NCBI GenBank assembly: GCA_015062445.1
Contig: SUUQ01000001.1
Location: 124,001 to 188,000, forward strand
DNA: 64,000 nt
Reading direction: 5' to 3'
Source: Alphaproteobacteria bacterium
GTDB taxonomy: Bacteria; Pseudomonadota; Alphaproteobacteria; Rs-D84
The notes beneath the pieces are model-generated. The model did not search any database and had not been told where the DNA came from. It worked only from the letters and a program-made list of their open reading frames with translations. Shown piece after piece: positions 1-64,000 of the stretch. Made by a program: the position numbers and the translations under genes. Positions within the stretch are counted from its first letter, which is position 1; each line of letters begins with the position of its first letter.

Positions 1-710
1 GATAAATATAAATCGTCATAATCGTGTTTATTATAAATATTCGTGTATATGTTGGCATCACTTTTCCAACGCCAATTATCTGTAAGCTTGAATTCGTAAT
101 TGCCACCCAGCATTAAATTATACCCAACCGCTGATACAGGGTCAGGTAATTGTCTACAAAAAGTCCCCCATTCATTTGTGACACATTCTTCGCCACCAGC
201 AACTTGATTTATATTATTATCTGGTGCAGCACCAAAGTTAAACCAAACATTCCAGTTTTTGTTCTGACGTGCCACATAACGGTAATATAACATTCGTTGT
301 TTGATTTCGTCCGGAATATCTTTACCTGCCATTGCTAAGCGCAAATGATGGTCGGCACGATACCATTGCTTTTTGTGCATATAACATAAAGCCAGTTCAT
401 ATCTAATCTTTACTAAATCCGGTTGTTCGTCCAGTATTTTGCGATATATTCTAATTGCCTCGTCAATGTTACCCTTGCGTTGCTCTATCTGTGCAATCAA
501 ATACCAACGTTCTATTTCAATTGGTGTCTGTCCTGTTTGGGGCATTTGAGTAAGAATTTGTAATGCACTGTCATACTTACCAGCCGTAACTAAATCGCCA
601 GCTACTTGTACAGCTTCTAATTCTGACAAAGTCACTTGCGTTGTATTTGATTTGGCCCATATTGCTATGGGCCAAACCAATATCAATAAAATGAAAATAT
701 TTCGTTTCAC
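1..710 (-). CDS. Slam-like outer-membrane lipoprotein translocator (DUF560), 3' end cut by window edge
   Basis: The first 236 codons of a minus-strand gene run off the left edge of the window. The start is a GTG at 710, two bases after the stop of the upstream lipoprotein gene, which implies translational coupling. A signal peptide (VKRNIFILLILVWPIAIWA) is followed by two or three TPR-like helical repeats to about residue 150, then the beginning of a beta-rich region with NVWFNFGAAPDNNIN, resembling the start of DUF560 barrels. Slam (surface lipoprotein assembly modifier) proteins have this layout, TPR domain then barrel, and move lipoproteins to the outer face of the outer membrane. Most of the barrel is outside the window, so the family call rests on the junction motif, the TPR region and the neighbour. 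Confidence 0.72.
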   Translation of the reverse strand, partial: MKRNIFILLILVWPIAIWAKSNTTQVTLSELEAVQVAGDLVTAGKYDSALQILTQMPQTGQTPIEIERWYLIAQIEQRKGNIDEAIRIYRKILDEQPDLVKIRYELALCYMHKKQWYRADHHLRLAMAGKDIPDEIKQRMLYYRYVARQNKNWNVWFNFGAAPDNNINQVAGGEECVTNEWGTFCRQLPDPVSAVGYNLMLGGNYEFKLTDNWRWKSDANIYTNIYNKHDYDDLYL

Positions 711-712
711 AG

Positions 713-2101
713 TTATTGCTTTTGCATACCATAAGCCGCTTGAACTTCCCACTCACGTGTAACGTTAGTATCAAGTTCTTGTTCTGTGTAATAACGAGCC
801 GTACCAGCAGCCTCGACAGGTGTATTCACACCATAATATCCTGGTGTAAATTCTCCCTCTGTGCTACTTGGGGTCGGATTGTTATTCATACGATATTGTG
901 CTTCACTTGGTGTCCCATCAAAATTAACATTTATTTCATTGCTACTATTTTTTGTGATCGTCACGTCATAGAATGTATCCGATGTATCACTTTGCGTATT
1001 AAACGGCATGACCAACGTCTGTGTACCATCTGCACCAATCGTCATTGTTGCTTCTGATGTTGTGTATGCTTTGGCCATATCATGTCCTGCGTTTTCAGAC
1101 CATGCATCTGGTATGTTATCATCGTCTGTATCCAAATCATAAGGTACATTCCATGCAGTTAAATATGCTGTCCTATCTACATCATTACTTTGTATTGATG
1201 TATAAACACGACCAACTGCTTTTCCTTTGTATGTGTTGTTACCCTCCGCAGGAACTGGTACTGGCAAACTATCCAACATATTTGTTCCGGAAATAGCATA
1301 TCCACCAGCAAATAATTGATAATCTTCTTTTGCTAACAATGCATTGAATTCTTCATCTGTACGATATTTATCTAAATCCGCACTACGATTCAAAGTTCCT
1401 GCACGTGCGGCAAGGATATCTGCATCAGATGATAATTCTTTATTTTTTGATCTGTATATTGGATTGAAATGACCAAAGTCAGAATATTGCAATCCGGCAT
1501 CTTCACCGTTTGTACCGAAAATCATTCTTTCGTCTACGCGATTCCAATGACCACCGGATAAATTGTTTTGTGTCGCCAACGCATTCAAAGCAGCCATATC
1601 TTGACCATTATCTACAACGCGGAATTGTGCTTTGTCTTCGCCGTCTAATGTGTATTCAAATATTGGTCCGGCAAATGTTGTCGTGTCTGTGGTATCTCTG
1701 GCTATACGACCACTTGCTTCGCCACCAACCATCATTTTTACAGCATCGATTTCGCCAGTATTATTGTTCAATTCCAGATTTATGTATGAATGTCCAGATG
1801 TATCTAAATTTTCAGCTGTGAATAATTTAACATCATCTAATCTGTATGATGTATATGTAACACCGCCATTGTTTACTGTTGCGGAACGAACAACAGATAC
1901 AGGTGTATTGCTGTTGGATGCAACAACTATTTCAGATGACATATTTGTTATTTCTGCGTTACTTGTTGCTACCCCTGGTGTAACAGCAGGTCTTGGTGCA
2001 ACATAACCACCACTTGGTGTACCGGCAGAACCACCGCCACCAGAACCACCACCGCATGCGGCCAAAGCCAACACAGATGTTAAAATGACATATTTTTTCA
2101 T
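713..2101 (-). CDS. Surface lipoprotein, probable Slam substrate (TbpB-like barrel C-terminus)
   Basis: A 462-residue lipoprotein. The signal peptide ends in LALAAC with the lipid-modified Cys at residue 16, followed by a Gly/Ser-rich linker (GGGSGGGG). The rest is polar and rich in Thr, Asn and Asp, as expected for an exposed beta protein. Near the C-terminus GYYGVNTPVEAAGTARYYT resembles the final strands of transferrin-binding-protein-like eight-strand barrels, the domain that Slam proteins recognise. The next gene is Slam-like and starts two bases after this stop. A ribosome site (AAAGGGG) lies just after the terminator hairpin of the long structured leader. The ligand is unknown; heme, iron or a host protein are possibilities by analogy only. 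Confidence 0.7.
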   Translation of the reverse strand: MKKYVILTSVLALAACGGGSGGGGSAGTPSGGYVAPRPAVTPGVATSNAEITNMSSEIVVASNSNTPVSVVRSATVNNGGVTYTSYRLDDVKLFTAENLDTSGHSYINLELNNNTGEIDAVKMMVGGEASGRIARDTTDTTTFAGPIFEYTLDGEDKAQFRVVDNGQDMAALNALATQNNLSGGHWNRVDERMIFGTNGEDAGLQYSDFGHFNPIYRSKNKELSSDADILAARAGTLNRSADLDKYRTDEEFNALLAKEDYQLFAGGYAISGTNMLDSLPVPVPAEGNNTYKGKAVGRVYTSIQSNDVDRTAYLTAWNVPYDLDTDDDNIPDAWSENAGHDMAKAYTTSEATMTIGADGTQTLVMPFNTQSDTSDTFYDVTITKNSSNEINVNFDGTPSEAQYRMNNNPTPSSTEGEFTPGYYGVNTPVEAAGTARYYTEQELDTNVTREWEVQAAYGMQKQ

Positions 2102-2116
2102 GGAATACCCCTTTGT

Positions 2117-2357
2117 AAAAAAAATTAGACCGCCATGGGATGTTAGGCGGTCGGGGAGTTCTCAAATCAGCGTATTAGTGATTCTGTTGTTTTCGGGTTG
2201 CCCCTGTTGTATGACAAACAGCTCCCCGACTTATTAAGTCAGGGATAAATCACGACACAAAACCACATGAATGACATCGGATGACGATGCCGTCAGTAAT
2301 TTTGCACCGAATACGCTGGGCTTGAGATAGCCCCGAACCCATATCCCTATGGATTCA
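2117..2357 (-). ncRNA. Structured leader RNA or attenuator, candidate riboswitch upstream of the lipoprotein/Slam pair
   Basis: A stretch of about 240 bases runs from a good promoter to an intrinsic terminator just before the ribosome site at 713-2101. Long-range helices on the minus strand pair 2331-2340 with 2149-2158 (P1), 2322-2327 with 2160-2165 (P2), 2310-2317 with 2169-2176 (P3, eight perfect pairs) and 2248-2253 with 2178-2183 (P4). Inside P4 are hairpins at 2224-2244, 2204-2221 and a GGG-GCAA-CCC hairpin at 2194-2203; another lies at 2273-2291. The 3' strand of P1 overlaps the 5' arm of the terminator, and the 5' strands of P1 and P2 can instead form a local hairpin (2317-2333). This gives two exclusive folds. 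I do not recognise a known aptamer; a free-standing small RNA is the alternative. Confidence 0.65.
2118..2153 (-). terminator. Intrinsic terminator or attenuator hairpin
   Basis: On the minus strand GACCGCC (2147-2153) pairs with GGCGGTC (2128-2134), followed by an AT-rich run with eight T residues. It sits between the leader RNA and the lipoprotein ribosome site, so reading through it would be needed to express the lipoprotein and Slam genes from the upstream promoter. Confidence 0.8.
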
Positions 2358-2363
2358 TTTCAT

Positions 2364-2392
2364 AGTCTATCACTAAAAATCAAAAATCTCAA
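2364..2392 (-). promoter_or_regulatory. Sigma70-type promoter for the leader RNA
   Basis: On the minus strand TTGAGA (2387-2392) and TAGACT (2364-2369) are separated by exactly 17 bases. Transcription would start near 2357. Confidence 0.65.
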
Positions 2393-2442
2393 TTAGATAT
2401 TAAAAGTATGGGGTTTGTATTTGGTATGATTAAGTAGGGGTA

Positions 2443-2479
2443 AAAAACTTTACATAGAAAAATTGTTAAAAAATGGCGG
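2443..2479. repeat. 36-bp direct repeat, copy 1 (ACTTTACATAGAAAAAT...ATGGCGG)
   Basis: This stretch recurs at 8824-8860 with only one or two differences, and in diverged form near 4430-4483. Each copy lies upstream of an R1 repeat, so it may be the outer boundary of a larger, mostly eroded element. Confidence 0.55.
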
Positions 2480-2510
2480 AAATGTGAATGATGTAGCGGT
2501 TTTTTTATTT

Positions 2511-2583
2511 GTATTATGACCTGGGTCCCGTGGTCGGGCCACGGGATGACAAAGTAAATAAAACACCGCCCGTTTGGGCGGTG
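2511..2583. repeat. R1 palindromic repeat, short form (copy a)
   Basis: R1 begins GTATTATGACCTGGG, contains a hairpin TCCCGTGG...CCACGGGA, then GATGACAAAGTAAATAAA and a second hairpin CCGCCCGTTTGGGCGG. Its right end is four bases from the stop of the minus-strand gene at 2588, so read on that strand the second hairpin plus following T residues works as a terminator. Palindromes with a CCCGTGG/CCACGGG core are reminiscent of Rickettsiales repeats; that is recollection, not a search result. Confidence 0.8.
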
Positions 2584-2587
2584 GTGG

Positions 2588-2956
2588 TTATCGTTGTTTA
2601 TAGTTATCGCAAAAATGTGATGCCATATATGCGAATTTTATCATTTCTGTTTGATTGGTATCATCTGCCCCCACAGTAATCTGTTGCCCCATATTGTTGA
2701 TATATTTATAAACTCGGGTTTTGCCAATCGTTGGCACATAGATAACACAGGTTGTTGTTTCGCAATCTATGCGATGTGGGGCAACCATTTCCAACAAACC
2801 AGAAACAATTTCCGTTGGCATTCTTTTTGCGTATATCTCACAATTTTTATCACAACCACGGCAAGTGATTTTTTTTGAAAAATCAAGTTCGTTAGGGATG
2901 TTGTCTGAAACACCACATCTGCCATAGCATAATTTCTTTTTTTGTGTAAATGACAT
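2588..2956 (-). CDS. Small CxGCxKxC cysteine-module protein
   Basis: A protein of 122 residues if the ATG at 2956 is used; a TTG start at 2995 would add 13. I do not recognise a named family. The motif CRGCDKNC near residue 30 and the C-terminal HFCDNYKQR match two modules in the 390-residue neighbour (CRGCMKKC...CPYYKK and CDGCDKHC...CPCYKK), so it is a single-module paralogue. Three clustered Cys and one distal Cys would suit a metal site, but this is inference. No signal peptide is seen. A decayed paralogue lies directly upstream, and the R1 repeat provides a terminator after the stop. Confidence 0.6.
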   Translation of the reverse strand: MSFTQKKKLCYGRCGVSDNIPNELDFSKKITCRGCDKNCEIYAKRMPTEIVSGLLEMVAPHRIDCETTTCVIYVPTIGKTRVYKYINNMGQQITVGADDTNQTEMIKFAYMASHFCDNYKQR

Positions 2957-2967
2957 TTTGCATTCTT

Positions 2968-3069
2968 TTATTTTGTCTTTTGATAAAATGGACAATATTT
3001 TTCTACCTTTAATATTTTTGCTGTATCCAATGGATTTAGTTTTTTGCTCCGTTTTTTCTGAATTTTAGA
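2968..3069 (-). pseudogene. Relic of a third CxGC-module paralogue
   Basis: One minus frame in this gap reads NPLDTAKILKVEKYCPFYQK and then stops at 2968. It resembles two separate pieces of the module in the 390-residue neighbour (SPLDTTEVLK and CPYYKK), with the middle missing. Its upstream 25 bases (3045-3069) nearly match the 5' leader of the 390-residue gene (4271-4294), so it looks like a truncated duplicate that kept its leader but lost its start codon. Confidence 0.4.
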
Positions 3070-3091
3070 GTTTATATTTTTGTAATTTTGA

Positions 3092-4264
3092 CTACATTTC
3101 AGTTTGCGCACGATGAACCTTACCATCAAAAAGCATACCTTTCATTTCAATGTATTTTTTATAGCATGGGCATTCTTTTACTGCCTCGTATGCTTTGGCG
3201 ATTGCTTTTTCTTTTGTTGGTTCTGCTGTGATTTTAGTTTTTAGTTGTTTGCCTTGGATATGTGTATTTAGGGCTGCACCGTCTAATGTTGGAATATAGT
3301 ATGGCGATGTGTCCGATGATAAACGACCGTTGCCGGTTGATATTTCTTGTTTTAATACCTCTGTTGTATCCAATGGGCTTGCTTGTTTAGTGTCGATTTT
3401 GCAATGTTTGTCGCAACCATCACATGGTGGAACGGATTCTTTTTTATAGTATGGGCATTTTTTTACAATTTTGCGTGCTGTTGCGATTGTTGCATCTTTG
3501 CCGCTTATCATCAAATCCACTTCTTCTTTAAGCCGTTTGCCATTTATATCAAGGTGGATTACTTCGCCATTGACGGTGACTGCATAGTAATGTGTCCCTG
3601 AACGTGACAGCTGGTATTTTGCTGACAGTACGCATTTTTTCATACAACCACGACAGATTGTTTCCTCAGTTTCTTTTTTAACAATTGCTGTGATTTTTTC
3701 TTTGGGGTATTTTTGCTCCAGAACCTCCCTTGCTGCATTCAAAATCATTGATACATCACCATGATTATGATTGCCGTTATAAGCATCCTCAAACCGTGTT
3801 TGCTTGGCATAATTCATTGCCCAGCCGACAATCATTTCTATTTGTTTCAAATTCAGTACAGACAACAGGCACAATAAATCTTGTTTTGTTGGAAAAGATT
3901 CTGTAAGCGAGGCACTGCGCATTTTTCCATTTAATGAAAAGTTCATATAATCACCTACTGGTTTGTTCCAAGGTTCCCGAGTCTGGGTGTATGTGCACAA
4001 ATCTGGACAATGTGGATTCGATATCATATTAACCCCGAACAGAGAATTATCATAAACCACACCAGTTAGAACCTTGTGTTTCCATATTGGACCGGCATAA
4101 TCGGGGCAGATGATTGTTGTTTCTGGGTCTGGTATATATAGATTGTTATTTGGAACTCGTTTGATTGCGTTTTTTATTGCGCCTGCAATCAAATCATCTG
4201 GTGTTTCTGTCCAGTATGGTTTAAAGAAATTTATAACTTCTTGTATTTTATTGCTTTGCGTCAT
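3092..4264 (-). CDS. Two-module CxGCxKxC cysteine protein, function unknown
   Basis: A 390-residue protein with no signal peptide. The first half (about 1-195) has no recognisable domain. Two tandem modules follow: CRGCMKKC (about 203-210) to CPYYKKE (about 270), and CDGCDKHC (about 277-284) to CPCYKKY (about 367). Each has three clustered Cys, a central segment with YY[AI].T..G..[IL] and a Gly-Lys-x-Leu-Lys turn, then a basic helix ending in KxCPxYKK. The pattern suggests a metal-binding or compact disulphide domain, but I know of no such named family. It is flanked by a single-module paralogue and a relic copy. Its leader is shared with that relic. Confidence 0.65.
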   Translation of the reverse strand: MTQSNKIQEVINFFKPYWTETPDDLIAGAIKNAIKRVPNNNLYIPDPETTIICPDYAGPIWKHKVLTGVVYDNSLFGVNMISNPHCPDLCTYTQTREPWNKPVGDYMNFSLNGKMRSASLTESFPTKQDLLCLLSVLNLKQIEMIVGWAMNYAKQTRFEDAYNGNHNHGDVSMILNAAREVLEQKYPKEKITAIVKKETEETICRGCMKKCVLSAKYQLSRSGTHYYAVTVNGEVIHLDINGKRLKEEVDLMISGKDATIATARKIVKKCPYYKKESVPPCDGCDKHCKIDTKQASPLDTTEVLKQEISTGNGRLSSDTSPYYIPTLDGAALNTHIQGKQLKTKITAEPTKEKAIAKAYEAVKECPCYKKYIEMKGMLFDGKVHRAQTEM

Positions 4265-4509
4265 TTTTTTACTCTGTTTTTTCTGAATTTTAGAATTTTT
4301 TATTTTTTGAACATGCGTAATGCTCTTCTTTTAGTAAAGAAAATATCACAAATGTCATATTTGTCAATGCTTTTTTGCAAAATATGGTGTTTGTGTATTT
4401 AATCTGATTAACGCTTATGGACAATTTTACATATTCTAGACATAGAAAATTGGTGTGCTGTGGAAAGTGGCGGTTTTCTGCGGGGTGCGTGTGGCGGCTT
4501 TTTTTATTT
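4265..4509. other. AT-rich intergenic region with remnants of the 36-bp repeat
   Basis: There is no supported gene. The region holds the leader of the 390-residue gene and a diverged copy of the 36-bp repeat (about 4430-4483, with TTTACATATTCTAGACATAG and GTGGCGG). A T-rich run follows and leads into R1 copy b. Confidence 0.5.
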
Positions 4510-4644
4510 GTATTATGACCTGGGGGCTGTGGTTCACACTTCGTTAAAACTTCGTGCGACAAGGCAAGCCACGGGATGACACCACTGTATTAAAACTTTG
4601 TGGTGCAGGCAAAGGGGAAATAAACACCACCCAATCGGGCGGTG
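4510..4644. repeat. R1 palindromic repeat, long form (copy b)
   Basis: The same start (GTATTATGACCTGG) and end (CACCCAATCGGGCGGTG) as the short form, but the central hairpin carries an insertion with TTCACACTTCGTTAAAAC and a second TTAAAACTTTGTGGTGC segment. It is the only R1 copy that does not abut a stop codon, which may mean that the gene once next to it is gone. Confidence 0.75.
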
Positions 4645-4703
4645 TATTGTATTTTGTGTTTATGGTTTTATATTAAATCTGTGTATAAATCACTACAAAA
4701 TTA

Positions 4704-4732
4704 TTGACATAATGAATTTTTTGTATTACTGT
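4704..4732 (+). promoter_or_regulatory. Promoter of the small lipoprotein gene
   Basis: A perfect TTGACA at 4704-4709 and TACTGT at 4727-4732 are spaced by 17 bases. A ribosome site (AAGGGG) precedes the start at 4765. Confidence 0.55.
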
Positions 4733-4764
4733 TAAGTTGACAAAATATATATAAGGGGTGTTAA

Positions 4765-5136
4765 ATGAAAAAATCTTATGCTAAAATACTTACATTGGTG
4801 TCATTGTTTGCATTAAGCGCATGTCATTCTGACGAAGGAAATATCACAGGTGTATCTACACCAGAAGCATACCCAACAAACAATATTGACACAATGAGAG
4901 TTATAGGGGTATTTAATGTAACCCAAGGTTATTATGCAACATGGGACCATTATAAATTTGTGAAATGTGTTGATAAGAACAATAAAACTATAGAATTTTC
5001 TTTTGATGTACATAAGGAACCTAAGAATGATGTCACTTATACAGAACGTGGCGATACGATTCTTATGAATGGTAATATGTTTGTAAAAAATCTTACACAG
5101 GAAAGAATGCGTTCAGAATTTGTAAATGGTCGATAA
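4765..5136 (+). CDS. Small lipoprotein of unknown function
   Basis: A 123-residue protein with a lipoprotein signal ending LFALSAC, Cys at residue 20. The mature part is short and polar with predicted beta strands (GVFNVTQGYYATWDHYKFVKC) and one more Cys. No family is recognised. It has its own promoter and a terminator, so it is a single-gene unit in the accessory AT-rich region. Confidence 0.7.
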   Translation: MKKSYAKILTLVSLFALSACHSDEGNITGVSTPEAYPTNNIDTMRVIGVFNVTQGYYATWDHYKFVKCVDKNNKTIEFSFDVHKEPKNDVTYTERGDTILMNGNMFVKNLTQERMRSEFVNGR

Positions 5137-5149
5137 AGGTATTAGATTA

Positions 5150-5179
5150 CAAAAAATGACCCAACGGGTCATTTTTTTT
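5150..5179 (+). terminator. Terminator after the small lipoprotein gene
   Basis: AAAAAATGACCC-AAC-GGGTCATTTTTTTT forms a short stem followed by a T run. R1 copy c begins at the last T. Confidence 0.8.
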
Positions 5180-5313
5180 GTATTATGACCTGGGGTCCTT
5201 GGTTCACACTTCGTTAAAACTTCGTGCGACAAGGCAAGCCACGGGATGACACCACTGTATTAAAACTTTGTGGTGCGGGCAAAGGGGAAATAAACACCGC
5301 CCATCCGGGCGGT
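5180..5313. repeat. R1 palindromic repeat, long form (copy c)
   Basis: Nearly identical to copy b, including both inner insertions. Its right hairpin (CCGCCCATCCGGGCGG) ends six bases from the stop of the minus-strand gene at 5319. Confidence 0.8.
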
Positions 5314-5318
5314 TGTTT

Positions 5319-6338
5319 TTATAGTGTTTTGCGATCAGTGCGTCTTTTTTGTGTTATCTGTCGTTTTTTTAAATTTCTTGCTGCAATTCCCATACCAATA
5401 ACCGCACCTGTTCCTAGAATAAACGTAGCAGCATTTGATTTATCGCTACTTTCGTTGACATCTTCCAACACATAATCCATAACAACATCTTTAACAAGTT
5501 CACATTCAACCCGTACCCTTTTCCCATTTGCAACTTTCAATGTTATTGTACGTGGTTTTTTTGCTTTTGCTAAATTATTTTCTATTTTAGAAAAATTCCA
5601 TTCACAGAAATTATTTTTATCCTTTTTTATTTTTCCATTTTTATGAACAACGATGTCTTCCAAAAGCAAGTTGTAACAACCTTCACATCGCAAATCAAGC
5701 AAATCTGTTATTTTTATTTTATCTTCCAACAAGGCGGCAAAGAAATAACATCTATTTAAGACACCCTTTTGTTCGCGCCATCCCGTCAGGGTTTTTGACA
5801 ATTCCGCCCCTGTTTTACCAGAATTCAAATACTTTAAATATTTAGATTTTTGAAAATTTGTCCCCCCGATACAATATCTAAACATACAGGTTGCAATCAT
5901 TGTTTTTTCATCCATCGGAACTTTAACATATTTTTCTATATCTTTTAAGATTTCAAACGTCATATATCGTCCCATATATTTATCACGATTTTCAACCGAA
6001 GGAACCTTTGTATTTTTAGTAACTCTTTTATATGTCCCGTCTGCGTTATACAAAACAGTCAAACCACCACCTGTTGTCCAAGCTTTGCCACAAAAATAAA
6101 CATAAGCATAATCATTTTCTACAAAGATCAATGACATTTTAACTTTACTGCGACAGTTTTCGAATAATTCCTTGTTATGTTTTGATGCGCGAGATGTATT
6201 AAATTTTACATTTTCTATTTTATCTCTTTTTTTATCATCTTGGTCATCCTTGTTTTTTACAAACAAATGCGTACCAAACAACAATCCACTAACCAACGCA
6301 CTTCCAATCAAGAATTTTTTTACTTTATTTTTTTGCAT
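5319..6338 (-). CDS. Membrane-anchored GH24-like lysozyme domain protein
   Basis: A 339-residue protein from the ATG at 6338, chosen because an N-terminal hydrophobic anchor (FLIGSALVSGLLFGTHLFV) follows; the longer reading starts at a less likely codon. Residues about 70-220 resemble phage-type lysozyme (glycoside hydrolase 24). FVENDYAYVYFC-GKAWTTGGG matches the usual F-E-G...AY...C...WT-I-G-Y-G block, with the candidate catalytic Glu kept; F.Y.IGG.NF and L..LN.G...W resemble the substrate-binding part; KGVLNR matches the RR-containing helix. A second hydrophobic segment (FILGTGAVIGMGIAA) sits near the basic C-terminus. It would act on peptidoglycan if active, but the Thr-Gly-Gly-Gly variant makes activity uncertain. 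There are no phage genes nearby. Confidence 0.55.
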   Translation of the reverse strand: MQKNKVKKFLIGSALVSGLLFGTHLFVKNKDDQDDKKRDKIENVKFNTSRASKHNKELFENCRSKVKMSLIFVENDYAYVYFCGKAWTTGGGLTVLYNADGTYKRVTKNTKVPSVENRDKYMGRYMTFEILKDIEKYVKVPMDEKTMIATCMFRYCIGGTNFQKSKYLKYLNSGKTGAELSKTLTGWREQKGVLNRCYFFAALLEDKIKITDLLDLRCEGCYNLLLEDIVVHKNGKIKKDKNNFCEWNFSKIENNLAKAKKPRTITLKVANGKRVRVECELVKDVVMDYVLEDVNESSDKSNAATFILGTGAVIGMGIAARNLKKRQITQKRRTDRKTL

Positions 6339-6407
6339 TACTAAACCTGTTTTATTGCTTGATATTATAACACAACATAACATAAAATAGAAGGGCTTTT
6401 AGACTCG

Positions 6408-6436
6408 TTGACTTTATTTTGTAATTTTGCCATAAC
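6408..6436 (+). promoter_or_regulatory. Promoter in front of the interrupted gene
   Basis: TTGACT (6408-6413) and CATAAC (6431-6436) are spaced by 17 bases, followed by a strong ribosome site (AAAGGAAAGGAATT) before the ATG at 6467. Confidence 0.5.
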
Positions 6437-6466
6437 CATTTGGACTATAAAAAAAGGAAAGGAATT

Positions 6467-6502
6467 ATGCGTAAATTACTTGCAGCATTATTTGTATTAT
6501 GA
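6467..6502 (+). pseudogene. 5' remnant of a secreted or lipoprotein gene cut by an R1 repeat
   Basis: After a promoter and a good ribosome site, an ATG starts MRKLLAALFVL and then stops at the TGA inside GTATTATGACC, the first bases of R1 copy d. The peptide is the beginning of a signal sequence. Nothing resembling the rest of the gene lies beyond the repeat, so insertion of R1, or a deletion bounded by it, destroyed the gene. A real 11-residue peptide is the alternative but less likely. Confidence 0.5.
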
Positions 6503-6567
6503 CCTGGGGCCCGTGGTCGGGCCACGGGATGACAAAGTAAATAAAAACACCACCCATCCGGGCGGTG
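6494..6567. repeat. R1 palindromic repeat, short form (copy d)
   Basis: GTATTATGACCTGGGG, the CCCGTGG/CCACGGG hairpin, GATGACAAAGTAAATAAA and a CACCCATCCGGGCGGTG hairpin. The right end lies four bases from the stop of the minus-strand gene at 6572. Confidence 0.8.
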
Positions 6568-6571
6568 GAGA

Positions 6572-7453
6572 TTATCGTGTGTTTTGCTTTTCTTTGTTAA
6601 ATGCAGACAGGATTTCTGTGGCATTATGATGCATATGTTGTTGGATGGTACGAAATGATGCATTTTCTCCAACTTGAATCCAGCCACGGGGGTATTTTTC
6701 AAACTGTTTGGTTTTTGGATTGTATGAAATAAACGTGCTGTAAAATATTGCTGTTAAATCATGCGGATCGTCATCTTCATCAATCTGGGACGAATGATTA
6801 GGTTGGTGGGTGTATGTTCCACAAGTGTATACTGTGGGGATGCTGGCGATAAATGCCAATTCACGACCATTGAAATCTGGGTGTGATTCTAACAAGTGTT
6901 TTATGTTGGATAGTGCTTCTACTTCGCTATCTTTTTGGTAGTCTGGATTGTGGTAAAAATGGCATGAGTACAAATGACCCCAACGCACATTTAACATTTC
7001 TTGAACCATTTTTGGGGTTAAATCTGTTATTTTATAAGAATTAGGTGTTGGTTCGGCCGGTGTTATTGTTTTATTTACAGTAGGCGTTGTTGTCTGTGGA
7101 TTGTTTTGAACATTTTTCAACTGCCAATTTTTTATAGATTCCAATATGTTCAAAATCTGTTCTGCCCTTTGTGGGGATGGTTTGTTGTCGGTGGGCAGAT
7201 AGTTCCAATGAATTTTTTGCCGCCAAAGTTCTATTTGTTTTATAACATCATACATCTGGGGGGTGTTTTTAATGTGTGTTGATATCATCAATGGATACAA
7301 ATAACGAAATCTGTCATGGCATGCTTTGTGGCTGTATTTTATGTTTGATATGGTCAGTTGTCTAAATAAATCATCAGGGCATTTTGAACGAAATTCTTGG
7401 TAGGTATCTCGGCCCATATAAATATGTACATAATGCTTGTTCTGTTTTGACAT
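6572..7453 (-). CDS. Hypothetical protein
   Basis: A 293-residue protein from the ATG at 7453; a TTG start nine codons upstream is possible. No domain is recognised. There is no signal peptide or membrane segment. The N-terminal half is rich in aromatic and basic residues (YVHIYMGRDTYQEFRSKC, HKACHDRFRYLYPLM), a Thr/Pro-rich linker follows near 130-150, and the C-terminal half contains RWGHLYSCHFYHNPDY and a short acidic loop (DEDDDPHD). It is AT-rich like its neighbours and ends at an R1 repeat that supplies a terminator. Confidence 0.6.
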   Translation of the reverse strand: MSKQNKHYVHIYMGRDTYQEFRSKCPDDLFRQLTISNIKYSHKACHDRFRYLYPLMISTHIKNTPQMYDVIKQIELWRQKIHWNYLPTDNKPSPQRAEQILNILESIKNWQLKNVQNNPQTTTPTVNKTITPAEPTPNSYKITDLTPKMVQEMLNVRWGHLYSCHFYHNPDYQKDSEVEALSNIKHLLESHPDFNGRELAFIASIPTVYTCGTYTHQPNHSSQIDEDDDPHDLTAIFYSTFISYNPKTKQFEKYPRGWIQVGENASFRTIQQHMHHNATEILSAFNKEKQNTR

Positions 7454-7561
7454 GTTTGACTTCGTTAATATTTTACACAAGATTTATAGCATAAAATTGC
7501 AGATTTGCAAGCGGCGAAGTGGATTTTAGTGTCTTTATTATTACTAATAATATTTATTAAA

Positions 7562-7640
7562 AAAGTTTACTTTTGCGTTTATAAAGTAAAGTTTTTTGCT
7601 AAAAAAGTTTACTTTTGTGCTTGCAAAGTAAAGTTTTTAT
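7562..7640. repeat. Tandem operator-like palindromes upstream of the Fic gene
   Basis: Two near-identical imperfect palindromes, GTTTACTTTTG...AAAGTAAAG, start at 7565 and 7607, exactly 42 bases apart (about four helical turns, so on the same DNA face). They lie between the divergent genes at 7453 and 7669. The spacing and symmetry suggest binding sites for a dimeric regulator, possibly the winged-helix tail of the Fic protein itself. Confidence 0.55.
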
Positions 7641-7668
7641 GATAGTATCTTTACTAAAAGGTGAAGTC

Positions 7669-8808
7669 ATGAATAATATAAAAATAGGTAGTTTTGTACA
7701 GCAATCTGCGGGTTTTAGGGCTTTTATACCCGATGAATTTCCGCCGATTGTGGGATTGTCTTTGCCAAATACTATAATATCAAAACATACGGAAGCCATA
7801 AGACTATTAGGTAAATTGGATGGAATTACAGAATTATTGCCTGATAAAGATTGGTTTTTGGTTATGTTTGTAAAGAAGGATGCATCTTCATCAAGTCAAA
7901 TAGAAGGTACTAATGCCACAATGATGGATGTGATTGAAAAAGAAAATGTTGAACCAAGCTCTTCTTTACCTGAAGATGTTGACGATATTATACATTATGT
8001 AGATGCATTGAATTATGGTCTTGCTCGTGCCAAAGATTTTCCTTTGTCATTAAGGTTTATTAGGGAATTACATTCAAAATTGATGTTGAAAGCACGCAGT
8101 ACACATAATTCTTATCCTGGAGAGTTTAGAACTATTCAAAATTGGATTGGGGGTACTAGACCAGATAACGCGACTTATGTTCCGCCACCAGTTGAAGATA
8201 TGAACCGTGCGTTAAATGATTTAGAAAAATTTATGCATGCAGACGATGATTATTTACCGCTTGTTAAAGCGGGGTTGTTGCACGCACAATTTGAAACAAT
8301 TCATCCTTTTAATGATGGTAATGGCCGAACAGGTCGTATGTTGATAACTATGTTCTTATGGTATAAAAAATTGTTGGAAATGCCAATATTGTATTTGTCA
8401 GCATATTTCAAACAACATAAGGATGTGTATTATCAAAAATTAAACAATTATCATAATGGTGATATTGTTGGGTGGTTGGATTTCTTTTTAGATGGAATTA
8501 TTGAAACAGCAAATTCTGCGATAAAAACATGTGCTATGATTACTAAATTACGGGAACGCGATACAGACAAAGTAAAAGTTTTAAGCAAAGCTGTATCACA
8601 ATCAACCATGAATGTTTTAGAAAACTTATATAAAATGCCTGTTGTTGGTATTTCAGATATTATGAAATGGACAGGCACAACAAAGCCGTCTGGCTATAAG
8701 ATGATAGAACGATTGGTAAAAATGGGAATTCTGGTGAAACTTGGTAATAATGCTTATGCTCAAAAATGGTATTATAAGGATTATATAGATTTGTTTTATA
8801 AAGAGTAA
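7669..8808 (+). CDS. Fic/DOC family protein with N-terminal inhibitory motif and C-terminal winged helix
   Basis: A 379-residue protein from the ATG at 7669, which has a ribosome site (AAAAGGTGAAGTC). The Fic core motif HPFNDGNGRTGR is intact at about residues 211-222 with the catalytic His. An SSSQIEGT motif at about 73-80 fits the inhibitory helix pattern S-x-x-x-E-G, so the enzyme is likely self-inhibited. Residues about 300-375 look like a winged-helix DNA-binding domain (SDIMKWTGTTKPSGYKMIERLVKMGIL). Such proteins usually transfer AMP to target proteins, and this architecture is common in bacteria as a regulator or toxin-like module. No antitoxin partner gene is present. The palindromes upstream suggest autoregulation. 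Confidence 0.85.
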   Translation: MNNIKIGSFVQQSAGFRAFIPDEFPPIVGLSLPNTIISKHTEAIRLLGKLDGITELLPDKDWFLVMFVKKDASSSSQIEGTNATMMDVIEKENVEPSSSLPEDVDDIIHYVDALNYGLARAKDFPLSLRFIRELHSKLMLKARSTHNSYPGEFRTIQNWIGGTRPDNATYVPPPVEDMNRALNDLEKFMHADDDYLPLVKAGLLHAQFETIHPFNDGNGRTGRMLITMFLWYKKLLEMPILYLSAYFKQHKDVYYQKLNNYHNGDIVGWLDFFLDGIIETANSAIKTCAMITKLRERDTDKVKVLSKAVSQSTMNVLENLYKMPVVGISDIMKWTGTTKPSGYKMIERLVKMGILVKLGNNAYAQKWYYKDYIDLFYKE

Positions 8809-8823
8809 ATTATCCATTTGTTT

Positions 8824-8860
8824 AAAACTTTACATAGAAAAATAGTTAAAAAAATGGCGG
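8824..8860. repeat. 36-bp direct repeat, copy 2
   Basis: AACTTTACATAGAAAAATAG followed by TTAAAAAAATGGCGG, matching 2443-2479. It begins shortly after the Fic stop codon. Confidence 0.55.
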
Positions 8861-9104
8861 GGTTCTGGGGAGTTCGTGCGGAGAAATTCCCCAGCGCTGG
8901 TATATCATAATCCTTTGGTCGGGGGGGCGACAAAAAAGCAGGTTTTGCAAGTGAAACGCGGTGAAACCGTTGCGATTTGGCAAAGGGTGCCGCACACAAA
9001 GTGTGTGGGGATACACAATCGACTGCGCTGCTATCCTACTTCGCCACCTTGTGGCTTCGTAGGATAGGCCAAGTTTTGGCCGGATTTCCGGCTTTTTTTA
9101 TTTC
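8861..9104. other. Intergenic segment with nested inverted repeats, no supported gene
   Basis: This segment is clearly less AT-rich than its neighbours. It holds several inverted repeats: GGGGA.TTCGTGCGGAG...CCCC near 8874, CTATCCTAC...GTAGGATAG (about 9030-9068), and two hairpins near 9069-9093 ending in a T run. Open frames here are short and show no family. It may be the eroded body of an element bounded by the 36-bp repeat and R1. Confidence 0.4.
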
Positions 9105-9209
9105 GTATTATGACCTGGGTCCCGTGGTTCACACTTCGTTAAAACTTCGTGCGACAAGGCAAGCCACGGGATGACAAAGTAAATAAAAACACCGCCCATT
9201 TGGGCGGTG
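9105..9209. repeat. R1 palindromic repeat, intermediate form (copy e)
   Basis: It carries the first insertion (TTCACACTTCGTTAAAAC) but not the second. The right hairpin (CACCGCCCATTTGGGCGGTG) ends four bases from the stop of the small minus-strand gene at 9213. Confidence 0.8.
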
Positions 9210-9212
9210 GGG

Positions 9213-9365
9213 TTATCTTTGTTTTCCCAACTGATCGGGGTTTGGTATAAAATATTCCTTGATAAAATCAGATGAGGTGTATGGACGTGGTATTCTTGTT
9301 GCCTGGGTCATAAATTCATATGCTGGACTTTCCTGGAATTTTGGTTTTTTCTGTACAGATGACAT
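9213..9365 (-). CDS. Small 50-residue hypothetical protein
   Basis: A 50-residue reading frame starting MSSVQKKPKFQES and ending PDQLGKQR, with an AAAGGA ribosome site seven bases before the ATG. It is polar, without a membrane segment, and no family is recognised. The R1 repeat at its 3' end sits exactly where it does for larger neighbouring genes, which supports its being real. Confidence 0.45.
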   Translation of the reverse strand: MSSVQKKPKFQESPAYEFMTQATRIPRPYTSSDFIKEYFIPNPDQLGKQR

Positions 9366-9538
9366 GTTGCATCCTTTGGGTTGTGGGGTGTTGTGGTAAT
9401 GGTAACAAATCTGTATGTTTTTACAAGTTTTTTCTGAAAAAATAAAAATTACAGATGAAATTTTCCAAAGAATTTTATTGAAGTTTTAGTTTTTTTTTAG
9501 TTCTATGTATGATGTCTTGATGGAAATAAGGAGAAAGT

Positions 9539-9922
9539 ATGAAATATAGATTTTTGATTGCGTCTTTGTGTGCAATGTTTGTCTGGCCAGGGATGGCTGC
9601 AGATGTGGCAACAACATCAAATACAACAAATAAGCAGCCACGTGGAATGATGGGGGTTTTGCGAAATTTAACTACTGAACAACAGGCATGTATCACAAAA
9701 GAAGGGTGTGATATGACGGAATATCAGAAAAAGACTGTGGTCGAAAAAAAGGCAGAAGCAGATAAAAAAGCAGAAACTGCAAAAAAAATTTCCCCGGCAG
9801 AAAAAGAAAAACGGCGGGAAAATATGCGCTGTATTCGTGAAGCAATGGTGAAGTGTGGAGTTGAATTGCCAAAAATACCAGATACACTGGCAGGAAAAAA
9901 TCCAAATAAAACAGATAAGTAA
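9539..9922 (+). CDS. Secreted Lys-rich protein of unknown function
   Basis: A 127-residue protein with a signal peptide (MKYRFLIASLCAMFVWPGMAA). The mature part has four Cys in two C-x4/5-C-like pairs (ACITKEGC and MRCIREAMVKC) separated by a highly charged Lys/Glu/Ala segment (KKTVVEKKAEADKKAETAKK) likely to be a long helix. Two helices joined by disulphides, as in twin CX(n)C hairpins, is a reasonable inference. It has a strong ribosome site (AAGGAG). It opens a plus-strand group of three genes ending at 11128. Confidence 0.65.
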   Translation: MKYRFLIASLCAMFVWPGMAADVATTSNTTNKQPRGMMGVLRNLTTEQQACITKEGCDMTEYQKKTVVEKKAEADKKAETAKKISPAEKEKRRENMRCIREAMVKCGVELPKIPDTLAGKNPNKTDK

Positions 9923-10040
9923 TCATTATGGCCAGCAAAGTCCCCGTAATAGGGGATTTTTGTTAGTGTGTGCGTTTTCGATTGTTGACTTTTATTTGCT
10001 TATTTTGAATAATACACATGATTATGTGAAAGGGGATAAT

Positions 10041-10541
10041 ATGTTAAAGAAAGTTTTAATCGCAATTCTTGCGTTTTTGCCAGCCAAGGTTATGGCAAAT
10101 CCTGCGTGTCCGGTGTGCACAATCGCAATCGGTGCAGGGCTGGATATCGCACGCAGATTGGGCGTGCCAGACAGTGTTGTTGGTCTGTGGGCGGGGGCAT
10201 TGCTGACACTGCTGGGGTATTGGATGCTGAAATGGATGGACAAGAAAAATTGGCATTTCCCAGGACGTGATGCAATCGTTATTTGCGCATCTGTCGCAAT
10301 GATTGGGTTTGTATATCTGGGGACTGTAAAATATCATCCAGTGTCAATCTGTGGCATGTTTGTTATGGATCCGGTTTTGTTCGGTACAGTTTGTGGTGCG
10401 TTGATATTTATTGGAACGGGTAAATTATATCAATGGATGAAAAATAAAAACGGTGGACATGCGCACTTTCCATTTGAAAAAGTTGTGTTGCCAATTGTGG
10501 CGCTGTTGATTGCCAGTTGGTTAATGGTGTGGTGTTTATAA
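10041..10541 (+). CDS. Small membrane protein with CPVC motif
   Basis: A 166-residue protein from the ATG at 10041, which has an AAAGGGG ribosome site; longer readings start in non-coding sequence. It has a signal or first membrane segment, then NPACPVCTIAIGAGLDIARRLGV and four further hydrophobic segments. A CPxC pair just outside the first membrane segment could bind a metal or act in redox chemistry. I recall similar CP[VI]CT-containing membrane proteins next to helical partners in candidate-phyla genomes, but cannot check. It is followed 23 bases later by a helical protein, probably in one operon. Confidence 0.65.
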   Translation: MLKKVLIAILAFLPAKVMANPACPVCTIAIGAGLDIARRLGVPDSVVGLWAGALLTLLGYWMLKWMDKKNWHFPGRDAIVICASVAMIGFVYLGTVKYHPVSICGMFVMDPVLFGTVCGALIFIGTGKLYQWMKNKNGGHAHFPFEKVVLPIVALLIASWLMVWCL

Positions 10542-10564
10542 GCTTTTTAACAAGGGTGAAAATC

Positions 10565-11128
10565 ATGAAAAAAATAGAATCTGTTCAGGAATTTGTCGAA
10601 AAATTAGATGCAGCAAAGAAGGTCAATCCAAAAGACCTGTCAAGCGACCAGGATTTAACAATCGGTATTATGAATCTGATTTCAATCGAAGAACATCTGA
10701 TGTTTTCAGGTGCAAAAACTGGTAAGACAGAATTTTATGACCTGATTAACGATATTCGTGAAATGCGAAAAAATGCAATGCTGAAAATTATTCCTGCATA
10801 CGAGGGCGAAGTTTGGTGTATCTCAAAGCATCTGTTGGCGGCATCAATGCGTGTGTTCGAAGTCGGTACCAAGGCACTGGCCGCAGGTGATAAAGAAACC
10901 GCATATTCCTTGTTTGACCAGTCGTATGAACTGTATTGCATATTCTGGGGATTGAATATGGGAATGCTGACCGGTGAAAAAAAAGACCAAAAAGAATCAA
11001 AGCCAGCAAAAAAGCAAACCGTTAAGCCAGCCGAGGTTGCCGCACCGGCCGCAAAAGCCGAAGCCAAGGGGGGTATGAGCAAGTTAAAAAGCTGGGTTAG
11101 GAATGCTGTTAACTGCTGTATCGAATAA
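10565..11128 (+). CDS. Soluble helical protein, partner of the CPVC membrane protein
   Basis: A 187-residue protein from the ATG at 10565; the first 16 codons of the longer reading overlap the previous gene. The fold looks all-helical: LTIGIMNLISIEEHLMFSGA, KTEFYDLINDIREMRK, EVWCISKHLLAASMR and a long tetratricopeptide-like pair to about residue 130, then an Ala/Lys/Pro linker and a short basic tail. No named domain is recognised. It is 23 bases after the CPVC membrane protein. Its stop codon TAA is the first part of an R2 foldback repeat. Confidence 0.65.
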   Translation: MKKIESVQEFVEKLDAAKKVNPKDLSSDQDLTIGIMNLISIEEHLMFSGAKTGKTEFYDLINDIREMRKNAMLKIIPAYEGEVWCISKHLLAASMRVFEVGTKALAAGDKETAYSLFDQSYELYCIFWGLNMGMLTGEKKDQKESKPAKKQTVKPAEVAAPAAKAEAKGGMSKLKSWVRNAVNCCIE

Positions 11129-11575
11129 AATAAATTATAATAATTCATCTATGGGCGGGGGCGACAACTCATGTAGCGTTTGTACACTACGTTGTCGCCC
11201 CCATCCCATATCTAAATCATTCTAATTTATTTTATGCATTTGATGTGCTGTGTGCGGGAATGGGCATCTTATGTAGCATTTGTACACTGCGATGCCCGAT
11301 TTGGTTTTATCTAAATCATTCTAATTTATTTTATCGTTCCCAGATTTGGTAGTTGGGTATGTTTTTGTACACTACGTTGTCGCCCCCATCCCATATCTAA
11401 ATCATTCTAATTTATTTTACGCATCTGATGTGCTGTGTGCGGGTGTGGGCATCTTATGTAGCATTTGTACACTGCGATGCCCGATTTGGTTTTATCTAAA
11501 TCATTCTAATTTATTTTATCGTTCCCAGATTTGGTGGTTGGTGTATGTTTTTGTACACTATGTTGTCGCCCCACC
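11126..11575. repeat. R2 foldback repeat array 1
   Basis: The array starts at the stop codon of the preceding gene. The first unit (11127-11234) is one long imperfect palindrome: AAAATAAATTATAATAATT... pairs with ...AATCATTCTAATTTATTTTA, then TATGGG/CCCATA, then GGGGGCGACAAC/GTTGTCGCCCCC around a core GTAGCGTTTGTACACTAC. A second hairpin type (GGGCATC/GATGCCC around the same core) begins at 11262 and again at 11447, a tandem period of 185 bases. Half-units with GTTGTCGCCCC lie between and after them. There is no gene in this interval. Confidence 0.85.
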
Positions 11576-11639
11576 GCCCCGCCATAGTGGGGGAATTTTT
11601 TTTTGGGGTAATTGTTTCGCCCGATGGCGGTGAATGTGG

Positions 11640-11672
11640 TGAAAAAAATCCCCATCGGTTGATGGGGGGGAT
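11640..11672 (-). terminator. Terminator after tRNA-Thr
   Basis: On the minus strand ATCCCCCCCATCAACCGATG and GGGATTTTTTT form a hairpin and T run five bases after the encoded CCA. Confidence 0.75.
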
Positions 11673-11676
11673 TTTA

Positions 11677-11750
11677 TGGTGCCCTAAGCAAGAATCGGAC
11701 TTGCGACTCGTCCTTACCAAGGACGTGTTTTACCACTAGACTATTAGGGC
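11677..11750 (-). tRNA. tRNA-Thr (anticodon GGT)
   Basis: On the minus strand the acceptor arms GCCCTAA and TTAGGGC pair, the anticodon stem CGTCC/GGACG encloses loop TTGGTAA, giving anticodon GGT (codon ACC), and the T arm and CCA end are encoded. G1-C72 and C2-G71 fit threonine identity. Confidence 0.92.
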
Positions 11751-11796
11751 GATAAAAACAATCCAATTATACGGACTGTGTGATAAAATGCAAGAA

Positions 11797-11822
11797 TAAA
11801 AACCCCCAAAGTGGGGACTTTT
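11797..11822 (-). terminator. Terminator after secB
   Basis: On the minus strand CCCC-ACTTT-GGGG followed by GTTTTTATT, just after the secB stop. Confidence 0.65.
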
Positions 11823-11835
11823 ATTTTTTCTTATT

Positions 11836-12264
11836 TTATTTTGATTGCTGTTTCTGTTCGTACAGGGCCGCAAAGTCAACCGGCTGCATCGCAAAGGTTG
11901 GAAATCCTGATTCAGATGTTAAGCGGGTAATCAAACCACGTACCGCAGGGAACAATAATGTTGGTACGTCAATCAATAATGTGCGTTTCTTTTTTTCTTC
12001 GTCTTTTTCTTCGCCCATTTGGACCAAACCTGAATATGTGGATTCAATCAAGAATATGGATTTTTCGCCCGCTTCCAGTTTAGAGTGAACCTTGGTAATC
12101 AAATCGACCATGAATAAATTGTTTTCGGCACCCTTGATCTGGATGTCAATGTTGATTTCCAGTTTTGCCTGGCCATTGTCATTTTTGAAAAATAATTCTG
12201 GGACGTTTGGACTTTCAAATGAAATGTCTTTCAGAAATTGTGAAATAATATTAAAGTTTGCCAT
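11836..12264 (-). CDS. secB: Protein-export chaperone SecB
   Basis: A 142-residue protein of normal SecB length. Recognisable blocks are YIKDISFE-like FLKDISFESPNVPE near residue 10, EINIDIQIKGAE, the acidic EEKDEEKKK loop, LIDVPTLLFPAVRGLI and the C-terminal GFPTFAMQPVDFAALYEQ. SecB keeps preproteins unfolded and hands them to SecA for the SecYEG channel. It stands alone between tRNA-Thr and the divergent mltA gene, with a plausible promoter (TTGTAA, 16 bases, TATATT) in the shared upstream region. The window also has SecD, SecF and YajC, so much of the Sec system is visible. Confidence 0.96.
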   Translation of the reverse strand: MANFNIISQFLKDISFESPNVPELFFKNDNGQAKLEINIDIQIKGAENNLFMVDLITKVHSKLEAGEKSIFLIESTYSGLVQMGEEKDEEKKKRTLLIDVPTLLFPAVRGLITRLTSESGFPTFAMQPVDFAALYEQKQQSK

Positions 12265-12376
12265 TTTTTATTCTCCTTTGGTCATGTGTATGGCGAATGG
12301 ATGCTGGACTTGCACCCGTATTTTATGTTAATATAGCATTATAAAATGGTTTTACAAGTGTAGGGGTCGAGAAAAA

Positions 12377-13477
12377 ATGATTTTTTTTCAAAATTGTTCT
12401 GTTTTGAAGGTGGTTGGGGCAATTTGTGTGGCATTTATTATGGCATCGTGTGATGTTTCAACACCGACTGTGTCTGGGGATAATTCTGTAATTCCGTCTA
12501 ATTTCCGCAGGGTGTCTTATAACGATTTGCCAGGGTGGCGTGATGATGATGTGCGATATGCACTGCAGGCATTCAGAAATTCGTGCAAGGCAAAAATTCA
12601 ATTTACAGGGCGCTTAATCCCGGATAAAGAACTGTTTGCAGAAAAGTGCAGAATGTTGCCGTCTGCATCGGCAGATGTGGCGACGGTGCGGGCATGGTTT
12701 GAATCAAACTTTCAACCATATCAGATTTATAATGATAATGGTGGGGACAAGGGGACATATACAGGGTATTATTCGCCCATTATCCCAGCATGCAGAACAA
12801 AAACAGCACAATGTAACGAGCCATTGATGGGTATACCAACAGATGGACGGACATACAAAGGGGTGCCAAAAAAAGATATTGTGGAAAAGAAAATCGGACG
12901 TGTATTGTACTGGGCAAATATCGTGGATGTGCAAAATATCCAAATTCAGGGGTCTGGAAATCTGCGACTGGAAGATGGAACAGATGTTAAACTGAACTTT
13001 GCCGCAGTTAATGATATGCCCTTTAAGTCAATTGGTGAAGAACTGCGAAATCGGGGAATTAGACCCGCAGGCGGATTTTCATCCGAGGCAGTGTGGCAAC
13101 ATCTGAAGGCAAATCCAAGTTTGGCAAAAGATGTTATTTATAAAAATCCACGATATGTTTATTTCTATGAATCAACACCGCCAGATGTTATCGGAAAACT
13201 GGGGACACCATTGTCAAAAATAAGAAGTGTTGCAATGGACGATGATTTGTATACACTGGGGTTGCCGGTGTATGTTAATACAAATCTGTCAGATGGACGG
13301 CCGTTCCGCAGATTGATGATTGCCCAAGATACAGGCAGTGCAATTCGTGGTTGGATTCGGGCAGATATTTTCTTTGGCAAAGGGGACGAGGCCTATAAAT
13401 TTGCACAGGGACAACATGCACAGGGGCAAATGTTTATACTGATGCCAAAAGAATATACATATGTCAAACCAAGATAA
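12377..13477 (+). CDS. mltA: Membrane-bound lytic murein transglycosylase A
   Basis: A 366-residue lipoprotein with signal ending IMASC (Cys about residue 24). The MltA domain contains YTGYYSPIIPAC and later NPRYVYFYE; the C-terminal 3D domain reads RRLMIAQDTGSAIRGWIRAD and FFGKGDEAYKFAQGQ, with the conserved Asp residues of that domain. It cleaves glycan strands of peptidoglycan to give anhydromuramyl ends and acts at the inner face of the outer membrane. The next gene (dciA-like) overlaps its 3' end by 17 bases, followed by ruvC, so they form one operon. Confidence 0.93.
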   Translation: MIFFQNCSVLKVVGAICVAFIMASCDVSTPTVSGDNSVIPSNFRRVSYNDLPGWRDDDVRYALQAFRNSCKAKIQFTGRLIPDKELFAEKCRMLPSASADVATVRAWFESNFQPYQIYNDNGGDKGTYTGYYSPIIPACRTKTAQCNEPLMGIPTDGRTYKGVPKKDIVEKKIGRVLYWANIVDVQNIQIQGSGNLRLEDGTDVKLNFAAVNDMPFKSIGEELRNRGIRPAGGFSSEAVWQHLKANPSLAKDVIYKNPRYVYFYESTPPDVIGKLGTPLSKIRSVAMDDDLYTLGLPVYVNTNLSDGRPFRRLMIAQDTGSAIRGWIRADIFFGKGDEAYKFAQGQHAQGQMFILMPKEYTYVKPR

Positions 13478-13790
13478 AAAATTAAATGAACGACTGAAAC
13501 GACCACAGACAATTGCAGGGGCATTGGGGGGGCTGATTCAAATATTCGGGGTCAGGGCATCTGATGCTGATCTGGCGCAACGTTGGGCGGAAATTATGGG
13601 TGCTGATATCGCATTGATTGCAAAGCTGGTGGCGATTAAAAAAAATCGTGATAATACATTTAATGTTGTTATTCGACCAACTGTGCCGGCATATGCGTTG
13701 CAACTGTCGTACCAGTCAGATGAAATTATAAAAAAAATAAATAAATATTTCGGATATAATGCAGTCAGTAAAATAAGTTTCAGAAAATGA
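13461..13790 (+). CDS. DUF721 / DciA-like protein
   Basis: A 109-residue protein. RAQTIA-like RPQTIAGALGGLIQIFG at the start, LAQRWAEIMGADIA near residue 40 and VVIRPTVPAYALQLSY..EIIKKIN toward the end fit the DUF721 family. DciA members load the replicative helicase DnaB in bacteria that lack DnaC, so this protein probably serves in replication initiation. It overlaps the end of mltA and its stop overlaps the ruvC start (ATGA), showing tight coupling. Confidence 0.8.
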   Translation: MSNQDKKLNERLKRPQTIAGALGGLIQIFGVRASDADLAQRWAEIMGADIALIAKLVAIKKNRDNTFNVVIRPTVPAYALQLSYQSDEIIKKINKYFGYNAVSKISFRK

Positions 13791-14269
13791 CAAAGCGAGT
13801 GCTGGGGATTGACCCAGGTTTATTACATACAGGATGGGCGGTCGTTGATACGGCCGGGCAAACACGCAAATATGTCGCCAGTGGGGTGATTTTGCCAAAT
13901 CCAAAAATGGAAATGTGTGAAAGATTGGTTTATATCTTTCGTGAAGTTACAAAACTGTGCAAGACATTTGAACCAAATGAGTGTAGCATTGAAATCACGT
14001 TCGTTAATAAAAATCCAAAAACTACACTGATTTTGGGGCATGCACGCAGCGCAGCGGTCGTGGCGGTCGCAGACCAAGATATCCCAATTTTTGAATATGA
14101 ACCAAATAAAATTAAAAAGGCACTGACCGGGGCAGGGCATGCAGATAAGTCGGCTGTGGATAAAATGGTGCAGATATTGATGCCGGCTGCAAAGCCAAAA
14201 TCACCAGACGAAGCAGATGCAATCGCAATCGCATTGGCGCATACAAATATGATGCGAATATCGTTTTGA
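13787..14269 (+). CDS. ruvC: Crossover junction endodeoxyribonuclease RuvC
   Basis: A 160-residue protein of normal length. The RNase H-like acidic residues are present: D9 in VLGIDPG, E69 in CSIEITFVN, D141 and D144 in SPDEADAIAIALAH. RuvC cuts Holliday junctions together with RuvAB. The start overlaps the dciA-like gene by four bases. ruvA is in this window but far away at 37904, so the usual ruvC-ruvA-ruvB operon is broken up here; no ruvB is seen. Confidence 0.95.
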   Translation: MTKRVLGIDPGLLHTGWAVVDTAGQTRKYVASGVILPNPKMEMCERLVYIFREVTKLCKTFEPNECSIEITFVNKNPKTTLILGHARSAAVVAVADQDIPIFEYEPNKIKKALTGAGHADKSAVDKMVQILMPAAKPKSPDEADAIAIALAHTNMMRISF

Positions 14270-14290
14270 TTATATTATAAAAGTATTTGG

Positions 14291-14319
14291 TTGAAATTTG
14301 TTCTTTTGTGATATAAAAT
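14291..14319 (+). promoter_or_regulatory. Promoter of the aspS leader
   Basis: TTGAAA (14291-14296) and TAAAAT (14314-14319) with a 17-base spacer. A start near 14326 gives a leader of about 185 bases before the aspS ATG. Confidence 0.6.
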
Positions 14320-14325
14320 CGTCTG

Positions 14326-14500
14326 CAGATATTGTTGTATGGCGATGATGTGACTGACAACCACGGAGCAGGTACAACATAACAAAAGTTATAAATCAGG
14401 GTGGCACCGCGCAGCCAGGATGACTTGCGCCCCTGAAGGTTAACAATGAAGGTTGGGTGCCGAATTAATCTGTTTTTTCGTTGCCCAATATAAAAAAATA
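14326..14500 (+). promoter_or_regulatory. T-box riboswitch leader of aspS
   Basis: The 14-base T-box consensus AGGGTGGCACCGCG lies at 14398-14411 and its partner GCGCCCCTG at 14427-14435, forming the standard antiterminator (CAGGG with CCCTG). Upstream is a compact Stem I, TGTTGTA paired with TACAACA, holding two GAC triplets at 14352-14354 and 14356-14358, the aspartate codon expected for an aspS leader. A small Stem III, ATAAC-AAAA-GTTAT, sits just before the T-box as usual. T-boxes sense uncharged tRNA. The switch itself is unresolved: GCGCCC can pair with GGGTGC (14455-14460), and GGTTAA (14438-14443) with TTAATC (14465-14470) just before TGTTTTTT. Transcriptional attenuation is therefore likely but not proven. 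Confidence 0.8.
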
Positions 14501-14511
14501 AAGGGACCAAG

Positions 14512-16281
14512 ATGTTATCTTTGAAATCAAAGTACAGAACACATACATGTGGTGAACTGACCGAAAAAAATGTCGGTGAAAAAGTTGTGTTAAGTGGTTG
14601 GGTGCATCGTAAACGTGACCATGGCGCACTGATGTTCGTAGACCTGCGTGATAATTATGGTATTACACAGGTGGTGTTCGATGGGGGAAATGCAGAACTG
14701 GAAAAAGTCAGACCAGAATCTGTTATCAAAATTACAGGTACAGTGGTTGCACGTGATGCGGCGGCCGTGAATGATAAAATCCCAACAGGCGCAATCGAAA
14801 TTCAGGCGGATTCTTTTGAAGTACTGACAAACTGTGATGTGCTGCCGTTCCAGGTGTTCGGTGATGATGGTTCGGTCGCAGAAGATTTGCGTTTGAAATA
14901 TCGATATATCGATTTAAGACGTGAAAGTTTGCATAAAAATATTCTGTTCCGTAACCGGGTGATGAAGTTTATTCGTGATAAAATGTGGGATATGGGATTT
15001 TCTGAATTCCAAACACCAATTCTGACTGTGTCCAGCCCAGAAGGTGCACGTGACTATATCGTGCCCAGTCGGCATCATCATGGGATGTTCTATGCGTTGC
15101 CACAGGCACCACAGCAGTTCAAGCAATTAATTCAAATTTCTGGATTTGATAGATATTTCCAAATTGCACCATGTTTCCGTGATGAAGATTTGCGTGCAGA
15201 CAGATTGCTGGAATTCTATCAGTTGGATTTGGAAATGTCTTTTGTCGATTTGCCAGATATTCAGGCCGTGGGTAATACACTGATGCCGGCAATGATTAAA
15301 GAGTTTGTGCCAGATGCAATTGTCGCAGATGAAATTCCACATATCTCGTTCGATGATGCAATGCTGAAATATGGGTCCGATAAACCAGATTTGCGTAATC
15401 CTATTATCATCTCTGACGTGACAGATGTTTTCCGTGGATCGGATTTTGGTATCTTTGCAAATGCAATCGAAAATGGTGCGGTTGTTCGTGCAATTCCGGC
15501 ACCAAATTCCGCAGATAAACCACGTTCATGGTTCGATAAACTGGGTGAATATGCAGTTAAAGAACTGGGACTGGTGGGACTGGGGTATATCGTGTTCGCA
15601 CAAGAAGCCAAGGGACCAGTGGCAAAAAAACTGGATACGGAACGTGTTGCAAAACTGCGTGAAATCGCAGGTGATAATTCATCCTTGTTCTTTGTGTGCG
15701 ATAACGCAGATGCCGCAGCCAAGGCCGCAGGTAAGTTGCGTAATAAACTGGGGGCGGATTTAGGGCTGATTAATCCAAAAGAATTCCGTCTGTGCTGGGT
15801 CGAGGACTTCCCATTCTTTGAAGCAGATGAAGAATCGCCAACAGGTATCGCATTTACACATAACCCATTCTCGTTCCCGATGGCAACGTTGGAAGAACTG
15901 AATACAAAAAATCCGCTGGATATCAAGGCGGCGCAGTTCGATATGGTGCTGAATGGGGCAGAAATCTGCAGCGGTGGATTAAGAAACTTTAACCCAGATG
16001 TAATGGTAAAATGTTTCGATATCACAGGTTACAGTGAAGAAACAGTGAAAGAAAAGTTCGGTGGTATGTATACTGCGTTCCAATATGGCGCACCACCACA
16101 CGGTGGATGTGCGTTCGGTATTGACCGGTTGGTGCAAATCATGCTGGATGAACCAAACCTGCGTCAGGTGGTGTTGTTCCCAACAAATCAACGTGGACAA
16201 GACCTGATGATGGGGGCACCAACAACTGTGACAGAAAAACAGTTACGTGAAGTGCATATCCAGGTTCGCAAGAAAAACTAA
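14512..16281 (+). CDS. aspS: Aspartyl-tRNA synthetase
   Basis: A 589-residue class II synthetase of bacterial type. The N-terminal anticodon-binding OB fold has LSGWVHRKRDHGALMFVDLRD; motif 2 reads CFRDEDLRADR; the bacterial GAD insertion lies between about 290 and 410; motif 3 is GGCAFGIDRLVQIML near the C-terminus. It charges tRNA-Asp. Whether it also charges tRNA-Asn cannot be decided here. The leader carries a T-box, and a hairpin with CCCCCAAATGGGGG and T run follows the stop. Confidence 0.97.
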   Translation: MLSLKSKYRTHTCGELTEKNVGEKVVLSGWVHRKRDHGALMFVDLRDNYGITQVVFDGGNAELEKVRPESVIKITGTVVARDAAAVNDKIPTGAIEIQADSFEVLTNCDVLPFQVFGDDGSVAEDLRLKYRYIDLRRESLHKNILFRNRVMKFIRDKMWDMGFSEFQTPILTVSSPEGARDYIVPSRHHHGMFYALPQAPQQFKQLIQISGFDRYFQIAPCFRDEDLRADRLLEFYQLDLEMSFVDLPDIQAVGNTLMPAMIKEFVPDAIVADEIPHISFDDAMLKYGSDKPDLRNPIIISDVTDVFRGSDFGIFANAIENGAVVRAIPAPNSADKPRSWFDKLGEYAVKELGLVGLGYIVFAQEAKGPVAKKLDTERVAKLREIAGDNSSLFFVCDNADAAAKAAGKLRNKLGADLGLINPKEFRLCWVEDFPFFEADEESPTGIAFTHNPFSFPMATLEELNTKNPLDIKAAQFDMVLNGAEICSGGLRNFNPDVMVKCFDITGYSEETVKEKFGGMYTAFQYGAPPHGGCAFGIDRLVQIMLDEPNLRQVVLFPTNQRGQDLMMGAPTTVTEKQLREVHIQVRKKN

Positions 16282-16286
16282 ATATA

Positions 16287-16315
16287 AAAATCCCCCAAAT
16301 GGGGGATTTTTTTCG
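16287..16315 (+). terminator. Terminator after aspS
   Basis: AAATCCCCC-AAAT-GGGGGATTTTTTT is a near-perfect stem followed by T residues. Confidence 0.9.
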
Positions 16316-16387
16316 GAATTCATACCTGTTGGCATGGATTTTATTCCAGTTATAATTTTGTGTGAATTTATAAAAAGAGAGTTGGTT

Positions 16388-16735
16388 ATGTACACAAAAT
16401 TTGATGCGCTGGCACATAATTTGAATTTAAGTAAATATCAATCAAATAAAATAAAAATACACTATGACCGATATAATGTGTCACGACTGGAAAAAAGGGG
16501 CGGGGTTTTGTATGCACCGTATTTGCCACATGGACTGTGGGGGTGGATTGAAAAATTGCTGTTTGGTGCCAGGGCTGATTTAATCGGACCAAATAAACTG
16601 CTGTTGCAGGCACAAAGAAATATCAAGTTTACAGCAAACGGATATCACAGTGTCAAGGTTGGCAGACAGGTGTACTATGCCAATGCACAGGGTGATGTTG
16701 TATCACGTGATGAATTTATGCAGAATAAAAATTAA
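16388..16735 (+). CDS. Hypothetical protein
   Basis: A 115-residue protein from the ATG at 16388; the upstream part of the frame crosses the aspS terminator, so the internal start is chosen. It is basic, without signal peptide. One mildly hydrophobic segment (YLPHGLWGWIEKLLFGA) lies in the middle and the C-terminus has a short beta-like stretch (YHSVKVGRQVYYANAQGDVV). No family is recognised. It converges on the AsmA-family gene with no space between the two stops. Confidence 0.55.
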   Translation: MYTKFDALAHNLNLSKYQSNKIKIHYDRYNVSRLEKRGGVLYAPYLPHGLWGWIEKLLFGARADLIGPNKLLLQAQRNIKFTANGYHSVKVGRQVYYANAQGDVVSRDEFMQNKN

Positions 16736-19210
16736 CTAGAATTTGTCGTGTGTTTTTACAAATGCACGCATGAATCCTGTGTCAATATTCTGCATGATTT
16801 CTGATAATGAATACTGACGGGTGCCGTCTGGTAATATGCCCAGCTGGATTGTCGCAGGGGTTGGGGCTGTGCCACGCAGGGTTAAATCCAGTTCAACGGT
16901 CATTAATCCATCTGATATCGCCATGCCGCCAATGCCACTGGTGTGTCGCATCGAGATTTCCAGCGGCTGGGTGGTGATAAAGTTATTGTTCGAATATTCA
17001 CCAATAATATGTAAACTTTTTAATGCGGTCTTGCCACCACCCAATGCATCAGACAGTGCGTATTCTGCGTTTAATGTTGTTATGTTTTCGGCAGATGCAT
17101 AGAAATTATCAATTGACATACCAATTAAATAGCCGCCGGTAAATGTTAAATCTATTGTACCAGACATATTATAATTTATGTCGTGGGCAATTTGACCGTG
17201 TGTGTTCATGGTTATTTGACCGGTGATGTTGGTGTCATTGATGTTTAATGGTAATTGAGAGGATAGCAGGTTGCCGTTGGTGGTAAACTGGTTTAACTGA
17301 ATAAATATGTCATAATTTGTCTTGGATTTTTCAATCGTTGCCAATAAATTTCCACGGGATGAATCCATAATAGAAAATGTTTGGGAGTTTTGCTTTAATG
17401 CGTAAATGAAGTTGCTGAAAATGTCGCCATTGTAAATCAACTGGTTCGCAGACAGGGCCAAATTAAACGGCAGGTCAAATGGTATCAATATCGGAGAATT
17501 ACTGAGAAATTCTTGTTCGGAAAAGTTGTCGAAATACTGTGAATTTAGGATTTTGTCCAGTGGTAATTTTTCAGTGTGCAGTGTTATGTTGCGGCCAGAG
17601 GCAGTGCCAATAAATTCAGAATCAAAAATCTTGATGACCAGGTTGGATATCTTGTTGTCTTGGAAGTGACCAGATATGGTATATGATGCATCGTTTATAG
17701 AACGAAGGTCGATGTTTGGCAGCCATGTTTTATACCCCAGGCCGGATAGATGAAAATAATTATCGTATACAGATAATTGCCATTGATTGTTATCTGGGGT
17801 AAAGGTCATCATGCCGTCGTGCCATACAAAATTGCCAATGTCTGTTAACATAAAGTCGGGCAGGTATGGCAGGTCGGTTTGTAACCAGGATAAGGTCTTG
17901 CCGTTGGCAAAGGTGTATGATGGAACAATTTTGTCACCATCGATTTTGTATGTGCCGCCAATGTCTGAGAACTGAAAGTTTATAGTGCCGTGTTTGCCAA
18001 ATCGTGATGTCATTTGCAAAATGTCTGAGGTTGCAGGCATCGGTTTGGTGGATTGAACAAATATTTCAAACTTATTGTCAGAAACATTTAACGATCCAGA
18101 CATGTCGCCATAGGTAAATATGCTGCACCCCCATTCGTCGGCAGTGCCAGAAAACAGGCACATGCTGTTTGTGTGGTTTACAGGCATTGTTATCATGATG
18201 TTTTCGGCGCCGTATTTGTCAATCGTGCCACCTGTTATCGCAATGTCATCTGCGACGATGTTTGCAATTTGAATCTTGTTCGTGGTGCCGGTCGCCTGAA
18301 TCCGCAGGTGATGAAATTTATGGTTTTGTAATGTTAAATCACCATAAAAATCAAGATTCACATTGGTGTTGTTTAATAGACCATTGGGCTGAAGTAAAAA
18401 TGATATGTCGGATGATATGTCGTTGGATACCAAACTGATTGAACGGGTGCCGTCAGAATAAACTTCGATATTGCCAGAAAATTTGTCTGATTCTATGTTG
18501 GTCAGTTTGTATGAATCATAACCGTTCCATTCAAAGTTCGCAGACAGTTTTATGTCGTCTTCGACCAGATTGGTTTTTATCCCCAGCCAATCATCAATGT
18601 TGTCTGTTTCAATCGATAAATGTCCACGAATGGAACCGTCTGAAAACATTTGGCCCGTGATGTCCAGGTTATTGTTCTTGTTCGTGATGTGGAATGTGTC
18701 ACCAATGAATTCAATGTTGTATTTGTGATGTTGACTGCGTATCACACCGTGAAATTGCCCGTCTGTAAAGTCGGCACGTATAATGTAAAACTGGCGCCCC
18801 ATAAAGGTTATTTTACTGTTGTATATTTCAATGTTGTGATTGAAGTCGGCAGGGGCAAGCTGGTTTACTGTTATGTCGGCATCGTAAACAACAACCGCAT
18901 CATTTAATGTGGCATTTTTCAAATCAAACATACTGCGGAACGGTATCGAAAACATAACAGAACCAATGCGGGCATCCGGTACAACAACGTCATTGGCAAC
19001 AATTGTCGCACCACCAATTAAACTGAAACGTATGTCGCCATTTAATTTAGCTGGAACCGCAGTTTGTTCGTATACCGACTGTTCAACCATCGGTTTGAAT
19101 TTGTTTAATGTTATCATCGGGGGAATTATGACCATGGCCAGGCACAGTGCACCAATTGTGTACACCAATGACCATATGATTCTGCGTTTGTATCTGGGTT
19201 TTAATGCCAT
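16736..19210 (-). CDS. AsmA-family protein (large periplasmic, membrane anchored)
   Basis: An 824-residue protein. One N-terminal membrane segment (IIWSLVYTIGALCLAMVIIPP) is followed by the AsmA opening (VEQSVYEQTAVPAKLNGDIRFSLIGGATIVANDVVV). The remainder is a long array of beta strands typical of AsmA/TamB/YhdP-type bridge-like proteins, ending with GTAPTPATIQLGILPDGTRQYSL, close to the AsmA C-terminal signature. Members take part in outer-membrane biogenesis and are thought to carry phospholipids between the membranes. The exact subfamily is unclear. It is transcribed alone, divergent from uvrB. Confidence 0.8.
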   Translation of the reverse strand: MALKPRYKRRIIWSLVYTIGALCLAMVIIPPMITLNKFKPMVEQSVYEQTAVPAKLNGDIRFSLIGGATIVANDVVVPDARIGSVMFSIPFRSMFDLKNATLNDAVVVYDADITVNQLAPADFNHNIEIYNSKITFMGRQFYIIRADFTDGQFHGVIRSQHHKYNIEFIGDTFHITNKNNNLDITGQMFSDGSIRGHLSIETDNIDDWLGIKTNLVEDDIKLSANFEWNGYDSYKLTNIESDKFSGNIEVYSDGTRSISLVSNDISSDISFLLQPNGLLNNTNVNLDFYGDLTLQNHKFHHLRIQATGTTNKIQIANIVADDIAITGGTIDKYGAENIMITMPVNHTNSMCLFSGTADEWGCSIFTYGDMSGSLNVSDNKFEIFVQSTKPMPATSDILQMTSRFGKHGTINFQFSDIGGTYKIDGDKIVPSYTFANGKTLSWLQTDLPYLPDFMLTDIGNFVWHDGMMTFTPDNNQWQLSVYDNYFHLSGLGYKTWLPNIDLRSINDASYTISGHFQDNKISNLVIKIFDSEFIGTASGRNITLHTEKLPLDKILNSQYFDNFSEQEFLSNSPILIPFDLPFNLALSANQLIYNGDIFSNFIYALKQNSQTFSIMDSSRGNLLATIEKSKTNYDIFIQLNQFTTNGNLLSSQLPLNINDTNITGQITMNTHGQIAHDINYNMSGTIDLTFTGGYLIGMSIDNFYASAENITTLNAEYALSDALGGGKTALKSLHIIGEYSNNNFITTQPLEISMRHTSGIGGMAISDGLMTVELDLTLRGTAPTPATIQLGILPDGTRQYSLSEIMQNIDTGFMRAFVKTHDKF

Positions 19211-19252
19211 CTCTCGTGTCCCCTTGTTTTTTCATTATAATGGATTATATTT

Positions 19253-21262
19253 ATGGTTGTGAATAAAAAAATGCAAAAAGCTGAATTTCATCTTGAAAGT
19301 GATTATAAACCTATGGGGGACCAGCCAACCGCAATAGCAGAGCTGGTCGATGGGGTAAATCATGGCAGACAATCGCAAGTATTGCTGGGGGTGACAGGGT
19401 CTGGTAAAACATTTACAATGGCAAATGTTATTGCAGAACTGGGGCGGCCGGCATTGATTATGGCACCAAATAAAATACTGGCGGCACAATTGTATACGGA
19501 AATGAAGTCCTTTTTCCCACGTAATCATGTTGAATATTTTGTGTCGTACTATGATTATTATCAGCCAGAGGCATATATGCCGACAACAGATACATATATC
19601 GATAAAGATGCATCAATAAATGAACAGCTGGACCGGATGCGACACAGTGCAACACGGGCAATGCTGGAAGAACGTGATGTCGTGGTTGTGTCGTCTGTGT
19701 CTTCGATTTATGGTATGGGGTCGCCAGAACAATATTCAGGAATGAAGTTGGTTTTGAATGTTGGAGATTTGCTGGGGCAGAAAGATGTTATGCGGGCACT
19801 GGTTGATATTCAGTATAAACGCAATGATATGGCATTTGAACGGGGTGACTTTCGTGTGCGTGGCGATGTGATTGATGTGTTCCCATCACACGCAATGGAC
19901 AGGGGGTGGAAACTGTCGTTCTGGGGGGATGAAATCGAAGAAATATGGGAATTTGATACACTGACCGGGGCAAAAATTAAAAAACTGGATAAAATTGCAA
20001 TCTATCCAAATACACACTATGCAACACCAATGCCGACAGTTATGCAGGCCATTTCACAAATCAGAAAAGATTTGGCAGACAGATTAGATTACTTTCACCA
20101 AAATATGAAGTATATCGAAGAGCAACGTTTGCGTGAAAGGGTGAACTTTGATATCGAAATGATGGAAAGTACAGGTACGTGTAGGGGAATTGAGAACTAT
20201 TCACGGTATCTGTCTGGCAGATTGCCAGGACAACCACCACCAACTTTGTTTGAATATCTGCCAAAAGATGCAGTGCTGTTTATTGATGAAAGTCATGTGA
20301 CGGTGCCACAGATTGGTGCAATGAGTCGTGGCGACAGGGCAAGAAAAGAAACACTGGCACAATATGGGTTTCGGTTGCCTTCGTGTATAGATAACAGACC
20401 GTTAACATTTGATGAATGGGATGCGCTGAGACCACAGACAATATTTGTTTCTGCAACACCGGCAGATTGGGAACTGGAACAATCAAATGGTATCGTGTCT
20501 GAGCAGGTTATTCGACCAACAGGATTGCTGGACCCGGTGTGCGAAGTTTATCCTACAACACATCAGGTTGATGATTTGTTGGAACAGGTAAAAAAGGTGT
20601 CTGGACGTGTGCTGGTGACGACACTGACCAAGAAAATGGCAGAACAATTGACAGACTATCTGAATGAAAATGGGGTTAATGCAAAATATCTGCACAGCGA
20701 TATCGAAACGTTGGAACGTATCGAACTGTTGCGGGATTTAAGATTGGGAAAGTTTGATGTGCTGGTTGGAATTAACCTGTTGCGTGAGGGACTGGATGTG
20801 CCAGAATGTGAATTGGTCGCAATTATGGATGCAGATAAAGAAGGGTTTTTGCGGTCAACACGCAGTTTAATTCAGACAATCGGACGGGCGGCACGTAATG
20901 CAAATGGTCGGGTTATCTTGTACGCAGATAAAATCACAGATTCTATGCGGGCGGCACTGGATGAAACCATGCGCAGACGTGAAAAACAGATGGAATATAA
21001 TCAACAACATGGTATTATTCCAAAAACTGTGTCAAAGGCCGTCTTTGCAGAAGTGGCTGAAAAACAGGAAAAAACAGATAAAGCACGAAAGTTTGTTTAC
21101 AGCAAGTCGGGCGGGGTTATGGATGCGGCGACTTTGCGGCGAGAAATAAAAAAACTGAGACAGCAGATGATTAAAGCTGCAGATGACCTGGAATTCGAAA
21201 AGGCCGCAGAGATTCGTGATGTAATCAAAGAAATGGAAGATAATTTGCTGTTGTTGGAGTAA
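19253..21262 (+). CDS. uvrB: Excinuclease ABC subunit B
   Basis: A 669-residue protein with Walker A GVTGSGKT at residues 46-53, the DNA-clamping beta-hairpin region [21 protein letters not shown] (split across about 98-118), helicase motifs DESH, VSATPA and TIGRAARN, and a C-terminal UVR domain ([17 protein letters not shown]) that contacts UvrC. It verifies damage in nucleotide excision repair. Residue 7 is another Met that could be the start. A small gene follows after five bases and then tsaE, probably one transcript. Confidence 0.97.
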
Positions 21263-21267
21263 TAAAA

Positions 21268-21510
21268 ATGATAGATGTACATGAAATCGTTGCAGTAAAT
21301 GGAATCTATATATCGCAACTGTATAAAAACTGGTATGCGGTTGAAGTTATCGCAAAACGGGGAAATACTTTTTTCAGAATTAGGTATCCGTATGAAACAA
21401 TCGGTGCTGCACAAACAGCCCTGGAACAAATAGAAAAAAAATCACCAAATGTGCCAAAACCACATTACAGACCAATAATTCATCTGATGAACCCAGGAAA
21501 GGTAAAATGA
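21268..21510 (+). CDS. Small hypothetical protein between uvrB and tsaE
   Basis: An 80-residue soluble protein, starting five bases after uvrB and overlapping the tsaE start by four bases. YISQLYKNWYAVEVIAKRGNTFFRIRYPYETIGAAQTALEQIE reads as a small alpha/beta domain with an aromatic-rich sheet. No named family is recognised. The tight packing suggests that it is really translated. Confidence 0.6.
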   Translation: MIDVHEIVAVNGIYISQLYKNWYAVEVIAKRGNTFFRIRYPYETIGAAQTALEQIEKKSPNVPKPHYRPIIHLMNPGKVK

Positions 21511-21911
21511 CAGAATTTATTTCAAATAATATTGATGAAACGCGTCAATGGGCGCAGCAATTCGCAAAAACACTGAATGCACCGTGTGTTGTGGCACTGC
21601 ATGGAAATCTGGGAATGGGCAAGTCTGAAATCGCACGCACAATTATTCAAACACTGCAGGGTAAAGATACTGTTGTGCCCAGTCCAACATTTACAATCGT
21701 GCAGGCATATAATGGTATTTCACACTTTGACCTGTATCGTATAGAAGATGTGGCAGAACTGACAGAAATTGGACTGGGGGATGCAATCGAAAATGATATC
21801 ACGTTAATAGAGTGGCCGGAAATCGCAGAAAATATGCTGCCGGATAATACGATTCATGTCTTTATCGATGAATTTGGTGATGGCAGAAAAATTCTGGTAA
21901 AAAATTTATAA
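21507..21911 (+). CDS. tsaE: tRNA threonylcarbamoyladenosine biosynthesis ATPase TsaE
   Basis: A 134-residue protein with Walker A GNLGMGKS at 33-40, SPTFTIVQAY near residue 58, the conserved HFDLYRI block and EWPE (about 107-110). TsaE is the ATPase that works with TsaB and TsaD to make t6A at position 37 of ANN-decoding tRNAs. It ends the uvrB operon; a bidirectional terminator separates it from the convergent ftsA-rpe gene. Confidence 0.95.
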   Translation: MTEFISNNIDETRQWAQQFAKTLNAPCVVALHGNLGMGKSEIARTIIQTLQGKDTVVPSPTFTIVQAYNGISHFDLYRIEDVAELTEIGLGDAIENDITLIEWPEIAENMLPDNTIHVFIDEFGDGRKILVKNL

Positions 21912-22047
21912 GAAAATGTCCCTGTGGTAATAAAAAGAAATATAGATAATAATCTGGATGCAAGCACTGCAATAAAAACACAAGGACTTTGAACCAAGGT
22001 CCCGAATCCACATCCCAAAAATGCATTGTTTGTAAAAAAATATCCCC

Positions 22048-22075
22048 GAATTGTCGGGGATTTTTATTGTGGTTT
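22048..22075. terminator. Bidirectional terminator between tsaE and ftsA-rpe
   Basis: ATCCCCGA-ATTG-TCGGGGAT is flanked by T-rich sequence on one side and A-rich on the other, so it can serve both convergent transcripts. It overlaps the last codons region of the epimerase gene only at its edge. Confidence 0.8.
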
Positions 22076-23842
22076 ATTGGGCAGTAAACTTTGTACAGCC
22101 AATGGAAAATCAGGTGCATGTGCCAAGTACGACCCAGATACCAACATGTCTGCACCAGCCGCCCAACATAACTGGGCAGTTTTATCGTTTATGCCACCGT
22201 CAACAGATATTTTGAACTGCAGACCATATTGTTTGCGTGTTGCAGATAGTATAGATATCTTTTTCAATGCAGATTGGTCAAATTCTTGGCCGGCGGCGCC
22301 AGGTGTAACAGACATTATCATTATTTCATCAATTTCTGATAATATCGGTTTTAGTATATTCACAGACGATTTTGGATGCAGGGCAATACCTGCACGGCGA
22401 CCCGCACTGCGGACATTCTTTATCGCATTTATCAGTCCGGATGTGTTGGTGGACATTATGATTGTGTCTGCACCGGCGGCAACTGCTTCGGCTGCCCAGA
22501 CAGATGGACTCTCGGTCATTAAATGTACGTGCAGGTGGGCATCCGTGTGGGAACGGATGATGGATAGTTCTTCGATGCTGCCACGGATTTGGTCGACGTA
22601 CAGACCATCCATTATGTCAACATGTATCATTGATATGTTCCCGGAATTAAACAGGTTGTATGTTTCATGACGACGCATGTCAAAACACAATGTGCTGGGT
22701 AATATCGGGATTTGACGTACAGGTGTGCGTTGCGGACGGCGAAAAATACGCGTCAGCCAGCCCGTGCGCCGTGACCAACGATCGTGACGTGCCAAGTAAT
22801 TTTTGCAGTTCGATTCCTGGGCAGACCAGATGTAATCCGACAATGCTCGTACGGTTGCGTCTGGTGGCATAACAGTGGTTACAACAGCAAATGCATTTTC
22901 AATGAAATCACGCAGTCCATCTGTTTCTGCACCACCACCAGTTAATATTATTTGTGTGGGTTTAGATTTGGTAAATGATGATGAACATGAATCTTTTAAT
23001 TGTGAAATTATTTCAACAAAAATAGGTATCACAATGTCGTGTACATCACTGCGGGAAAAACCATAGTCACGGTCTGCCGGTACCAGGTGATCTGTACTTT
23101 TCGGGGTCAGTGTCGATACAGAACGTTTTATGCGGTCGGCAGATTCAGAATCCAGTTCCAGCTTTGTACACAGGGCATTGGTGATGTCTGTGCCGCCAAG
23201 CGGAATTTTGGTGTGCCAAACAGGACCACGATCTGTCCAGATGGATGCGCTGGTGTACTGGGCGCCAAAGTCGATGAACATGATGGATTGTTTTTTCTTT
23301 CTGAATACACCGTTGTGAATAAACTGGGGGTCAAATATCGCATCAGGTTGTATGTGGGCAGAACGCAGGACACTGTTGATGTCGTTCATGCCGTCGTATG
23401 AATAATATATCGCACCAAAAACCGAGACCAACTGGCGATCAATCTGACCAATTGGGGTTGGAATGTTGCGTGATGCAGTCGTGTCATATCGTAATGGTAC
23501 AATGTGCATCGGAAAGTATCCGTCCGGTGGGGTCAGACCTGATAACTGATTGCGGATGTCGGTGGTTGTTATTTTATGCTCGTTTGGCCAGACGGTATGT
23601 TTGGCCTTCATCTGAAAGATAGATGGGCCAATGTTACCTGTGATATAGGCACTGTCAAAATGCGCCCCCAGTTGACGTTCCAGTTCGTCAACAACACTTT
23701 TTATCGCATATGTGGTATCTGGACTGTCGATGGTAAAAAATGCAGACTGATCCATGCGGGCACCACGTATGCGGTGGGCCAAACCACGTACACCATAGGT
23801 GCCAATGTCTAAACATAAAAAACAAGAATCAAATAAATTCAT
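22064..23842 (-). CDS. FtsA - ribulose-phosphate 3-epimerase fusion protein
   Basis: A single 592-residue frame. Residues 1-365 are an FtsA-like actin fold: phosphate-1 LDIGTYGVRGLA (11-22), phosphate-2 FIDFGAQYTSASIW (189-202) and adenosine motif IILTGGGAETDGL (298-310). A basic amphipathic stretch, RTGWLTRIFRRPQR (359-372), matches the membrane-targeting helix that normally ends FtsA. From about 378 a full epimerase barrel follows: LPSTLCFD (381-388), HVDIMDG (407-413), HLM (440-442), SVTPGAAGQEF (511-521) and VDGGI (547-551). All four expected metal and catalytic positions (H407, D409, H440, D548) are kept. FtsA tethers FtsZ to the membrane; Rpe interconverts ribulose- and xylulose-5-phosphate. 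The gene follows ftsQ by nine bases. No ftsZ is visible downstream. Confidence 0.9.
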   Translation of the reverse strand: MNLFDSCFLCLDIGTYGVRGLAHRIRGARMDQSAFFTIDSPDTTYAIKSVVDELERQLGAHFDSAYITGNIGPSIFQMKAKHTVWPNEHKITTTDIRNQLSGLTPPDGYFPMHIVPLRYDTTASRNIPTPIGQIDRQLVSVFGAIYYSYDGMNDINSVLRSAHIQPDAIFDPQFIHNGVFRKKKQSIMFIDFGAQYTSASIWTDRGPVWHTKIPLGGTDITNALCTKLELDSESADRIKRSVSTLTPKSTDHLVPADRDYGFSRSDVHDIVIPIFVEIISQLKDSCSSSFTKSKPTQIILTGGGAETDGLRDFIENAFAVVTTVMPPDATVRALSDYIWSAQESNCKNYLARHDRWSRRTGWLTRIFRRPQRTPVRQIPILPSTLCFDMRRHETYNLFNSGNISMIHVDIMDGLYVDQIRGSIEELSIIRSHTDAHLHVHLMTESPSVWAAEAVAAGADTIIMSTNTSGLINAIKNVRSAGRRAGIALHPKSSVNILKPILSEIDEIMIMSVTPGAAGQEFDQSALKKISILSATRKQYGLQFKISVDGGINDKTAQLCWAAGADMLVSGSYLAHAPDFPLAVQSLLPNKPQ

Positions 23843-23851
23843 TTTTTATAC

Positions 23852-24532
23852 TTATTTTACCAAAATTCGGGCATCATCACGCATGTCAATGACTTTGATG
23901 GATTTGGATAAAAGGTTGTGGTTCTTGTTTAATACAAGAATTGTGCCAATGGCCGTTTCTGGGGATTGTTCAGGTAACATAATTGTTATCCCACCAGTCG
24001 TATGTAAATCCCAACGTCGATTCTCGATCCATTCCAGATAATCAACCTGGCCCAGTAATTTTTGGGATGCGGTGGTTATCCCAGCTATATCAGATGGTAC
24101 AGGACCACGAAAAACAATGTCGCTGGTGGTGCGTGCCCCAACAGGACGGTTTACAATTGTGCCGTCCGCCGATAATGGAAAGTAGTATTCACCATCTGTC
24201 CACAGTGCAACAGAACGGTGCATCGATACATGGATGGACAGGTTGCCGTTGGGTATGCGACGGACCGCAGATTTGCGTACCCCAGGTACAGAACCAATCC
24301 GAGCATTTATTTCATCCAGGTCAATAGAATAGGAGGTTGTGCCAGGGGGTAATAAGACCGCCGATGCAATGCCAGATAAATCAGAATTTGCAGTGTCTGA
24401 TGTTATCGATATGTTATGCACATAGGATACATCACTGCGTCCCAGACCAGTCATAACAATGCGCACAGAAAAATATATCGCCAGTATTATGGCAATAATA
24501 AAACACAGCCAAAACCATATCGTACGTTTCAT
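23852..24532 (-). CDS. ftsQ: Cell division protein FtsQ
   Basis: A 226-residue protein with one N-terminal membrane segment (TIWFWLCFIIAIILAIYFSV) and a periplasmic part. SYSIDLDEINARIGSVPGVRKSAVRRIPNGNLSIHV is the POTRA-like block of FtsQ, followed by the FtsQ/DivIB beta domain (VALWTDGEYYFPLSADGTIV). FtsQ recruits FtsL-FtsB to the divisome. It is shorter than many relatives. It lies directly upstream of the ftsA-type gene, the normal ftsQ-ftsA order of the division cluster, but the genes before it are Lol genes rather than murC, murB or ddl. Confidence 0.88.
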   Translation of the reverse strand: MKRTIWFWLCFIIAIILAIYFSVRIVMTGLGRSDVSYVHNISITSDTANSDLSGIASAVLLPPGTTSYSIDLDEINARIGSVPGVRKSAVRRIPNGNLSIHVSMHRSVALWTDGEYYFPLSADGTIVNRPVGARTTSDIVFRGPVPSDIAGITTASQKLLGQVDYLEWIENRRWDLHTTGGITIMLPEQSPETAIGTILVLNKNHNLLSKSIKVIDMRDDARILVK

Positions 24533-24586
24533 GCGTATTATTATATCATATTTTTATTCATTTTACATGTCACATGTAAAAAAAAT

Positions 24587-24829
24587 TTATCGCAGTGGGG
24601 GAAAGCAATCGCCACCAGTTTGCGGACAACAATTATAACCCAAATCATCCATGTCTGTATATATTTCCCCAGGACAACATCCATTGTGGTCGGGTATAGA
24701 ACCGTCATTGCACAGCGGTAGTGGGGCCTGTGGTTTCGCATCGCGGGATGACCATGCCCACATTCCCAGGATAAAACCAAGAAGAAATGCAATGATTACA
24801 GATGTGATATTTTGAAAATTTTTATTCAT
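24587..24829 (-). CDS. Small membrane-anchored Cys-rich protein
   Basis: An 80-residue protein. An N-terminal membrane segment (VIIAFLLGFILGMWAW) is followed by a 42-residue Cys-rich end: LCNDGSIPDHNGCCPGEIY and NCCPQTGGDCFPPLR. The order C-x-DGS-x-P, GCC, CCP, GGDCFPPL is repeated in the neighbouring 179-residue protein, so the two share a domain. Six Cys would allow three disulphides in the periplasm. No named family is recognised. Confidence 0.7.
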   Translation of the reverse strand: MNKNFQNITSVIIAFLLGFILGMWAWSSRDAKPQAPLPLCNDGSIPDHNGCCPGEIYTDMDDLGYNCCPQTGGDCFPPLR

Positions 24830-24845
24830 TATGATTCCTTGGGGG

Positions 24846-25385
24846 TTAGTTTAACGGTGGAAAGCAATCCCCGCCATCGGGGGGACAACATGCAAAGACT
24901 GTGTTGCCCAGGTCTTTGAACAATTCGTCGCCACAGCATCCGTATTTGTTGGGGGTGCTGCCGTCGGCACACAGGCCTGCATCCAGATTTGCCAATTCTT
25001 GTTCAGGCGAGATTTCAGAAACTGTTTCAGTGTCCACAATTGGTTCTGCTGTCGGGGTTGGTTCAACCGGAATTGCTGGTTGTGGTTCGTCATATGTCTC
25101 GGCAGCAGTGGTTTCGGTTGTGTCTGATTCAATCGTTACGCGGTCATTCGCACTGGAACGGCGTGATGCGGCACTGCGTGAACATTTCTTGCGGTAATCA
25201 GATTTTAACTTTGTTATTTCATCAATTGTTTCTGTGTCTGGTTCGGTTATGGCAGATAATTCTGTAATTTTTGTCTGGATTTCCGCACATGTTTGGCGGG
25301 CCGATACAGATGCGGTGGTTGTGTCCGCTTCTGCAAAGCAAGACGTGGAAATTATTAACGCAAATAATGTAAATAATGTTTTCAT
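24846..25385 (-). CDS. Secreted protein with coiled region and C-terminal Cys-rich module
   Basis: A 179-residue protein with a signal peptide (MKTLFTLFALIISTSCFA). A helical segment with two Cys (TCAEIQTKITELS...YRKKC) comes first, then an acidic Pro/Thr/Glu-rich linker (about 85-130), then the module LCADGSTPNKYGCCGDELF and ACCPPDGGDCFPPLN, matching the end of the 80-residue neighbour. The linker suggests that the module is held away from an anchoring or partner-binding part. Function unknown; it lies in the Lol-FtsQA gene run. Confidence 0.7.
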   Translation of the reverse strand: MKTLFTLFALIISTSCFAEADTTTASVSARQTCAEIQTKITELSAITEPDTETIDEITKLKSDYRKKCSRSAASRRSSANDRVTIESDTTETTAAETYDEPQPAIPVEPTPTAEPIVDTETVSEISPEQELANLDAGLCADGSTPNKYGCCGDELFKDLGNTVFACCPPDGGDCFPPLN

Positions 25386-25403
25386 TTTTTGGTCCTTTTT
25401 TTA

Positions 25404-25964
25404 TTATTGTTCATTTATTATGCGTTCAACCTGCAGTATAAAATCAATGGCAGGGTTGGTTAATTTCTTGGCTGTTTCAAATATCTCTTCGGCGGCGGCC
25501 TGCATGTCCAGACGTTTGTATGTTTCAATAACTTCGATTGTTTCTCTGTTGTCAAAATTATCGTCTTCCAGGGCGCGCACGATTTCCAGTTCTTGTTTCG
25601 CCAGGGCTGCGTATGCATCGAAATTTTCAGGACAACCACGTTCGGATAAATTTGCATATATCTGGGCACGAATAATCCGATTGTCTGTGTCGCCATCGGC
25701 AGGTGGTAATTGTTCGGTTAATAATTCTTGGATAATTTCACAGGTTGGACGATTGGGGGTGTCAACTGTTGGGGTGGGGGCAACAGGTGTTGTCGCAGAA
25801 ACAGTCGTGGCAGATGGGGCAGGTGTTGGTGCAGAATGGGACTTGATGGCCAAACCTGTCATAATGCCGCAGATGAACAGACCACACAGCGCCATTATGC
25901 CCCAAAAACGTTGTGCAGGTGTGTGGATGATTTGATAGCTTTTTGTCGAGGATGTTTTTTTCAT
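25404..25964 (-). CDS. Membrane-anchored periplasmic helical protein
   Basis: A 186-residue protein. A cytoplasmic basic N-terminus and one membrane segment (GIMALCGLFICGIMTGLAI) lead into an Ala/Pro/Thr linker and an all-helical domain from about residue 70 with two Cys (TCEIIQELL and ERGCPENF). No family is recognised. It lies between lolD and the Cys-rich protein genes with gaps of about 20 bases, so it is very likely cotranscribed. Confidence 0.65.
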   Translation of the reverse strand: MKKTSSTKSYQIIHTPAQRFWGIMALCGLFICGIMTGLAIKSHSAPTPAPSATTVSATTPVAPTPTVDTPNRPTCEIIQELLTEQLPPADGDTDNRIIRAQIYANLSERGCPENFDAYAALAKQELEIVRALEDDNFDNRETIEVIETYKRLDMQAAAEEIFETAKKLTNPAIDFILQVERIINEQ

Positions 25965-25988
25965 ATGCTCTCTCCGTTTTTTTATTTG

Positions 25989-26705
25989 TTAAATAGATTC
26001 TATGATTCCATTGTTTATTGTGATACGTCTGTCGGCACGAGAGGCCAAACCCATGTCGTGGGTAACAAATAACATGGCCATTTTATTCTGGCGAACCAGG
26101 TTCAGCAATAAATCAAATACACTGGATGCATGGTTTGGATCCAGGTTGCCAGTTGGTTCGTCTGCCAATAATATATCGGGTGTGTTGGCCAATGCACGGG
26201 CAACGGCGGTGCGCTGCTGTTCGCCACCAGACATTTGACCCGGCAGGTGTGATGCACGGTGGGCAACATTGGCAGAACGTAATAACTTGGCCGCACGTGA
26301 TGTGGCAACCGTATCACTGATACCGTTTGATAACATCGGTAAAACAACGTTTTCCAAGGCGGTAAAGTCAGACAGTAGATTATGGCGCTGATAAACAAAG
26401 CCGATTTTCGTGCGACGTATCGTTGTGCGCATGTCTTCGTCCATCTTGTGAACAGCATGACCACCAATTAATATGCTGCCCGATGTGGGTTTGTCCAGCA
26501 GTCCAACGCACTGTAATAGGGTGGATTTGCCACAGCCAGATGGACCAACCAGGGCAATAATTTCACCACGGTGCAGGTCAAAACCACCGCCCCGCAATAT
26601 GTGCAGGGGTTGGCCACCTTCGATAAAGGTGCGCTTGATATCACGTACAGACATGACAATGTCGCCAGTCGGAATTTTTGATAATGAATTTAATATTGTT
26701 GTCAT
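25989..26705 (-). CDS. lolD: Lipoprotein-releasing ABC transporter ATP-binding protein LolD
   Basis: A 238-residue ABC ATPase. Walker A GPSGCGKST at 54-62, Q-loop region FVYQRHNLLSDFTALENV, signature MSGGEQQRTAVARAL and Walker B DILLADEPTGNLD are all present. It powers release of outer-membrane lipoproteins from the inner membrane to LolA. It follows the LolC/E permease gene by 22 bases. The same MacB-type ATPase family serves other FtsX-like permeases, but the paired permease supports the Lol call. Confidence 0.88.
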   Translation of the reverse strand: MTTILNSLSKIPTGDIVMSVRDIKRTFIEGGQPLHILRGGGFDLHRGEIIALVGPSGCGKSTLLQCVGLLDKPTSGSILIGGHAVHKMDEDMRTTIRRTKIGFVYQRHNLLSDFTALENVVLPMLSNGISDTVATSRAAKLLRSANVAHRASHLPGQMSGGEQQRTAVARALANTPDILLADEPTGNLDPNHASSVFDLLLNLVRQNKMAMLFVTHDMGLASRADRRITINNGIIESI

Positions 26706-26727
26706 TTATTCACGTCCGTTTTGTTCG

Positions 26728-27981
26728 TTATTCATTCCTTAAAACCTCTACCGGGTCGGTGGTTGATGCCTTCCATGCAGGATACAGTGTTGCCAAAAAT
26801 GCCAATAACACGGCAATCAGGGCAATGCCAATTACGTCTGTCCATACCAATTTAGATGGTAGTTCAGATAAATAATATAATTCAGCAGGAAATAAATCAC
26901 GACCTGTTAACCACTGGAAAAACTGGCGGATGGGTTCAATGTATATCGCAACCAATACACCAAATATCGTGCCAAAAAATGCCCCAATCACACCAATGGA
27001 TGTGCCGCACAGGATAAATATCTTCATCATGGATTTGCGTGATACACCAAATGTGCGCAGGACTGCGATGTCTTTGTTCTTGTCTTGGACCAACATGACC
27101 AACGATGACACAATGTTAAAGGCCGCAACAATTACAATTAATAACAATATCAAAAACATCACATTCGATTCAACCTGCAGTGCACCAACAAAACCACGAT
27201 TCAAATCACGCCAGTCACGTACAACAAAACCGTCTGGTAATAATGTGGTCAGCGCATTAACAACAGATGTTGTGTCTTCGGGGTCTGTTAAAAACAGGTC
27301 GATGTGTGTTACCCCATTGCCGATGTTCAGGTATTTTTGTGCCGTTTCCAATGGCATGAATATGTATCCAGAATCGTATTCGTACATGCCCATGAAAAAC
27401 GATGACATAACAGGATAGGACATTATTCGGGGCATAGAACCAAATGGTGTCGGGGTGGCCGCATTCGCAGATACCAACGAGATGTTGTCACCCATGCCAA
27501 CACGCAGATTTCGTGTCAGTGTCGCACCACCAATTAATTCGCCATCAGTTATCGCAGACAGGGATTTACCATAAATTTTGGTGCCTGATTGAACCTTGGA
27601 TTCCAGATCAGACATGCGGATGCCACGTATCATGGCACCAGTGTTGTTGCCGTTCGCAGTTGCCATAACCTGGCCTTCGGCGATGGGGACAATGCTGGTC
27701 GCATGTGTCGATACAATGCGGTTCTGTTTCATTTTTTCAATCAGAAAATCAAAGTCTGATATCGCACCGTCTTGGTGATAAACAACAACGTGGCCGTTCA
27801 TGCCAATTATACGACCCAACAAGGTATCATGAAAACCACCCATAACAGACATCACAACAATCAATGTCGCAACACCCAATGTTATCCCAATTAATGATAC
27901 CCATGATATTACCGAACCAAAACCACGTCGCCGGGCGCCAAGATATCGAAATGCAATTTTTCGTTCAAGTTTTGAAAACAT
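26728..27981 (-). CDS. Lipoprotein-releasing permease LolC/LolE
   Basis: A 417-residue permease. MFSKLERKIAFRYLGARRRG starts it, then a first membrane segment with SLIGITLGVATLIVVMSVM, a large periplasmic domain (about 50-265), and three C-terminal segments of the FtsX family ending with ALIAVLLAFLATLYPAWKAS and DPVEVLRNE. There is a single permease gene, so the transporter may be a homodimer (LolF-like) rather than LolC plus LolE. It precedes lolD in the same run. Confidence 0.88.
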   Translation of the reverse strand: MFSKLERKIAFRYLGARRRGFGSVISWVSLIGITLGVATLIVVMSVMGGFHDTLLGRIIGMNGHVVVYHQDGAISDFDFLIEKMKQNRIVSTHATSIVPIAEGQVMATANGNNTGAMIRGIRMSDLESKVQSGTKIYGKSLSAITDGELIGGATLTRNLRVGMGDNISLVSANAATPTPFGSMPRIMSYPVMSSFFMGMYEYDSGYIFMPLETAQKYLNIGNGVTHIDLFLTDPEDTTSVVNALTTLLPDGFVVRDWRDLNRGFVGALQVESNVMFLILLLIVIVAAFNIVSSLVMLVQDKNKDIAVLRTFGVSRKSMMKIFILCGTSIGVIGAFFGTIFGVLVAIYIEPIRQFFQWLTGRDLFPAELYYLSELPSKLVWTDVIGIALIAVLLAFLATLYPAWKASTTDPVEVLRNE

Positions 27982-28008
27982 TTTAGTGTCTTTCCTTGTT
28001 GTGTGATG

Positions 28009-29334
28009 TTAATCCTGTAAAAAATCACGCAGTGCATCACCAATTAATTCGTTGGATGCATCAAAGTCGCCCGTCGCAGAATCTGCAATTGATATTACAC
28101 GGGGGGACATAAATACAACCAGTTCTGCGTATGGACTGATTAATGTTTCTGGGGTGGTTACAAATGAATGCGTTGGTATTCCAATAAATACATAGTTGTC
28201 GCCAACACTGGATGGAATGGTGAACGATGACAGTTCGCCCTGGGATGTGCGTAAAACAATTTTCGCATCAATCTTGTTGCGGCCAGCAAAGTCACCGTAT
28301 GTGCCAGATGCACCAATTATCAGGTCTGTTTCCAGACGTTCTTCACGGCCACACTGACCAATGTCAAAACGGGATTGCCATCCGTTGGGAATCGCAAATG
28401 TACCCTGGGATATCAAAACAACATTTGCCTGTTGTGCCATAAATTCTTGTAATGTTTTGGTGTTTATTTCGGGACTGACGACCAGGGCACGGCCAACAAC
28501 CCCAGGAATTGACATCTTGATATTTTTATCGCCAAAGGCAGGTAATAAATTCATCCATACAATCGGATTGTCTGTGCGGGGGTATACACGATATACATCA
28601 ATGTCCCATGCCAGCATAAATTTCTTGGCAGATATGTCGGCGATTATTTTTGCAACTTCTCGTTCGGTTTGATAGTTGCCTTCGAATATAACAGTCTTGT
28701 CATCCCAATCAACCAACAGATTGCGCATGTCTGCACCGTGCATCGCATCCAGCAGTGCCATGATTATCGTTTCATTCTGGGGCATCTTAATCAGCCATTT
28801 TGCACGATGGGTTAAATGCAATTCGCCATTGGCTGCATCGTATGAATAATAAGCACGACCCATTTTGGTCATTAATTCAATAGCATCAGACAGGGCGCCA
28901 GATGATATAGAACCAGAAATCTTTTCATATAATGGTTCGTCTTCGACAACAGATATGTCTGTGCCGTCCAATAATTTGTCCAGGGCACGTTTGACCGTCA
29001 AATCACGAAATTCATAGTCAGAAACCTGAAGCGAGGGTAATTCATCGCCAATGCCCAGACGTACAATTTCTATTGTTTCATAGGGAACAACAGATACAAC
29101 ATTTTGATTGTTCCAGTCAACTTCGCAGCGCTTGGGCAATTCAATTGAAAAACGACGGGCTGTGTCAGTGGTCAAGGCAGCCATTTTCGGAAAAATCGGA
29201 ACCGAATTTTCATCAATCACCAACTGGTCAATAACAACAACGTTATCATACAGCGGTTCGGGTTGCTTTTGCGTGCAACCAGATATGGTGCCCAGTAGCA
29301 GCAGACCAATAAATACCGATTTGTAAAAATTCAT
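28009..29334 (-). CDS. Secretin-like lipoprotein
   Basis: A 441-residue lipoprotein with signal ending GTISGC (Cys 20). The middle has short alpha/beta repeats like secretin N domains (FRDLTVKRALDKLLDGTDISVV, IFEGNYQTEREVAKIIADI). The C-terminal part has VFIGIPTHSFVTTPE and AELVVFMSPRVI, resembling the gate and final strands of secretins such as PilN of type IVB pili. At 441 residues it is short for a secretin. No pilus or secretion genes are nearby. It may be a shortened or repurposed secretin. Confidence 0.6.
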   Translation of the reverse strand: MNFYKSVFIGLLLLGTISGCTQKQPEPLYDNVVVIDQLVIDENSVPIFPKMAALTTDTARRFSIELPKRCEVDWNNQNVVSVVPYETIEIVRLGIGDELPSLQVSDYEFRDLTVKRALDKLLDGTDISVVEDEPLYEKISGSISSGALSDAIELMTKMGRAYYSYDAANGELHLTHRAKWLIKMPQNETIIMALLDAMHGADMRNLLVDWDDKTVIFEGNYQTEREVAKIIADISAKKFMLAWDIDVYRVYPRTDNPIVWMNLLPAFGDKNIKMSIPGVVGRALVVSPEINTKTLQEFMAQQANVVLISQGTFAIPNGWQSRFDIGQCGREERLETDLIIGASGTYGDFAGRNKIDAKIVLRTSQGELSSFTIPSSVGDNYVFIGIPTHSFVTTPETLISPYAELVVFMSPRVISIADSATGDFDASNELIGDALRDFLQD

Positions 29335-29361
29335 TATGTGCCCCTTTTGATGTATAGTATA

Positions 29362-29685
29362 TTAAATATTCATAACTTTTTCAAATTCTTCTAGTGTCAT
29401 CTCGTGTATCGGTTTCTGGGTCGGGGTGGTTAAATCACGTACCCGTTCAAATTGTGCAGAAAAACGATTGATTAATTCGATTATCTGTGGTGATAAATTG
29501 CGATTGTGTTCCATCAGACGACGACCATATTCTACAACATATTCCAATACGTCCGCAGCATAAAAACGACCAACATAATTTTCCATTGCAATGCCGCCTT
29601 TGGTAACGCAAATCGCAGACATTGTCATGGCGGTCTGATTATAGTAATTCGCCAATTTAATAAAGTTCTGAACAGTGATTGCCAT
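29362..29685 (-). CDS. Small hypothetical protein at the head of the Lol-FtsQA run
   Basis: A 107-residue protein from the ATG at 29685, which has a GAAAGGA ribosome site. It is soluble and mostly helical: ITVQNFIKLANYYNQTAMTM, then AADVLEYVVEYGRRLMEHNR and EIIELINRFSAQFERVRDL-like helices, with an acidic C-terminal helix (MTLEEFEKVMNI). No family is recognised. It is the first gene of a minus-strand series with gaps of 9 to about 55 bases reaching ftsA-rpe. Confidence 0.55.
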   Translation of the reverse strand: MAITVQNFIKLANYYNQTAMTMSAICVTKGGIAMENYVGRFYAADVLEYVVEYGRRLMEHNRNLSPQIIELINRFSAQFERVRDLTTPTQKPIHEMTLEEFEKVMNI

Positions 29686-29761
29686 ATGGTTGTCCTTTCT
29701 CTCTTTTTTTACATTATAAAAACTATTGCCCATAAAACGCAAATAAATTATAATGCATATT

Positions 29762-30148
29762 ATGAGAATGAAACTGATTGCGATTTTTTTGTCTGCAATG
29801 TTAACGGCATGTGCATCTGTTAATCGGGGCAGTATTGATAATGCGACGGTGTTGAACTGGGAAAACGAAGCGGTGACAACAGAACAGTTTGTGCGTGATC
29901 ACAAGGCATGCCTGGGGATTACAAGGCCGTCTTATCAGCCACGGTCACGTATTGCAAAACTGATTGCACCAAATCAATCAGGAATTATGCCAGATTGGGA
30001 TGGTTTGTGGGTGACCTTTCAGTCAAATGAATACAAGGATGTCGGACAACGCAGTTTAATGTCTGTGCCACGAAACACAACATCAAAATCGGTCGGGGCA
30101 TACAGAAAATGTATGTTCAGACGTGGGTATTTGTTGCGGGCAATGTGA
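29762..30148 (+). CDS. Small lipoprotein of unknown function
   Basis: A 128-residue lipoprotein from the ATG at 29762 (another Met three codons upstream). The signal ends SAMLTAC. The mature part has two more Cys (HKACLGI and YRKCMFRRGY) and ends with the pattern AYRKCMFRRGY, common in small lipoproteins where a conserved Cys pair closes a helix. No named family is recognised. It is divergent from the Lol-FtsQA run and ends just before tRNA-Gly. Confidence 0.65.
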   Translation: MRMKLIAIFLSAMLTACASVNRGSIDNATVLNWENEAVTTEQFVRDHKACLGITRPSYQPRSRIAKLIAPNQSGIMPDWDGLWVTFQSNEYKDVGQRSLMSVPRNTTSKSVGAYRKCMFRRGYLLRAM

Positions 30149-30213
30149 TTTTGCCAATTTATGACTTGATTTTATTTTCATTTAGTATATAATCACATGG
30201 CTTTGAATTTGTT

Positions 30214-30288
30214 GCGGGCATAGTACAAAGGCTAGTATGCAAGCCTTCCAAGCTTGAAATGCGGGTTCGATTCCCGCTGCCCGCACCA
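30214..30288 (+). tRNA. tRNA-Gly (anticodon TCC)
   Basis: The acceptor GCGGGCA/TGCCCGC pairs fully; the anticodon stem CAAGC/GCTTG encloses CTTCCAA, giving anticodon TCC (codon GGA). The T arm GCGGG-TTCGATT-CCCGC is perfect and CCA is encoded. Confidence 0.95.
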
Positions 30289-30341
30289 CACTTCGCCAGG
30301 ACTTTGTGTGGCAGGCCACCCAGGATGTGGTGGTAAAGTTC

Positions 30342-30428
30342 GGGCGTGCGCCGGAGTTGGAGAGCCGGGGCAGACTGTAAATCTGTTGGCTTAAGCCTGA
30401 GCTGGTTCGAATCCAGCCACTCCCACCA
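30342..30428 (+). tRNA. tRNA-Tyr (anticodon GTA)
   Basis: An 87-base class II tRNA. The D stem CCGG/CCGG encloses AGTTGGAGAG with the conserved GG; the anticodon stem GCAGA/TCTGT encloses CTGTAAA, giving GTA; the long variable arm contains GGCTTAAGCC; the T arm is GCTGG-TTCGAAT-CCAGC and CCA is encoded. Two oddities: the acceptor GGGCGTG/CACTCCC has a C-T mismatch at pair 4-69, and position 8 is C rather than T. Confidence 0.9.
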
Positions 30429-30433
30429 GAAAA

Positions 30434-30462
30434 AATACCGACCGTTTGGTCGGTTTTTTTTA
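30434..30462 (+). terminator. Terminator after tRNA-Tyr
   Basis: ACCGACC-GTTT-GGTCGGT followed by TTTTTT, six bases after the tRNA end. Confidence 0.9.
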
Positions 30463-30556
30463 TGTCGTGGGGCTGAGATGAGAACCACTGGTTCGAGCCG
30501 CAGGCGAAAGGGGCCCATAAAGCAAAGCGCATATGGGAATTACAATCCAGGTACTG

Positions 30557-30597
30557 CCACCAGAAAAAATACCGACCGTTTGGTCGGTTTTTTGTTT
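30557..30597 (+). repeat. Duplicate of the tRNA-Tyr 3' end and its terminator
   Basis: CCACCAGAAAAAATACCGAC and the rest of the terminator hairpin are repeated here exactly as at 30423-30461, 134 bases downstream. The sequence before it (30470-30556) has tRNA-like scraps (TGGTTCGAGCC, AATCCAGGTACTGCCACCA) but no complete cloverleaf. It looks like a decayed second tRNA or a duplicated 3' end. Confidence 0.7.
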
Positions 30598-30652
30598 GTT
30601 GATTTATAGGGATTTTTGACTATTATGTGATTAATGGGGGGGATATGCTGGG

Positions 30653-30751
30653 ATGCGTTCAGATGAAAAAGCAGATTGGTGTAATTATTTGCCCGGTGAA
30701 AATGTGGATGAAATAATAGACATTTTAACCAAAAATAAAGGAAAAAAATAA
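30653..30751 (+). CDS. Possible 32-residue peptide gene
   Basis: A short frame, MRSDEKADWCNYLPGENV followed by DEIIDILTKNKGKK, stops two bases before the next start and has a purine-rich stretch (GGGGGGGAT) upstream. It is acidic and helical, no family recognised. Tight coupling to the membrane protein is the main support. Confidence 0.35.
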   Translation: MRSDEKADWCNYLPGENVDEIIDILTKNKGKK

Positions 30752-30752
30752 T

Positions 30753-31406
30753 ATGAAGAAATTATCTGAATATAACAAAATAAAACTGATGGTGGCGGCG
30801 ATTTTTATGCTGGTCTATGGGACATGGTTCGGGGCATTTATTACAGATTTTGTTCTGGGGGCGGTGCTGTTCGTTGTGCCAATAGTGTGGGCCGCAATAT
30901 ATTTGTTTGTCAAGGGATGGCGGTATGGATATGTGTTTTTGATGACACTGTTTGCCGGGGCGGGGCTTATATACGGGATAGACCTGGAATCAATATGGAT
31001 TGTTTGCTGTAATATTCTGACCATACTGGTGGGAACTGTGTTTCTGGCAATCGATGGTTATCGGACAGATGTATGTATTGGAAAGCAGAATGATGTTTTG
31101 TTCGCAATTGCTGCGTGGATTGTTGGGCTGACATCTGTGGCGATGGTGGGATTTGTAATCATCTGGGGTGGGGTTGGTTTGTTTATGCTGGGGTCTGGCG
31201 CAGAGGATTATGAATGGGAGTTGTATCAGGAGTGTATAGAGCACAGAATCAATATGGGGTATCCAGAAAAGGAAGTAAAAGAGTTTTGCATGGATATCAG
31301 TTGGGGGTGTTCAGATAAAGTATATGCGCCAGACTGCAATGCGGAATTATTTTGCTGTCTGGACGATATAGATGTGCATAAAAAATGGAACTATTTACAT
31401 AAATAA
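30753..31406 (+). CDS. Membrane protein with Cys-rich C-terminal tail
   Basis: A 217-residue protein with an AAAGGA ribosome site. About five membrane segments lie between residues 10 and 150 (for example LMVAAIFMLVYGTWFGAFI and LFAIAAWIVGLTSVAMVGFV), followed by a 65-residue soluble tail with eight Cys (YQECIEH, EFCMDISWGC, DCNAELFCC). The tail would need the oxidising periplasm for disulphides. No named family is recognised. It is preceded by a possible tiny gene and followed by a terminator. Confidence 0.65.
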   Translation: MKKLSEYNKIKLMVAAIFMLVYGTWFGAFITDFVLGAVLFVVPIVWAAIYLFVKGWRYGYVFLMTLFAGAGLIYGIDLESIWIVCCNILTILVGTVFLAIDGYRTDVCIGKQNDVLFAIAAWIVGLTSVAMVGFVIIWGGVGLFMLGSGAEDYEWELYQECIEHRINMGYPEKEVKEFCMDISWGCSDKVYAPDCNAELFCCLDDIDVHKKWNYLHK

Positions 31407-31408
31407 AA

Positions 31409-31434
31409 TTTGCCCCGTGTGGGGCATTTTTTAT
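31409..31434 (+). terminator. Terminator after the Cys-tail membrane protein
   Basis: TGCCCC-GTGT-GGGGCA followed by TTTTTT, three bases after the stop. Confidence 0.85.
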
Positions 31435-31441
31435 CAGTCTG

Positions 31442-33058
31442 TTATTCTTCGATTATTTCGTATTCTTCGATGTATGAACGTTGGACAGGTTCCAGGCGGA
31501 TGGGTTCATAACTGGATGCACGAATGACGATGTCGCTGTCATCTTCGGGCAGAATTTCAACGATTTCACTTTTTTGAATTGTTGGCTGGTCAGTGATGTT
31601 GGCACCAACCGTTTTACTGCGATATTTGAAATCCATGCGTTCGGGCAGGGTTATATAATCATCGGGGTCAATGCCAGGTGTTTGTAATGACATTGCCGGG
31701 GCTGGGGTGATGTTGCGCTGTTCAATGTTATACAGTGGTGATATGAAACTGGTTGGGGCAGCACGCAATTGACGGGCCGTACCAGAACCATCCAATTCCA
31801 TTATTCGCAATCCACGTTCAGATGCACCGTGGGGGGTTAAACGAAACAGACCGTCTGTGCCGATGTAACCACTGGGGTCCAGCAGGTAACTGGCATTTGA
31901 TTTGTCAGAATATATCATGCCGATTGCCAGGTTTGTGGCATCATATCCAATCGATGACAGGCGGTTGGGGGCGGTGCCTGAAATCTGGCGATAGGTTTGG
32001 GTGAACTTTTCATCTGTTGGGGGCAAGGTTGCATATTTCGCCCCAGACATTGTTAAATCTGATGCAACCGATGAACCATCCCACATGGTCGTTCCATAAA
32101 AGCGGGCATCACGTGATGATACGTCATAATAACGCAGGTATGATGCCAATGATTTGGTGTCGTCACCACTGCCCAGGAATAAAATGCCATCGTATGGGAT
32201 TTTGCCAATGGTTTCGGATTTGGATAACTTGTCCAGCTGCATTGACAGATTTGATTTTTCCAGAGCCGTCAGGCGTTCGTTTATCAATATGTCTGATAAT
32301 ACCTGGCGGGCACGTGTGTGGGCCGATTTGCGGGCCGTGTTCATAGAGGCCGCCAGGCCGACGTTCTTGATGGATTCGGGGTCTTTTTCCGTATAATAAA
32401 ATATCCCAATCAATGGCAGGTCATAGATGCTGGCCGCATTCTTTGCGGTCCCAGCCATCAGGTGGCCAGATTCTGTGTCTGGGGCCATTATTATGAATTT
32501 GTGTATACCGTCAGATACCATTTCACGAACAATTGTTTCAATACCATTGGTTGGCATCAGATTCATAGTCATCACACCGTTGCCAATCGCAGTCGCATCA
32601 GATGTAAATGATAGTACAGGAATATCCCCAGGACGGTTGTCACGGATGGTGCGGGCATTGTCTGCAAATAATGGCCCAATGATGATGTCGGGGGATTGTG
32701 AAATGGCATCTGATAGTGTGTTGGATAAATCACTGTTCGTGTCGTAGAACGATACAGATAAATTCTTTGGTGCGTTCTGTAAAATGGCCATTTCAACAGA
32801 TGTGCGTATCGTGCGACCAACAGATGCGTTCGGACCAGATAATGGCAATAAAACAGTCATTTTATGTGCTGTGTCAGAATCAGATTCTGTGCCATAGCCA
32901 GCAGATTCTGTGCCGTACATCTGGTACGGTGTTCCAGCCGTTGATGCGTCGTATGATGCCGACCAATCAACGTCAGAACGTGGTGTGTCGCCCGTTGTGG
33001 CACAACCTGCCAGAATTAATAGTGTTGCGATATATTTACAAATTCTGTTGTTTAACAT
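31442..33058 (-). CDS. Penicillin-binding protein activator-like lipoprotein (LpoA / YraM type)
   Basis: A 538-residue lipoprotein from the ATG at 33058, which gives a clean signal ending LILAGC; upstream codons of the longer reading lie in the divergent promoter region. Residues about 65-420 form a type I periplasmic-binding fold: MTVLLPLSGPNASVGRTIR, DIIIGPLFADNARTIRD, FIIMAPDTESGHLMAGT, PYDGILFLGSGDD and SSIGYDATNLAIGM. LpoA-like proteins activate peptidoglycan synthases from the outer membrane. The divergent neighbour rsmI is the same one that lies next to lpoA in many Proteobacteria, which supports the call. The acidic C-terminal tail (EYEIIEE) is unusual. Confidence 0.82.
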   Translation of the reverse strand: MLNNRICKYIATLLILAGCATTGDTPRSDVDWSASYDASTAGTPYQMYGTESAGYGTESDSDTAHKMTVLLPLSGPNASVGRTIRTSVEMAILQNAPKNLSVSFYDTNSDLSNTLSDAISQSPDIIIGPLFADNARTIRDNRPGDIPVLSFTSDATAIGNGVMTMNLMPTNGIETIVREMVSDGIHKFIIMAPDTESGHLMAGTAKNAASIYDLPLIGIFYYTEKDPESIKNVGLAASMNTARKSAHTRARQVLSDILINERLTALEKSNLSMQLDKLSKSETIGKIPYDGILFLGSGDDTKSLASYLRYYDVSSRDARFYGTTMWDGSSVASDLTMSGAKYATLPPTDEKFTQTYRQISGTAPNRLSSIGYDATNLAIGMIYSDKSNASYLLDPSGYIGTDGLFRLTPHGASERGLRIMELDGSGTARQLRAAPTSFISPLYNIEQRNITPAPAMSLQTPGIDPDDYITLPERMDFKYRSKTVGANITDQPTIQKSEIVEILPEDDSDIVIRASSYEPIRLEPVQRSYIEEYEIIEE

Positions 33059-33106
33059 TGAAAATTCCATTTTATTTTGTATCATTTTACTATAAAAGGA
33101 TTCTAA

Positions 33107-33907
33107 ATGCAAACGGGGCTTTATATTGTTGGTACACCAATTGGAAATTTGTCTGATATGTCGCCACGGGCAATCCAGGTTCTGCAGGATGTTGATTTGG
33201 TTGCAGCAGAAGATACACGGGTGTTCGGAAAACTGGCGTCACATTTTGATATAAAAACAAAAAGAATTTCATGCCATGAACACAATGAACGTGATGTCGT
33301 ATCGCAGATTGTGGAAAAAATTCAAAATGGGGCAGCAGTTGCATGTGTGTCTGATGCAGGTATGCCAGGTATTTCAGACCCGGGATTCAGAATCGTGCGG
33401 GCGGTGCGCTGTGCAGGGCTGCCGGTGTTCGTGGTGCCAGGACCTGTGGCGGCGATTTCTGCACTGGTTCTGTCGGGGTTCCCAACAGATAGATTTACGT
33501 TCTGTGGTTTTTTTGATGAAAAAAAACTGCGTGATGATAATAAAATACCACATACAATTATTTATTATGAAAGCCCAAATCGTATCATGACGACAATCGC
33601 TGCGTTTGCACGGGTGATGCCAGAAAGAAAAATCGCAATCGTACGGGAAATTACAAAAATATATGAAGAAACAATTATCGGATATCCTGCGGAACTGATG
33701 CAAATCACACCACCACGGGGGGAAATCGTCATCGTTGTTGAGCCACGACCAGAACGAAAAATGTCGGATGCAGAGATTTCAGAAATTGTTAATGATGTCG
33801 CAGCAACGTCTATGAAGTCTGCGGCGGCCGAACTGGCAGGTCGAACAGGAATTTCAAAAAAAGAAGCATATAAGCGGTTGCTGAAAAAAGAGGCGGATAA
33901 TGATTAA
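33107..33907 (+). CDS. rsmI: 16S rRNA (cytidine-1402 2'-O)-methyltransferase RsmI
   Basis: A 266-residue protein of the tetrapyrrole methylase fold: LYIVGTPIGNLSDMSPRAI at the start, AAEDTRV, CVSDAGMPGISDPGFRIV and ALVLSGFPTDRFTFCGF. It methylates C1402 of 16S rRNA using S-adenosylmethionine. It is divergent from the LpoA-like gene and its stop overlaps the engB start by eight bases, forming an operon with engB and addB. Confidence 0.95.
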   Translation: MQTGLYIVGTPIGNLSDMSPRAIQVLQDVDLVAAEDTRVFGKLASHFDIKTKRISCHEHNERDVVSQIVEKIQNGAAVACVSDAGMPGISDPGFRIVRAVRCAGLPVFVVPGPVAAISALVLSGFPTDRFTFCGFFDEKKLRDDNKIPHTIIYYESPNRIMTTIAAFARVMPERKIAIVREITKIYEETIIGYPAELMQITPPRGEIVIVVEPRPERKMSDAEISEIVNDVAATSMKSAAAELAGRTGISKKEAYKRLLKKEADND

Positions 33908-34454
33908 GTTTGTCGGCAGTTTTGAAACGGTGAAATCTTTGCCGAATTCGCACTTTGCAGAATATGCATTTATTGGGCGCAGTAATGTGGGAAAATCTTC
34001 GCTGATAAATGCAATCGTGGGACAACCAATCGCACGTACATCAAATACACCAGGACGTACACAAAGTCTGAATTTGTTTAACGTTGATGACAGAATTATG
34101 ATTGTCGATTTGCCAGGATATGGATATGCACGGGTGTCCAAGGCAGATGCAATGCGATGGCTGGGGCGGTTAGAGGATTATCTGTTAAATCGCAGACAAT
34201 TAAAACGTCTGTTTGTTCTGATTGATTCCAGAATCGGGGTTAAAGATGCTGATTTGGATTTAATGGATTTCTGTGATGCGAATGCAATTGCATATCAAAT
34301 CGTTTATACAAAAAAAGATAAAAAAGTTCGAGAACATAATCAGGTGGAAATTAATCATACAGAACATGGGGCGATGGTGCCAGAAATATTGTATACGTCC
34401 GCAGAAAAAAAGACAGGACTGGAATCAATAAAGGGGATTTTAGGTGTCAAATAA
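33900..34454 (+). CDS. engB: Ribosome biogenesis GTP-binding protein YihA/EngB
   Basis: A 184-residue GTPase with G1 GRSNVGKSS, the switch region TSNTPGRTQSLNLF, G3 DLPGYGYA and G4 TKKD. EngB is needed for late assembly of the large ribosomal subunit. It overlaps rsmI upstream and addB downstream (11 bases, GTG start of addB). Confidence 0.95.
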   Translation: MIKFVGSFETVKSLPNSHFAEYAFIGRSNVGKSSLINAIVGQPIARTSNTPGRTQSLNLFNVDDRIMIVDLPGYGYARVSKADAMRWLGRLEDYLLNRRQLKRLFVLIDSRIGVKDADLDLMDFCDANAIAYQIVYTKKDKKVREHNQVEINHTEHGAMVPEILYTSAEKKTGLESIKGILGVK

Positions 34455-36942
34455 AAATGTGTTTTGTGCAAGTAATCCGGCAAAAATGTCTGAAGCATTA
34501 TGGAAGGTGATGACAGACAGTGGGGTCGATGTTGCAGATATGCTGATTTTCTTGCCCAGCAGACGTGCCGTCAGGACAGTCGAAAAAATGATTGCAGAAA
34601 AAAGTGGTGGGACAGCAATTTTGCCAACTTTGGTCGGATTGGGCCAGGGGGTGGATGGTGATGAAGAAGATGATTTAACGGTAAATGCTTTTTCAAATAC
34701 AGAACGGGTGACAGTGCTGGCAAAACTGCTGGCGGCAGATGCAAATGTTGGGTCAATCGCAAATGCGTTGCCGGTGGCACATGATTTGGTGCGTATGCAG
34801 GATTATCTGGAAAACGAAGGAATTGCGGCAGAAAAAATTGACTGGGGGGCATTGGTTGATGAAAAGTATGCTGGGCACTTTCAAAACAAGGCAAAAATAC
34901 TGGGGATTTTGTCGTCTTTTATGCCGATGTATGCAAATGGACGTGTTACCGCAACATCTGCAAGAAACCAAGATATTCGGGCATGGAAAAATGTGCTGGG
35001 GAAATATAAATTGGTAATTGTGTGCGGGTCGACCGCCAGTGTGCCTGCAACTGCAGATTTAATGGTCGAAGTTGCAAAGGTTCCACATGGAAGAATTATT
35101 TTGTCAGGGAAAATTTATGGGCGAAGTCAGGACTTTGAATTAAATACAAATCCGTATAATGCAGAATGGAAATTCTTGCAGCGGTTAAATATGGGACAAA
35201 ATGATGTTATTCAAATCGATGTTGGTAATAGTGTGATTGATTTTATGAATGTTGCATTTGGTAATGATTGTACACGTATGGATGTAAATACAGATTTATC
35301 AAACTGTACACTGATTGAGTGTGGGCGAGAAGCAGTAGAAGCACAGGTGGTCGCATATATCGCACAGCAGGCAGTACAGCAAAATAAATCTGTGCTGGTT
35401 ATCACACCAGATGCTGCGGGAAATCAAAGAATTGTGTCTGCACTGGATGCGTGCGGGATTGTGTCTGATTGTTCGGGGGGGGTGCCAGGTACAATGACAA
35501 TGCCAGGGCGGGCTTTGCTGAACCTGATGGATTCGTGGATTGAATCAGATGATAATTCATATGATGCGATTTATGCAGATGCAAATGCTAATCTGTTCGA
35601 TACAATTGCAATCATTGTTGATAAATATTCGAATGTGTTTATGCCACAGTTTAACCCAAAAGATAAAAAGTATGTGGCAATTTGGACCGCAATCAAAGAT
35701 GTGTCAGATGCACTGGTAAATACAGATATGAAATTAAATCTGACGGATGCACGTGCGTTTGTTGCAGATGCACTGGCCGGGGTGTCAATTCGGGATAATA
35801 TGAACGATGATGCCCAGGTGGTTGTTCTGGGGACGATTGAATCACGTATGCAAACCGCAGATGTTGTTATTCTGACAGGTTTAAATGACGGTATGTTCCC
35901 GGCACAGGGGTATGAAAATGCGTGGCTGCCCAGACATTTGTGCGACAAGGTTGGTTTGCCATCGCCAGACCGAAAAGTGTCTTTGCAGGCATTGGATTTT
36001 ATGAATCTGTCGTGCGGAAAACAGGTGTATTGGTTGCGTTCGACAGTGGCAGGTGGCGTCCAGACAACAGAATCACGATTTATATCACGGGTGGTTGCAC
36101 GTCATGGAAATTTTAACAAAGATACTGATATAGTTCAGAATGTGCTGAATCGTGATAACGTTGAAATGCGTCCGTTGGATTATTCAATACCAACACCGCC
36201 GCCTGATTGGTCCGATGTCTATGTGACAGAACTGGAACATCTGATTCATAATCCGTATTCATTCTATGCCAGGCATATTTTAAGATTGCAGGTGTTGGAT
36301 GATTACTGGATGGGGGTTGATGCACGGTATTTTGGTACACTGGTGCACAAGGTGGTTGAAAATGCAACAGATTTAAGGCCTGATGCGCTGGTCGCAGAAA
36401 TGGACCGGTTGGCACTGGAAAAAATGAGTGTGGGCAGTGTTATGTTTCATTTTTGGCATAAACGATTCTTGGAAATTGCACCGGTCATTGCAAATGAAAT
36501 GACCAAACTGCAAAACTCTGTGCCAGAAATCAAGGGGGCTGTTAATATCGCAGGACGTACCGTTCGTGCCAAGGCAGACCGGGTCTGGGATGGTGGTGTG
36601 CTGGATATAAAAACAGGGGCGGTCCCCAGTGACAGTCAGCTGGAAAAAGGAAATATGCCACAACTGCCATTAGAAGCATATATGCTGCAACAGGGGGGAT
36701 TTCCAATTCAAACAACCCAGCAATCTAAAACACCAGTAATGAAATTCTTGCAGCTGAAAAGCGGTGATGTTCGCATTGTTCCATACGATGAACAACAAAC
36801 GCAACAATACATCGCCGCCGCCATAGAAAAAGTGACTGAACTGTTTAATATCTATTCCGCAGGTGGCGCAGGGTACGAATATCGTGAAACAGGCGATTAC
36901 AAGTACAAGGGGTATGACGACCTGGCGCGCATCAAAGACTAA
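34444..36942 (+). CDS. addB: Double-strand break repair protein AddB
   Basis: An 832-residue protein starting with GTG inside the end of engB. The first two thirds are an inactivated helicase-like fold (LIFLPSRRAVRTVEKMI, LTGLNDGMFPAQGYENAWLP, VYWLRSTVAGGVQTTESRFI). The C-terminal part is a PD-(D/E)XK nuclease: FGTLVHKVVE, AKADRVWDGGVLDIKTG and MPQLPLEAYML, with the catalytic Asp and Lys (DIKTG) kept. AddB works with the AddA helicase-nuclease to resect DNA ends for RecA. addA would normally follow; here an R2 repeat and the convergent yebC follow instead. It is somewhat short for alphaproteobacterial AddB. Confidence 0.88.
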   Translation: MSNKNVFCASNPAKMSEALWKVMTDSGVDVADMLIFLPSRRAVRTVEKMIAEKSGGTAILPTLVGLGQGVDGDEEDDLTVNAFSNTERVTVLAKLLAADANVGSIANALPVAHDLVRMQDYLENEGIAAEKIDWGALVDEKYAGHFQNKAKILGILSSFMPMYANGRVTATSARNQDIRAWKNVLGKYKLVIVCGSTASVPATADLMVEVAKVPHGRIILSGKIYGRSQDFELNTNPYNAEWKFLQRLNMGQNDVIQIDVGNSVIDFMNVAFGNDCTRMDVNTDLSNCTLIECGREAVEAQVVAYIAQQAVQQNKSVLVITPDAAGNQRIVSALDACGIVSDCSGGVPGTMTMPGRALLNLMDSWIESDDNSYDAIYADANANLFDTIAIIVDKYSNVFMPQFNPKDKKYVAIWTAIKDVSDALVNTDMKLNLTDARAFVADALAGVSIRDNMNDDAQVVVLGTIESRMQTADVVILTGLNDGMFPAQGYENAWLPRHLCDKVGLPSPDRKVSLQALDFMNLSCGKQVYWLRSTVAGGVQTTESRFISRVVARHGNFNKDTDIVQNVLNRDNVEMRPLDYSIPTPPPDWSDVYVTELEHLIHNPYSFYARHILRLQVLDDYWMGVDARYFGTLVHKVVENATDLRPDALVAEMDRLALEKMSVGSVMFHFWHKRFLEIAPVIANEMTKLQNSVPEIKGAVNIAGRTVRAKADRVWDGGVLDIKTGAVPSDSQLEKGNMPQLPLEAYMLQQGGFPIQTTQQSKTPVMKFLQLKSGDVRIVPYDEQQTQQYIAAAIEKVTELFNIYSAGGAGYEYRETGDYKYKGYDDLARIKD

Positions 36943-37104
36943 AAATAAATTATAATAATTCATCTACGAGCGGGGGTGACAACTCATGTAACGTCTTGTA
37001 CACTTCGTTGTCACCCCCGTCTCGTATCTAAATCATTCTAATTTATTTTACGCATCTGATGTGCTGTGTGCGGGTGTGGGCATCTTATGTAACGTTATGT
37101 ATAC
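36940..37104. repeat. R2 foldback repeat array 2
   Basis: It starts at the addB stop codon. The first unit (36941-37050) folds back over its full length. Compared with array 1, the stem has GGGGGTGACAAC/GTTGTCACCCCC instead of GGGGGCGACAAC/GTTGTCGCCCCC, and TACGAG/CTCGTA instead of TATGGG/CCCATA: paired changes on both arms. A truncated second hairpin (GGGCATCTTATGTAACGTTA) follows. Confidence 0.85.
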
Positions 37105-37105
37105 A

Positions 37106-37134
37106 GTATTAAAAATCCCCCAGTTGGGGGATTG
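37106..37134. terminator. Terminator between R2 array 2 and yebC
   Basis: AAAATCCCCC-AGTT-GGGGGATTGTT; with A-rich sequence on its left it serves the minus-strand yebC gene and may serve addB as well. Confidence 0.75.
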
Positions 37135-37136
37135 TT

Positions 37137-37853
37137 CTATGCGGCGGCGGTAAATACCTTTTGCACGTCGTCGTTATCGTCCAATGCATCAACCAGTTTT
37201 TCTAATTTTGCATATGCTTCGTCATCTAAATCCATTGGCATATTGGGCAGCCATGTTAATTCGGCCTGTTCGGGTTCGCCCAACTTGTCCGACAGATATT
37301 TTTGGACATTAACAAAATCTTCGGGTTTTGTGGTGATAATAAAACCTTCTTCACTGGTTTCCAGATTGTCTGCGTTCGCATCCATAATAATTTCCATCAT
37401 TTCATCTTCGGTTTTGCCGATGGATGCAGGATACATAATCTGACCTGCACGGGTGAACATGAATACAACAGAACCTTCTTCGCCCATGTTGCCACCGTTC
37501 TTGCCAAATATGTTACGAATCTCGGGTACAGTGCGGCGGGGGTTGTCTGTTAATGCTTCGACAATAACTGGGACTGCCCCAGGGCCATAACCTTCGTATC
37601 TGACGGATTCATAGTTTTCTGTGTTTGAACCAGATGCCTTGTCAATGGCACGTTTGATATTATCGTTGGGCATAGAATTCTTGCGGGCGGTTAAAATCGC
37701 CAAACGCAGGCGGGGATTGTTGTCTGGGTTCTTGTCGCCCAATTTGGCAGCCATCGTGATTTCACGTGCTAATTTTGTAAACAGACCACTGCGGGCGGCA
37801 TCGGCAGCACCCTTTTTGTGTTGAATATTATGCCATTTACTGTGTCCACTCAT
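37137..37853 (-). CDS. yebC: YebC/PmpR family protein
   Basis: A 238-residue protein starting MSGHSKWHNIQHKKGAADA, the family's fixed beginning, then FTKLAREITMAAKLGDKNPDNNPRL (split), IERAID-like IKRAIDKASG, YEGYGPGAVPVIVEALTDN and the acidic C-terminal helix. YebC/TACO1 proteins have been described as regulators and, more recently, as translation factors that help ribosomes with difficult stretches. It is convergent with addB and divergent from ruvA. Confidence 0.95.
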   Translation of the reverse strand: MSGHSKWHNIQHKKGAADAARSGLFTKLAREITMAAKLGDKNPDNNPRLRLAILTARKNSMPNDNIKRAIDKASGSNTENYESVRYEGYGPGAVPVIVEALTDNPRRTVPEIRNIFGKNGGNMGEEGSVVFMFTRAGQIMYPASIGKTEDEMMEIIMDANADNLETSEEGFIITTKPEDFVNVQKYLSDKLGEPEQAELTWLPNMPMDLDDEAYAKLEKLVDALDDNDDVQKVFTAAA

Positions 37854-37903
37854 ATTTGACCTTTTTATTTATTTAGATTAAAATTACCACAAAAGGATAG
37901 CAA

Positions 37904-38497
37904 ATGATTGGAAAATTGCAAGGCATTGTTAACTATATCGGTGATGGTTTTGTTATTTTGATGGTAAATGGGGTCGGATACAAGGTTTATACCGCAGAAT
38001 ATTTAACACATAAAAGTACTGTTGAACTGTGGATTGAAACGGTGGTGCGTGAAGATTCTATTCGACTGTTTGGATTTACAACATTAAATGGGCAAAACTT
38101 GTTTAATATGCTGACGGCGGTGTCTGGGGTGGGGCCCAAGGTTGCGTTGGCAATTCTGGGGACGATAAATTCAGATACATTGATGTCGGCAATCGCAACA
38201 GGTGATGCAAAAACAATCGCAACCGCCCCAGGGGTTGGTAAAAAAATGGCAGAAAAAATTATCGTGGAACTGAAAAACAAAGTTGGGGGTGTGTCTGTGT
38301 CATTGTTTGCATCGGATTCAGGTGTGTCAAATGCAGGTGGGGCGGCTTTGCCAGATTTGTTGATGGCACTAGAGGCACTGGGATATCGCCGTCTGGATAT
38401 AATTGAAATGGCACAAAAATTGGTGAACCAAAATCCAACTGCGGACGTATCAAAACTGATTCCAATGGCATTAAAAGAAATAAGTTCAGGGAAATAA
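37904..38497 (+). CDS. ruvA: Holliday junction DNA helicase subunit RuvA
   Basis: A 197-residue protein: MIGKLQGIVNYIGDGFVILMVNGVGYKVY at the start (two segments), the helix-hairpin-helix TAVSGVGPKVALAIL and TAPGVGKKMAEKIIVELK, and a C-terminal domain III (DLLMALEALGYRRLDI). RuvA binds the junction and loads RuvB. No ruvB follows; mnmE starts five bases after the stop, so the normal ruv operon is rearranged. Confidence 0.95.
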   Translation: MIGKLQGIVNYIGDGFVILMVNGVGYKVYTAEYLTHKSTVELWIETVVREDSIRLFGFTTLNGQNLFNMLTAVSGVGPKVALAILGTINSDTLMSAIATGDAKTIATAPGVGKKMAEKIIVELKNKVGGVSVSLFASDSGVSNAGGAALPDLLMALEALGYRRLDIIEMAQKLVNQNPTADVSKLIPMALKEISSGK

Positions 38498-38502
38498 ATA
38501 AT

Positions 38503-39804
38503 ATGAATAATAACGATACAATTTTTGCACTGTCATCTGGTCACGGCAAATCCGGTGTTGCGGTTATCCGTATTGCTGGCGATGATTTGGGGTGTGTGTT
38601 TTCGCAATTTATACAGAAATCAGATTTCAAATGTCGTCATGCGTACTTCTGCAATTTGTGCGATGATGAAGGCGACCTGATTGACCAGTGTTTGGCAGTC
38701 TATTTTCAGGCACCGTACAGCTTTACAGGTACAGATGTTATTGAACTGCATACACATGGGGCGCCGGCCACAATTAACGCAGTATTTGAATATTTGGCCA
38801 TGCTGGGGATGCGTATGGCGATGCCGGGTGAATTTTCACGTCGTGCATTCTATAATAATAAAATGGATTTGGCAGATGTTGATGGGTTGGCGGCACTGTT
38901 GGATGCACAGACCGATTTTCAGCGAAAAAATGCGTTGCAGTCAATGATGGGGCGGGACAGCGATGTTTATAATAAATGGCGCGAACAAATGGTTGATGTG
39001 GCGGCATATGCGGCGGCAATACTGGATTACAGCCCAGATGATTTGCCGGCAAATATCGGCGATAAACTGAAAAAACGTACAAAAAAATTGTATCAGGAAA
39101 TTCAATCTGCAATGGATGGATACAGGGCGGCACGTGCAATTCATGGTGGGATTAATGTTGTGCTGGCCGGGGATACAAATGTGGGAAAGTCTTCGATTTT
39201 TAACTGGATTGTGGGGACAAATCGGGCAATTGTGTCAGATGTTCCGGGAACAACACGTGATGTGGTGTCTGTAAATCTGGATGTTGATGGGTTCTTGGTC
39301 AATCTGGCAGATACCGCCGGGGTGCGTGAAACAGATGATAAAATCGAAAGTATTGGTATCGAACGTACAAAAAATGAAATTGAAAATGCAGATATCGTAA
39401 TTCATGTCTGTGCGCCGGATTCTGGTGTACAGGGCGATTTTTCTGATAATGAAATTCGTGTCATAAATAAATCAGATACAATAAAAAAATATGAAAGTAA
39501 ATCTGCAATATATACATCGGTTAAAACAGGCGATGGAATGCAAGAACTGATGAAAGAATTGAAGAAAAAAATTCATGAAATTATGGATGGTGCAGAAGAT
39601 AGATTGGCCATAAATGCACGTACAAAATCACTGATTCAAACAGCATGTGCAGAGTTGTGTGATGCATTGGGGGCGGATGAAAATTGGGATATATTTGCAG
39701 AGCATGTGCGTCGTGCAGCTGATGCAATTGGTAAAATATTGGGAAAAATTACCACGGCCGAGGTATTGGATAAAACGTTTGGACAATTATGTCTGGGAAA
39801 ATAA
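38503..39804 (+). CDS. mnmE: tRNA modification GTPase MnmE (TrmE)
   Basis: A 433-residue protein. The N-terminal folate-binding domain has SSGHGKSGVAVIRIAG and HGAPATINAV; GELTLRA-like MPGEFSRRAFYNNKMDLADVDGL (split) follows; the inserted G domain has GDTNVGKSS, DVPGTTRD, DTAG and NKSD. The C-terminus TTAEVLDKTFGQLCLGK keeps the catalytic Cys three residues from the end, in place of the usual CIGK. With MnmG it modifies U34 of tRNAs. It follows ruvA directly. Confidence 0.96.
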   Translation: MNNNDTIFALSSGHGKSGVAVIRIAGDDLGCVFSQFIQKSDFKCRHAYFCNLCDDEGDLIDQCLAVYFQAPYSFTGTDVIELHTHGAPATINAVFEYLAMLGMRMAMPGEFSRRAFYNNKMDLADVDGLAALLDAQTDFQRKNALQSMMGRDSDVYNKWREQMVDVAAYAAAILDYSPDDLPANIGDKLKKRTKKLYQEIQSAMDGYRAARAIHGGINVVLAGDTNVGKSSIFNWIVGTNRAIVSDVPGTTRDVVSVNLDVDGFLVNLADTAGVRETDDKIESIGIERTKNEIENADIVIHVCAPDSGVQGDFSDNEIRVINKSDTIKKYESKSAIYTSVKTGDGMQELMKELKKKIHEIMDGAEDRLAINARTKSLIQTACAELCDALGADENWDIFAEHVRRAADAIGKILGKITTAEVLDKTFGQLCLGK

Positions 39805-39805
39805 A

Positions 39806-39836
39806 AATGCCGCCCATTTGGGCGGTGTCTTTTTAT
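39806..39836. terminator. Terminator between mnmE and xthA
   Basis: TGCCGCCC-ATTT-GGGCGGTG followed by TCTTTTT. The hairpin is the same as the right-hand hairpin of the R1 repeats, without the rest of R1. Confidence 0.8.
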
Positions 39837-40603
39837 TTTAATTCCAGCATCAAGCCACAGTGGTCGGTCGGTTTGTTTGCCAGACGTGGTTCCATGTCAA
39901 TTTCACAATTCTTAATCATTTGGGCGGCAGTTTTGTTGCACAGAAAATAATCCAATCGCAGACCTTGTTTGTTGCCAACTGTGTCACGACCACGGTATCC
40001 ATACCATGTGTAGCCAACTTCATCAGGGTGCAGTGTTCGCCATGCGTCAACCCAGCCAGCATTTAACCATTGGTTCATTATCGCACGGGCTGCAGGGGCA
40101 GAGATTGCGATGCCTTCGTAATTTTTGGGTTTCCAGATGTCACGATCTTCGATTGCAACATTGAAGTCGCCGCCAATTATCACGGGCTCGGGTGAATCCA
40201 GGTATTGCGCAATGTAATCGGTAAACGCACGCATCCATTCCAGTTTATATGGAAATTTTGGTGAATCAACTGTGTCGCCGTTGGGCATATAGGTGTTTAT
40301 CAGACGTATGCGGCCGTCAACAACGCATTCAAGAAATCTGGCATTGGGGTCTGCGTAATTTGGCATGCCCAGTGTGGTGTCTTCGATTGAAAACTTTGAA
40401 AATATCGCAACACCGTTCCATGATTTTTGACCATAAACCTTGATATTATAGCCAAATTCGTCAAACAGCATATGGGGAAAGTTTGCGGTTTCGACTTTTA
40501 ATTCCTGGACCATGATTGTGTCGTATTCACCACGTCTTAACAGGTCAAGAAAACTTTCAATGTGGGCACGTATGGAGTTGATGTTTAATGTTAAGATTTT
40601 CAT
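39833..40603 (-). CDS. xthA: Exodeoxyribonuclease III
   Basis: A 256-residue protein from the ATG at 40603; longer readings enter the divergent promoter. The AP-endonuclease fold is complete: LTLNINSIRAHI, QELKVE, NTYMPNGD, IGGDFNVAIEDRDIW, RLDYFLCN and the final NKPTDHCGLMLEL with the catalytic Asp-His. It removes bases at abasic sites and degrades 3' ends. Transcribed alone, divergent from the acyl-CoA synthetase. Confidence 0.94.
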   Translation of the reverse strand: MKILTLNINSIRAHIESFLDLLRRGEYDTIMVQELKVETANFPHMLFDEFGYNIKVYGQKSWNGVAIFSKFSIEDTTLGMPNYADPNARFLECVVDGRIRLINTYMPNGDTVDSPKFPYKLEWMRAFTDYIAQYLDSPEPVIIGGDFNVAIEDRDIWKPKNYEGIAISAPAARAIMNQWLNAGWVDAWRTLHPDEVGYTWYGYRGRDTVGNKQGLRLDYFLCNKTAAQMIKNCEIDMEPRLANKPTDHCGLMLELK

Positions 40604-40673
40604 GTTTGATTTCCTTTGATTCATGAGTATAATATCCGTGTCCAATATAAAAAACAACAAGGAATTTTATAAC

Positions 40674-42254
40674 ATGAATATGTATCAATTGCTGGAACGT
40701 ACCGCACAAACATATCCAGAAAATTTATATCTGGTGCGGGAAAACGTTAAGTACAAAGATTTTATAGGTTTGGTTCATGCACGTGCAGCATCGCTGGATA
40801 AAGCAGGTGTACAAAAAGGGGATGTTGTGGGTATCTTGTCGCACAATATTCCAGAATTTCCAATTACACTGTTTGCGTTGTGGTATCTGGGGGCAACTGT
40901 ATTACTGTTGGATACAAATCTGACACCGTATGAATACGATAATATGACATCAATCACAAAGTGTAAAATGGTGTGCGCAGAAAAGTCGTTCATATACAAA
41001 ACAGATAAATTTAAGTTCTATGATATAACCAAGAAAGATGGAAAAATTAATCCAGACTTAAAACCGGCCGCAGTAGAATCACTGGATGTGGCGACAATGT
41101 CATTTACATCAGGGTCAACAGGTGTGCCAAAGGTTGTGCCATTAACACACTTTAATATCGTAGAATGTACAAATTCACTGGAATCAATGGCAGAATGGAT
41201 TAGACCAGGTGATTATTTGTATGGTTTCTTGCCCATGTATCATGTGTTTGGTTTTGGTGTTGAAATCTTGGCAACATTGCACTTTGGTGCAGGGGTGTTG
41301 CTGCAGCCGACAGTTAATCCAAAAGAAATTATGGCCGACTTTAAGAAGTTTAGACCCCAGATTATCCCAGCAGTGCCAAGACTGTGGGAGGTGTTCCGCA
41401 ACAAGATTATCGATAATGTCAAAGCACAAAAAAAATGGTGGCTGGTGTCCTTTGTTTTGAAGTATGGCAAGTTGCTGCAGAAAATCGGACTGGGGGCATT
41501 GGTTCGCAAAGTGCAAAAACCAATCTTGGATGTGTTCGGTGGACGTGCACGTCTGTTAATCGCAGGTGGCGCTGCAACCAAACCAGAAGTTGAAACGTTC
41601 TATGAACGGTTGGGACTGACATTTATTCAGGGATATGGTTTGACAGAAACGGTCGGACCAATCTGTATTTCAAAACCAACAAAAAAACGTTTCCCGTTCG
41701 CATTCGGTGGACCAACAATGAATAACGAATGTGAAATTCGTGATAAAAATGAAGATGGTGTTGGGGTGCTGTGGTTGCGTGGACATCAGGTGTTTGGTGG
41801 GTATCTGAACAACGAAGAAGCCAATAAAGAGGTGTTTGATGAACGTGGGTTCTTTAACACCGGTGATATGGTGACCATGGATAAAAACGGTGAATTGCAT
41901 TTTGCAGGTCGTAAAAAGCAGGTTATCGTTTTGGACAGTGGTAAAAACGTTTATCCAGATGAACTGGAAGGACTGTTCATTACAATCCCAGGTGTTAAAA
42001 ATGTTGCAGTCTTTGAACATAAAGTAAAAGGTAAAACAGTTACATACGGTGTGTTCAGTGTCGATGACAGCATGACAATGGAAAAATTGGCCGCAGAAGT
42101 CGCCGCCACAAATAAAAAAGTTGCCAGCTATAAATGGGTGACGCACTTTGCAATGACGACCGAAGATTTGCCACTGACCAGTACGCAGAAGGTCAAGCAT
42201 CATGTCGTGCGTAAGAATCTGGAAGAGGGGAAGTATCCCAATCGTCACGAATAA
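40674..42254 (+). CDS. AMP-dependent acyl-CoA / acyl-ACP synthetase
   Basis: A 526-residue protein from the ATG at 40674, which follows an AAGGAA ribosome site. The adenylate-forming motifs are clear: TMSFTSGSTGVPKVVPLTH, GYGLTETVGPICI, FNTGDMVTMDKNGELHFAGR, KNVYPDELEG and the C-terminal catalytic Lys in LPLTSTQKVKHH. Relatives activate fatty acids as acyl-AMP and load them on CoA or carrier protein. Substrate length cannot be read from the sequence. The stop codon is the first part of R2 array 3. Confidence 0.88.
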   Translation: MNMYQLLERTAQTYPENLYLVRENVKYKDFIGLVHARAASLDKAGVQKGDVVGILSHNIPEFPITLFALWYLGATVLLLDTNLTPYEYDNMTSITKCKMVCAEKSFIYKTDKFKFYDITKKDGKINPDLKPAAVESLDVATMSFTSGSTGVPKVVPLTHFNIVECTNSLESMAEWIRPGDYLYGFLPMYHVFGFGVEILATLHFGAGVLLQPTVNPKEIMADFKKFRPQIIPAVPRLWEVFRNKIIDNVKAQKKWWLVSFVLKYGKLLQKIGLGALVRKVQKPILDVFGGRARLLIAGGAATKPEVETFYERLGLTFIQGYGLTETVGPICISKPTKKRFPFAFGGPTMNNECEIRDKNEDGVGVLWLRGHQVFGGYLNNEEANKEVFDERGFFNTGDMVTMDKNGELHFAGRKKQVIVLDSGKNVYPDELEGLFITIPGVKNVAVFEHKVKGKTVTYGVFSVDDSMTMEKLAAEVAATNKKVASYKWVTHFAMTTEDLPLTSTQKVKHHVVRKNLEEGKYPNRHE

Positions 42255-42545
42255 AAATAAATTATAATAATTCATCTACGAGCGGGGGCGACAACTCATG
42301 TAGCGTTTGTACACTACGTTGTCGCCCCCATCTCGTATCTAAATCATTCTAATTTATTTTACGCACCTGATGGGCTGTGTGTGGGAACGGGCATCTTATG
42401 TAACGTTTGTACACTGCGATGCCCGATTTGGTTTTATCTAAATCATTCTAATTTATTTTACGCAGCTGATGTGCTGTGTGTGGGGGCGGCAAATCATGTA
42501 GCGTTTGTACACTACGTTGTCGCCCCCGTTTTGTATCTATACCAT
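42252..42545. repeat. R2 foldback repeat array 3
   Basis: Three hairpin units. The first (42253-42361) is a full palindrome starting at the stop codon, with TACGAG/CTCGTA and GGGGGCGACAAC/GTTGTCGCCCCC arms. The second uses GGGCATC/GATGCCC (about 42389-42424); the third uses GGGGGCGGCAA/GTTGTCGCCCCC (about 42482-42528). All share the GTAGCGTTTGTACACTAC-type core and are separated by TCTAAATCATTCTAATTTA. No gene lies in this interval. Confidence 0.85.
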
Positions 42546-42605
42546 TATTTTTTATTTGAATCATTCTGTTTTATATATTCTGTTTTTATGGTATAATCCA
42601 GTGTT

Positions 42606-43790
42606 ATGGCACAGGATAAATATATTTCAGTAAAAAAAAATGTAAATGGATTTTCGTTCGCAAATCTGGGGTTGTTTACTGGGTTCGCAGATGGTGTTTA
42701 TAATGCGGTTTATTCATTGGTGTTATTAGAGATTTTTCGGTCGTCTGCGACTGTTGGTGTTTATGTCGCATTTTATTCATTGTTTTGCTTTGTTGTGGGG
42801 CTGTTCGCAAATGAAATATTCAGACAATTTTCCAAGGTGCGGGTGTTTTATTTTGTGCTGATTATGCTGGCGGTGTGCTATGCAATGATGAGTTTTTCAA
42901 TTCTGCCACGTACGTTTATTATTCTGGATTATACCACAGGAATTGCAGCGACATTGGTGGGGATGTTGATTCCACTGTTTATGTCGGATTTTTCAAAAAA
43001 TATTGGTATGGCACGTCTGAATGCACGATATCATTTGTGGATTAATGTAGGGGCATTGTTCGCACCAATGATTGCAGTCGTAATCGCAAATCATTTCGGA
43101 AACAGGGCGGCATTTGCTGCGTCAGCACTGATTTATCTGGTTGCGTGGGGGGTGTTTAAGTACTTTAAAATTGTTCAGCAGGATAAAAAAATCAAGCCCG
43201 TTAATCCAAGAAAAACATTTCGTGCATTGTGGAAAAATATGCTTGCCTTCTTTGGGGTGCCGGGGATGCGGCGGGCATATTTGGTTAACTTTGCATACTA
43301 TTCTTTGCGGGCAATTCGGGTGCTGTATGTGCCAATCGTTGTTATCGAAAATGGCTTTTCAAAAGATGCGTTGGGGTGGGTGTTGACGTTGGGAATTGTG
43401 CCGTACCTGGTGCTGAGCGAGATTATGGGACGTGTCGTGCGGCGATTTGGAAAAACAATTTGGTTGGTGCTGGGGTTTGGGTCGTTTGCAGTGTTGTCTG
43501 CAATCGCAACAGTGGTGACAGGGGTGCCACTGTTGGTAATATTTGTTGCGTGGCAGGTGTCTGGCGCTTTGATGGAATCTGTGCATGATTTGCTGTTCTT
43601 TGATGGTACAACAAAATCACAACAAACAAAGTATTATGGTGTGTTCAGAACCAGTGTGAATCTGCCCAGTATTTTAGTGCCAGGGGTTGGGGCGGCAATT
43701 ATCGCAATGTTTGGGACAACTGCGGCAGTGTGGGGAATTACAACAGTCATTGGAATTATGGGGATTTTGGTCCTGGTTGCACGAAAGTGA
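42606..43790 (+). CDS. MFS-type transporter
   Basis: A 394-residue protein with about twelve hydrophobic segments. GLFTGFADGVYNAVYSLVLL opens it, and the loop after segment 2 (EIFRQFSKVRVFYF) resembles the MFS motif region. A charged central loop (FKIVQQDKKIKPVNPRKTFRALW) divides the two halves. VGPGVGAAI-like ILVPGVGAAIIAMFG appears near the end. Substrate unknown. It lies alone between R2 array 3 and recA. Confidence 0.78.
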   Translation: MAQDKYISVKKNVNGFSFANLGLFTGFADGVYNAVYSLVLLEIFRSSATVGVYVAFYSLFCFVVGLFANEIFRQFSKVRVFYFVLIMLAVCYAMMSFSILPRTFIILDYTTGIAATLVGMLIPLFMSDFSKNIGMARLNARYHLWINVGALFAPMIAVVIANHFGNRAAFAASALIYLVAWGVFKYFKIVQQDKKIKPVNPRKTFRALWKNMLAFFGVPGMRRAYLVNFAYYSLRAIRVLYVPIVVIENGFSKDALGWVLTLGIVPYLVLSEIMGRVVRRFGKTIWLVLGFGSFAVLSAIATVVTGVPLLVIFVAWQVSGALMESVHDLLFFDGTTKSQQTKYYGVFRTSVNLPSILVPGVGAAIIAMFGTTAAVWGITTVIGIMGILVLVARK

Positions 43791-43794
43791 GTAC

Positions 43795-43823
43795 TTGCAT
43801 TTTTGTCTTTTTCTGTGTATGAT
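43795..43823 (+). promoter_or_regulatory. recA promoter
   Basis: TTGCAT (43795-43800), 17 bases, TATGAT (43818-43823). No GTTC-N7-GTTC or CTG-N10-CAG LexA-type operator overlaps it. Confidence 0.6.
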
Positions 43824-43849
43824 TTTTCTGAAAATCAAAGGGGAAAGTT

Positions 43850-44926
43850 ATGGCAAAGAAAGATACAGCCAAAGAAGTAGCGACAGGTGGAAAAAATCCT
43901 GCGTTGGAATCTGCGTTGGCACAAATTCAAAAGCAATTTGGTAAAGAAGCAATTATGAAAATGGGCGATGGGTCCCAACAAACAATCGAGGCAATATCAT
44001 CCGGGTCGCTGGGGCTGGATATCGCATTGGGAATCGGTGGATACCCAAAGGGACGTATCGTTGAAATCTATGGACCGGAAAGTTCAGGTAAAACAACGTT
44101 GGCACTGCATGCGGTTGCAGAATCACAAAAGAAAGGTGGTACATGTGCGTATATCGATGCAGAAAATGCGTTGGACCCATACTATGCAAAAAAACTGGGG
44201 GTCGATGTTGCAAATCTGATTATTTCACAACCGGATTCTGGGGAACAGGCATTGGAAATCGCCGATACGTTGATTAAGTCTGGGGCGGTTGATGTTGTGG
44301 TTATCGATTCTGTGGCGGCATTGGTGCCCAAGGCAGAACTGGAAGGTAATATTGGGGATTCGTTTGTGGGGACAACCGCACGGTTGATGAGCCAATCTTT
44401 GAAAAAACTGGCGGGGTCGGTTTCACGCAGTAATACGTTGCTTATCTTTATCAACCAGATTCGTATGAAGATTGGTGTGATGTTCGGAAATCCGGAAACA
44501 ACATCGGGTGGTAATGCGTTAAAGTTCTATGCGTCTGTGCGTTTGGATGTCAGACGGACAGGGTCGATTAAGGATAAAGAAGAAGTACTGGGGAATGAAA
44601 CACGTGTCAAAGTTGTAAAAAACAAGGTTGCACCACCATTCCGTACAGTGGACTTTAAGATTATGTATGGCGAAGGTATTTCACGGGTCAGTGAAATTCT
44701 GGATATGGGGGTAAAATATGACCTGATTGAAAAAGCGGGCAGTTTTTATTCCTATAACAGTGAACGTATGGGCCAGGGTGAAAATAATGCACGCCAATGG
44801 TTAAAAGACAGGCCCGAGGTGCAACAGGAACTGCTGGATAAAATCATGGCACGTGCAGCCGGTATCGCAGAAGAAATGACAACTGGGCCAGGCGATGATG
44901 ACGATGCGGTTGGCGTGGAAGAATAA
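43850..44926 (+). CDS. recA: Recombinase RecA
   Basis: A 358-residue protein with Walker A GPESSGKT (75-82), [19 protein letters not shown], Walker [16 protein letters not shown], loop 1 [14 protein letters not shown] and loop 2 [19 protein letters not shown] (the last in alphaproteobacterial style), and [20 protein letters not shown]. It forms the strand-exchange filament used with AddB, RuvA and RuvC seen elsewhere in the window. Followed by a tiny possible gene with a strong ribosome site. Confidence 0.98.
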
Positions 44927-44943
44927 AACAAAAGGAGTGTATT

Positions 44944-45000
44944 ATGCGTGAAACAGAATACATTTATCGAAAGATAAAAAAAGAATCAGATGAATGGTAG
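44944..45000 (+). CDS. Possible 18-residue peptide after recA
   Basis: MRETEYIYRKIKKESDEW has an excellent ribosome site (AAAGGAG, seven bases before ATG) and lies 17 bases after recA. It could be a translated micropeptide or a leader for the glycan cluster; a hairpin AATCCCC...GGGGATT (45007-45040) follows without a T run. Confidence 0.3.
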   Translation: MRETEYIYRKIKKESDEW

Positions 45001-45074
45001 GTATTTAATCCCCGGTCGGTGTGTGCTTGGCTGGGGATTAGTTGTCAGATATAACAACAAAAAAAGGAAATGAA

Positions 45075-45971
45075 ATGAATATATCGCGTACGTGGGCAAT
45101 GACAAAAATTGTTGTGCAGGGGCATATCTTGAACTGGTTCTGGCGGGACAGAAAACACAGACGTATGGTGCGCAGCGCAGTTATCGAACGTGAAATTCCA
45201 AAATATTTTGAACGGTATTTGCCAGCCGCCGCCGCAGTAAAAGAACGTAAAGTGGTTAATAATGATAAAAATGATAAAATCTTTTCGCTGTGGCTGCAGG
45301 GTGAAGAAAACGCACCAGAGTTGGTCAAGGCATGTTTTCGCAGTGTCAGACGTCACTGCAAGCAAGAACTGATTGTGCTGGATGAAAAGACGGTGTTTGA
45401 CTATATTTCTTTGCCAGAAGAAATTATGAAAAAAAGAAAGCAGGGAAAAATTTCACATGCGCACTTTGCAGATATTTGCCGGGTGGAACTGTTGTATAAT
45501 CATGGTGGGTACTGGTTGGATTCAACAGGGTTTGTAACCCAGGCAATTCCAGACTGGATTGAAAATGAAGATTTCTTTGTTTATATGGCGGGACAAAATG
45601 TCGGCAGCCCATACAGTTATATGCAAAATTGCTTTATCCGTTCACGCAAGGGGGCATATCTGTTGGATGCATGGCGGGCGATGATTTTGGATTATTGGAT
45701 GCATGAAAACAGATGTTTTGATTACTTTATGCATCAGCTGCTGTTCAAGACAATGGTGACACATGACCCACGTGCGAAAAAGTACTTTGCAAAAATGCCG
45801 CACGTTGACCAAGACCCAACACATGCACTGTGGTGGGCATATCATGACAAGCCCTATGACAAAGAAGAGTTTGAACGTGTGACATCGGGGGCATTCTTTC
45901 AAAAAACAACATATCACCAGGCCAAAAATCCAAAACCAGGAACAGTGGCGGCAGAAATGCTGAAGATGTAA
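45075..45971 (+). CDS. Capsular polysaccharide synthesis-type glycosyltransferase (GT32-like)
   Basis: A 298-residue protein from the ATG at 45075, preceded by AAGGAAATGAA. FSLWLQGEENAPELVKACFRS, then HAHFADICRVELLYNHGGYWLDSTGF, match the Caps_synth/GT32 pattern, in which the D-x-[DT]-like motif of GGYWLDST binds the sugar-nucleotide metal. It probably adds a sugar to a surface glycan on the cytoplasmic side. It opens a plus-strand trio with two GT2 genes. Confidence 0.78.
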   Translation: MNISRTWAMTKIVVQGHILNWFWRDRKHRRMVRSAVIEREIPKYFERYLPAAAAVKERKVVNNDKNDKIFSLWLQGEENAPELVKACFRSVRRHCKQELIVLDEKTVFDYISLPEEIMKKRKQGKISHAHFADICRVELLYNHGGYWLDSTGFVTQAIPDWIENEDFFVYMAGQNVGSPYSYMQNCFIRSRKGAYLLDAWRAMILDYWMHENRCFDYFMHQLLFKTMVTHDPRAKKYFAKMPHVDQDPTHALWWAYHDKPYDKEEFERVTSGAFFQKTTYHQAKNPKPGTVAAEMLKM

Positions 45972-45986
45972 AGAAAGGGGACGGTT

Positions 45987-46760
45987 ATGCCAGTGGTATC
46001 GGTTATTATTCCTGTGTACAAGGTTGAAAAGTATCTGAAACGTTGTTTGGATTGTTTGTTGGCACAAACCATGGTCGATTGGCAGGCAATCTGTGTTGAT
46101 GATGGCAGTCCAGACAGGTCGCCGGCAATACTGGATGAATATGCCGCCAAGGACAGTCGTATCACGGTTATTCATAAGCAAAACGCAGGTGTGTCCGCCG
46201 CCAGAAATGATGGTATTAATTTGGCAAATGGCAAATATATTCATTTCTTGGATGCAGATGACTGGATTGATGCAGATTATCTGAAGTGTATGGTTGATGT
46301 AGCAGAGCAATATGATGCAGATATGGTTGTGTCTGGATTCGTCAGTGATAACAAATATACCAAACCAATTGTTTATCAGAAAAATCATGTGGCGGTTGGA
46401 ATTTGGGATAAAATGCGACGAACCTGTGCGTTGACAGATTCCTATGTGTGGCGGTATCTGTTCAAAAGTGATTTTATTAAAAATAATAATCTGCGATTTA
46501 ATACAAATCTGATTGCACAGGAAGATACTTTGTTCGTGCTGGATGCAATTGCGTTGGCAAATAAAATTGTCACAGTGCAGGGGGTATATTATCACTATAT
46601 GTTTAATGAAAACTCTGCACTGAATTCACGTGATGCAGTACATCATGCACGGGTTAAGCAGCAGTATCAAATCGGTAAAAAATACAGGCGGGATTTTGCA
46701 AGAAAGCATGGAATTATGATGTTGTGGCGAATGCGAAAGATTTTTAATCTGTTCAGATAA
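45987..46760 (+). CDS. Glycosyltransferase family 2 protein
   Basis: A 257-residue GT-A enzyme. VSVIIPVYKVEKYLKRCLDCL, CVDDGSPDRSPAILDEYA, NAGVSAARNDGINLANGKYI and the metal-binding FLDADDWID are standard GT2 blocks. The C-terminal part is shorter than its neighbour's. Acceptor and donor sugars are unknown. It lies 15 bases after the GT32-like gene and 21 bases before a paralogous GT2 gene. Confidence 0.9.
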   Translation: MPVVSVIIPVYKVEKYLKRCLDCLLAQTMVDWQAICVDDGSPDRSPAILDEYAAKDSRITVIHKQNAGVSAARNDGINLANGKYIHFLDADDWIDADYLKCMVDVAEQYDADMVVSGFVSDNKYTKPIVYQKNHVAVGIWDKMRRTCALTDSYVWRYLFKSDFIKNNNLRFNTNLIAQEDTLFVLDAIALANKIVTVQGVYYHYMFNENSALNSRDAVHHARVKQQYQIGKKYRRDFARKHGIMMLWRMRKIFNLFR

Positions 46761-46781
46761 TAAAACCAAGGGGGAAATATA

Positions 46782-47810
46782 ATGCCGGCAATTTCAATTA
46801 TTATACCAATTTATAATGTTGAAAAATTCCTGAGAAGATGTTTGGAAAGTGTGCAAAATCAGACTTTTCAAAACTGGGAGGCGATTTGTGTCAATGACGG
46901 CAGCCCAGATAACAGTGCCAAAATAGTAACAGAATTTGCAGAAAAAGATAAACGTTTTAAGTTGGTAAACAAGGAAAATGGCGGTCTGTCAGATGCCAGA
47001 AATGTTGGTATGCAACATGCAACAGGGGATTATATTCTGTATCTGGATAGTGATGATTTTATTCATCCACAAACACTGGCAATAACATATAACCTGGCAC
47101 AACGTGATGGGACAGATATTGTCGCATTCACATATGACAGAATTTATCGACCACAGTTAATGGTGCGACACTTTTTGAAAATGGATACGGATAATGTTAT
47201 TCCAAAACGTATTAACAAAAAGTATAACCTGGATAAAATCCCAACACTGATTACAGATGATGTATATGCGTATGCAACAGAACGCATGGTTAACGTGCCG
47301 CATGCAAAAAAAAGGTGGATGATTAAACACTGTCAGGTGTGGAAACATTTATATAAAAAATCACTGATACAGGATATCCCGTATATCAAAGGGATTTTAT
47401 TTGAAGACTTTCCGTGGTGGAGTATGGTGATGCTGCGTAATCCACGGGTTACAATCACAAATTTGCCACTGTATTTCTATGTGCCAAATTTTGGTGGAAT
47501 CGTACTGAGCGCAAAACAGCTGAAGATTATGAAAAGCTTGTGTGTGGGGTTGAAAGAAACCTTTAGGGTGTATCAAGAATGTGCAACACCGTATCAAATG
47601 AAAATGTGGTCCGAAAATTTCCAGTGGTATTTTATAGATAAAGCATTTGGCAAGATTAAATATCTGGATGGTGATGATGATGTGGCGGTGGCACGTGAAT
47701 GCTGGTGCGAATTAGAACGGTGCGGGGTGCTGGACAGACCGCCGTATAGATGGGCCGCAAAACTGAGAAATGAAATCTGCAGGTTTATAAAAGAGTGTAA
47801 ATATGAATAA
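46782..47810 (+). CDS. Glycosyltransferase family 2 protein
   Basis: A 342-residue GT2 enzyme: ISIIIPIYNVEKFLRRCLES, CVNDGSPDNSAKIVTEFA, NGGLSDARNVGMQHATGDYI and YLDSDDFIH. It resembles the upstream GT2 protein over the first 120 residues and probably arose from the same ancestor. The longer C-terminal part (PHAKKRWMIKHCQVWKHLY) may define acceptor binding. Last gene of the plus-strand trio. Confidence 0.9.
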   Translation: MPAISIIIPIYNVEKFLRRCLESVQNQTFQNWEAICVNDGSPDNSAKIVTEFAEKDKRFKLVNKENGGLSDARNVGMQHATGDYILYLDSDDFIHPQTLAITYNLAQRDGTDIVAFTYDRIYRPQLMVRHFLKMDTDNVIPKRINKKYNLDKIPTLITDDVYAYATERMVNVPHAKKRWMIKHCQVWKHLYKKSLIQDIPYIKGILFEDFPWWSMVMLRNPRVTITNLPLYFYVPNFGGIVLSAKQLKIMKSLCVGLKETFRVYQECATPYQMKMWSENFQWYFIDKAFGKIKYLDGDDDVAVARECWCELERCGVLDRPPYRWAAKLRNEICRFIKECKYE

Positions 47811-47813
47811 GTA

Positions 47814-47842
47814 AAATCCCCCGTTTGGGGGATTCTTAGTTT
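47814..47842. terminator. Terminator between the convergent glycan genes
   Basis: AAAATCCCCC-GTTT-GGGGGATTCTT, between the stop of the second GT2 gene and the stop of the Stealth gene. Confidence 0.75.
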
Positions 47843-48849
47843 TCAAATGATGATTTGTTTGGAAAACGTTCCTGTATAAAACGGGCATTGTTTTCCAATA
47901 TTGTGTCATTTGTGTCCGCAGAATCATTTATGCAGAAGATTGGCGCATTCATTATCGCACGGCGGGCAGATGATGTGTCGGTGCAATATATCGGAGAGTT
48001 TTTTATCTGCAGCGCAAATATTGTGTTATAGATTGCGTCTGTAATTTTGTGACGTGTGAATTTGCGGGCACGTGAATGAATGAATTTTGCACGACCTTGG
48101 ATTAAATCATACAGATTGAATATCCAACGTTGGACTTCGCTGTTTGTGCGGAATTTATTGTATATCTGGGAATCAATTTGGGGGGCAATTTTGGGATGGG
48201 TGCGACATTCAATCCATGATGATTTTATGTATGGGTCAACACCATGTGATGGGCGGTATTTATATACCTGATGACCAAAAACACGATCGATGAATTCTGC
48301 AGACAGAATCAGTGTCTGATAGTATTCGTCGACCCTGGATTTCCATTGCTGGATATTCTTGCTGCGCTCGGAATGATTGCTGTAGCGGACAAGGGCACGA
48401 CCACGGCGATCAAAGAAAAAGTTGGGGCTTAACGGACGGTTGAAAAATAAATCGTCATTCATCAGTAAAAAGTGTTCTGATAACCCAGGAATATTTGGTA
48501 TGCACATTTCAATTGCTGTGGCATTGAATGTTGGCAAGGCACCAGATGGAAATATCTGTTCGTGGGGAACAATCGTAATCTTGGGGTGGTTGGTATTCAG
48601 CCATTTGGGAATTTGACCAAAGCCAGTGATGATATAAATATGGTTTACCCAGGGAACAAATTGTTCAACACTGCGAAGTGAATAGCGCAATTCACCATTG
48701 TCGCGCCAACGTGCATCAATCGCTGCATCACGATAAACGGGTTTTTGACCCTTGATTATTTCCAGCCATTTATCTTTCTGGCTGCGCCAGTCCAGGTCGC
48801 CACCGTCAACCCATAAATAGACCAGGTCGATTTTCATGTCTTGATTCAT
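47836..48849 (-). CDS. Stealth-family sugar-phosphate transferase
   Basis: A 337-residue protein from the ATG at 48849 with an AGGGG ribosome site. IDLVYLWVDGGDLDW is Stealth region CR1; RWRDNGELRYSLRSVEQFVPWVNHIYIITGF (in two parts) and GLSEHFLLMNDDLFF are CR2; CR3-like NHSERSKNIQQW and SHGVDPYIKSSW follow. Stealth enzymes transfer hexose-1-phosphate to make phosphodiester-linked capsular glycans and are known from many host-associated bacteria. The presence of this gene predicts a phosphate-linked surface glycan here. Confidence 0.9.
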   Translation of the reverse strand: MNQDMKIDLVYLWVDGGDLDWRSQKDKWLEIIKGQKPVYRDAAIDARWRDNGELRYSLRSVEQFVPWVNHIYIITGFGQIPKWLNTNHPKITIVPHEQIFPSGALPTFNATAIEMCIPNIPGLSEHFLLMNDDLFFNRPLSPNFFFDRRGRALVRYSNHSERSKNIQQWKSRVDEYYQTLILSAEFIDRVFGHQVYKYRPSHGVDPYIKSSWIECRTHPKIAPQIDSQIYNKFRTNSEVQRWIFNLYDLIQGRAKFIHSRARKFTRHKITDAIYNTIFALQIKNSPIYCTDTSSARRAIMNAPIFCINDSADTNDTILENNARFIQERFPNKSSFEN

Positions 48850-48854
48850 ATTTG

Positions 48855-49688
48855 TTATACCCCTGATTTTATAAAACGTTTTGGTATTTTTACAATTCGC
48901 TTGATGCCCAACATGCCGGGTTTGTCCCATGCGTATATCGGACGAAATATGCGTTGCATAATGCGGGCAATACGCAGCCAGTGTTCGCCATGTGCACGGC
49001 GATTTGTGACATCGTTTATTGTGCCGTTGCCACGACGACGCAGGTGGTTTACCCAGTCGGGACCACGGGATTCGGCCTTGGTAATCAGCATGTCCATGTC
49101 GACTGCACCAAAGTGCAACAGATATAAATTTGGATCAATGTGAAAATTATGACCGTGTATGCTGTGAAAGCCGCTGCCCCAGGAAACGGGCCGGTTTATA
49201 ACAACCGGTTTCGTATACCGGGTCGATAACAGTGCATAGCTGCGCTGGGATAAAAAGGGCTTGGATGTGTCCAATGGGGCTTCGTGGGTCATGTGCTGGC
49301 CAATGTCCAGCCCAAGGCCAGATAATGTGGTCTTAATCCGTGTGGATGATAGATAGTCTGGTAAAGATGTGTTCAGGGCAGGGTCGATAATTAAAAATTC
49401 GTCGCAATCGCACCCAATCACAATGTCATAGCCATCATCAAATAAGCTTTTTGCCAGGTCAGATATTAAACTGATTCTGTACTTGTCGCCTGCGGCACGT
49501 GACATGTCGGTGTGGGGCAGTTTGGTTATGTGACTGTTGCCCGCATTTTCAGGAATTGTCTGGTCTGTGCCGTCCAGGTATATGTATAAATTTTCGGTGC
49601 CAAATTCACGTCCGTAGTATTCAATCCATCGAGATAGGAAGAATTCATCATTACGGGCCATAGTTATTGCTGCAATACGTTTTTTCAT
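48855..49688 (-). CDS. Glycosyltransferase family 2-like protein (Glyco_tranf_2_4 type)
   Basis: A 277-residue protein. AITMARNDEFFLSRWIEYYG at the start and GCDCDEFLIIDPAL (DxD-like) near residue 93 fit the GT2-like family whose members begin with [VI]...RNE. FHIDPNLYLLHFGAVD and HWLRIARIM follow. It ends five bases before the Stealth gene begins and starts two bases after the RgpF-like gene stops, so the three minus-strand genes are one operon. Confidence 0.75.
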   Translation of the reverse strand: MKKRIAAITMARNDEFFLSRWIEYYGREFGTENLYIYLDGTDQTIPENAGNSHITKLPHTDMSRAAGDKYRISLISDLAKSLFDDGYDIVIGCDCDEFLIIDPALNTSLPDYLSSTRIKTTLSGLGLDIGQHMTHEAPLDTSKPFLSQRSYALLSTRYTKPVVINRPVSWGSGFHSIHGHNFHIDPNLYLLHFGAVDMDMLITKAESRGPDWVNHLRRRGNGTINDVTNRRAHGEHWLRIARIMQRIFRPIYAWDKPGMLGIKRIVKIPKRFIKSGV

Positions 49689-49690
49689 GG

Positions 49691-50476
49691 TTATATTCCC
49701 TGGGTAAAGAATTTATAAAAGGCGTATCGAATGTGCCTGAATAAGGTTATCAATGGATTTTTTGTTAATAATTTATCAACCAATTGGGAACCGTACTGAC
49801 CACGGGCAGATTCCAATGTTATTTGACGTAACTGTGGCGATATGTGGTTCATGACATACAAAATCTGGCGACCAAAGGCCCCAAAGTGACGGGTAAAGGC
49901 GACCTTTTTCATAAAGGGCATGCCAATTTTGTATAAGTGCATTATGCGATTGTAAACACCACGGTTATATACAGAATACATGCAGCGCCATGGTAAATTG
50001 TGTGATTCAACCAGTTTTGTAAAGCCCAACTCGTAAACACGGGTAATGGTGCCTTTGCTGCGTTGTTTGGTGATGGTGGTCATGAAATTGTCGTACCAAT
50101 CTGACATGAATACAGATGGACGCAGTCCGATAAACCACGATTGGATGTGGGCCTTGTGCTGATGCGGTTTGGAAACCATGCCAAATGCATCGACATTGTA
50201 TTTTTCCATGGTTTCAAAATATGGCGCCAAATCATAGAAAGGACCGTATACAGAATCGTTTACCATGTATATAAAGTCGTATTCCCCATGACGGTCGCCA
50301 GATGAATACAGGCAGTATTTGTTCAGCTTTTTTAATTCTGAATCAGGGCAGTCGCTGTCCATAACCAGAACAATATCCCCAAATTTTGATAGTGATTGTA
50401 CATAATATAACAGGGCAGAATCAATAATGCCGTTTGCATTATATCCTGCGAACAAAAATAAACGTTTTGTTTTCAT
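49691..50476 (-). CDS. Rhamnan synthesis F (RgpF)-like glycosyltransferase
   Basis: A 261-residue protein from the ATG at 50476; the longer reading lies in upstream sequence. LFLFAGYNANGIIDSALLYYVQ, IVLVMDSDCPDSEL, YDFIYMVNDSVYGPFYDL and FGMVSKPHQHKAHIQSWFIG are typical of the RgpF family, whose N.S..GP block contacts substrate. These enzymes add deoxyhexose or related sugars to cell-surface polymers. First gene of the minus-strand glycan operon. Confidence 0.8.
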   Translation of the reverse strand: MKTKRLFLFAGYNANGIIDSALLYYVQSLSKFGDIVLVMDSDCPDSELKKLNKYCLYSSGDRHGEYDFIYMVNDSVYGPFYDLAPYFETMEKYNVDAFGMVSKPHQHKAHIQSWFIGLRPSVFMSDWYDNFMTTITKQRSKGTITRVYELGFTKLVESHNLPWRCMYSVYNRGVYNRIMHLYKIGMPFMKKVAFTRHFGAFGRQILYVMNHISPQLRQITLESARGQYGSQLVDKLLTKNPLITLFRHIRYAFYKFFTQGI

Positions 50477-50529
50477 GTTGTATAATGTATACGTTTTTAT
50501 GGGAATTTGCAACTGTTTGATTTGTAACA

Positions 50530-50558
50530 AATAAAAACACCCCGTGGTGGGGTGCGGT
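50530..50558 (-). terminator. Terminator after typA
   Basis: On the minus strand GCACCCC-ACCA-CGGGGTG followed by TTTTTATTTG. Confidence 0.75.
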
Positions 50559-50561
50559 TTG

Positions 50562-52394
50562 TTATTCTTCGACGTGTTTTTTTAACTTCTTGCGGGTGTT
50601 ACTGTCCAGTTCACGTTTGCGAAGACGAATTGTGGCGGGGGTAATCTCGACCAGTTCGTCATCCAGGATATAGGATAGGGCCTCTTCCAAAGAAATGCGA
50701 CGAGGTGGTGCCAAGAACAGTTTTTCATCGGCAGTTACCGAACGCATGTTGGTTAATTCTTTGCCCTTAATGGGGTTAACTTCCAGGTCGTTTTCTTTGC
50801 TGTGTTCGCCGATAATCATGCCTGAATAAACCTCGGTCTGGGGGTCGATGAATAATGTGCCACGTGGCTGCAGGTTAAACAAGGCATATGTGGCGGCTGT
50901 GCCTTTTTCCATAGATACCAAAACACCGGGGCGGTATTGCTGGATTGGGCCACGGTATGTGTCGTATTTATCAAAAACACGGTTCATGATGCCTGTGCCA
51001 CGGGTGTCTGTGCGGAATTCTGATAAATATCCAATCAGACCACGTGATGGGGCAGAAAATACAATTCGGGTTTTGCCACCACCAGATGATTTCATTTCGG
51101 TAATTGTTGCCTTGCGCTTGGTCATCTTTTCAATAACAACACCAGAAAATTCGTCGTCTACGTCAATGACAACGTCTTCGATTGGTTCCAGGCGGTTGCC
51201 GTTTTCATCGGTGTGCATAACAACACGTGGGCGGGATACAGATAATTCAAAACCTTCACGACGCATGGTTTCAATTAATATCCCCAGTTGCAATTCGCCA
51301 CGGCCTGATACTTCAAAGGCCTCGTTGTTTTCACTTTGTTCAACACGCAGTGCGATGTTGGTTTCGGCTTCTTTGAACAGGCGTTCGCCAATCATACGTG
51401 ATGTTAACTTTTTCCCAGATTTACCGGCCAATGGGGATGTGTTTACAAAGAATGTCATCGTCAGGGTTGGCGGATCAATTGGCATCGCAGGAATTGGTTC
51501 GGTGACAGTTGGGTCACACAGTGTGTCGGCCACAGTTGCCTTGGAAAAACCGGCAACAACAACAATATCACCCGCAGATGCGGTTTCACGAGAAATCTTT
51601 TCAACACCACGATGTTCAATGATTTTTGTAATCTTGGCATTTTCAATAAACTCACCGTTGCGGTTTATTGCCTTGACCGATTGGCCAACACGCACAGTGC
51701 CAGATTCAATTTTTCCAGTTAAAATGCGGCCTACGTAGGGGTCAGCTTCCAATGTGGTGGCCAACATTTTGAATGGTGCGTCCAGTTGGCAACGTTCGCC
51801 ATTGCAATCGGGCGCAGGTACGTGGTCAATAATTAACTGAAACAATGGGGTCAAGTCACGATGTTCGTCGCCCAGGTCACGGACGGCCCAACCATCACGA
51901 CCAACAGAGTATAAATATGGAAAATCCAGTTGGGAATCTGTGGCACCCAATTTATCAAACAGGTCAAATGTTTCGGTTAAGACTTCGTCTGGGCGGGCAT
52001 CGGCACGGTCGACCTTGTTAATGCAAACAATTGGGCGCAGTCCCAGTTTTAAGGCCTTGGATAATACAAATTTGGTTTGGGGCAGGGGACCTTCGGCACT
52101 GTCAACCAATAATACAACACCGTCAACCATCGATAAAATACGTTCAACTTCGCCACCAAAGTCTGCGTGGCCAGGTGTGTCAACAATGTTTATCTTGTAT
52201 TCACCCCACTGAATGGATGTGGGTTTCGCTGAAATGGTGATGCCACGTTCACGTTCAATGTCGCCACTGTCCATGACACGTTCGTCAACACGTTCGTGTT
52301 CACGAAATGTGCCGGCCTGTTTTAACATGTTGTCAACCAATGTTGTTTTGCCATGGTCAACGTGTGCAATAATTGCAATGTTGCGAATTTTCAT
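50562..52394 (-). CDS. typA: Translational GTPase TypA/BipA
   Basis: A 610-residue GTPase. G1 AHVDHGKTT (10-18), the switch region RERGITISAKPTSI, G3 DTPGHADFGGEVER and G4 NKVDR; then the beta-barrel domain and two alpha/beta domains (LGILIETMRREGFELSVSRP), and the TypA-specific C-terminus ending with LFLAPPRRISLEEALSYI. It binds the 70S ribosome and helps 50S assembly and stress growth. Divergent from the gene at 52549. Confidence 0.97.
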   Translation of the reverse strand: MKIRNIAIIAHVDHGKTTLVDNMLKQAGTFREHERVDERVMDSGDIERERGITISAKPTSIQWGEYKINIVDTPGHADFGGEVERILSMVDGVVLLVDSAEGPLPQTKFVLSKALKLGLRPIVCINKVDRADARPDEVLTETFDLFDKLGATDSQLDFPYLYSVGRDGWAVRDLGDEHRDLTPLFQLIIDHVPAPDCNGERCQLDAPFKMLATTLEADPYVGRILTGKIESGTVRVGQSVKAINRNGEFIENAKITKIIEHRGVEKISRETASAGDIVVVAGFSKATVADTLCDPTVTEPIPAMPIDPPTLTMTFFVNTSPLAGKSGKKLTSRMIGERLFKEAETNIALRVEQSENNEAFEVSGRGELQLGILIETMRREGFELSVSRPRVVMHTDENGNRLEPIEDVVIDVDDEFSGVVIEKMTKRKATITEMKSSGGGKTRIVFSAPSRGLIGYLSEFRTDTRGTGIMNRVFDKYDTYRGPIQQYRPGVLVSMEKGTAATYALFNLQPRGTLFIDPQTEVYSGMIIGEHSKENDLEVNPIKGKELTNMRSVTADEKLFLAPPRRISLEEALSYILDDELVEITPATIRLRKRELDSNTRKKLKKHVEE

Positions 52395-52489
52395 ATCGTT
52401 TGCCCCGCTGTTATTTTGTTAATCGGGTACAGGGTATAACTAAAATTATGAATTTTCAACCTGATATGTATATTTTTTTTGTAAAAAAG

Positions 52490-52517
52490 TTGACTTTTGT
52501 ATAAATTTGTCTATATT
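52490..52517 (+). promoter_or_regulatory. Promoter of the 181-residue hypothetical gene
   Basis: TTGACT (52490-52495) and TATATT (52512-52517) with a 16-base spacer. Confidence 0.6.
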
Positions 52518-52548
52518 GTATTTGTAGAAATAAAAAGGCACAATTAAA

Positions 52549-53094
52549 ATGAAAAAAGAATATACCGAAGCAGAAATCTATGAGGCAATAAAGTCAGGAT
52601 TTTCAAATCTTAATTTCTTGGTACGCAAAGATTTAAAAAAACGCTGGCGGGGATTGGAAGTGTCCCAGAAATATAATGCTGGTCGCAGTTTGGTCGTTAT
52701 GAGAGATGTTGCAAAAAATCCTGAAAACTATTTTTCACGCGCAAAAACACAAGAGGCGTGGGTTGGACGTGCAGAAAAGTATATGTTTGAACATGATTGG
52801 GATAGTACTGAGATGGCGTACTATATCGTGCCAAGTCCACAAAATATCGTTATGGGAAATGTTTCAAACGCAATGCGTGGAAATCTGTACGGTGAATATG
52901 CGCGCTTTTGCGATGATGTTCAACAGTGGGAATATGATAGAACGTCACCAAAGGGGGCATATCGCTGTCTGGCCGAGGTGTCTGCAGAAAAAATTGTGGG
53001 AAATGCCAAGGAATATAAAAAACAGGTGGATGTAGAATTGGCAAATCCGGTAAAGAAATATGTTCGCAATCTTATAAAACAATATGTACGTTAA
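52549..53094 (+). CDS. Hypothetical protein
   Basis: A 181-residue soluble protein with its own promoter, a weak AAGGCAC ribosome site and a strong terminator. It is basic and mostly helical (YTEAEIYEAIKSGFSNLNFL, LKKRWRGLEVSQKYNAG), with a central Trp/Tyr-rich stretch (AEKYMFEHDWDSTEMAYYIV) and a C-terminal basic helix (KKYVRNLIKQYVR). No named family is recognised. Confidence 0.65.
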   Translation: MKKEYTEAEIYEAIKSGFSNLNFLVRKDLKKRWRGLEVSQKYNAGRSLVVMRDVAKNPENYFSRAKTQEAWVGRAEKYMFEHDWDSTEMAYYIVPSPQNIVMGNVSNAMRGNLYGEYARFCDDVQQWEYDRTSPKGAYRCLAEVSAEKIVGNAKEYKKQVDVELANPVKKYVRNLIKQYVR

Positions 53095-53122
53095 AAAAAA
53101 GCGCCCAAACGGGCGCTTTTTT
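53095..53122 (+). terminator. Terminator after the 181-residue gene
   Basis: AAAAAGCGCCC-AAAC-GGGCGCTTTTTT, a perfect stem used by both this gene and the convergent trxB. Confidence 0.9.
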
Positions 53123-54023
53123 ATGATTGTCTGTTCAAATATGCAATCGCATCCATGCCGGCCGTGCAGCCCGTGCCAACAGCAGTTGCAATTTGCATCT
53201 TGATATTACTGTGGACGTCGCCGGCAACAAAAATTCCAGCGGGCAGGGCGGCAGGTGACAGGCGACCCAATGCATCACGTGCAATATCTTCGGATAAATA
53301 ATCTGTGTTGGCTTCGTGGCCAATGGCAACAAATACACCGTCAACCGTCATTTCTGCACCGTCTGTGGTGGTGACAATTAACTCGCCATCTGTTGAATCT
53401 GGTTTTTCTGCAATTTTAACCAGGTCTGTGTTAAACAGGCATTCAATGTTGTCACGTTCGGAAACACGTTGACGCAGGATTGCTTCGGCACGGGTGAATT
53501 CTGATTTGCGATATACGATTTTTACCGTTTTTGCCAAGTCTGCTAAATACAGGGCATCGTTCAATGCGCTGTTGCCGCCACCAAGCACAATTACGGATTT
53601 TCCACTGAAGAAAAATCCATCGCATGTGGCGCAATATGATACACCACGACCCATTAATTCACGGGCACCGTCAATTTCCAGTTTTCGTGGTGATGCACCT
53701 GTTGCAATAATAACACATTTGCCAGTATATTCAGTACCATTGTCGCAACTTATTATAAAACCGTTTGACGCATCCCCAGAAATCTTGGTTGCAGATGTAA
53801 ATTCTACAGTCGCACCAAAGTGTTCGCACTGATTCTTCATAAACTGTGCCAGGTCATAACCACTGCCCGACCAGCCAGGATAATTTTCCAAAACTGCAAT
53901 ACCAGCCATCTGGCCACCCAGACGATCGCCACCCAAGACCAATGTTTTCTTGTTCGCACGGGCCGCATATAATGCAGCAGTTAAACCAGCGGGACCAGAA
54001 CCCAATATTATTATGTCATACAT
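53121..54023 (-). CDS. trxB: Thioredoxin reductase
   Basis: A 300-residue flavoprotein. FAD-binding GSGPAG (8-13), the redox pair CATC at 131-134 followed by DGFF, NADPH-binding GGGNSAL near 155, and the final FAD segment IFVAGDVHSNIKMQIATAVG (in part). It passes electrons from NADPH to thioredoxin. Length and motifs are normal. Transcribed alone. Confidence 0.95.
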   Translation of the reverse strand: MYDIIILGSGPAGLTAALYAARANKKTLVLGGDRLGGQMAGIAVLENYPGWSGSGYDLAQFMKNQCEHFGATVEFTSATKISGDASNGFIISCDNGTEYTGKCVIIATGASPRKLEIDGARELMGRGVSYCATCDGFFFSGKSVIVLGGGNSALNDALYLADLAKTVKIVYRKSEFTRAEAILRQRVSERDNIECLFNTDLVKIAEKPDSTDGELIVTTTDGAEMTVDGVFVAIGHEANTDYLSEDIARDALGRLSPAALPAGIFVAGDVHSNIKMQIATAVGTGCTAGMDAIAYLNRQS

Positions 54024-54217
54024 TTATATTACCTTTCCCTGTTTCTGTGGCACAGCATAACACACAAAAATATATATATGCAAATGAAATAATTCAATAT
54101 AAACAGGTTGCATGTCAGATGAATTAAAGTTATAATAATCGGTGTTATGATTATGAATTTTCTGTTTTTTAGTTCCTGGTCATCCCCGTTGGGGGTATAA
54201 TTTGTTATCTAATTTTC

Positions 54218-54246
54218 TTTACATTAAAATAAAGCATATGTACTAT
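54218..54246 (+). promoter_or_regulatory. serS promoter
   Basis: TTTACA (54218-54223), 17 bases, TACTAT (54241-54246). There is no T-box sequence in this short leader, unlike aspS. Confidence 0.55.
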
Positions 54247-54275
54247 ACACAAATATAAATCAAGGGGTATCTATT

Positions 54276-55553
54276 ATGTTGGATATGAAATTTATTCGTG
54301 AAAACCCACAGGTTGTAAAAAAGGCCTGTGAATTAAAAGGAATGACAGATTACACAGATGAAATTTTGGCACTGGATGTGCGGGTGCGGGAACTGAAAAC
54401 AGTTACGCAATCAAAAACGGCAGAAAAAAATAAAATTACACGTGAAATACCAACTGCGGTTGATAAGGCACCATTGATTGCACGCAGCAAAGAAATTGCA
54501 GCAGAAATTGCAAATGATTTGGCAGAACTGGCCCAAAAAGAAGAAAAATTGGCAGATTTGCTGCATCGGGTTCCGCAAATCCCAGATCAAAATGCACCAG
54601 TCGGTAAAGATGATGCAGATAATGTCGAGGTGCGTCGTGTGGGAAATGTGCGGGAATTTGATTTTACACCACGGGCACAGTGGGATTTGCTGGAAATGAA
54701 TGGTTGGTGGAAACCTGAAAAAATTGCTGGAATTTGTGGTACACGTACATATGCGTTGTTCGGTGAAGCTGCAGAACTGGAACTGGCCATTCAGACGTAC
54801 GTTATTCAGAAACTAATCAGCAAGGGGTTTGTGTTCGTAAACTGTCCGTCAATTACAAAACCACAGACGATTTTTAATGCAGGACACTTTATGGGGGCAG
54901 ATTTGGCCGTGATGAATAATGATGTGTTTATGCTGACTGATACTGACAGGTGTCTGGCAGGGACAGCAGAAATTGTGTTAAATTCACTGCATGCTGATGA
55001 AGTCTTGAACGAAAAAGATTTGCCAATTAAATATGCAGGATATTCGCCGTGTTTTAGAAAAGAAGCAGGTGCCGCAGGTCGTGATACCCGTGGAATCGTG
55101 CGTATACATCAATTTAACAAGGTCGAACAATATGTGTATTGTACACCAGAACAGTCTGATGAAATGCATGAACATTTGCTGAACAATCTGTGCGAGGTTA
55201 TGCAGGATTTAGAGTTGCCGTATCGTGTGGTGGCGGCCTGTACGGGCGACATGGGATTTAACAAGGTTAAAATGCATGATGTCGAAGCATGGTTCCCCAG
55301 TGAAAATACATATCGTGAATTGGGGTCGTGTTCGTCAATTGGACAATTTCAGGCCCGCAGAACAAATACCAGATATCGTGCAACAGATGGTTCGATGCAG
55401 TTCTGTGCGACATTAAATAATACAGGGATTGCTTTGCCACGTGCGATTGTGCCAGTAATTGAAAATCATCAAAATTCAGATGGGTCGGTAAATATTCCAA
55501 AAAAACTGCAACCACTGATGGGGGGGCGGACAAAAATTGGTGGAAAACATTAA
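54276..55553 (+). CDS. serS: Seryl-tRNA synthetase
   Basis: A 425-residue class II synthetase. The N-terminal antiparallel coiled coil (about 30-100) binds the tRNA-Ser long arm; motif 2 region YSPCFRKEAGAAGRDTRGI and motif 3 NNTGIALPRAIVPVIEN are intact. It charges tRNA-Ser and tRNA-Sec. Its start follows an AAGGGG ribosome site, and a hairpin TGCCC-AAAT-GGGCA with T residues (55560-55582) follows. Confidence 0.97.
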   Translation: MLDMKFIRENPQVVKKACELKGMTDYTDEILALDVRVRELKTVTQSKTAEKNKITREIPTAVDKAPLIARSKEIAAEIANDLAELAQKEEKLADLLHRVPQIPDQNAPVGKDDADNVEVRRVGNVREFDFTPRAQWDLLEMNGWWKPEKIAGICGTRTYALFGEAAELELAIQTYVIQKLISKGFVFVNCPSITKPQTIFNAGHFMGADLAVMNNDVFMLTDTDRCLAGTAEIVLNSLHADEVLNEKDLPIKYAGYSPCFRKEAGAAGRDTRGIVRIHQFNKVEQYVYCTPEQSDEMHEHLLNNLCEVMQDLELPYRVVAACTGDMGFNKVKMHDVEAWFPSENTYRELGSCSSIGQFQARRTNTRYRATDGSMQFCATLNNTGIALPRAIVPVIENHQNSDGSVNIPKKLQPLMGGRTKIGGKH

Positions 55554-55555
55554 GT

Positions 55556-55583
55556 AAAATGCCCAAATGGGCATTTTATTATT
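55556..55583. terminator. Terminator between serS and the J-domain gene
   Basis: AAAATGCCC-AAAT-GGGCATTTTATTATTTTTT, shared by the convergent genes. Confidence 0.8.
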
Positions 55584-56085
55584 TTTTGCCAAAATGCTTT
55601 CTTAATGTATCGTATGCGGCAGAAATGCGGGCAAATTCAGCCGCAGCATTTTCTTTGTTGGTGGCGGTGTCGGGGTGGTGCTGTTTCGCCAGGGCACGAT
55701 ATTTTATGCCGACATCACGCCATGTGGCATTAACCCCCAGTCCCAATGTCCGCAGGGCAGATGTTATGGTTGTTGGTGTTTTGGGCTTGGGCGGTATGCG
55801 GTCAAATTTATCACGGCCAGTTAAAAAGTCGTTTATGAATTTGACATAGTCATCATGATTAATGTGCGAGGTGGTATCTCGGTTCTTTAGTGGTGTGCCA
55901 AATACGGACGATTCCCAATCGTCTTCGATTTCGTCGTCGGTCATATTGGCATAAAAATTCCAATTCTTGTTGTATTCGGCGGCATGTTCGGTGCAGAACA
56001 TCCAATATTCTTTTAATGTGTGGTCTTTTGGGGCACGACAAGTGCCGGCCTTGGTGCAGCCAGGGTGATCGCAGCGTTTTATCAT
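55579..56085 (-). CDS. J-domain protein (alphaproteobacterial type)
   Basis: A 168-residue protein. The N-terminus has a Cys/His cluster (CDHPGCTKAGTCRAPKDH) and FCTEHAAEYNKNWNFYANM, the usual head of a small alphaproteobacterial J-domain family. The C-terminal J domain (about 105-165) has the essential HPD in AKQHHPDTA, so it can stimulate a DnaK-type chaperone. Its ATG overlaps the stop of the Xer recombinase gene (ATGA), so the two are coupled. Confidence 0.87.
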   Translation of the reverse strand: MIKRCDHPGCTKAGTCRAPKDHTLKEYWMFCTEHAAEYNKNWNFYANMTDDEIEDDWESSVFGTPLKNRDTTSHINHDDYVKFINDFLTGRDKFDRIPPKPKTPTTITSALRTLGLGVNATWRDVGIKYRALAKQHHPDTATNKENAAAEFARISAAYDTLRKHFGKK

Positions 56086-56945
56086 TTATAAGAATCCTTG
56101 TTTGTTGCCATTGGGTGATGTAATACCGTTTCGTGCAGTTTTTCAGGCATTACATGTGTGTAAATTTGGGTGGTGGATATGTCTTCGTGCCCCAGCATTG
56201 TTTGAATCGCACGCAGGTTTGCACCGCCCGCCAACAGGTGTGATGCAAACGAATGACGCAATACGTGGGGACTGACCCGGTCGGGGGATATGCCAGATAA
56301 GATGGCACATTTCTTTAATATCTTGAAAAAACCGTCACGGGTTATGTGGCCGGTTTTGCCACCAGATGGAAATACGTATTTCGATGCGTCGTCACCACGG
56401 ATGGATAGCCATTTGTTTAATGCCGAAATGGCTGTGTCATGCATCGGGACCAGACGTTCTTTGGCGCCTTTGCCGTGAATTAATAATTTATCGCCCAATA
56501 TGCTGGTCATAGGTAATTCGCACAGTTCTGATACACGCAGGCCCGATGCGTACAGCAATTCAATCATTGCACGCAGTCGGGTTGAATTGCGGGTGTCGCC
56601 GGCGCTGGATATCAGCAGTTCTATTTCGTCAATTGATAAAAATTTGGGCAGGGTTCGGGCACGACGTGGTAATTCCAGGTTTGTGGTCGGGTTGGTTTGA
56701 ATTTTGTGTTCCAACATTAAAAATTTATAAAAACCACGAAGAGCAGAGGCCTTGCGAGAGATAGAGGTTGCTTTGTCTGGCAGAGATGATAAATACTGTT
56801 GAATCGATGTGCCATCTGCAGCCATCAGTCCGCCAGGAATTGATGCGTCCGCCAGGCGCAGGTCGGATTCATAACTGGCCAGAGTTTTGGGGCTGCGACC
56901 ATGTTCGGCCGCCAATGATTCAAGAAATATGTCAATATAATTCAT
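56082..56945 (-). CDS. Site-specific tyrosine recombinase, XerC/XerD type
   Basis: A 287-residue protein from the ATG at 56945, chosen because it gives the standard Xer start (IDIFLESLAAEHGRSPKTLASY, in two parts). Catalytic residues are all present: Arg in YASGLRVSEL, Lys in GKGAKERLVP, H-x-x-R in HVLRHSF, His in LGHEDIS and Tyr in TTQIYTHV. Xer proteins resolve chromosome dimers at dif. Only one is in the window, so XerC and XerD cannot be told apart with certainty; the sequence leans to XerD. Coupled to a small membrane protein gene upstream by an ATGA overlap. Confidence 0.9.
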   Translation of the reverse strand: MNYIDIFLESLAAEHGRSPKTLASYESDLRLADASIPGGLMAADGTSIQQYLSSLPDKATSISRKASALRGFYKFLMLEHKIQTNPTTNLELPRRARTLPKFLSIDEIELLISSAGDTRNSTRLRAMIELLYASGLRVSELCELPMTSILGDKLLIHGKGAKERLVPMHDTAISALNKWLSIRGDDASKYVFPSGGKTGHITRDGFFKILKKCAILSGISPDRVSPHVLRHSFASHLLAGGANLRAIQTMLGHEDISTTQIYTHVMPEKLHETVLHHPMATNKDSYK

Positions 56946-57076
56946 GGATATACTACAATCTCTGTCATGTGTGATACGGGTGAAAATGATATTATCATCA
57001 ATGTTATCAGGACGATAACAATCAACCATATTAAAATGCGAATGAATTTGCGGTTGTGATGTTTCTTTTTTGGCAT
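56942..57076 (-). CDS. 44-residue membrane protein coupled to the Xer gene
   Basis: A short frame starting MPKKKHHNRKFIRI, followed by one strong membrane segment (LIWLIVIVLITLMIISFSP) and a 14-residue tail. It has a GGGGGA ribosome site eight bases before the ATG. The stop TGA overlaps the ATG of the recombinase, and it lies 21 bases after lptF/G. The basic start puts the N-terminus in the cytoplasm. No family is recognised; the gene packing is the main evidence. Confidence 0.65.
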   Translation of the reverse strand: MPKKKHHNRKFIRILIWLIVIVLITLMIISFSPVSHMTEIVVYP

Positions 57077-57097
57077 AGCGGTTGTCCCCCAAAATAT

Positions 57098-58156
57098 CTA
57101 GATTGTGTCAAAACTGGTTATAAATATGCCCGAACCCGCAATAATAATCAGCGGTGGGGCAATGATTGATAATATCGGTGGCAGGGTCCCGGTCGAACCC
57201 AATGCATTAAACATGTTTATCAGAAAATACACTGCAAAACAGGTGATAATCCCAAGACTGAATTTTATGCCAAAACTGTAATTGCGACGTTGCTTGGTCT
57301 GGGAAAAGGCAACACCCAATGTCGCCATGGAAATCATCGTTAATGGCAGAAACAATAATGTCCACAACTGTACACGATGGCCACGTACAGGGGCGCCAAT
57401 CGATTCCATGCGGTGTATAAATTCAGGTAATTGCCAAAATGATATCTGGTCGGGTTGCAAATATCTGTCCAATACTGTGCGTGGGGTCAGCATCGTTTCA
57501 TGTGACCAGTTGGTTTGTGTTATTGTGCCATCAGATTCCCAAATTGTCGCATTGTTGGCAGACAGCCCTGTGTCAGACAGGGTAATTGTGTCTGCAGTTA
57601 TACGGCTGGTTAAAATAAATGACGGGTTTTGGGTATACACAGTTGCGTGTTCAAAAATTAATATGTCGCCGGCTTTGTGCATGTTCTTGGCATTCATGGT
57701 GATGTAGCCGGTGTTAGATTCTTCACGCAGCCAAATTGTGTTATCAATTAACTGCAGGTGGTCGGGTGTTATGTTTTCAGAACTGATTTTGACCGAATAT
57801 GGATTAATGACCGTGGTCGCAAAAACACCAATCAAAAACGCACCAATTAAAAATGGACGGGCAGACTGATATGGCGACATGCCAGCACTGGATACAATAA
57901 TACTTTCGCTGGATTTGGTTAGGTTATAGGCGGTAAACAATGTGCCCATAAATACCGCCAGTGGTAAAAACATTGGCACGTATTCCAATAGACGTACCCA
58001 TGATTCGTACAGGGCCGCGACAGCGGTCGGATTTGATGGTAAACGTTCGACAAATGTTACTGCAAATATTATTCCGCATACGACCAGCATGACCAGCCCG
58101 ACCCCAGAAAAAAATCGGCATAACAAAAATTTGGTTAAGATATTTATCCTGAACAT
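57098..58156 (-). CDS. LPS export permease LptF/LptG
   Basis: A 352-residue permease of the YjgP/YjgQ family. Two membrane segments near the N-terminus (RFFSGVGLVMLVVCGIIFAV, VPMFLPLAVFMGTLFTAYNL), a signature SSESIIVSSAGMSPYQ, a periplasmic jellyroll domain (about 125-265), and three C-terminal segments. LptB2FG pulls lipopolysaccharide out of the inner membrane. The C-terminal LPPILSIIAPPLIIIAGSG favours LptG. The partner permease and LptB are not in the window. Confidence 0.85.
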   Translation of the reverse strand: MFRINILTKFLLCRFFSGVGLVMLVVCGIIFAVTFVERLPSNPTAVAALYESWVRLLEYVPMFLPLAVFMGTLFTAYNLTKSSESIIVSSAGMSPYQSARPFLIGAFLIGVFATTVINPYSVKISSENITPDHLQLIDNTIWLREESNTGYITMNAKNMHKAGDILIFEHATVYTQNPSFILTSRITADTITLSDTGLSANNATIWESDGTITQTNWSHETMLTPRTVLDRYLQPDQISFWQLPEFIHRMESIGAPVRGHRVQLWTLLFLPLTMISMATLGVAFSQTKQRRNYSFGIKFSLGIITCFAVYFLINMFNALGSTGTLPPILSIIAPPLIIIAGSGIFITSFDTI

Positions 58157-58189
58157 AGTTATGTATAGTATACAGTGTTAATTTCATAA

Positions 58190-58217
58190 TTGCAAAATTA
58201 AAATGATTGCGTATAAT
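58190..58217 (+). promoter_or_regulatory. greA promoter
   Basis: TTGCAA (58190-58195) and TATAAT (58212-58217) with a 16-base spacer; perfect -10. Confidence 0.65.
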
Positions 58218-58247
58218 TTGTCGGATTATTAAATAATAGGATTAAAA

Positions 58248-58718
58248 ATGGAAAAAAAGCCAATTTCACGCGCAGGATTTGATAATTTGCAAAAAGAACT
58301 GAAGGATTTGAAGGAAGTTCAAAGACCAGAAATCTTGAAAACTGTACAATGGGCCAGATCGCTGGGGGATTTGTCAGAAAATGCAGACTATAGCGCTGCA
58401 AAAGAGCAACAAAGAAAAATTGATAACAGAATTAGATTTATCGAAGATTTAATTCAAAATGCAAATGTGATTGATGTAGACAGCTTAAGCGGGAATCGGG
58501 TTGTGTTCGGTGCACGGGTCGTCGCAGAAGATGAAGATGGAAATAAAATGCAGTGCAGAATTCTGTCGGATATTGAATCTGATGGACGTACGGTTATTTC
58601 ATGCACTTCGCCGGTGGGACGTGCCATGATTGGTAGATGTGTTGGCGATACCTGCATAGTTAAGCTGCCGGGGGGTGAAAAAGAATATGAAATCTTGGAA
58701 GTGAAATTCAAAGAATAG
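58248..58718 (+). CDS. greA: Transcription elongation factor GreA
   Basis: A 156-residue protein of normal length: an N-terminal coiled coil with RPEILKTVQWARSLGDLSENADYSAAKE (two parts), whose Asp/Glu tip (LSENADY) enters the polymerase channel, and a C-terminal FKBP-like domain (SPVGRAMIGRCVGD). It rescues backtracked RNA polymerase. mutL follows after eight bases. Confidence 0.96.
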   Translation: MEKKPISRAGFDNLQKELKDLKEVQRPEILKTVQWARSLGDLSENADYSAAKEQQRKIDNRIRFIEDLIQNANVIDVDSLSGNRVVFGARVVAEDEDGNKMQCRILSDIESDGRTVISCTSPVGRAMIGRCVGDTCIVKLPGGEKEYEILEVKFKE

Positions 58719-58726
58719 GAATTTGT

Positions 58727-60502
58727 ATGTCTGTACGTGTTTTGCCAGATTTTCTGATTAATCAAATCGCAGCAGGTGAAGTGGTCGAAAGACCCGCCAG
58801 TGTAGTTAAGGAGTTGGTGGAAAATGCACTGGATGCGGGGGCAGACCAAATTATGATTGATGTGATTGATGGGGGTCGTACCCAGATTACAATCACAGAT
58901 AATGGCTCGGGGATGAGTCGTGATGACTTGGCACGGGCAATTAAACGGCATGCGACATCAAAATTGCCTGATGATGACTTGTTAAATATTAACTTTATGG
59001 GATTTCGTGGTGAAGCATTGCCATCAATAGCATCTGTGTCAGATATGACAATTGATACCTGTAATGGTATGGATGAAAATGGTTGGAAAATAAATGCCAC
59101 AACCGGGGAAATTATGCCGTCTGATTGGGAGGCAGGTACCAGAATTCGTGTGCAAAATTTGTTCGCAAAAACACCGGCACGGTTGAAATTCTTGCGGGGG
59201 GACAGGGCGGAAATGATGTCTGTGCTGGATGTTGTAAAGCGGTTGGCAATGGCACGGGCAGATGTTGGGTTTGTGCTGAATAATAAGTGGCGATTTCAAA
59301 AAGACGAAGATTTAATGGACAGAATTGTCGCAGTTATGGGCGATGATGTGCAGGGGCGAATGTTGGAAATTGATGCTGTGTCCAGCAGTTCAAATATGAA
59401 ACTGACAGGATTTATCTCAGAACCAACATTGCGGCGGGCATCCAGTGTGGATCAGTTCTTGTTCGTAAATGGGCGGCCGGTTAAAGACAAGGTTCTGGTT
59501 GGAGCATTGCGGGCGGCATATATGGATGTAATGCATGCGCGTGAATTTCCGCTGTGTGCACTGTACCTGACGTTGCCAACAAATGCAGTGGATGTTAATG
59601 TGTCGCCAGCCAAGACAGATGTACATTTCTTGGAACCAAATCATGTGCGAGCATTTATTGTCAAGACACTGCGTAACAGATTGTCACAGACGTTGATGTC
59701 GCCAGGTGTGCCGTCACAGCCGATTGCCAATTCTGGAAATAATTTCGCACGTCAATCTGGTTATGGTGGCGCATCAAATTTTCGTATGGAAAACAGGACG
59801 GCACCTGTAAAGTTCGACTTTGGTATAAAAAGCGATTTGAATGCTGTGCGGGATGTGTTGTTCCCGTTTATGCCAAATGATAATAGCCGCAATGCAGACA
59901 CACAAAAGTCTGTGATTGATGATACGGTGGTTATTGATTTACCGCTGGGGCGGGTTGTGGGTCAGGTCGGTAACAAGTATATCGTTGCACAAAAAGACGA
60001 TAATATGGTAATCGTTGACCAGCATGCGGCGCATGAACGGATTACGTATGAAAAGCTGAGAAATAATAAAATGAAAACGCAGCCGCTGTTGACACCAATT
60101 GTCGTAAATATGCGTATCGAAGAAGTACAGGCAATTGTGTCAATCGCAGATGATTTGCGTAAATCAGGCCTGGTGGTGGATGCGTTCGGAGATGGGGCAA
60201 TCGCAATATTTGAAAAACCAGCCGATTGGGATTTGGACTGGCAAAATCTGTTGCAGGCAGTTGCAGACGAGGTTCGGGTTAATGGACACTCGTCACAATT
60301 AAATGAAAAATTACACCTGAAGTTGGCAAACTATGCGTGCCATCATTCCGTTCGGGCAGGACAAAAGCTGGACATGCTGCAGATGGATATGCTGTTGCGG
60401 GATATCGAACAGACAGAACGGGGTGGGCAATGTAATCATGGCCGACCGGTCTATAAATTTATTCCGATGACGGAAATCGATACCTGGTTCGAAAGATTAT
60501 AG
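58727..60502 (+). CDS. mutL: DNA mismatch repair protein MutL
   Basis: A 591-residue protein. GHKL ATPase motifs INQIAAGEVVERPASVVKEL, DNGSGM, RGEALPSIASV and TKL-like ATSKLPDDDL are present. A linker at about 325-400 precedes a C-terminal dimer domain with DQHAAHERITYE near residue 430, the DQHA-x2-E-x4-E endonuclease motif. So this MutL probably nicks DNA itself, which fits a mutH-less organism. It matches damage signals from MutS to strand removal. Confidence 0.96.
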   Translation: MSVRVLPDFLINQIAAGEVVERPASVVKELVENALDAGADQIMIDVIDGGRTQITITDNGSGMSRDDLARAIKRHATSKLPDDDLLNINFMGFRGEALPSIASVSDMTIDTCNGMDENGWKINATTGEIMPSDWEAGTRIRVQNLFAKTPARLKFLRGDRAEMMSVLDVVKRLAMARADVGFVLNNKWRFQKDEDLMDRIVAVMGDDVQGRMLEIDAVSSSSNMKLTGFISEPTLRRASSVDQFLFVNGRPVKDKVLVGALRAAYMDVMHAREFPLCALYLTLPTNAVDVNVSPAKTDVHFLEPNHVRAFIVKTLRNRLSQTLMSPGVPSQPIANSGNNFARQSGYGGASNFRMENRTAPVKFDFGIKSDLNAVRDVLFPFMPNDNSRNADTQKSVIDDTVVIDLPLGRVVGQVGNKYIVAQKDDNMVIVDQHAAHERITYEKLRNNKMKTQPLLTPIVVNMRIEEVQAIVSIADDLRKSGLVVDAFGDGAIAIFEKPADWDLDWQNLLQAVADEVRVNGHSSQLNEKLHLKLANYACHHSVRAGQKLDMLQMDMLLRDIEQTERGGQCNHGRPVYKFIPMTEIDTWFERL

Positions 60503-60573
60503 GGTGTTTATTTTCTCTTTACTTTATTGGGTTTATTTACTAATGTTTGGGTATTAAAGTAAGGAGAATTACA

Positions 60574-60885
60574 ATGGAACAGACAGCAGAAGTTGTTAAT
60601 GTGGTGGCACAAAATGTGCAGCCCCCCCAGCAAAATGGTGTTTGGGGAATGGTTTTGTATATTGTGGCTGTGTTCGCAATTATTTACCTGTTTATGGTCA
60701 GACCAAATAAAAAACGTATGGCAGAATATCAAAAAATGCTGGATTCGTTACAGGTCGGTAATCGTGTCATGGCAGCAGGTATATATGGAACAATTAAAAA
60801 AATTAACGAAAAAACACTGGAAGTGGAAATTGCAAAGGGCGTTGTTATCGAAGTTAATAAGAACGCAGTGGCAATTGCAGAGTAA
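60574..60885 (+). CDS. yajC: Preprotein translocase subunit YajC
   Basis: A 103-residue protein from the ATG at 60574, after an AAGGAG ribosome site. One membrane segment (GMVLYIVAVFAIIYLFMVRP) with the typical RPNKKRMAEYQKMLDSLQVG following, then the small beta domain (GNRVMAAGIYGTIKKIN). It associates with SecDF in the inner membrane. secD follows 17 bases after the stop. Confidence 0.95.
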   Translation: MEQTAEVVNVVAQNVQPPQQNGVWGMVLYIVAVFAIIYLFMVRPNKKRMAEYQKMLDSLQVGNRVMAAGIYGTIKKINEKTLEVEIAKGVVIEVNKNAVAIAE

Positions 60886-60902
60886 AGGTAAAAGGTTGGG
60901 TT

Positions 60903-62468
60903 ATGTTTAAAAAACTGGCGATTGTATTTGTGTCGGTATTTTGTGTAATGTTGGCGGTTCCAACAATTGCACCGAATTTATCAAAGTATTTTCCATCATG
61001 GATTGAACCAGTACCATTGGGACTGGACTTGAAAGGTGGGGCGCAGCTGCTGTTAGAGGTTGATACGGCAACGATGCTGAAGGAAAAGTCAGAGCAACTG
61101 TATGAAGAAACACGCAGTGCGTTGATTGACAGAAATAAAGGGGTTATTCGCTTCTCGAATCTGAGAAATCACGACGGGGTGGTGTCTTTGGTGGTCAGAA
61201 ATGAAGACGAGGTGTCTGATGCCAAGGGAAGATTAAAAAGTGCGTTCGGTGGTACTGTTGATATTACATCAGACGGAAAAACAATCGAATTAAAGTATTC
61301 TGATAAACAAAAAGAAGAAATGGTGCAGGATGCGCTGGCACGCAGTATCGAAATTGTGCGCCGTCGTATCGATGCGCTGGGGACAAAAGATCCTTCGATT
61401 CAAAGCCAGGGTGGAAAGTATATCTTGATACAGTTGCCAGGAGTGGATAATCCGGAAAGAATCAAAGAACTGATTGGGCAGACTGCAAAAATGACATTCC
61501 ATTTGGTTAATGAAACGGTTTCGCCAGAACAGATGGCATCTGGACGGGCACCAAATGGAACAGAATTTTTGCCATATATGGATATGCCGGGGCAAATGGT
61601 GCCAGTGTATTCACGTGTTGAAGTGTCTGGGGATTCATTGAAAGATTCTCAGGCGGATTTTGATCAGAATAATATGCCTGTTGTGACGACAGTATTTGAT
61701 GCGTCTGGGGCACGTAAGTTTGCAAAATTAACCACGGAACATGTTAATGAACGGTTCGCAATTGTATTGGATGGCAAGGTTCTGTCGGCACCGGTTATTC
61801 GGGAACCAATCCCAGGTGGTCGTGGACAGATTTCAGGTGGTTTTTCGCTGCAGGGGGCAAAGGATTTGGCTGTTCTGTTACGCAGTGGGGCATTGCCAGC
61901 ACCGTTGCAAGTTATAGAAGAACGTACGGTTGGGGCCGGACTGGGCGCCGATACCATTGAACAGGGTAAGATTGGAGCAATTGCCGGTGTTATCTTTATA
62001 TTTATATTCTTGTTCATTGTGTATCGTGGATTTGGTGTAATCGCAGGTATTTCGCTGATGGTTAATTTGGGCATGATTATTGGATTAACTGCGTTGTTTG
62101 GGGCAACACTGACATTGCCGGGGATTGCAGGTATTGTACTGACACTGGGGATGGCGGTGGATGCAAACGTGTTGCCGTTTGAGCGTGTTCGTGACGAAGT
62201 GCGCAGTGGTGTGCCAACATTGCGTGCGGTTAATCTGGGATTTGACAGGGCAATGAAAACTGTGCTGGATGGAAATTTAACAACGTTGATTTGTGCGCTG
62301 GTGTTGTTCCAGTTCGGGGCAGGTCCAATTCGTGGATTTGCGGTTACACTGTCAATCGGTATTCTGACAACGTTGTTTACATGTGTGTGGTTGACACGTT
62401 TGTTGGTTGACTGGTACATGAACGGGAAAAACAAGAAAATTGGATTTATTGGTGGTAATAAAAAATAA
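60903..62468 (+). CDS. secD: Protein translocase subunit SecD
   Basis: A 521-residue membrane protein. A first membrane segment, LGLDLKGGAQLLLEVD (the D1 motif), a large periplasmic P1 domain, then SGGFSLQGAKDLAVLLRSGALPAPL (two parts) and five membrane segments including GMAVDANVLPFERVRDE, in which the conserved Asp drives proton-coupled motion. With SecF and YajC it uses proton motive force to complete export through SecYEG. Confidence 0.97.
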   Translation: MFKKLAIVFVSVFCVMLAVPTIAPNLSKYFPSWIEPVPLGLDLKGGAQLLLEVDTATMLKEKSEQLYEETRSALIDRNKGVIRFSNLRNHDGVVSLVVRNEDEVSDAKGRLKSAFGGTVDITSDGKTIELKYSDKQKEEMVQDALARSIEIVRRRIDALGTKDPSIQSQGGKYILIQLPGVDNPERIKELIGQTAKMTFHLVNETVSPEQMASGRAPNGTEFLPYMDMPGQMVPVYSRVEVSGDSLKDSQADFDQNNMPVVTTVFDASGARKFAKLTTEHVNERFAIVLDGKVLSAPVIREPIPGGRGQISGGFSLQGAKDLAVLLRSGALPAPLQVIEERTVGAGLGADTIEQGKIGAIAGVIFIFIFLFIVYRGFGVIAGISLMVNLGMIIGLTALFGATLTLPGIAGIVLTLGMAVDANVLPFERVRDEVRSGVPTLRAVNLGFDRAMKTVLDGNLTTLICALVLFQFGAGPIRGFAVTLSIGILTTLFTCVWLTRLLVDWYMNGKNKKIGFIGGNKK

Positions 62469-62486
62469 TGCAAAAAGGGGATTGTT

Positions 62487-63353
62487 ATGAAACTGCATTT
62501 TATGAAATATCGTAAGCTGGCATATGTTATATCGGGGGCATTGGTGTTGCTGTCGGTGGTGTCACTGCTGTTTCGTGGATTGAATTATGGAATTGACTTT
62601 TCTGGCGGTATATCGATGGAGGTCAAGCCAATTGTCGAAGGGTATAATGTCGAAAAAATGCGTGTGGCATTGCAAGATTTTAGCCCGGAACTGCAGGAAG
62701 TTGATGGTAATGCAATTCTGATACGGTTGGGGTTGCCAAAGGGGGCAACTGATACAGAGCAAAATGAACGGGTGGCACAAATAAAAAATATTCTGGGTGA
62801 TAATGTTCAGTACGAACAAATTCAAGTTGTGGGACCAAAAATTGGTGGCGAACTGGTTCAGGGTGGTATCTTGGCCATCTTGTTTGCGTTCGTTATGATG
62901 GCAATCTATGTATGGATTCGATACAAAGGTGGATATGCAATTGGGGCATTTTGTTCTTTGTTCTTGGACTTTGTGTTGATGTTTGGTTTCTTTTCGTTGA
63001 CAGGACTGGAGTTTAATCAGACAGCAATTGCGGTTATTCTGACCGGAATTGGGTATTCGATTAATGATAAAATTGTTAACTATGACCGAATTGATGAAAA
63101 TGTAAAAAAATACCATAAAATGCCAATGACAGACCTGATTGATATGTCGGTGAATGAAATGCTGCGTCGTACAATGTTGACCAGTGTGTCAACCCTGTTG
63201 GCAATGGTTGGGTTGTTGTTGTTCGGGGGCCAGGTATTGCGTGACTTTGCAATCGCAATGATATTCAGTGTCATAATGGGAACGTTTACCAGTATCTATA
63301 TTTCAAATATGATATTGTATAACTTTAATCTGCGTGATGCAGACGAAAAATAA
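62487..63353 (+). CDS. secF: Protein translocase subunit SecF
   Basis: A 288-residue membrane protein. GLNYGIDFSGGISMEV is the SecF D1 motif; the membrane part has LTGLEFNQTAIAVILTGIGYS INDKIVNYDRI (in two parts) with the functional Asp/Arg and TSVSTLLAMVGLLLFGG. It pairs with SecD, 18 bases upstream. The short periplasmic domain is normal. Confidence 0.97.
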   Translation: MKLHFMKYRKLAYVISGALVLLSVVSLLFRGLNYGIDFSGGISMEVKPIVEGYNVEKMRVALQDFSPELQEVDGNAILIRLGLPKGATDTEQNERVAQIKNILGDNVQYEQIQVVGPKIGGELVQGGILAILFAFVMMAIYVWIRYKGGYAIGAFCSLFLDFVLMFGFFSLTGLEFNQTAIAVILTGIGYSINDKIVNYDRIDENVKKYHKMPMTDLIDMSVNEMLRRTMLTSVSTLLAMVGLLLFGGQVLRDFAIAMIFSVIMGTFTSIYISNMILYNFNLRDADEK

Positions 63354-63391
63354 TGGTTTGTGACCGCAACCAGGGGGAGGAAAAGAGAACA

Positions 63392-64000
63392 ATGGGAATA
63401 AAAAAACTGATTGTTTTGGGGATGCTTGTCCTGGGGGCGGTGATGCCGTGTTGGGCAGATGGCTTGTTCTTTGAAGATGAACCTGTGCAAGATGGTTTGC
63501 CTGTGTTTGATATGTCCGATACATTTGCAGAAATATATCAAAAGTTGGATGATGTAAACTGGGCAGGAAAAAATTTGAATGTCGCAATTGAAAGCTTGGA
63601 AGGGTTAAATAAGTCTGCGCATATCGCCGCCACAGATGAACGAGTGGTTCTGGTTTGGGATGACAGTATTATTGCAAACTATCCACGGCCAGAAAAAAAT
63701 GATTGGTATGGATTTGGTGAAATCACAACTGCATTGATACTGAAAATGCGTGCAAATGACCCTTATTTGCGAAAAATGAGCGAAAGTGAAATCTATCAGG
63801 CAGTGGTGGATACTTTGGTGCGGGGGGTGGATGAAAATGGGCGATATATTTTCTCGAAGGCGGCAGAAATTGCAGAAGATGGCAGAATTTTGACCAGTGT
63901 TGGACTGGAAGGAATGCGGGATGAACGGGGAAACTTTCGTGTGACAGGGGTCTATAAAGGGGCGCCTGCAGATAATGCTGGAATTCGGGCAGATGATTTA
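63392..64000 (+). CDS. S41-type carboxy-terminal processing protease, 5' part (cut by window edge)
   Basis: The first 203 codons, with AGGGGGAGG upstream. The signal peptide is MGIKKLIVLGMLVLGAVMPC followed by WA. Residues about 25-165 are helical and end with VVDTLVRGVDENGRYIF. A PDZ domain then begins (LEGMRDERGNFRVTGVYKGA and PADNAGIRADDL), as in CtpA-like proteases where it gates the active site. The Ser-Lys catalytic region is outside the window, so the protease call is an inference from layout. Confidence 0.7.
   Translation, partial: MGIKKLIVLGMLVLGAVMPCWADGLFFEDEPVQDGLPVFDMSDTFAEIYQKLDDVNWAGKNLNVAIESLEGLNKSAHIAATDERVVLVWDDSIIANYPRPEKNDWYGFGEITTALILKMRANDPYLRKMSESEIYQAVVDTLVRGVDENGRYIFSKAAEIAEDGRILTSVGLEGMRDERGNFRVTGVYKGAPADNAGIRADDL

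Follow-up and report, generated by a model that had tools for sequence, protein, structure and literature searches.

A multiplied chromosomal leader RNA with the C4/sRNA-Xcc1 layout, probably a transcription attenuator, in a gut order of Alphaproteobacteria

C4 RNA blocks translation of an antirepressor and decides the heteroimmunity of phages P1 and P7 (review, PMC12197685). In the annotation of the phage P1 c4 locus, the a1/b1 targets come first, followed by c4 and then by a2/b2 at the icd start. In the sequence, a1 lies in a hairpin loop and is followed by b1, a terminator-like hairpin (CCGCA...TGCGGTATTTTTG), and a core composed of a closing stem, P2, P3 with the antisense loop, and an antisense joining strand. 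In the IsrK-orf45-anrP leader of prophage Gifsy-1, transcripts from a single promoter either terminate early, as a short RNA, or read through into an mRNA that is bistable around an antirepressor cistron, and the short RNA activates translation in trans approximately 140-fold (PMC4825925). The a1/b1 region of phage P1 scores 35.1 bits on the isrK model (cut-off 50). In the Rfam clans, C4 (RF01695) and c4-a1b1 (RF03163) are placed together, whereas sRNA-Xcc1 (RF02221) belongs to none. An 88-nt RNA corresponding to the RF02221 core accumulates in Xanthomonas (PMC2996969), where the type is also located in integron cassettes beside symE (PMC12444791). In Escherichia coli O157 the core RNA is abundant and barely translated, with 40,293 RNA reads against 290 reads from ribosomes (PMC5331693).

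The leader in the window and its alternative pairings

The leader examined here lies in a 64,000-nucleotide stretch of an alphaproteobacterial genome (contig SUUQ01000001.1, positions 124,001–188,000), hereafter the window. The whole element, comprising promoter, leader, and terminator, is read from the minus strand, from 2392 to 2117 (Table 1). A preliminary description of this region had proposed a structured leader, lying between a 17-spaced promoter and an intrinsic terminator, that controls a surface lipoprotein and its Slam-type exporter. Each structural element was located, and the lipoprotein gene follows the leader immediately, with the Slam gene behind it. The eight perfect pairs that it assigned to P3 are those between L3' and L3, its GNRA hairpin is P2a, and the competing local hairpin given as 2317–2333 corresponds to the J' hairpin, GGGGCTATCTCAAGCCC (2334–2318). 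The reported overlap between the closing helix and the terminator was also found, GACC (2152–2149) being common to the P1 3' strand and the 5' arm of the terminator. Promoter-like sites are frequent by chance; a promoter scoring at least as high as that of the window (9/12) was present upstream of the 5' hairpin in 82 of 124 leader copies, with a mean score of 8.91 in leader copies versus 7.13 in shuffled sequence.

Table 1. Features of the leader and the downstream genes (window coordinates)
Feature	Position	Strand	Basis
Sigma-70-like promoter: TTGAGA (2392–2387), spacer 17, TAGACT (2369–2364)	2364–2392	−	Sequence match
5' hairpin P0 (TGAATCCATAGGGATATGGGTTC)	2335–2357	−	Local fold; position matches first hairpin of Rfam c4-a1b1
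J' hairpin, GGGGC-TATCTCAA-GCCC	2318–2334	−	Fold and own-versus-other pairing tests
J' loop bases TCTCAA, partner of J	2327–2322	−	Own-versus-other pairing tests
L3' strand AGCGTATT, partner of L3	2310–2317	−	Own-versus-other pairing test
Variable spacer hairpin CGGTGCAAAA...TTTTGTGTCG	2253–2309	−	Fold
Anti-P1 segment TCCCTGACTT, partner of P1 5' strand	2236–2245	−	Own-versus-other pairing test
P1 5' strand AAGTCGGGGAG	2222–2232	−	Covariation
P2 with conserved internal loop (CATACAACA / GAAA) and P2a GNRA hairpin GGGGCAACCC	2184–2221	−	Covariation
P2a GNRA hairpin GGG-GCAA-CCC	2204–2195	−	Sequence
P3 TCA...TGA, enclosing L3 AATACGCT (2176–2169)	2167–2181	−	Covariation (helix 4) and pairing tests
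Joining strand J (TTTGAGAA), partner of J' loop	2159–2166	−	Own-versus-other pairing tests
P1 3' strand CTCCCCGACC	2149–2158	−	Covariation
Intrinsic terminator GACCGCC-loop-GGCGGTC-TAA-T8	2152–2117	−	Stable hairpin on folding
Rfam RF02221 (sRNA-Xcc1) match, model 1–87	2141–2231	−	37.7 bits, E 1.2e-4
Gut-family model R1 match	2114–2235	−	101.9 bits; window copy among the 21 R1 building sequences
Ribosome binding site AAAGGGG, no target of J/L3	2108–2114	−	Sequence; gut-family pairing test negative
Putatively regulated gene: 462-aa lipoprotein (signal MKKYVILTSVLALAAC), ATG at 2101	713–2101	−	No Pfam match
Slam-type exporter, continuing past the window edge	3–752	−	PF24575 E 2.3e-9, PF04575 E 7.7e-5

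The preliminary description had matched the leader to no known aptamer. The Rfam search relates it to RF02221, whose model it matches over the full length, yet with a score below the gathering cut-off of 53 bits, and by layout it is also comparable to C4. No match to 6S or to another stable RNA was found in Rfam, nor did the C4 model match in the window stretch at E values of up to 10. The motif GTTAGGC in the terminator loop at 2144 is reminiscent of an integron attC site, but inspection by eye revealed neither a second core site to partner it nor the layout of a cassette, and this reading was dropped.

The leader folds far more stably than its shuffled versions (−99.0 kcal/mol vs −67.8 ± 4.7; z = −6.61). 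P1 (2230–2222 with 2158–2150) is backed by covariation but missing from the minimum-energy fold, because this fold corresponds to the terminated state, in which the anti-P1 segment holds the P1 5' strand and the terminator shares the 3' strand. The predicted energy of the P1 state is −81.8 kcal/mol, a figure calculated without pseudoknots. Given the much greater stability of the terminated state in silico, an unaided change to P1 is not obvious.

Among 74 relatives, 95.9% of the cells at 20 core pairs were paired, falling to 34–56% when the partners were slid, and two-sided changes occurred in 18 of the 20 pairs, including all pairs of P2 and P2a. Cells with two-sided changes numbered 166, versus 33.6 in shuffles (0 of 500 reached the observed value). 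The alignment behind these counts (A2) was fitted to the model, and the sequences used to build the model are among those aligned; the later tests use strands that are outside, or unpaired in, the model. Because MAFFT displaces P2, RNAalifold run on a MAFFT alignment by itself pairs P2 and P3 incorrectly.

The strands J and L3 pair in a fixed order with the loop of an upstream hairpin (J') and with the strand behind it (L3'). When J and L3 from 133 distinct copies were compared with upstream regions, the score was 35.0 for the copy's own region and 25.5 for those of other copies, and none of 2000 permutations reached the own-region score; the test is conservative because related copies are included. 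The own partner ranked in the top 5% for 87% of the copies, and approximately 13% did not follow this pattern. Within single genomes, the own partner was the best in 18 of 22, 20 of 28, and 27 of 37 copies. When J and L3 were compared with the region before the ATG in the gut family, no signal was detected (728 of 2000 permutations), and 3% of the copies had their own partner in the top 5%.

The sharing of strands between P1 and the terminator also recurs. In 121 of 135 copies, at least 3 nt of the P1 3' strand are part of a hairpin followed by a T-run, and the shared bases change together on all three strands. The anti-P1 segment matches the P1 5' strand of its own copy better than those of others (18.0 vs 14.8; 0 of 2000 permutations). 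The spacer hairpin differs in length from copy to copy. With the core covarying and the long-range, P1/terminator, and anti-P1 pairings recurring in 130–135 distinct copies, the features read in the window are not due to chance.

Distribution of the family and the genes that it precedes

A covariance model built from 21 aligned cores, including the window copy (model R1), had matches in 187 of the 201 genomes of the window's order, in 121 of the 126 near-complete genomes, and in 20 of the 23 genera. The matches listed, with 18 candidates scored per genome, sum to at least 1,454 copies in the order, and the four fully scored genomes contain 22 (the window's own), 28, 50, and 6 copies. In a sample of the class nearly devoid of this order, R1 matched in 28 of 289 genomes, so the expansion is a feature of the order. 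With the RF02221 model, matches were obtained in 21 of 40 relatives, only one of which has a copy above the cut-off, and the 14 control genomes gave none. A true RF02221-type copy (57.8 bits; G020 contig 7, 80229–80314) precedes a Rha-like gene in the same genus, and the phage and chromosomal types thus meet in one lineage. A shorter subtype of 100–108 nt (e.g., L044, L250, and L252) lacks P2a but keeps a GAATATAAAGAATAA-like loop; it scores 28–47 bits with R1, deserves a model of its own, and in many cases precedes small HTH regulators or short TKCVKL..STTC secreted proteins.

The start codon lies 0–30 nt behind the model end in 116 of 135 copies (86%), compared with 12.6% for random positions. 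The downstream genes are unrelated to one another; their products include many short cysteine-rich secreted proteins, as well as lipoproteins, beta-barrel proteins, autotransporters, PLD-type nucleases, small HTH regulators, glycosyltransferases (Stealth and others), a ThyX, and a methylase. By a crude N-terminal rule, 72% of the downstream genes begin with a signal or membrane segment, versus 31% of the window ORFs (P = 3e-7). The RNA has apparently been reused to attenuate the transcription of many proteins, mostly surface or secreted. The idea that the leader is specific to the lipoprotein/Slam pair does not hold, since the same RNA precedes dozens of unrelated genes, and no counterpart of this lipoprotein or Slam gene occurs beside any other leader (approximately 160 loci, overlapping pieces of the region itself excepted). 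In the same genome, a second leader with 92% identity over 281 nt stands before another gene, which encodes a different, short lipoprotein.

The high copy number, the 92% identity of these two copies, and the integron cassettes that carry the RF02221 type in Xanthomonas could all be explained by a mobile or repeated DNA element, such as a MITE or an attC-like site, that carries a promoter and a terminator by chance. We regard this as highly improbable, because it is the structure and not the sequence that is common to most copies, their orientation is constant, the start codon follows within 0–30 nt in 86%, and compensatory changes are present.

Tandem, near-identical leader copies approximately 515 nt apart were observed in another genome (G014 contig 4, 172–780), which suggests a recent duplication of a leader together with its gene. 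Several repeats were also observed between the genes of the window. A palindromic intergenic repeat, CCCGTGG...CCACGGGATGACA, occurs at 2505–2563 and 6488–6546 with 98% identity, and hairpins of a ACACCGCCC...GGGCGGTG family are found at 2561, 4622, 5292, and 6545. A 166-nt direct repeat (4495–4660 and 5165–5330; 89% identical) flanks a small lipoprotein-like gene, and the neighboring minus-strand ORFs at 2588–2995 and 3092–4264 have repeated cysteine motifs (CRGCDKNC and similar) with internal duplication. Two more leader copies lie just beyond the window, L208 (G000 contig 9, 121512–121622) and L038 (189797–189889); one precedes a gene for a cysteine-rich signal-peptide protein, and the other precedes an FtsK-like gene by approximately 100 nt or more.

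A putative attenuation mechanism

We propose that the leader is probably a cis-acting transcription attenuator built on an RNA scaffold of the C4/sRNA-Xcc1 type. It has the layout of an attenuator, in that the 5' arm of an intrinsic terminator in front of a gene is common to an alternative helix. Transcription would start near 2357 and first yield the J' hairpin, the L3' strand, and the anti-P1 segment, followed by the core (P1, P2, P3/L3, and J), and the J–J' and L3–L3' pairings may fasten the 5' domain to the core. In the OFF state, the P1 5' strand would be held in the anti-P1 hairpin, leaving the P1 3' strand free for the terminator, and transcription would stop before the gene. In the ON state, P1 would take the GACC of the terminator 5' arm and transcription would continue. 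We infer the direction of regulation, namely that P1 acts as the antiterminator in vivo and that the terminated state is the default. The choice between the states may depend on a factor that acts either on J/L3 or on the conserved internal loop of P2.

The strong preference for the terminated fold in silico would also be expected of a constitutive, stable leader with an ordinary terminator, in which the RNA merely protects or tunes the mRNA and regulates nothing. This is improbable, because the mutually exclusive strands conserved on both sides of P1 would be useless in a passive leader. In principle, a strand shared with the terminator could also serve to save sequence and not to switch.

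The unpaired bases of the P2 internal loop (UAUACAAYA / GAAA) are invariant across divergent copies. The loop is kept in the gut and RF02221 types and absent from C4, which has a plain P2 stem with a UUCG loop, and this makes it the best candidate for a sensor. Such invariance would suit a metabolite riboswitch in which the loop binds a small molecule, stabilizes P1, and thereby opposes the terminator, and the dispersed, multi-copy use of the leader before many genes would suit a global signal. The c-di-GMP riboswitches are an example of a global signal read before many genes. Nevertheless, we consider a metabolite riboswitch doubtful, because the downstream genes share no common pathway, the phage antirepressor leaders of the same family are not classical riboswitch targets, and the copy-specific J and L3 sequences would not be needed by a plain aptamer. 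The preliminary description had proposed the logic of a transcriptional riboswitch for this locus. The mutually exclusive helices around the intrinsic terminator agree with that proposal, whereas the dedication to one gene pair and the sensing of a scavenged ligand are not supported. Nothing points to heme, a metal, or cobalamin; there was no Rfam riboswitch match at E values of up to 10, and elsewhere the leader is unlinked to the Slam pair. The attenuator that we favor shares with terminating riboswitches and attenuators the exchange of anti-antiterminator, antiterminator, and terminator strands before a gene, but the gut leaders differ from these systems in general in that their targets have no coherence of pathway and their J/L3 pair is copy-specific.

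Phage leaders of the sRNA-Xcc1 type and the origin of the gut leaders

The gut and RF02221 types have the same core order (P1, P2 with its conserved loop and P2a, P3, J, P1), and both carry a J'/L3' mimic on the 5' side. R1 found the RF02221-type core in all eight loci tried in other bacteria, the phage P1 locus aside, with best matches per locus at E values of 2e-10 to 7e-5 where scored; it missed one true RF02221 copy (L119) at E values of up to 10. In named genomes (Pasteurellaceae, Xanthomonas, Desulfovibrionaceae, Neisseria, and Azospirillum, among others), a pattern scan yielded 98 stretches, and in viral contigs it yielded at least 120; some of these matches are due to chance. Six loci that were checked are bona fide RF02221 (67–86 bits). 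The next genes are phage regulators, and PHROGs agree. Among 68 of them, with overlapping assignments, we counted Bro-N (16), P22_AR_C (12), KilA-N (10), SymE (8), P22_AR_N (6), Rha (4), and AntA (3).

In the RF02221 type, L3 is complementary to the Shine–Dalgarno strand (0 of 10000 permutations). J and L3 ranked in the top 5% against the strand before the start codon for 78% of the copies and against the 5' mimic for 47% (0 of 2000 permutations in both cases). The corresponding values for the copies in viral contigs, which belong partly to the same phage groups, were 75% and 52%; both partners were present in 59 of 71 of these copies, and a T-run followed the mimic in 54 of 63. The RF02221 type differs from the gut leaders, which lack the pairing with the Shine–Dalgarno strand, bear the terminator on P1 rather than a terminator-like T-run after the 5' mimic, and are chromosomal, mostly preceding signal-peptide genes instead of antirepressor or SymE genes.

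The Rfam RF02221 model spans only the middle of this layout. sRNA-Xcc1, regarded as a small RNA since 2010 and later as trans-acting and linked to virulence, can be recast as the central part of a cis switch resembling C4, which supplies its missing 5' mimic and a likely target, the Shine–Dalgarno region of its own gene. The RNAs that accumulate in Xanthomonas and E. coli O157 could equally be terminated leaders, processed leaders, or independent small RNAs. They would also suit a trans-acting antisense or immunity RNA, in which the J and L3 strands of the released, terminated leader act on a transcript of the same specificity, much as the C4 of a phage P1 prophage acts against superinfecting phage P1, and the copies are indeed largely orthogonal inside a genome. 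This is unlikely for the gut leaders, because their J and L3 match upstream strands of the same leader and no strand ahead of the start codon. A Hok/Gef gene considered as the E. coli target of the RF02221-type RNA was discarded, the coordinates in the paper being those of another assembly.

The layout of C4 with c4-a1b1 (phages P1 and P7), as read in the phage P1 sequence, equals that of the RF02221 type element for element. Nevertheless, neither the C4 nor the RF02221 model finds the locus of the other, and R1 had no match at the phage P1 locus. Our literature search, whose coverage did not extend to a 2011 RNA Biology paper, found no link between sRNA-Xcc1 and C4. On the strength of the shared layout, the RF02221 type and C4 have the same design and likely a common origin. 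The gut leaders likewise have a1/b1-like partners upstream of the core, with the a1 counterpart in a hairpin loop, but they have no a2/b2 at the ribosome binding site and differ from C4 in their conserved P2 internal loop. The C4 model had no match above its cut-off in 21 relatives, with one sub-threshold match of 22.6 bits; the gut leaders were not assigned to C4, and their link to it therefore rests on layout. Control by the IsrK leader is translational with activation in trans, unlike the attenuation proposed for the gut leaders.

The gut leader is probably a chromosomal, multiplied relative of a phage leader whose J and L3 act antisense on the Shine–Dalgarno region. The gut leaders look like a C4-like switch that was expanded on the chromosome, lost its Shine–Dalgarno target, and acquired a terminator that competes with P1, and the direction of transfer was presumably from phage to chromosome. 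The scaffold would then have acquired a second output, transcription termination, and been multiplied to 6–50 copies in genomes of approximately 1 Mb. We tentatively suggest that this order made a phage immunity-type switch its main riboregulatory system, in which up to 50 orthogonal cis attenuators per genome might set the surface and secreted proteome in response to a single ligand or protein signal through the P2 loop. As the pairing strands are copy-specific, the approximately 1,450 copies constitute a data set on the specificity of RNA switches and on changes of output. In four RF02221-type loci (L134, L180, L177, and L200), the loop of the hairpin behind P1 bears a third J-complementary copy, a possible extra state of the switch.

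Follow-up and report, generated by a model that had tools for sequence, protein, structure and literature searches.

A conserved FtsA-ribulose-phosphate 3-epimerase fusion protein in a family of gut Alphaproteobacteria that lacks FtsZ

Can a cell division protein and an enzyme of central carbon metabolism be made as a single polypeptide, and what would such a protein do? The question is raised by a gene in a 64,000-nucleotide stretch of alphaproteobacterial DNA (hereafter the window; contig SUUQ01000001.1, positions 124,001 to 188,000), in which a sequence-only reading had proposed that one uninterrupted 592-codon frame joins FtsA to a complete ribulose-phosphate 3-epimerase (Rpe). We observed the frame as proposed: the open reading frame at 22064-23842 runs from ATG to stop without interruption (592 codons plus the stop), and it lies on the minus strand, a detail absent from the earlier reading. 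The encoded 592-residue protein consists, in order, of an FtsA actin fold, a basic amphipathic helix and a complete Rpe. Structure prediction, also proposed in that reading, yielded two confident domains corresponding to FtsA and Rpe (AlphaFold2 with 71 sequences; mean pLDDT 92), and the whole-chain pTM of 0.62 suggests that their relative arrangement is not fixed. The claim that both folds are intact is further supported by Pfam, profile comparison and Foldseek. The fusion is single copy in its source genome (1.05 Mb, 98% complete). No separate second ftsA or rpe is present there, a point that had been left to be checked: MreB is the only other FtsA-family match, and no second rpe or epimerase was found.

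We observed the same join throughout the family to which the window belongs. A search of 201 genomes of the order, 183 from this family (Candidatus Enterousia and its relatives) and 18 from other families, matched the fusion in 175 of the 183 family genomes, bearing out the suggestion that other genomes be searched for it. Eight family genomes gave no match: G111, which is 95% complete, and seven that fall below 90% completeness. The named records are Candidatus Enterousia species and genomes from rumen, caecal and faecal metagenomes, and the deep genera g22 and g26 carry the fusion too (frames of 555-617 aa). All listed fusion frames are open. Partial matches lie at contig ends (G101, G112, G153 and G184), and the G167 fusion gives way to unrelated sequence close to where its short contig stops, in what looks like a chimeric contig end. 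Overall, the fusion has been kept in ~180 species of a dozen or more genera, and no reversal was observed. Chance and assembly error can be excluded, since the same uninterrupted join recurs in far more than a hundred independent genomes. The window does come from a metagenome-assembled genome, but the probability that misassembly or a frameshift merged two genes artefactually is negligible, and this is ruled out by the same open frame in more than 170 independently assembled genomes, including the closed chromosome OX097180.1 (G060; 1,001,484 bp), where the fusion is uninterrupted. These results confirm a conserved gene for a genuine two-domain protein, and they rule out both misassembly and a recent chance event as its origin.

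Two full copies of the fusion, 68% and 67% identical to that of the window, are present in G026 (L002 and L053), a genome with 4% contamination that is probably a mixed bin. A second, weaker fusion match in G125, G135, G144, G147, G151, G175 and G177 could be a stand-alone epimerase-like gene or a paralogue. When 386 alphaproteobacterial genomes were searched with the concatenated FtsA and Rpe of a sister family, no other FtsA-Rpe join was present among the matches listed. Among the papers searched, we found none that brings together FtsA, ribulose-phosphate 3-epimerase and fusion.

FtsA is the actin-like membrane tether of FtsZ. An FtsA actin-fold domain occupies residues 1-342 of the fusion protein (22817-23842, minus strand), with ATP motifs at D12/G14, D191/G193 and G302-G304. 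Pfam detects an FtsA/PilM-type actin domain at residues 182-333 (E=1e-7/4e-9), and with the single sequence PilM scores slightly above FtsA. A PilM identity for this half is ruled out by profile, NCBIfam and fold comparisons. When a profile built from 71 homologues was matched against solved structures, residues 6-338 aligned with FtsA (best 7q6f, E=4.7e-21), with weaker matches to PilM (3e-11) and MreB (1e-9); NCBIfam places TIGR01174 ftsA (8e-20) ahead of pilM (2.8e-11), at 71 bits against an ftsA equivalog cut-off of 176 bits, which is thus missed; and the top Foldseek matches are all FtsA (best 1e4g, E=1.6e-24). The half is divergent, being ~50 residues shorter than usual and ~15% identical to solved FtsAs, and it has changed more rapidly than the Rpe half, with a median identity to the window protein of 52% versus 71%. 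It is under purifying selection (median dN/dS ~0.12). Among the 113 distinct fusion proteins in which motifs and start codons were counted, G14 and G302 are present in all 113 and D12 and D191 in 109 each, the catalytic aspartate D191 having been lost in a few deep members. Loss of the FtsZ-docking arginine was considered as a possible sign of FtsZ loss; this residue is missing also from FtsZ-positive relatives of family f4. The gene had been said to follow ftsQ as ftsA should, and this holds in the window, where ftsQ (23852-24532, minus strand; FtsQ_DivIB_C, E=1.6e-7) lies directly upstream in the same orientation, and in 77 of the 78 relatives tested, with a median gap of 8 bases. Thus, the fusion resembles FtsA (TIGR01174/PF14450) in its fold, its ATP motifs, its place after ftsQ and the basic amphipathic helix that follows the actin fold. 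It differs in that its FtsA half is shortened, its helix is internal rather than C-terminal, the chain runs on into an enzyme, and the cell is without FtsZ.

The helix at the junction spans residues 343-369 (22736-22816, minus strand) and stands in place of the C-terminal membrane-targeting helix of FtsA. The motif GWLTRIFRR is indeed found at residues 361-369, and the earlier identification of a basic amphipathic stretch at this position agrees with the predicted helix (residues 343-367 in the AlphaFold2 model), with the median hydrophobic moment of 0.62, which is within the range of the FtsA C-termini of relatives (0.4-0.77), and with the median net charge of +11. From these sequence properties and the model, we infer that the helix binds membrane. 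The FtsA half very probably folds and binds both ATP and, through its now internal helix, the membrane. Beyond the helix lies a short, low-confidence basic linker at residues 370-377 (22712-22735, minus strand), which contains no internal start codon in the window gene. AlphaFold2 assigns residues 370-374 a pLDDT below 50, and the linker is weakly conserved (22% median identity). We considered whether an internal start might allow Rpe to be translated separately and rejected this: none of the 113 proteins has a Shine-Dalgarno-preceded start codon within residues 357-379, and 78 of them have no linker start codon at all, making separate translation unlikely. Post-translational cleavage at the linker, which would give separate halves, is possible.

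The remainder of the protein, residues 378-588 (22079-22711, minus strand), is a complete ribulose-phosphate 3-epimerase domain. Pfam detects Rpe at residues 383-573 (E=1.8e-42), the 71-homologue profile aligns residues 378-586 with the solved Rpe 2fli (E=3e-61), and Foldseek superimposes the model on the same structure with a TM score of 0.91 and an rmsd of 1.5. A model for D-allulose-6-phosphate epimerase scores below the Rpe model. The metal and catalytic residues H407, D409, H440 and D548 occupy the positions first assigned to them, and they are retained in 113, 113, 113 and 112 of the 113 distinct proteins, respectively. The Rpe half is under purifying selection (median dN/dS ~0.08). It is like Rpe (PF00834/TIGR01163) in its complete TIM barrel, its four metal and catalytic residues and its 33% identity to 2fli, and unlike it in having no start of its own, in being fixed to FtsA and in being the sole copy in the genome. 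The Rpe half is the cell's only Rpe and very probably catalytically active. Enterousia has a non-oxidative pentose phosphate pathway, with transaldolase missing in most genomes (PMC12306168).

A likely source of the fusion is found in the sister families, where ftsA and rpe are neighboring genes that have not been joined. In families f3 and f6 the two genes touch or overlap. The ftsA/rpe boundary falls at 5226/5229 in L039, and in L041 rpe (3641-4225) and ftsA (4228-5505) lie on the minus strand. In L038 (family f2), ftsA and rpe overlap by 14 bases (5341/5328). Family f4 (L040, L043 and L044) has an ABC-transporter-like open reading frame of ~590-600 aa between ftsA and rpe. In a phylogenetic tree, the fused Rpe domains all group in a single clade with 100/100 support and a long stem. 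Most simply, ftsA and rpe were joined a single time, in the common ancestor of the Enterousia family, and the fusion was inherited vertically thereafter. The joining would have been in frame, between adjacent and often overlapping ftsA and rpe genes of an ftsQ-ftsA-rpe operon.

The sequence-only reading had described the enzyme as tied to the FtsZ anchor. This part of the proposal is not borne out, as searches of all 183 genomes of the family turned up no FtsZ. The Pfam models FtsZ_C (PF12327) and Tubulin/FtsZ (PF00091) found nothing in 35 genomes of the genus bar a chance fragment (E=0.012), and they match 17 of the 18 genomes from the order's other families, at E values as low as 1e-50. An alignment of 13 FtsZ proteins, drawn from relatives in the order and from other Alphaproteobacteria, was searched against the 201 genomes at E<=1; it produced just two chance fragments in the family (E 0.045 and 0.06) and 17 strong matches, all outside the family. 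At least 90% completeness is reached by 115 of the 183 family genomes, and the set includes a closed 1.0-Mb chromosome. Taken as no detectable homologue in three independent searches, the whole family is without FtsZ. The fusion protein therefore cannot tie the enzyme to an FtsZ ring; with no FtsZ to bind, it can be an FtsA orthologue and not an FtsZ anchor. Given the loss of FtsZ, cells of this family must divide in an unusual way. Among the division genes inventoried, FtsQ, FtsL, FtsI, FtsW and MreB are retained in the genome of the window; FtsW is found with MurG and MraY, FtsL with FtsI, and RodA with PBP2.

Two observations were made elsewhere in the order. G038 (family f5; 93% complete) represents a second lineage of the order in which FtsZ is not detectable. 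It also gave no FtsA-Rpe match, while two SEDS proteins and four transpeptidases are present in its genome. In FtsZ-positive sister families, ftsZ lies within or beside a cluster of phage structural genes (L211 3304-13816 in G045:C11, L212 8172-9665 in G037:C22 and L217 1011-6060 in G036:C30), among them major head, tail, head-tail adaptor and a terminase large subunit in two pieces. This cluster may be a domesticated prophage or a locus resembling a gene transfer agent, and may represent a route by which ftsZ was lost.

Like the FtsZ-less Chlamydiota, Planctomycetota and Wolbachia of supergroup J, the window's genome keeps FtsW/FtsI-type or elongasome wall enzymes together with MreB. Unlike them, it keeps FtsA, in fused form, while those lineages as a rule are without it. 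Both ftsZ and ftsA are scored as absent from Chlamydia and Wolbachia J in a comparison table of obligate intracellular bacteria (0 for both; PMC10591338), and ftsZ, ftsB and ftsA were lost together in the PVC superphylum, with few exceptions (PMC12283558). Retention of FtsA after loss of FtsZ is thus unusual, and we found no description of it in the literature. The Enterousia genome paper reports RodA, MreB and MrdA and contains no occurrence of FtsZ (PMC12306168); the FtsZ-less status of these genomes is new relative to that paper.

Working from metagenome-assembled genomes and homology, we infer a division role, membrane binding and epimerase activity for the fusion. We consider it probable that this two-domain FtsA-Rpe of single origin is a membrane-bound FtsA adaptor that serves a Z-ring-free septum and carries an epimerase. 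The FtsA half would act as an actin-like adaptor at the membrane, gathering septal wall-synthesis proteins without a Z-ring, and the epimerase would be carried along with it, attached and active. We suggest an adaptor of this kind because the family has lost FtsZ while FtsQ, FtsL, FtsI, FtsW and MreB have been kept in the window's genome. With FtsZ gone, the division role of the FtsA half is drawn only from homology and ftsQ synteny. Our confidences in this explanation and in those below overlap, as they differ on whether the link between the halves matters, and they are not meant to sum to one.

There is a substantial chance, approaching an even one, that the link itself has no function and arose by neutral streamlining, in which the boundary between overlapping operon neighbors was lost during genome reduction and the two halves work independently. 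The adjacency of ftsA and rpe in sister families, the genome size of ~1 Mb and the flexible, poorly conserved linker are all consistent with this. The lack of any reversal across so many species and genera argues against it, as does retention of the basic amphipathic junction, although FtsA's own membrane binding would preserve the latter as well. Neutral joining accounts for the origin of the fusion equally as well as coupling of sugar flux to division does, and the persistence of the join fits either a useful link or the mere lack of a way back. Since the data do not separate these explanations, we rate coupling as improbable and leave neutral streamlining a substantial likelihood.

Metabolic coupling thus seems unlikely, whether as control of FtsA by the levels of the epimerase's substrate or product, or as placement of the enzyme at the septum by FtsA so that it supplies wall or nucleotide precursors. 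The fixed physical link between a division protein and the only Rpe speaks for it, as does the precedent of UgtP, OpgH, KidO and GdhZ, metabolic enzymes that regulate division. Those enzymes resemble the fusion in linking central metabolism to a division protein. However, they are separate proteins that act on FtsZ, whereas the link here is covalent, is made to FtsA and exists in a cell without FtsZ. Moreover, we saw no sign of allosteric contact: the linker is modeled with low confidence and the relative placement of the domains is undefined.

It is just as unlikely that the FtsA half has left cell division altogether and is now a membrane tether or oligomerization module for the epimerase. 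FtsZ loss, the faster evolution of this half and the missing catalytic aspartate in deep members point in that direction, but the nearly invariant ftsQ synteny, the nucleotide motifs kept in most members and the retention of FtsW, FtsI and FtsL, which FtsA normally serves, argue against it. Rpe is often dimeric or hexameric, and the structures 2fli and 7u5y were deposited with 12 and 6 chains. We raise, as a speculation with quite a small chance of being correct, that Rpe dimers or hexamers draw FtsA together at the membrane into a ring or patch, which took over the clustering role of the Z-ring after FtsZ was lost. If so, FtsA-Rpe clusters would recruit FtsQ, FtsL, FtsI and FtsW, and the resulting divisome would dispense with the Z-ring, have an enzyme as its scaffold and be open to control by metabolism.

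Bacteria without FtsZ are rare, and in the present case an entire family with tiny genomes, common in the gut, lacks FtsZ and keeps FtsA covalently bound to an enzyme of central carbon metabolism. The family is thus a natural experiment on the capabilities of FtsA in cells that lack FtsZ, and on whether division machinery can incorporate a metabolic enzyme.
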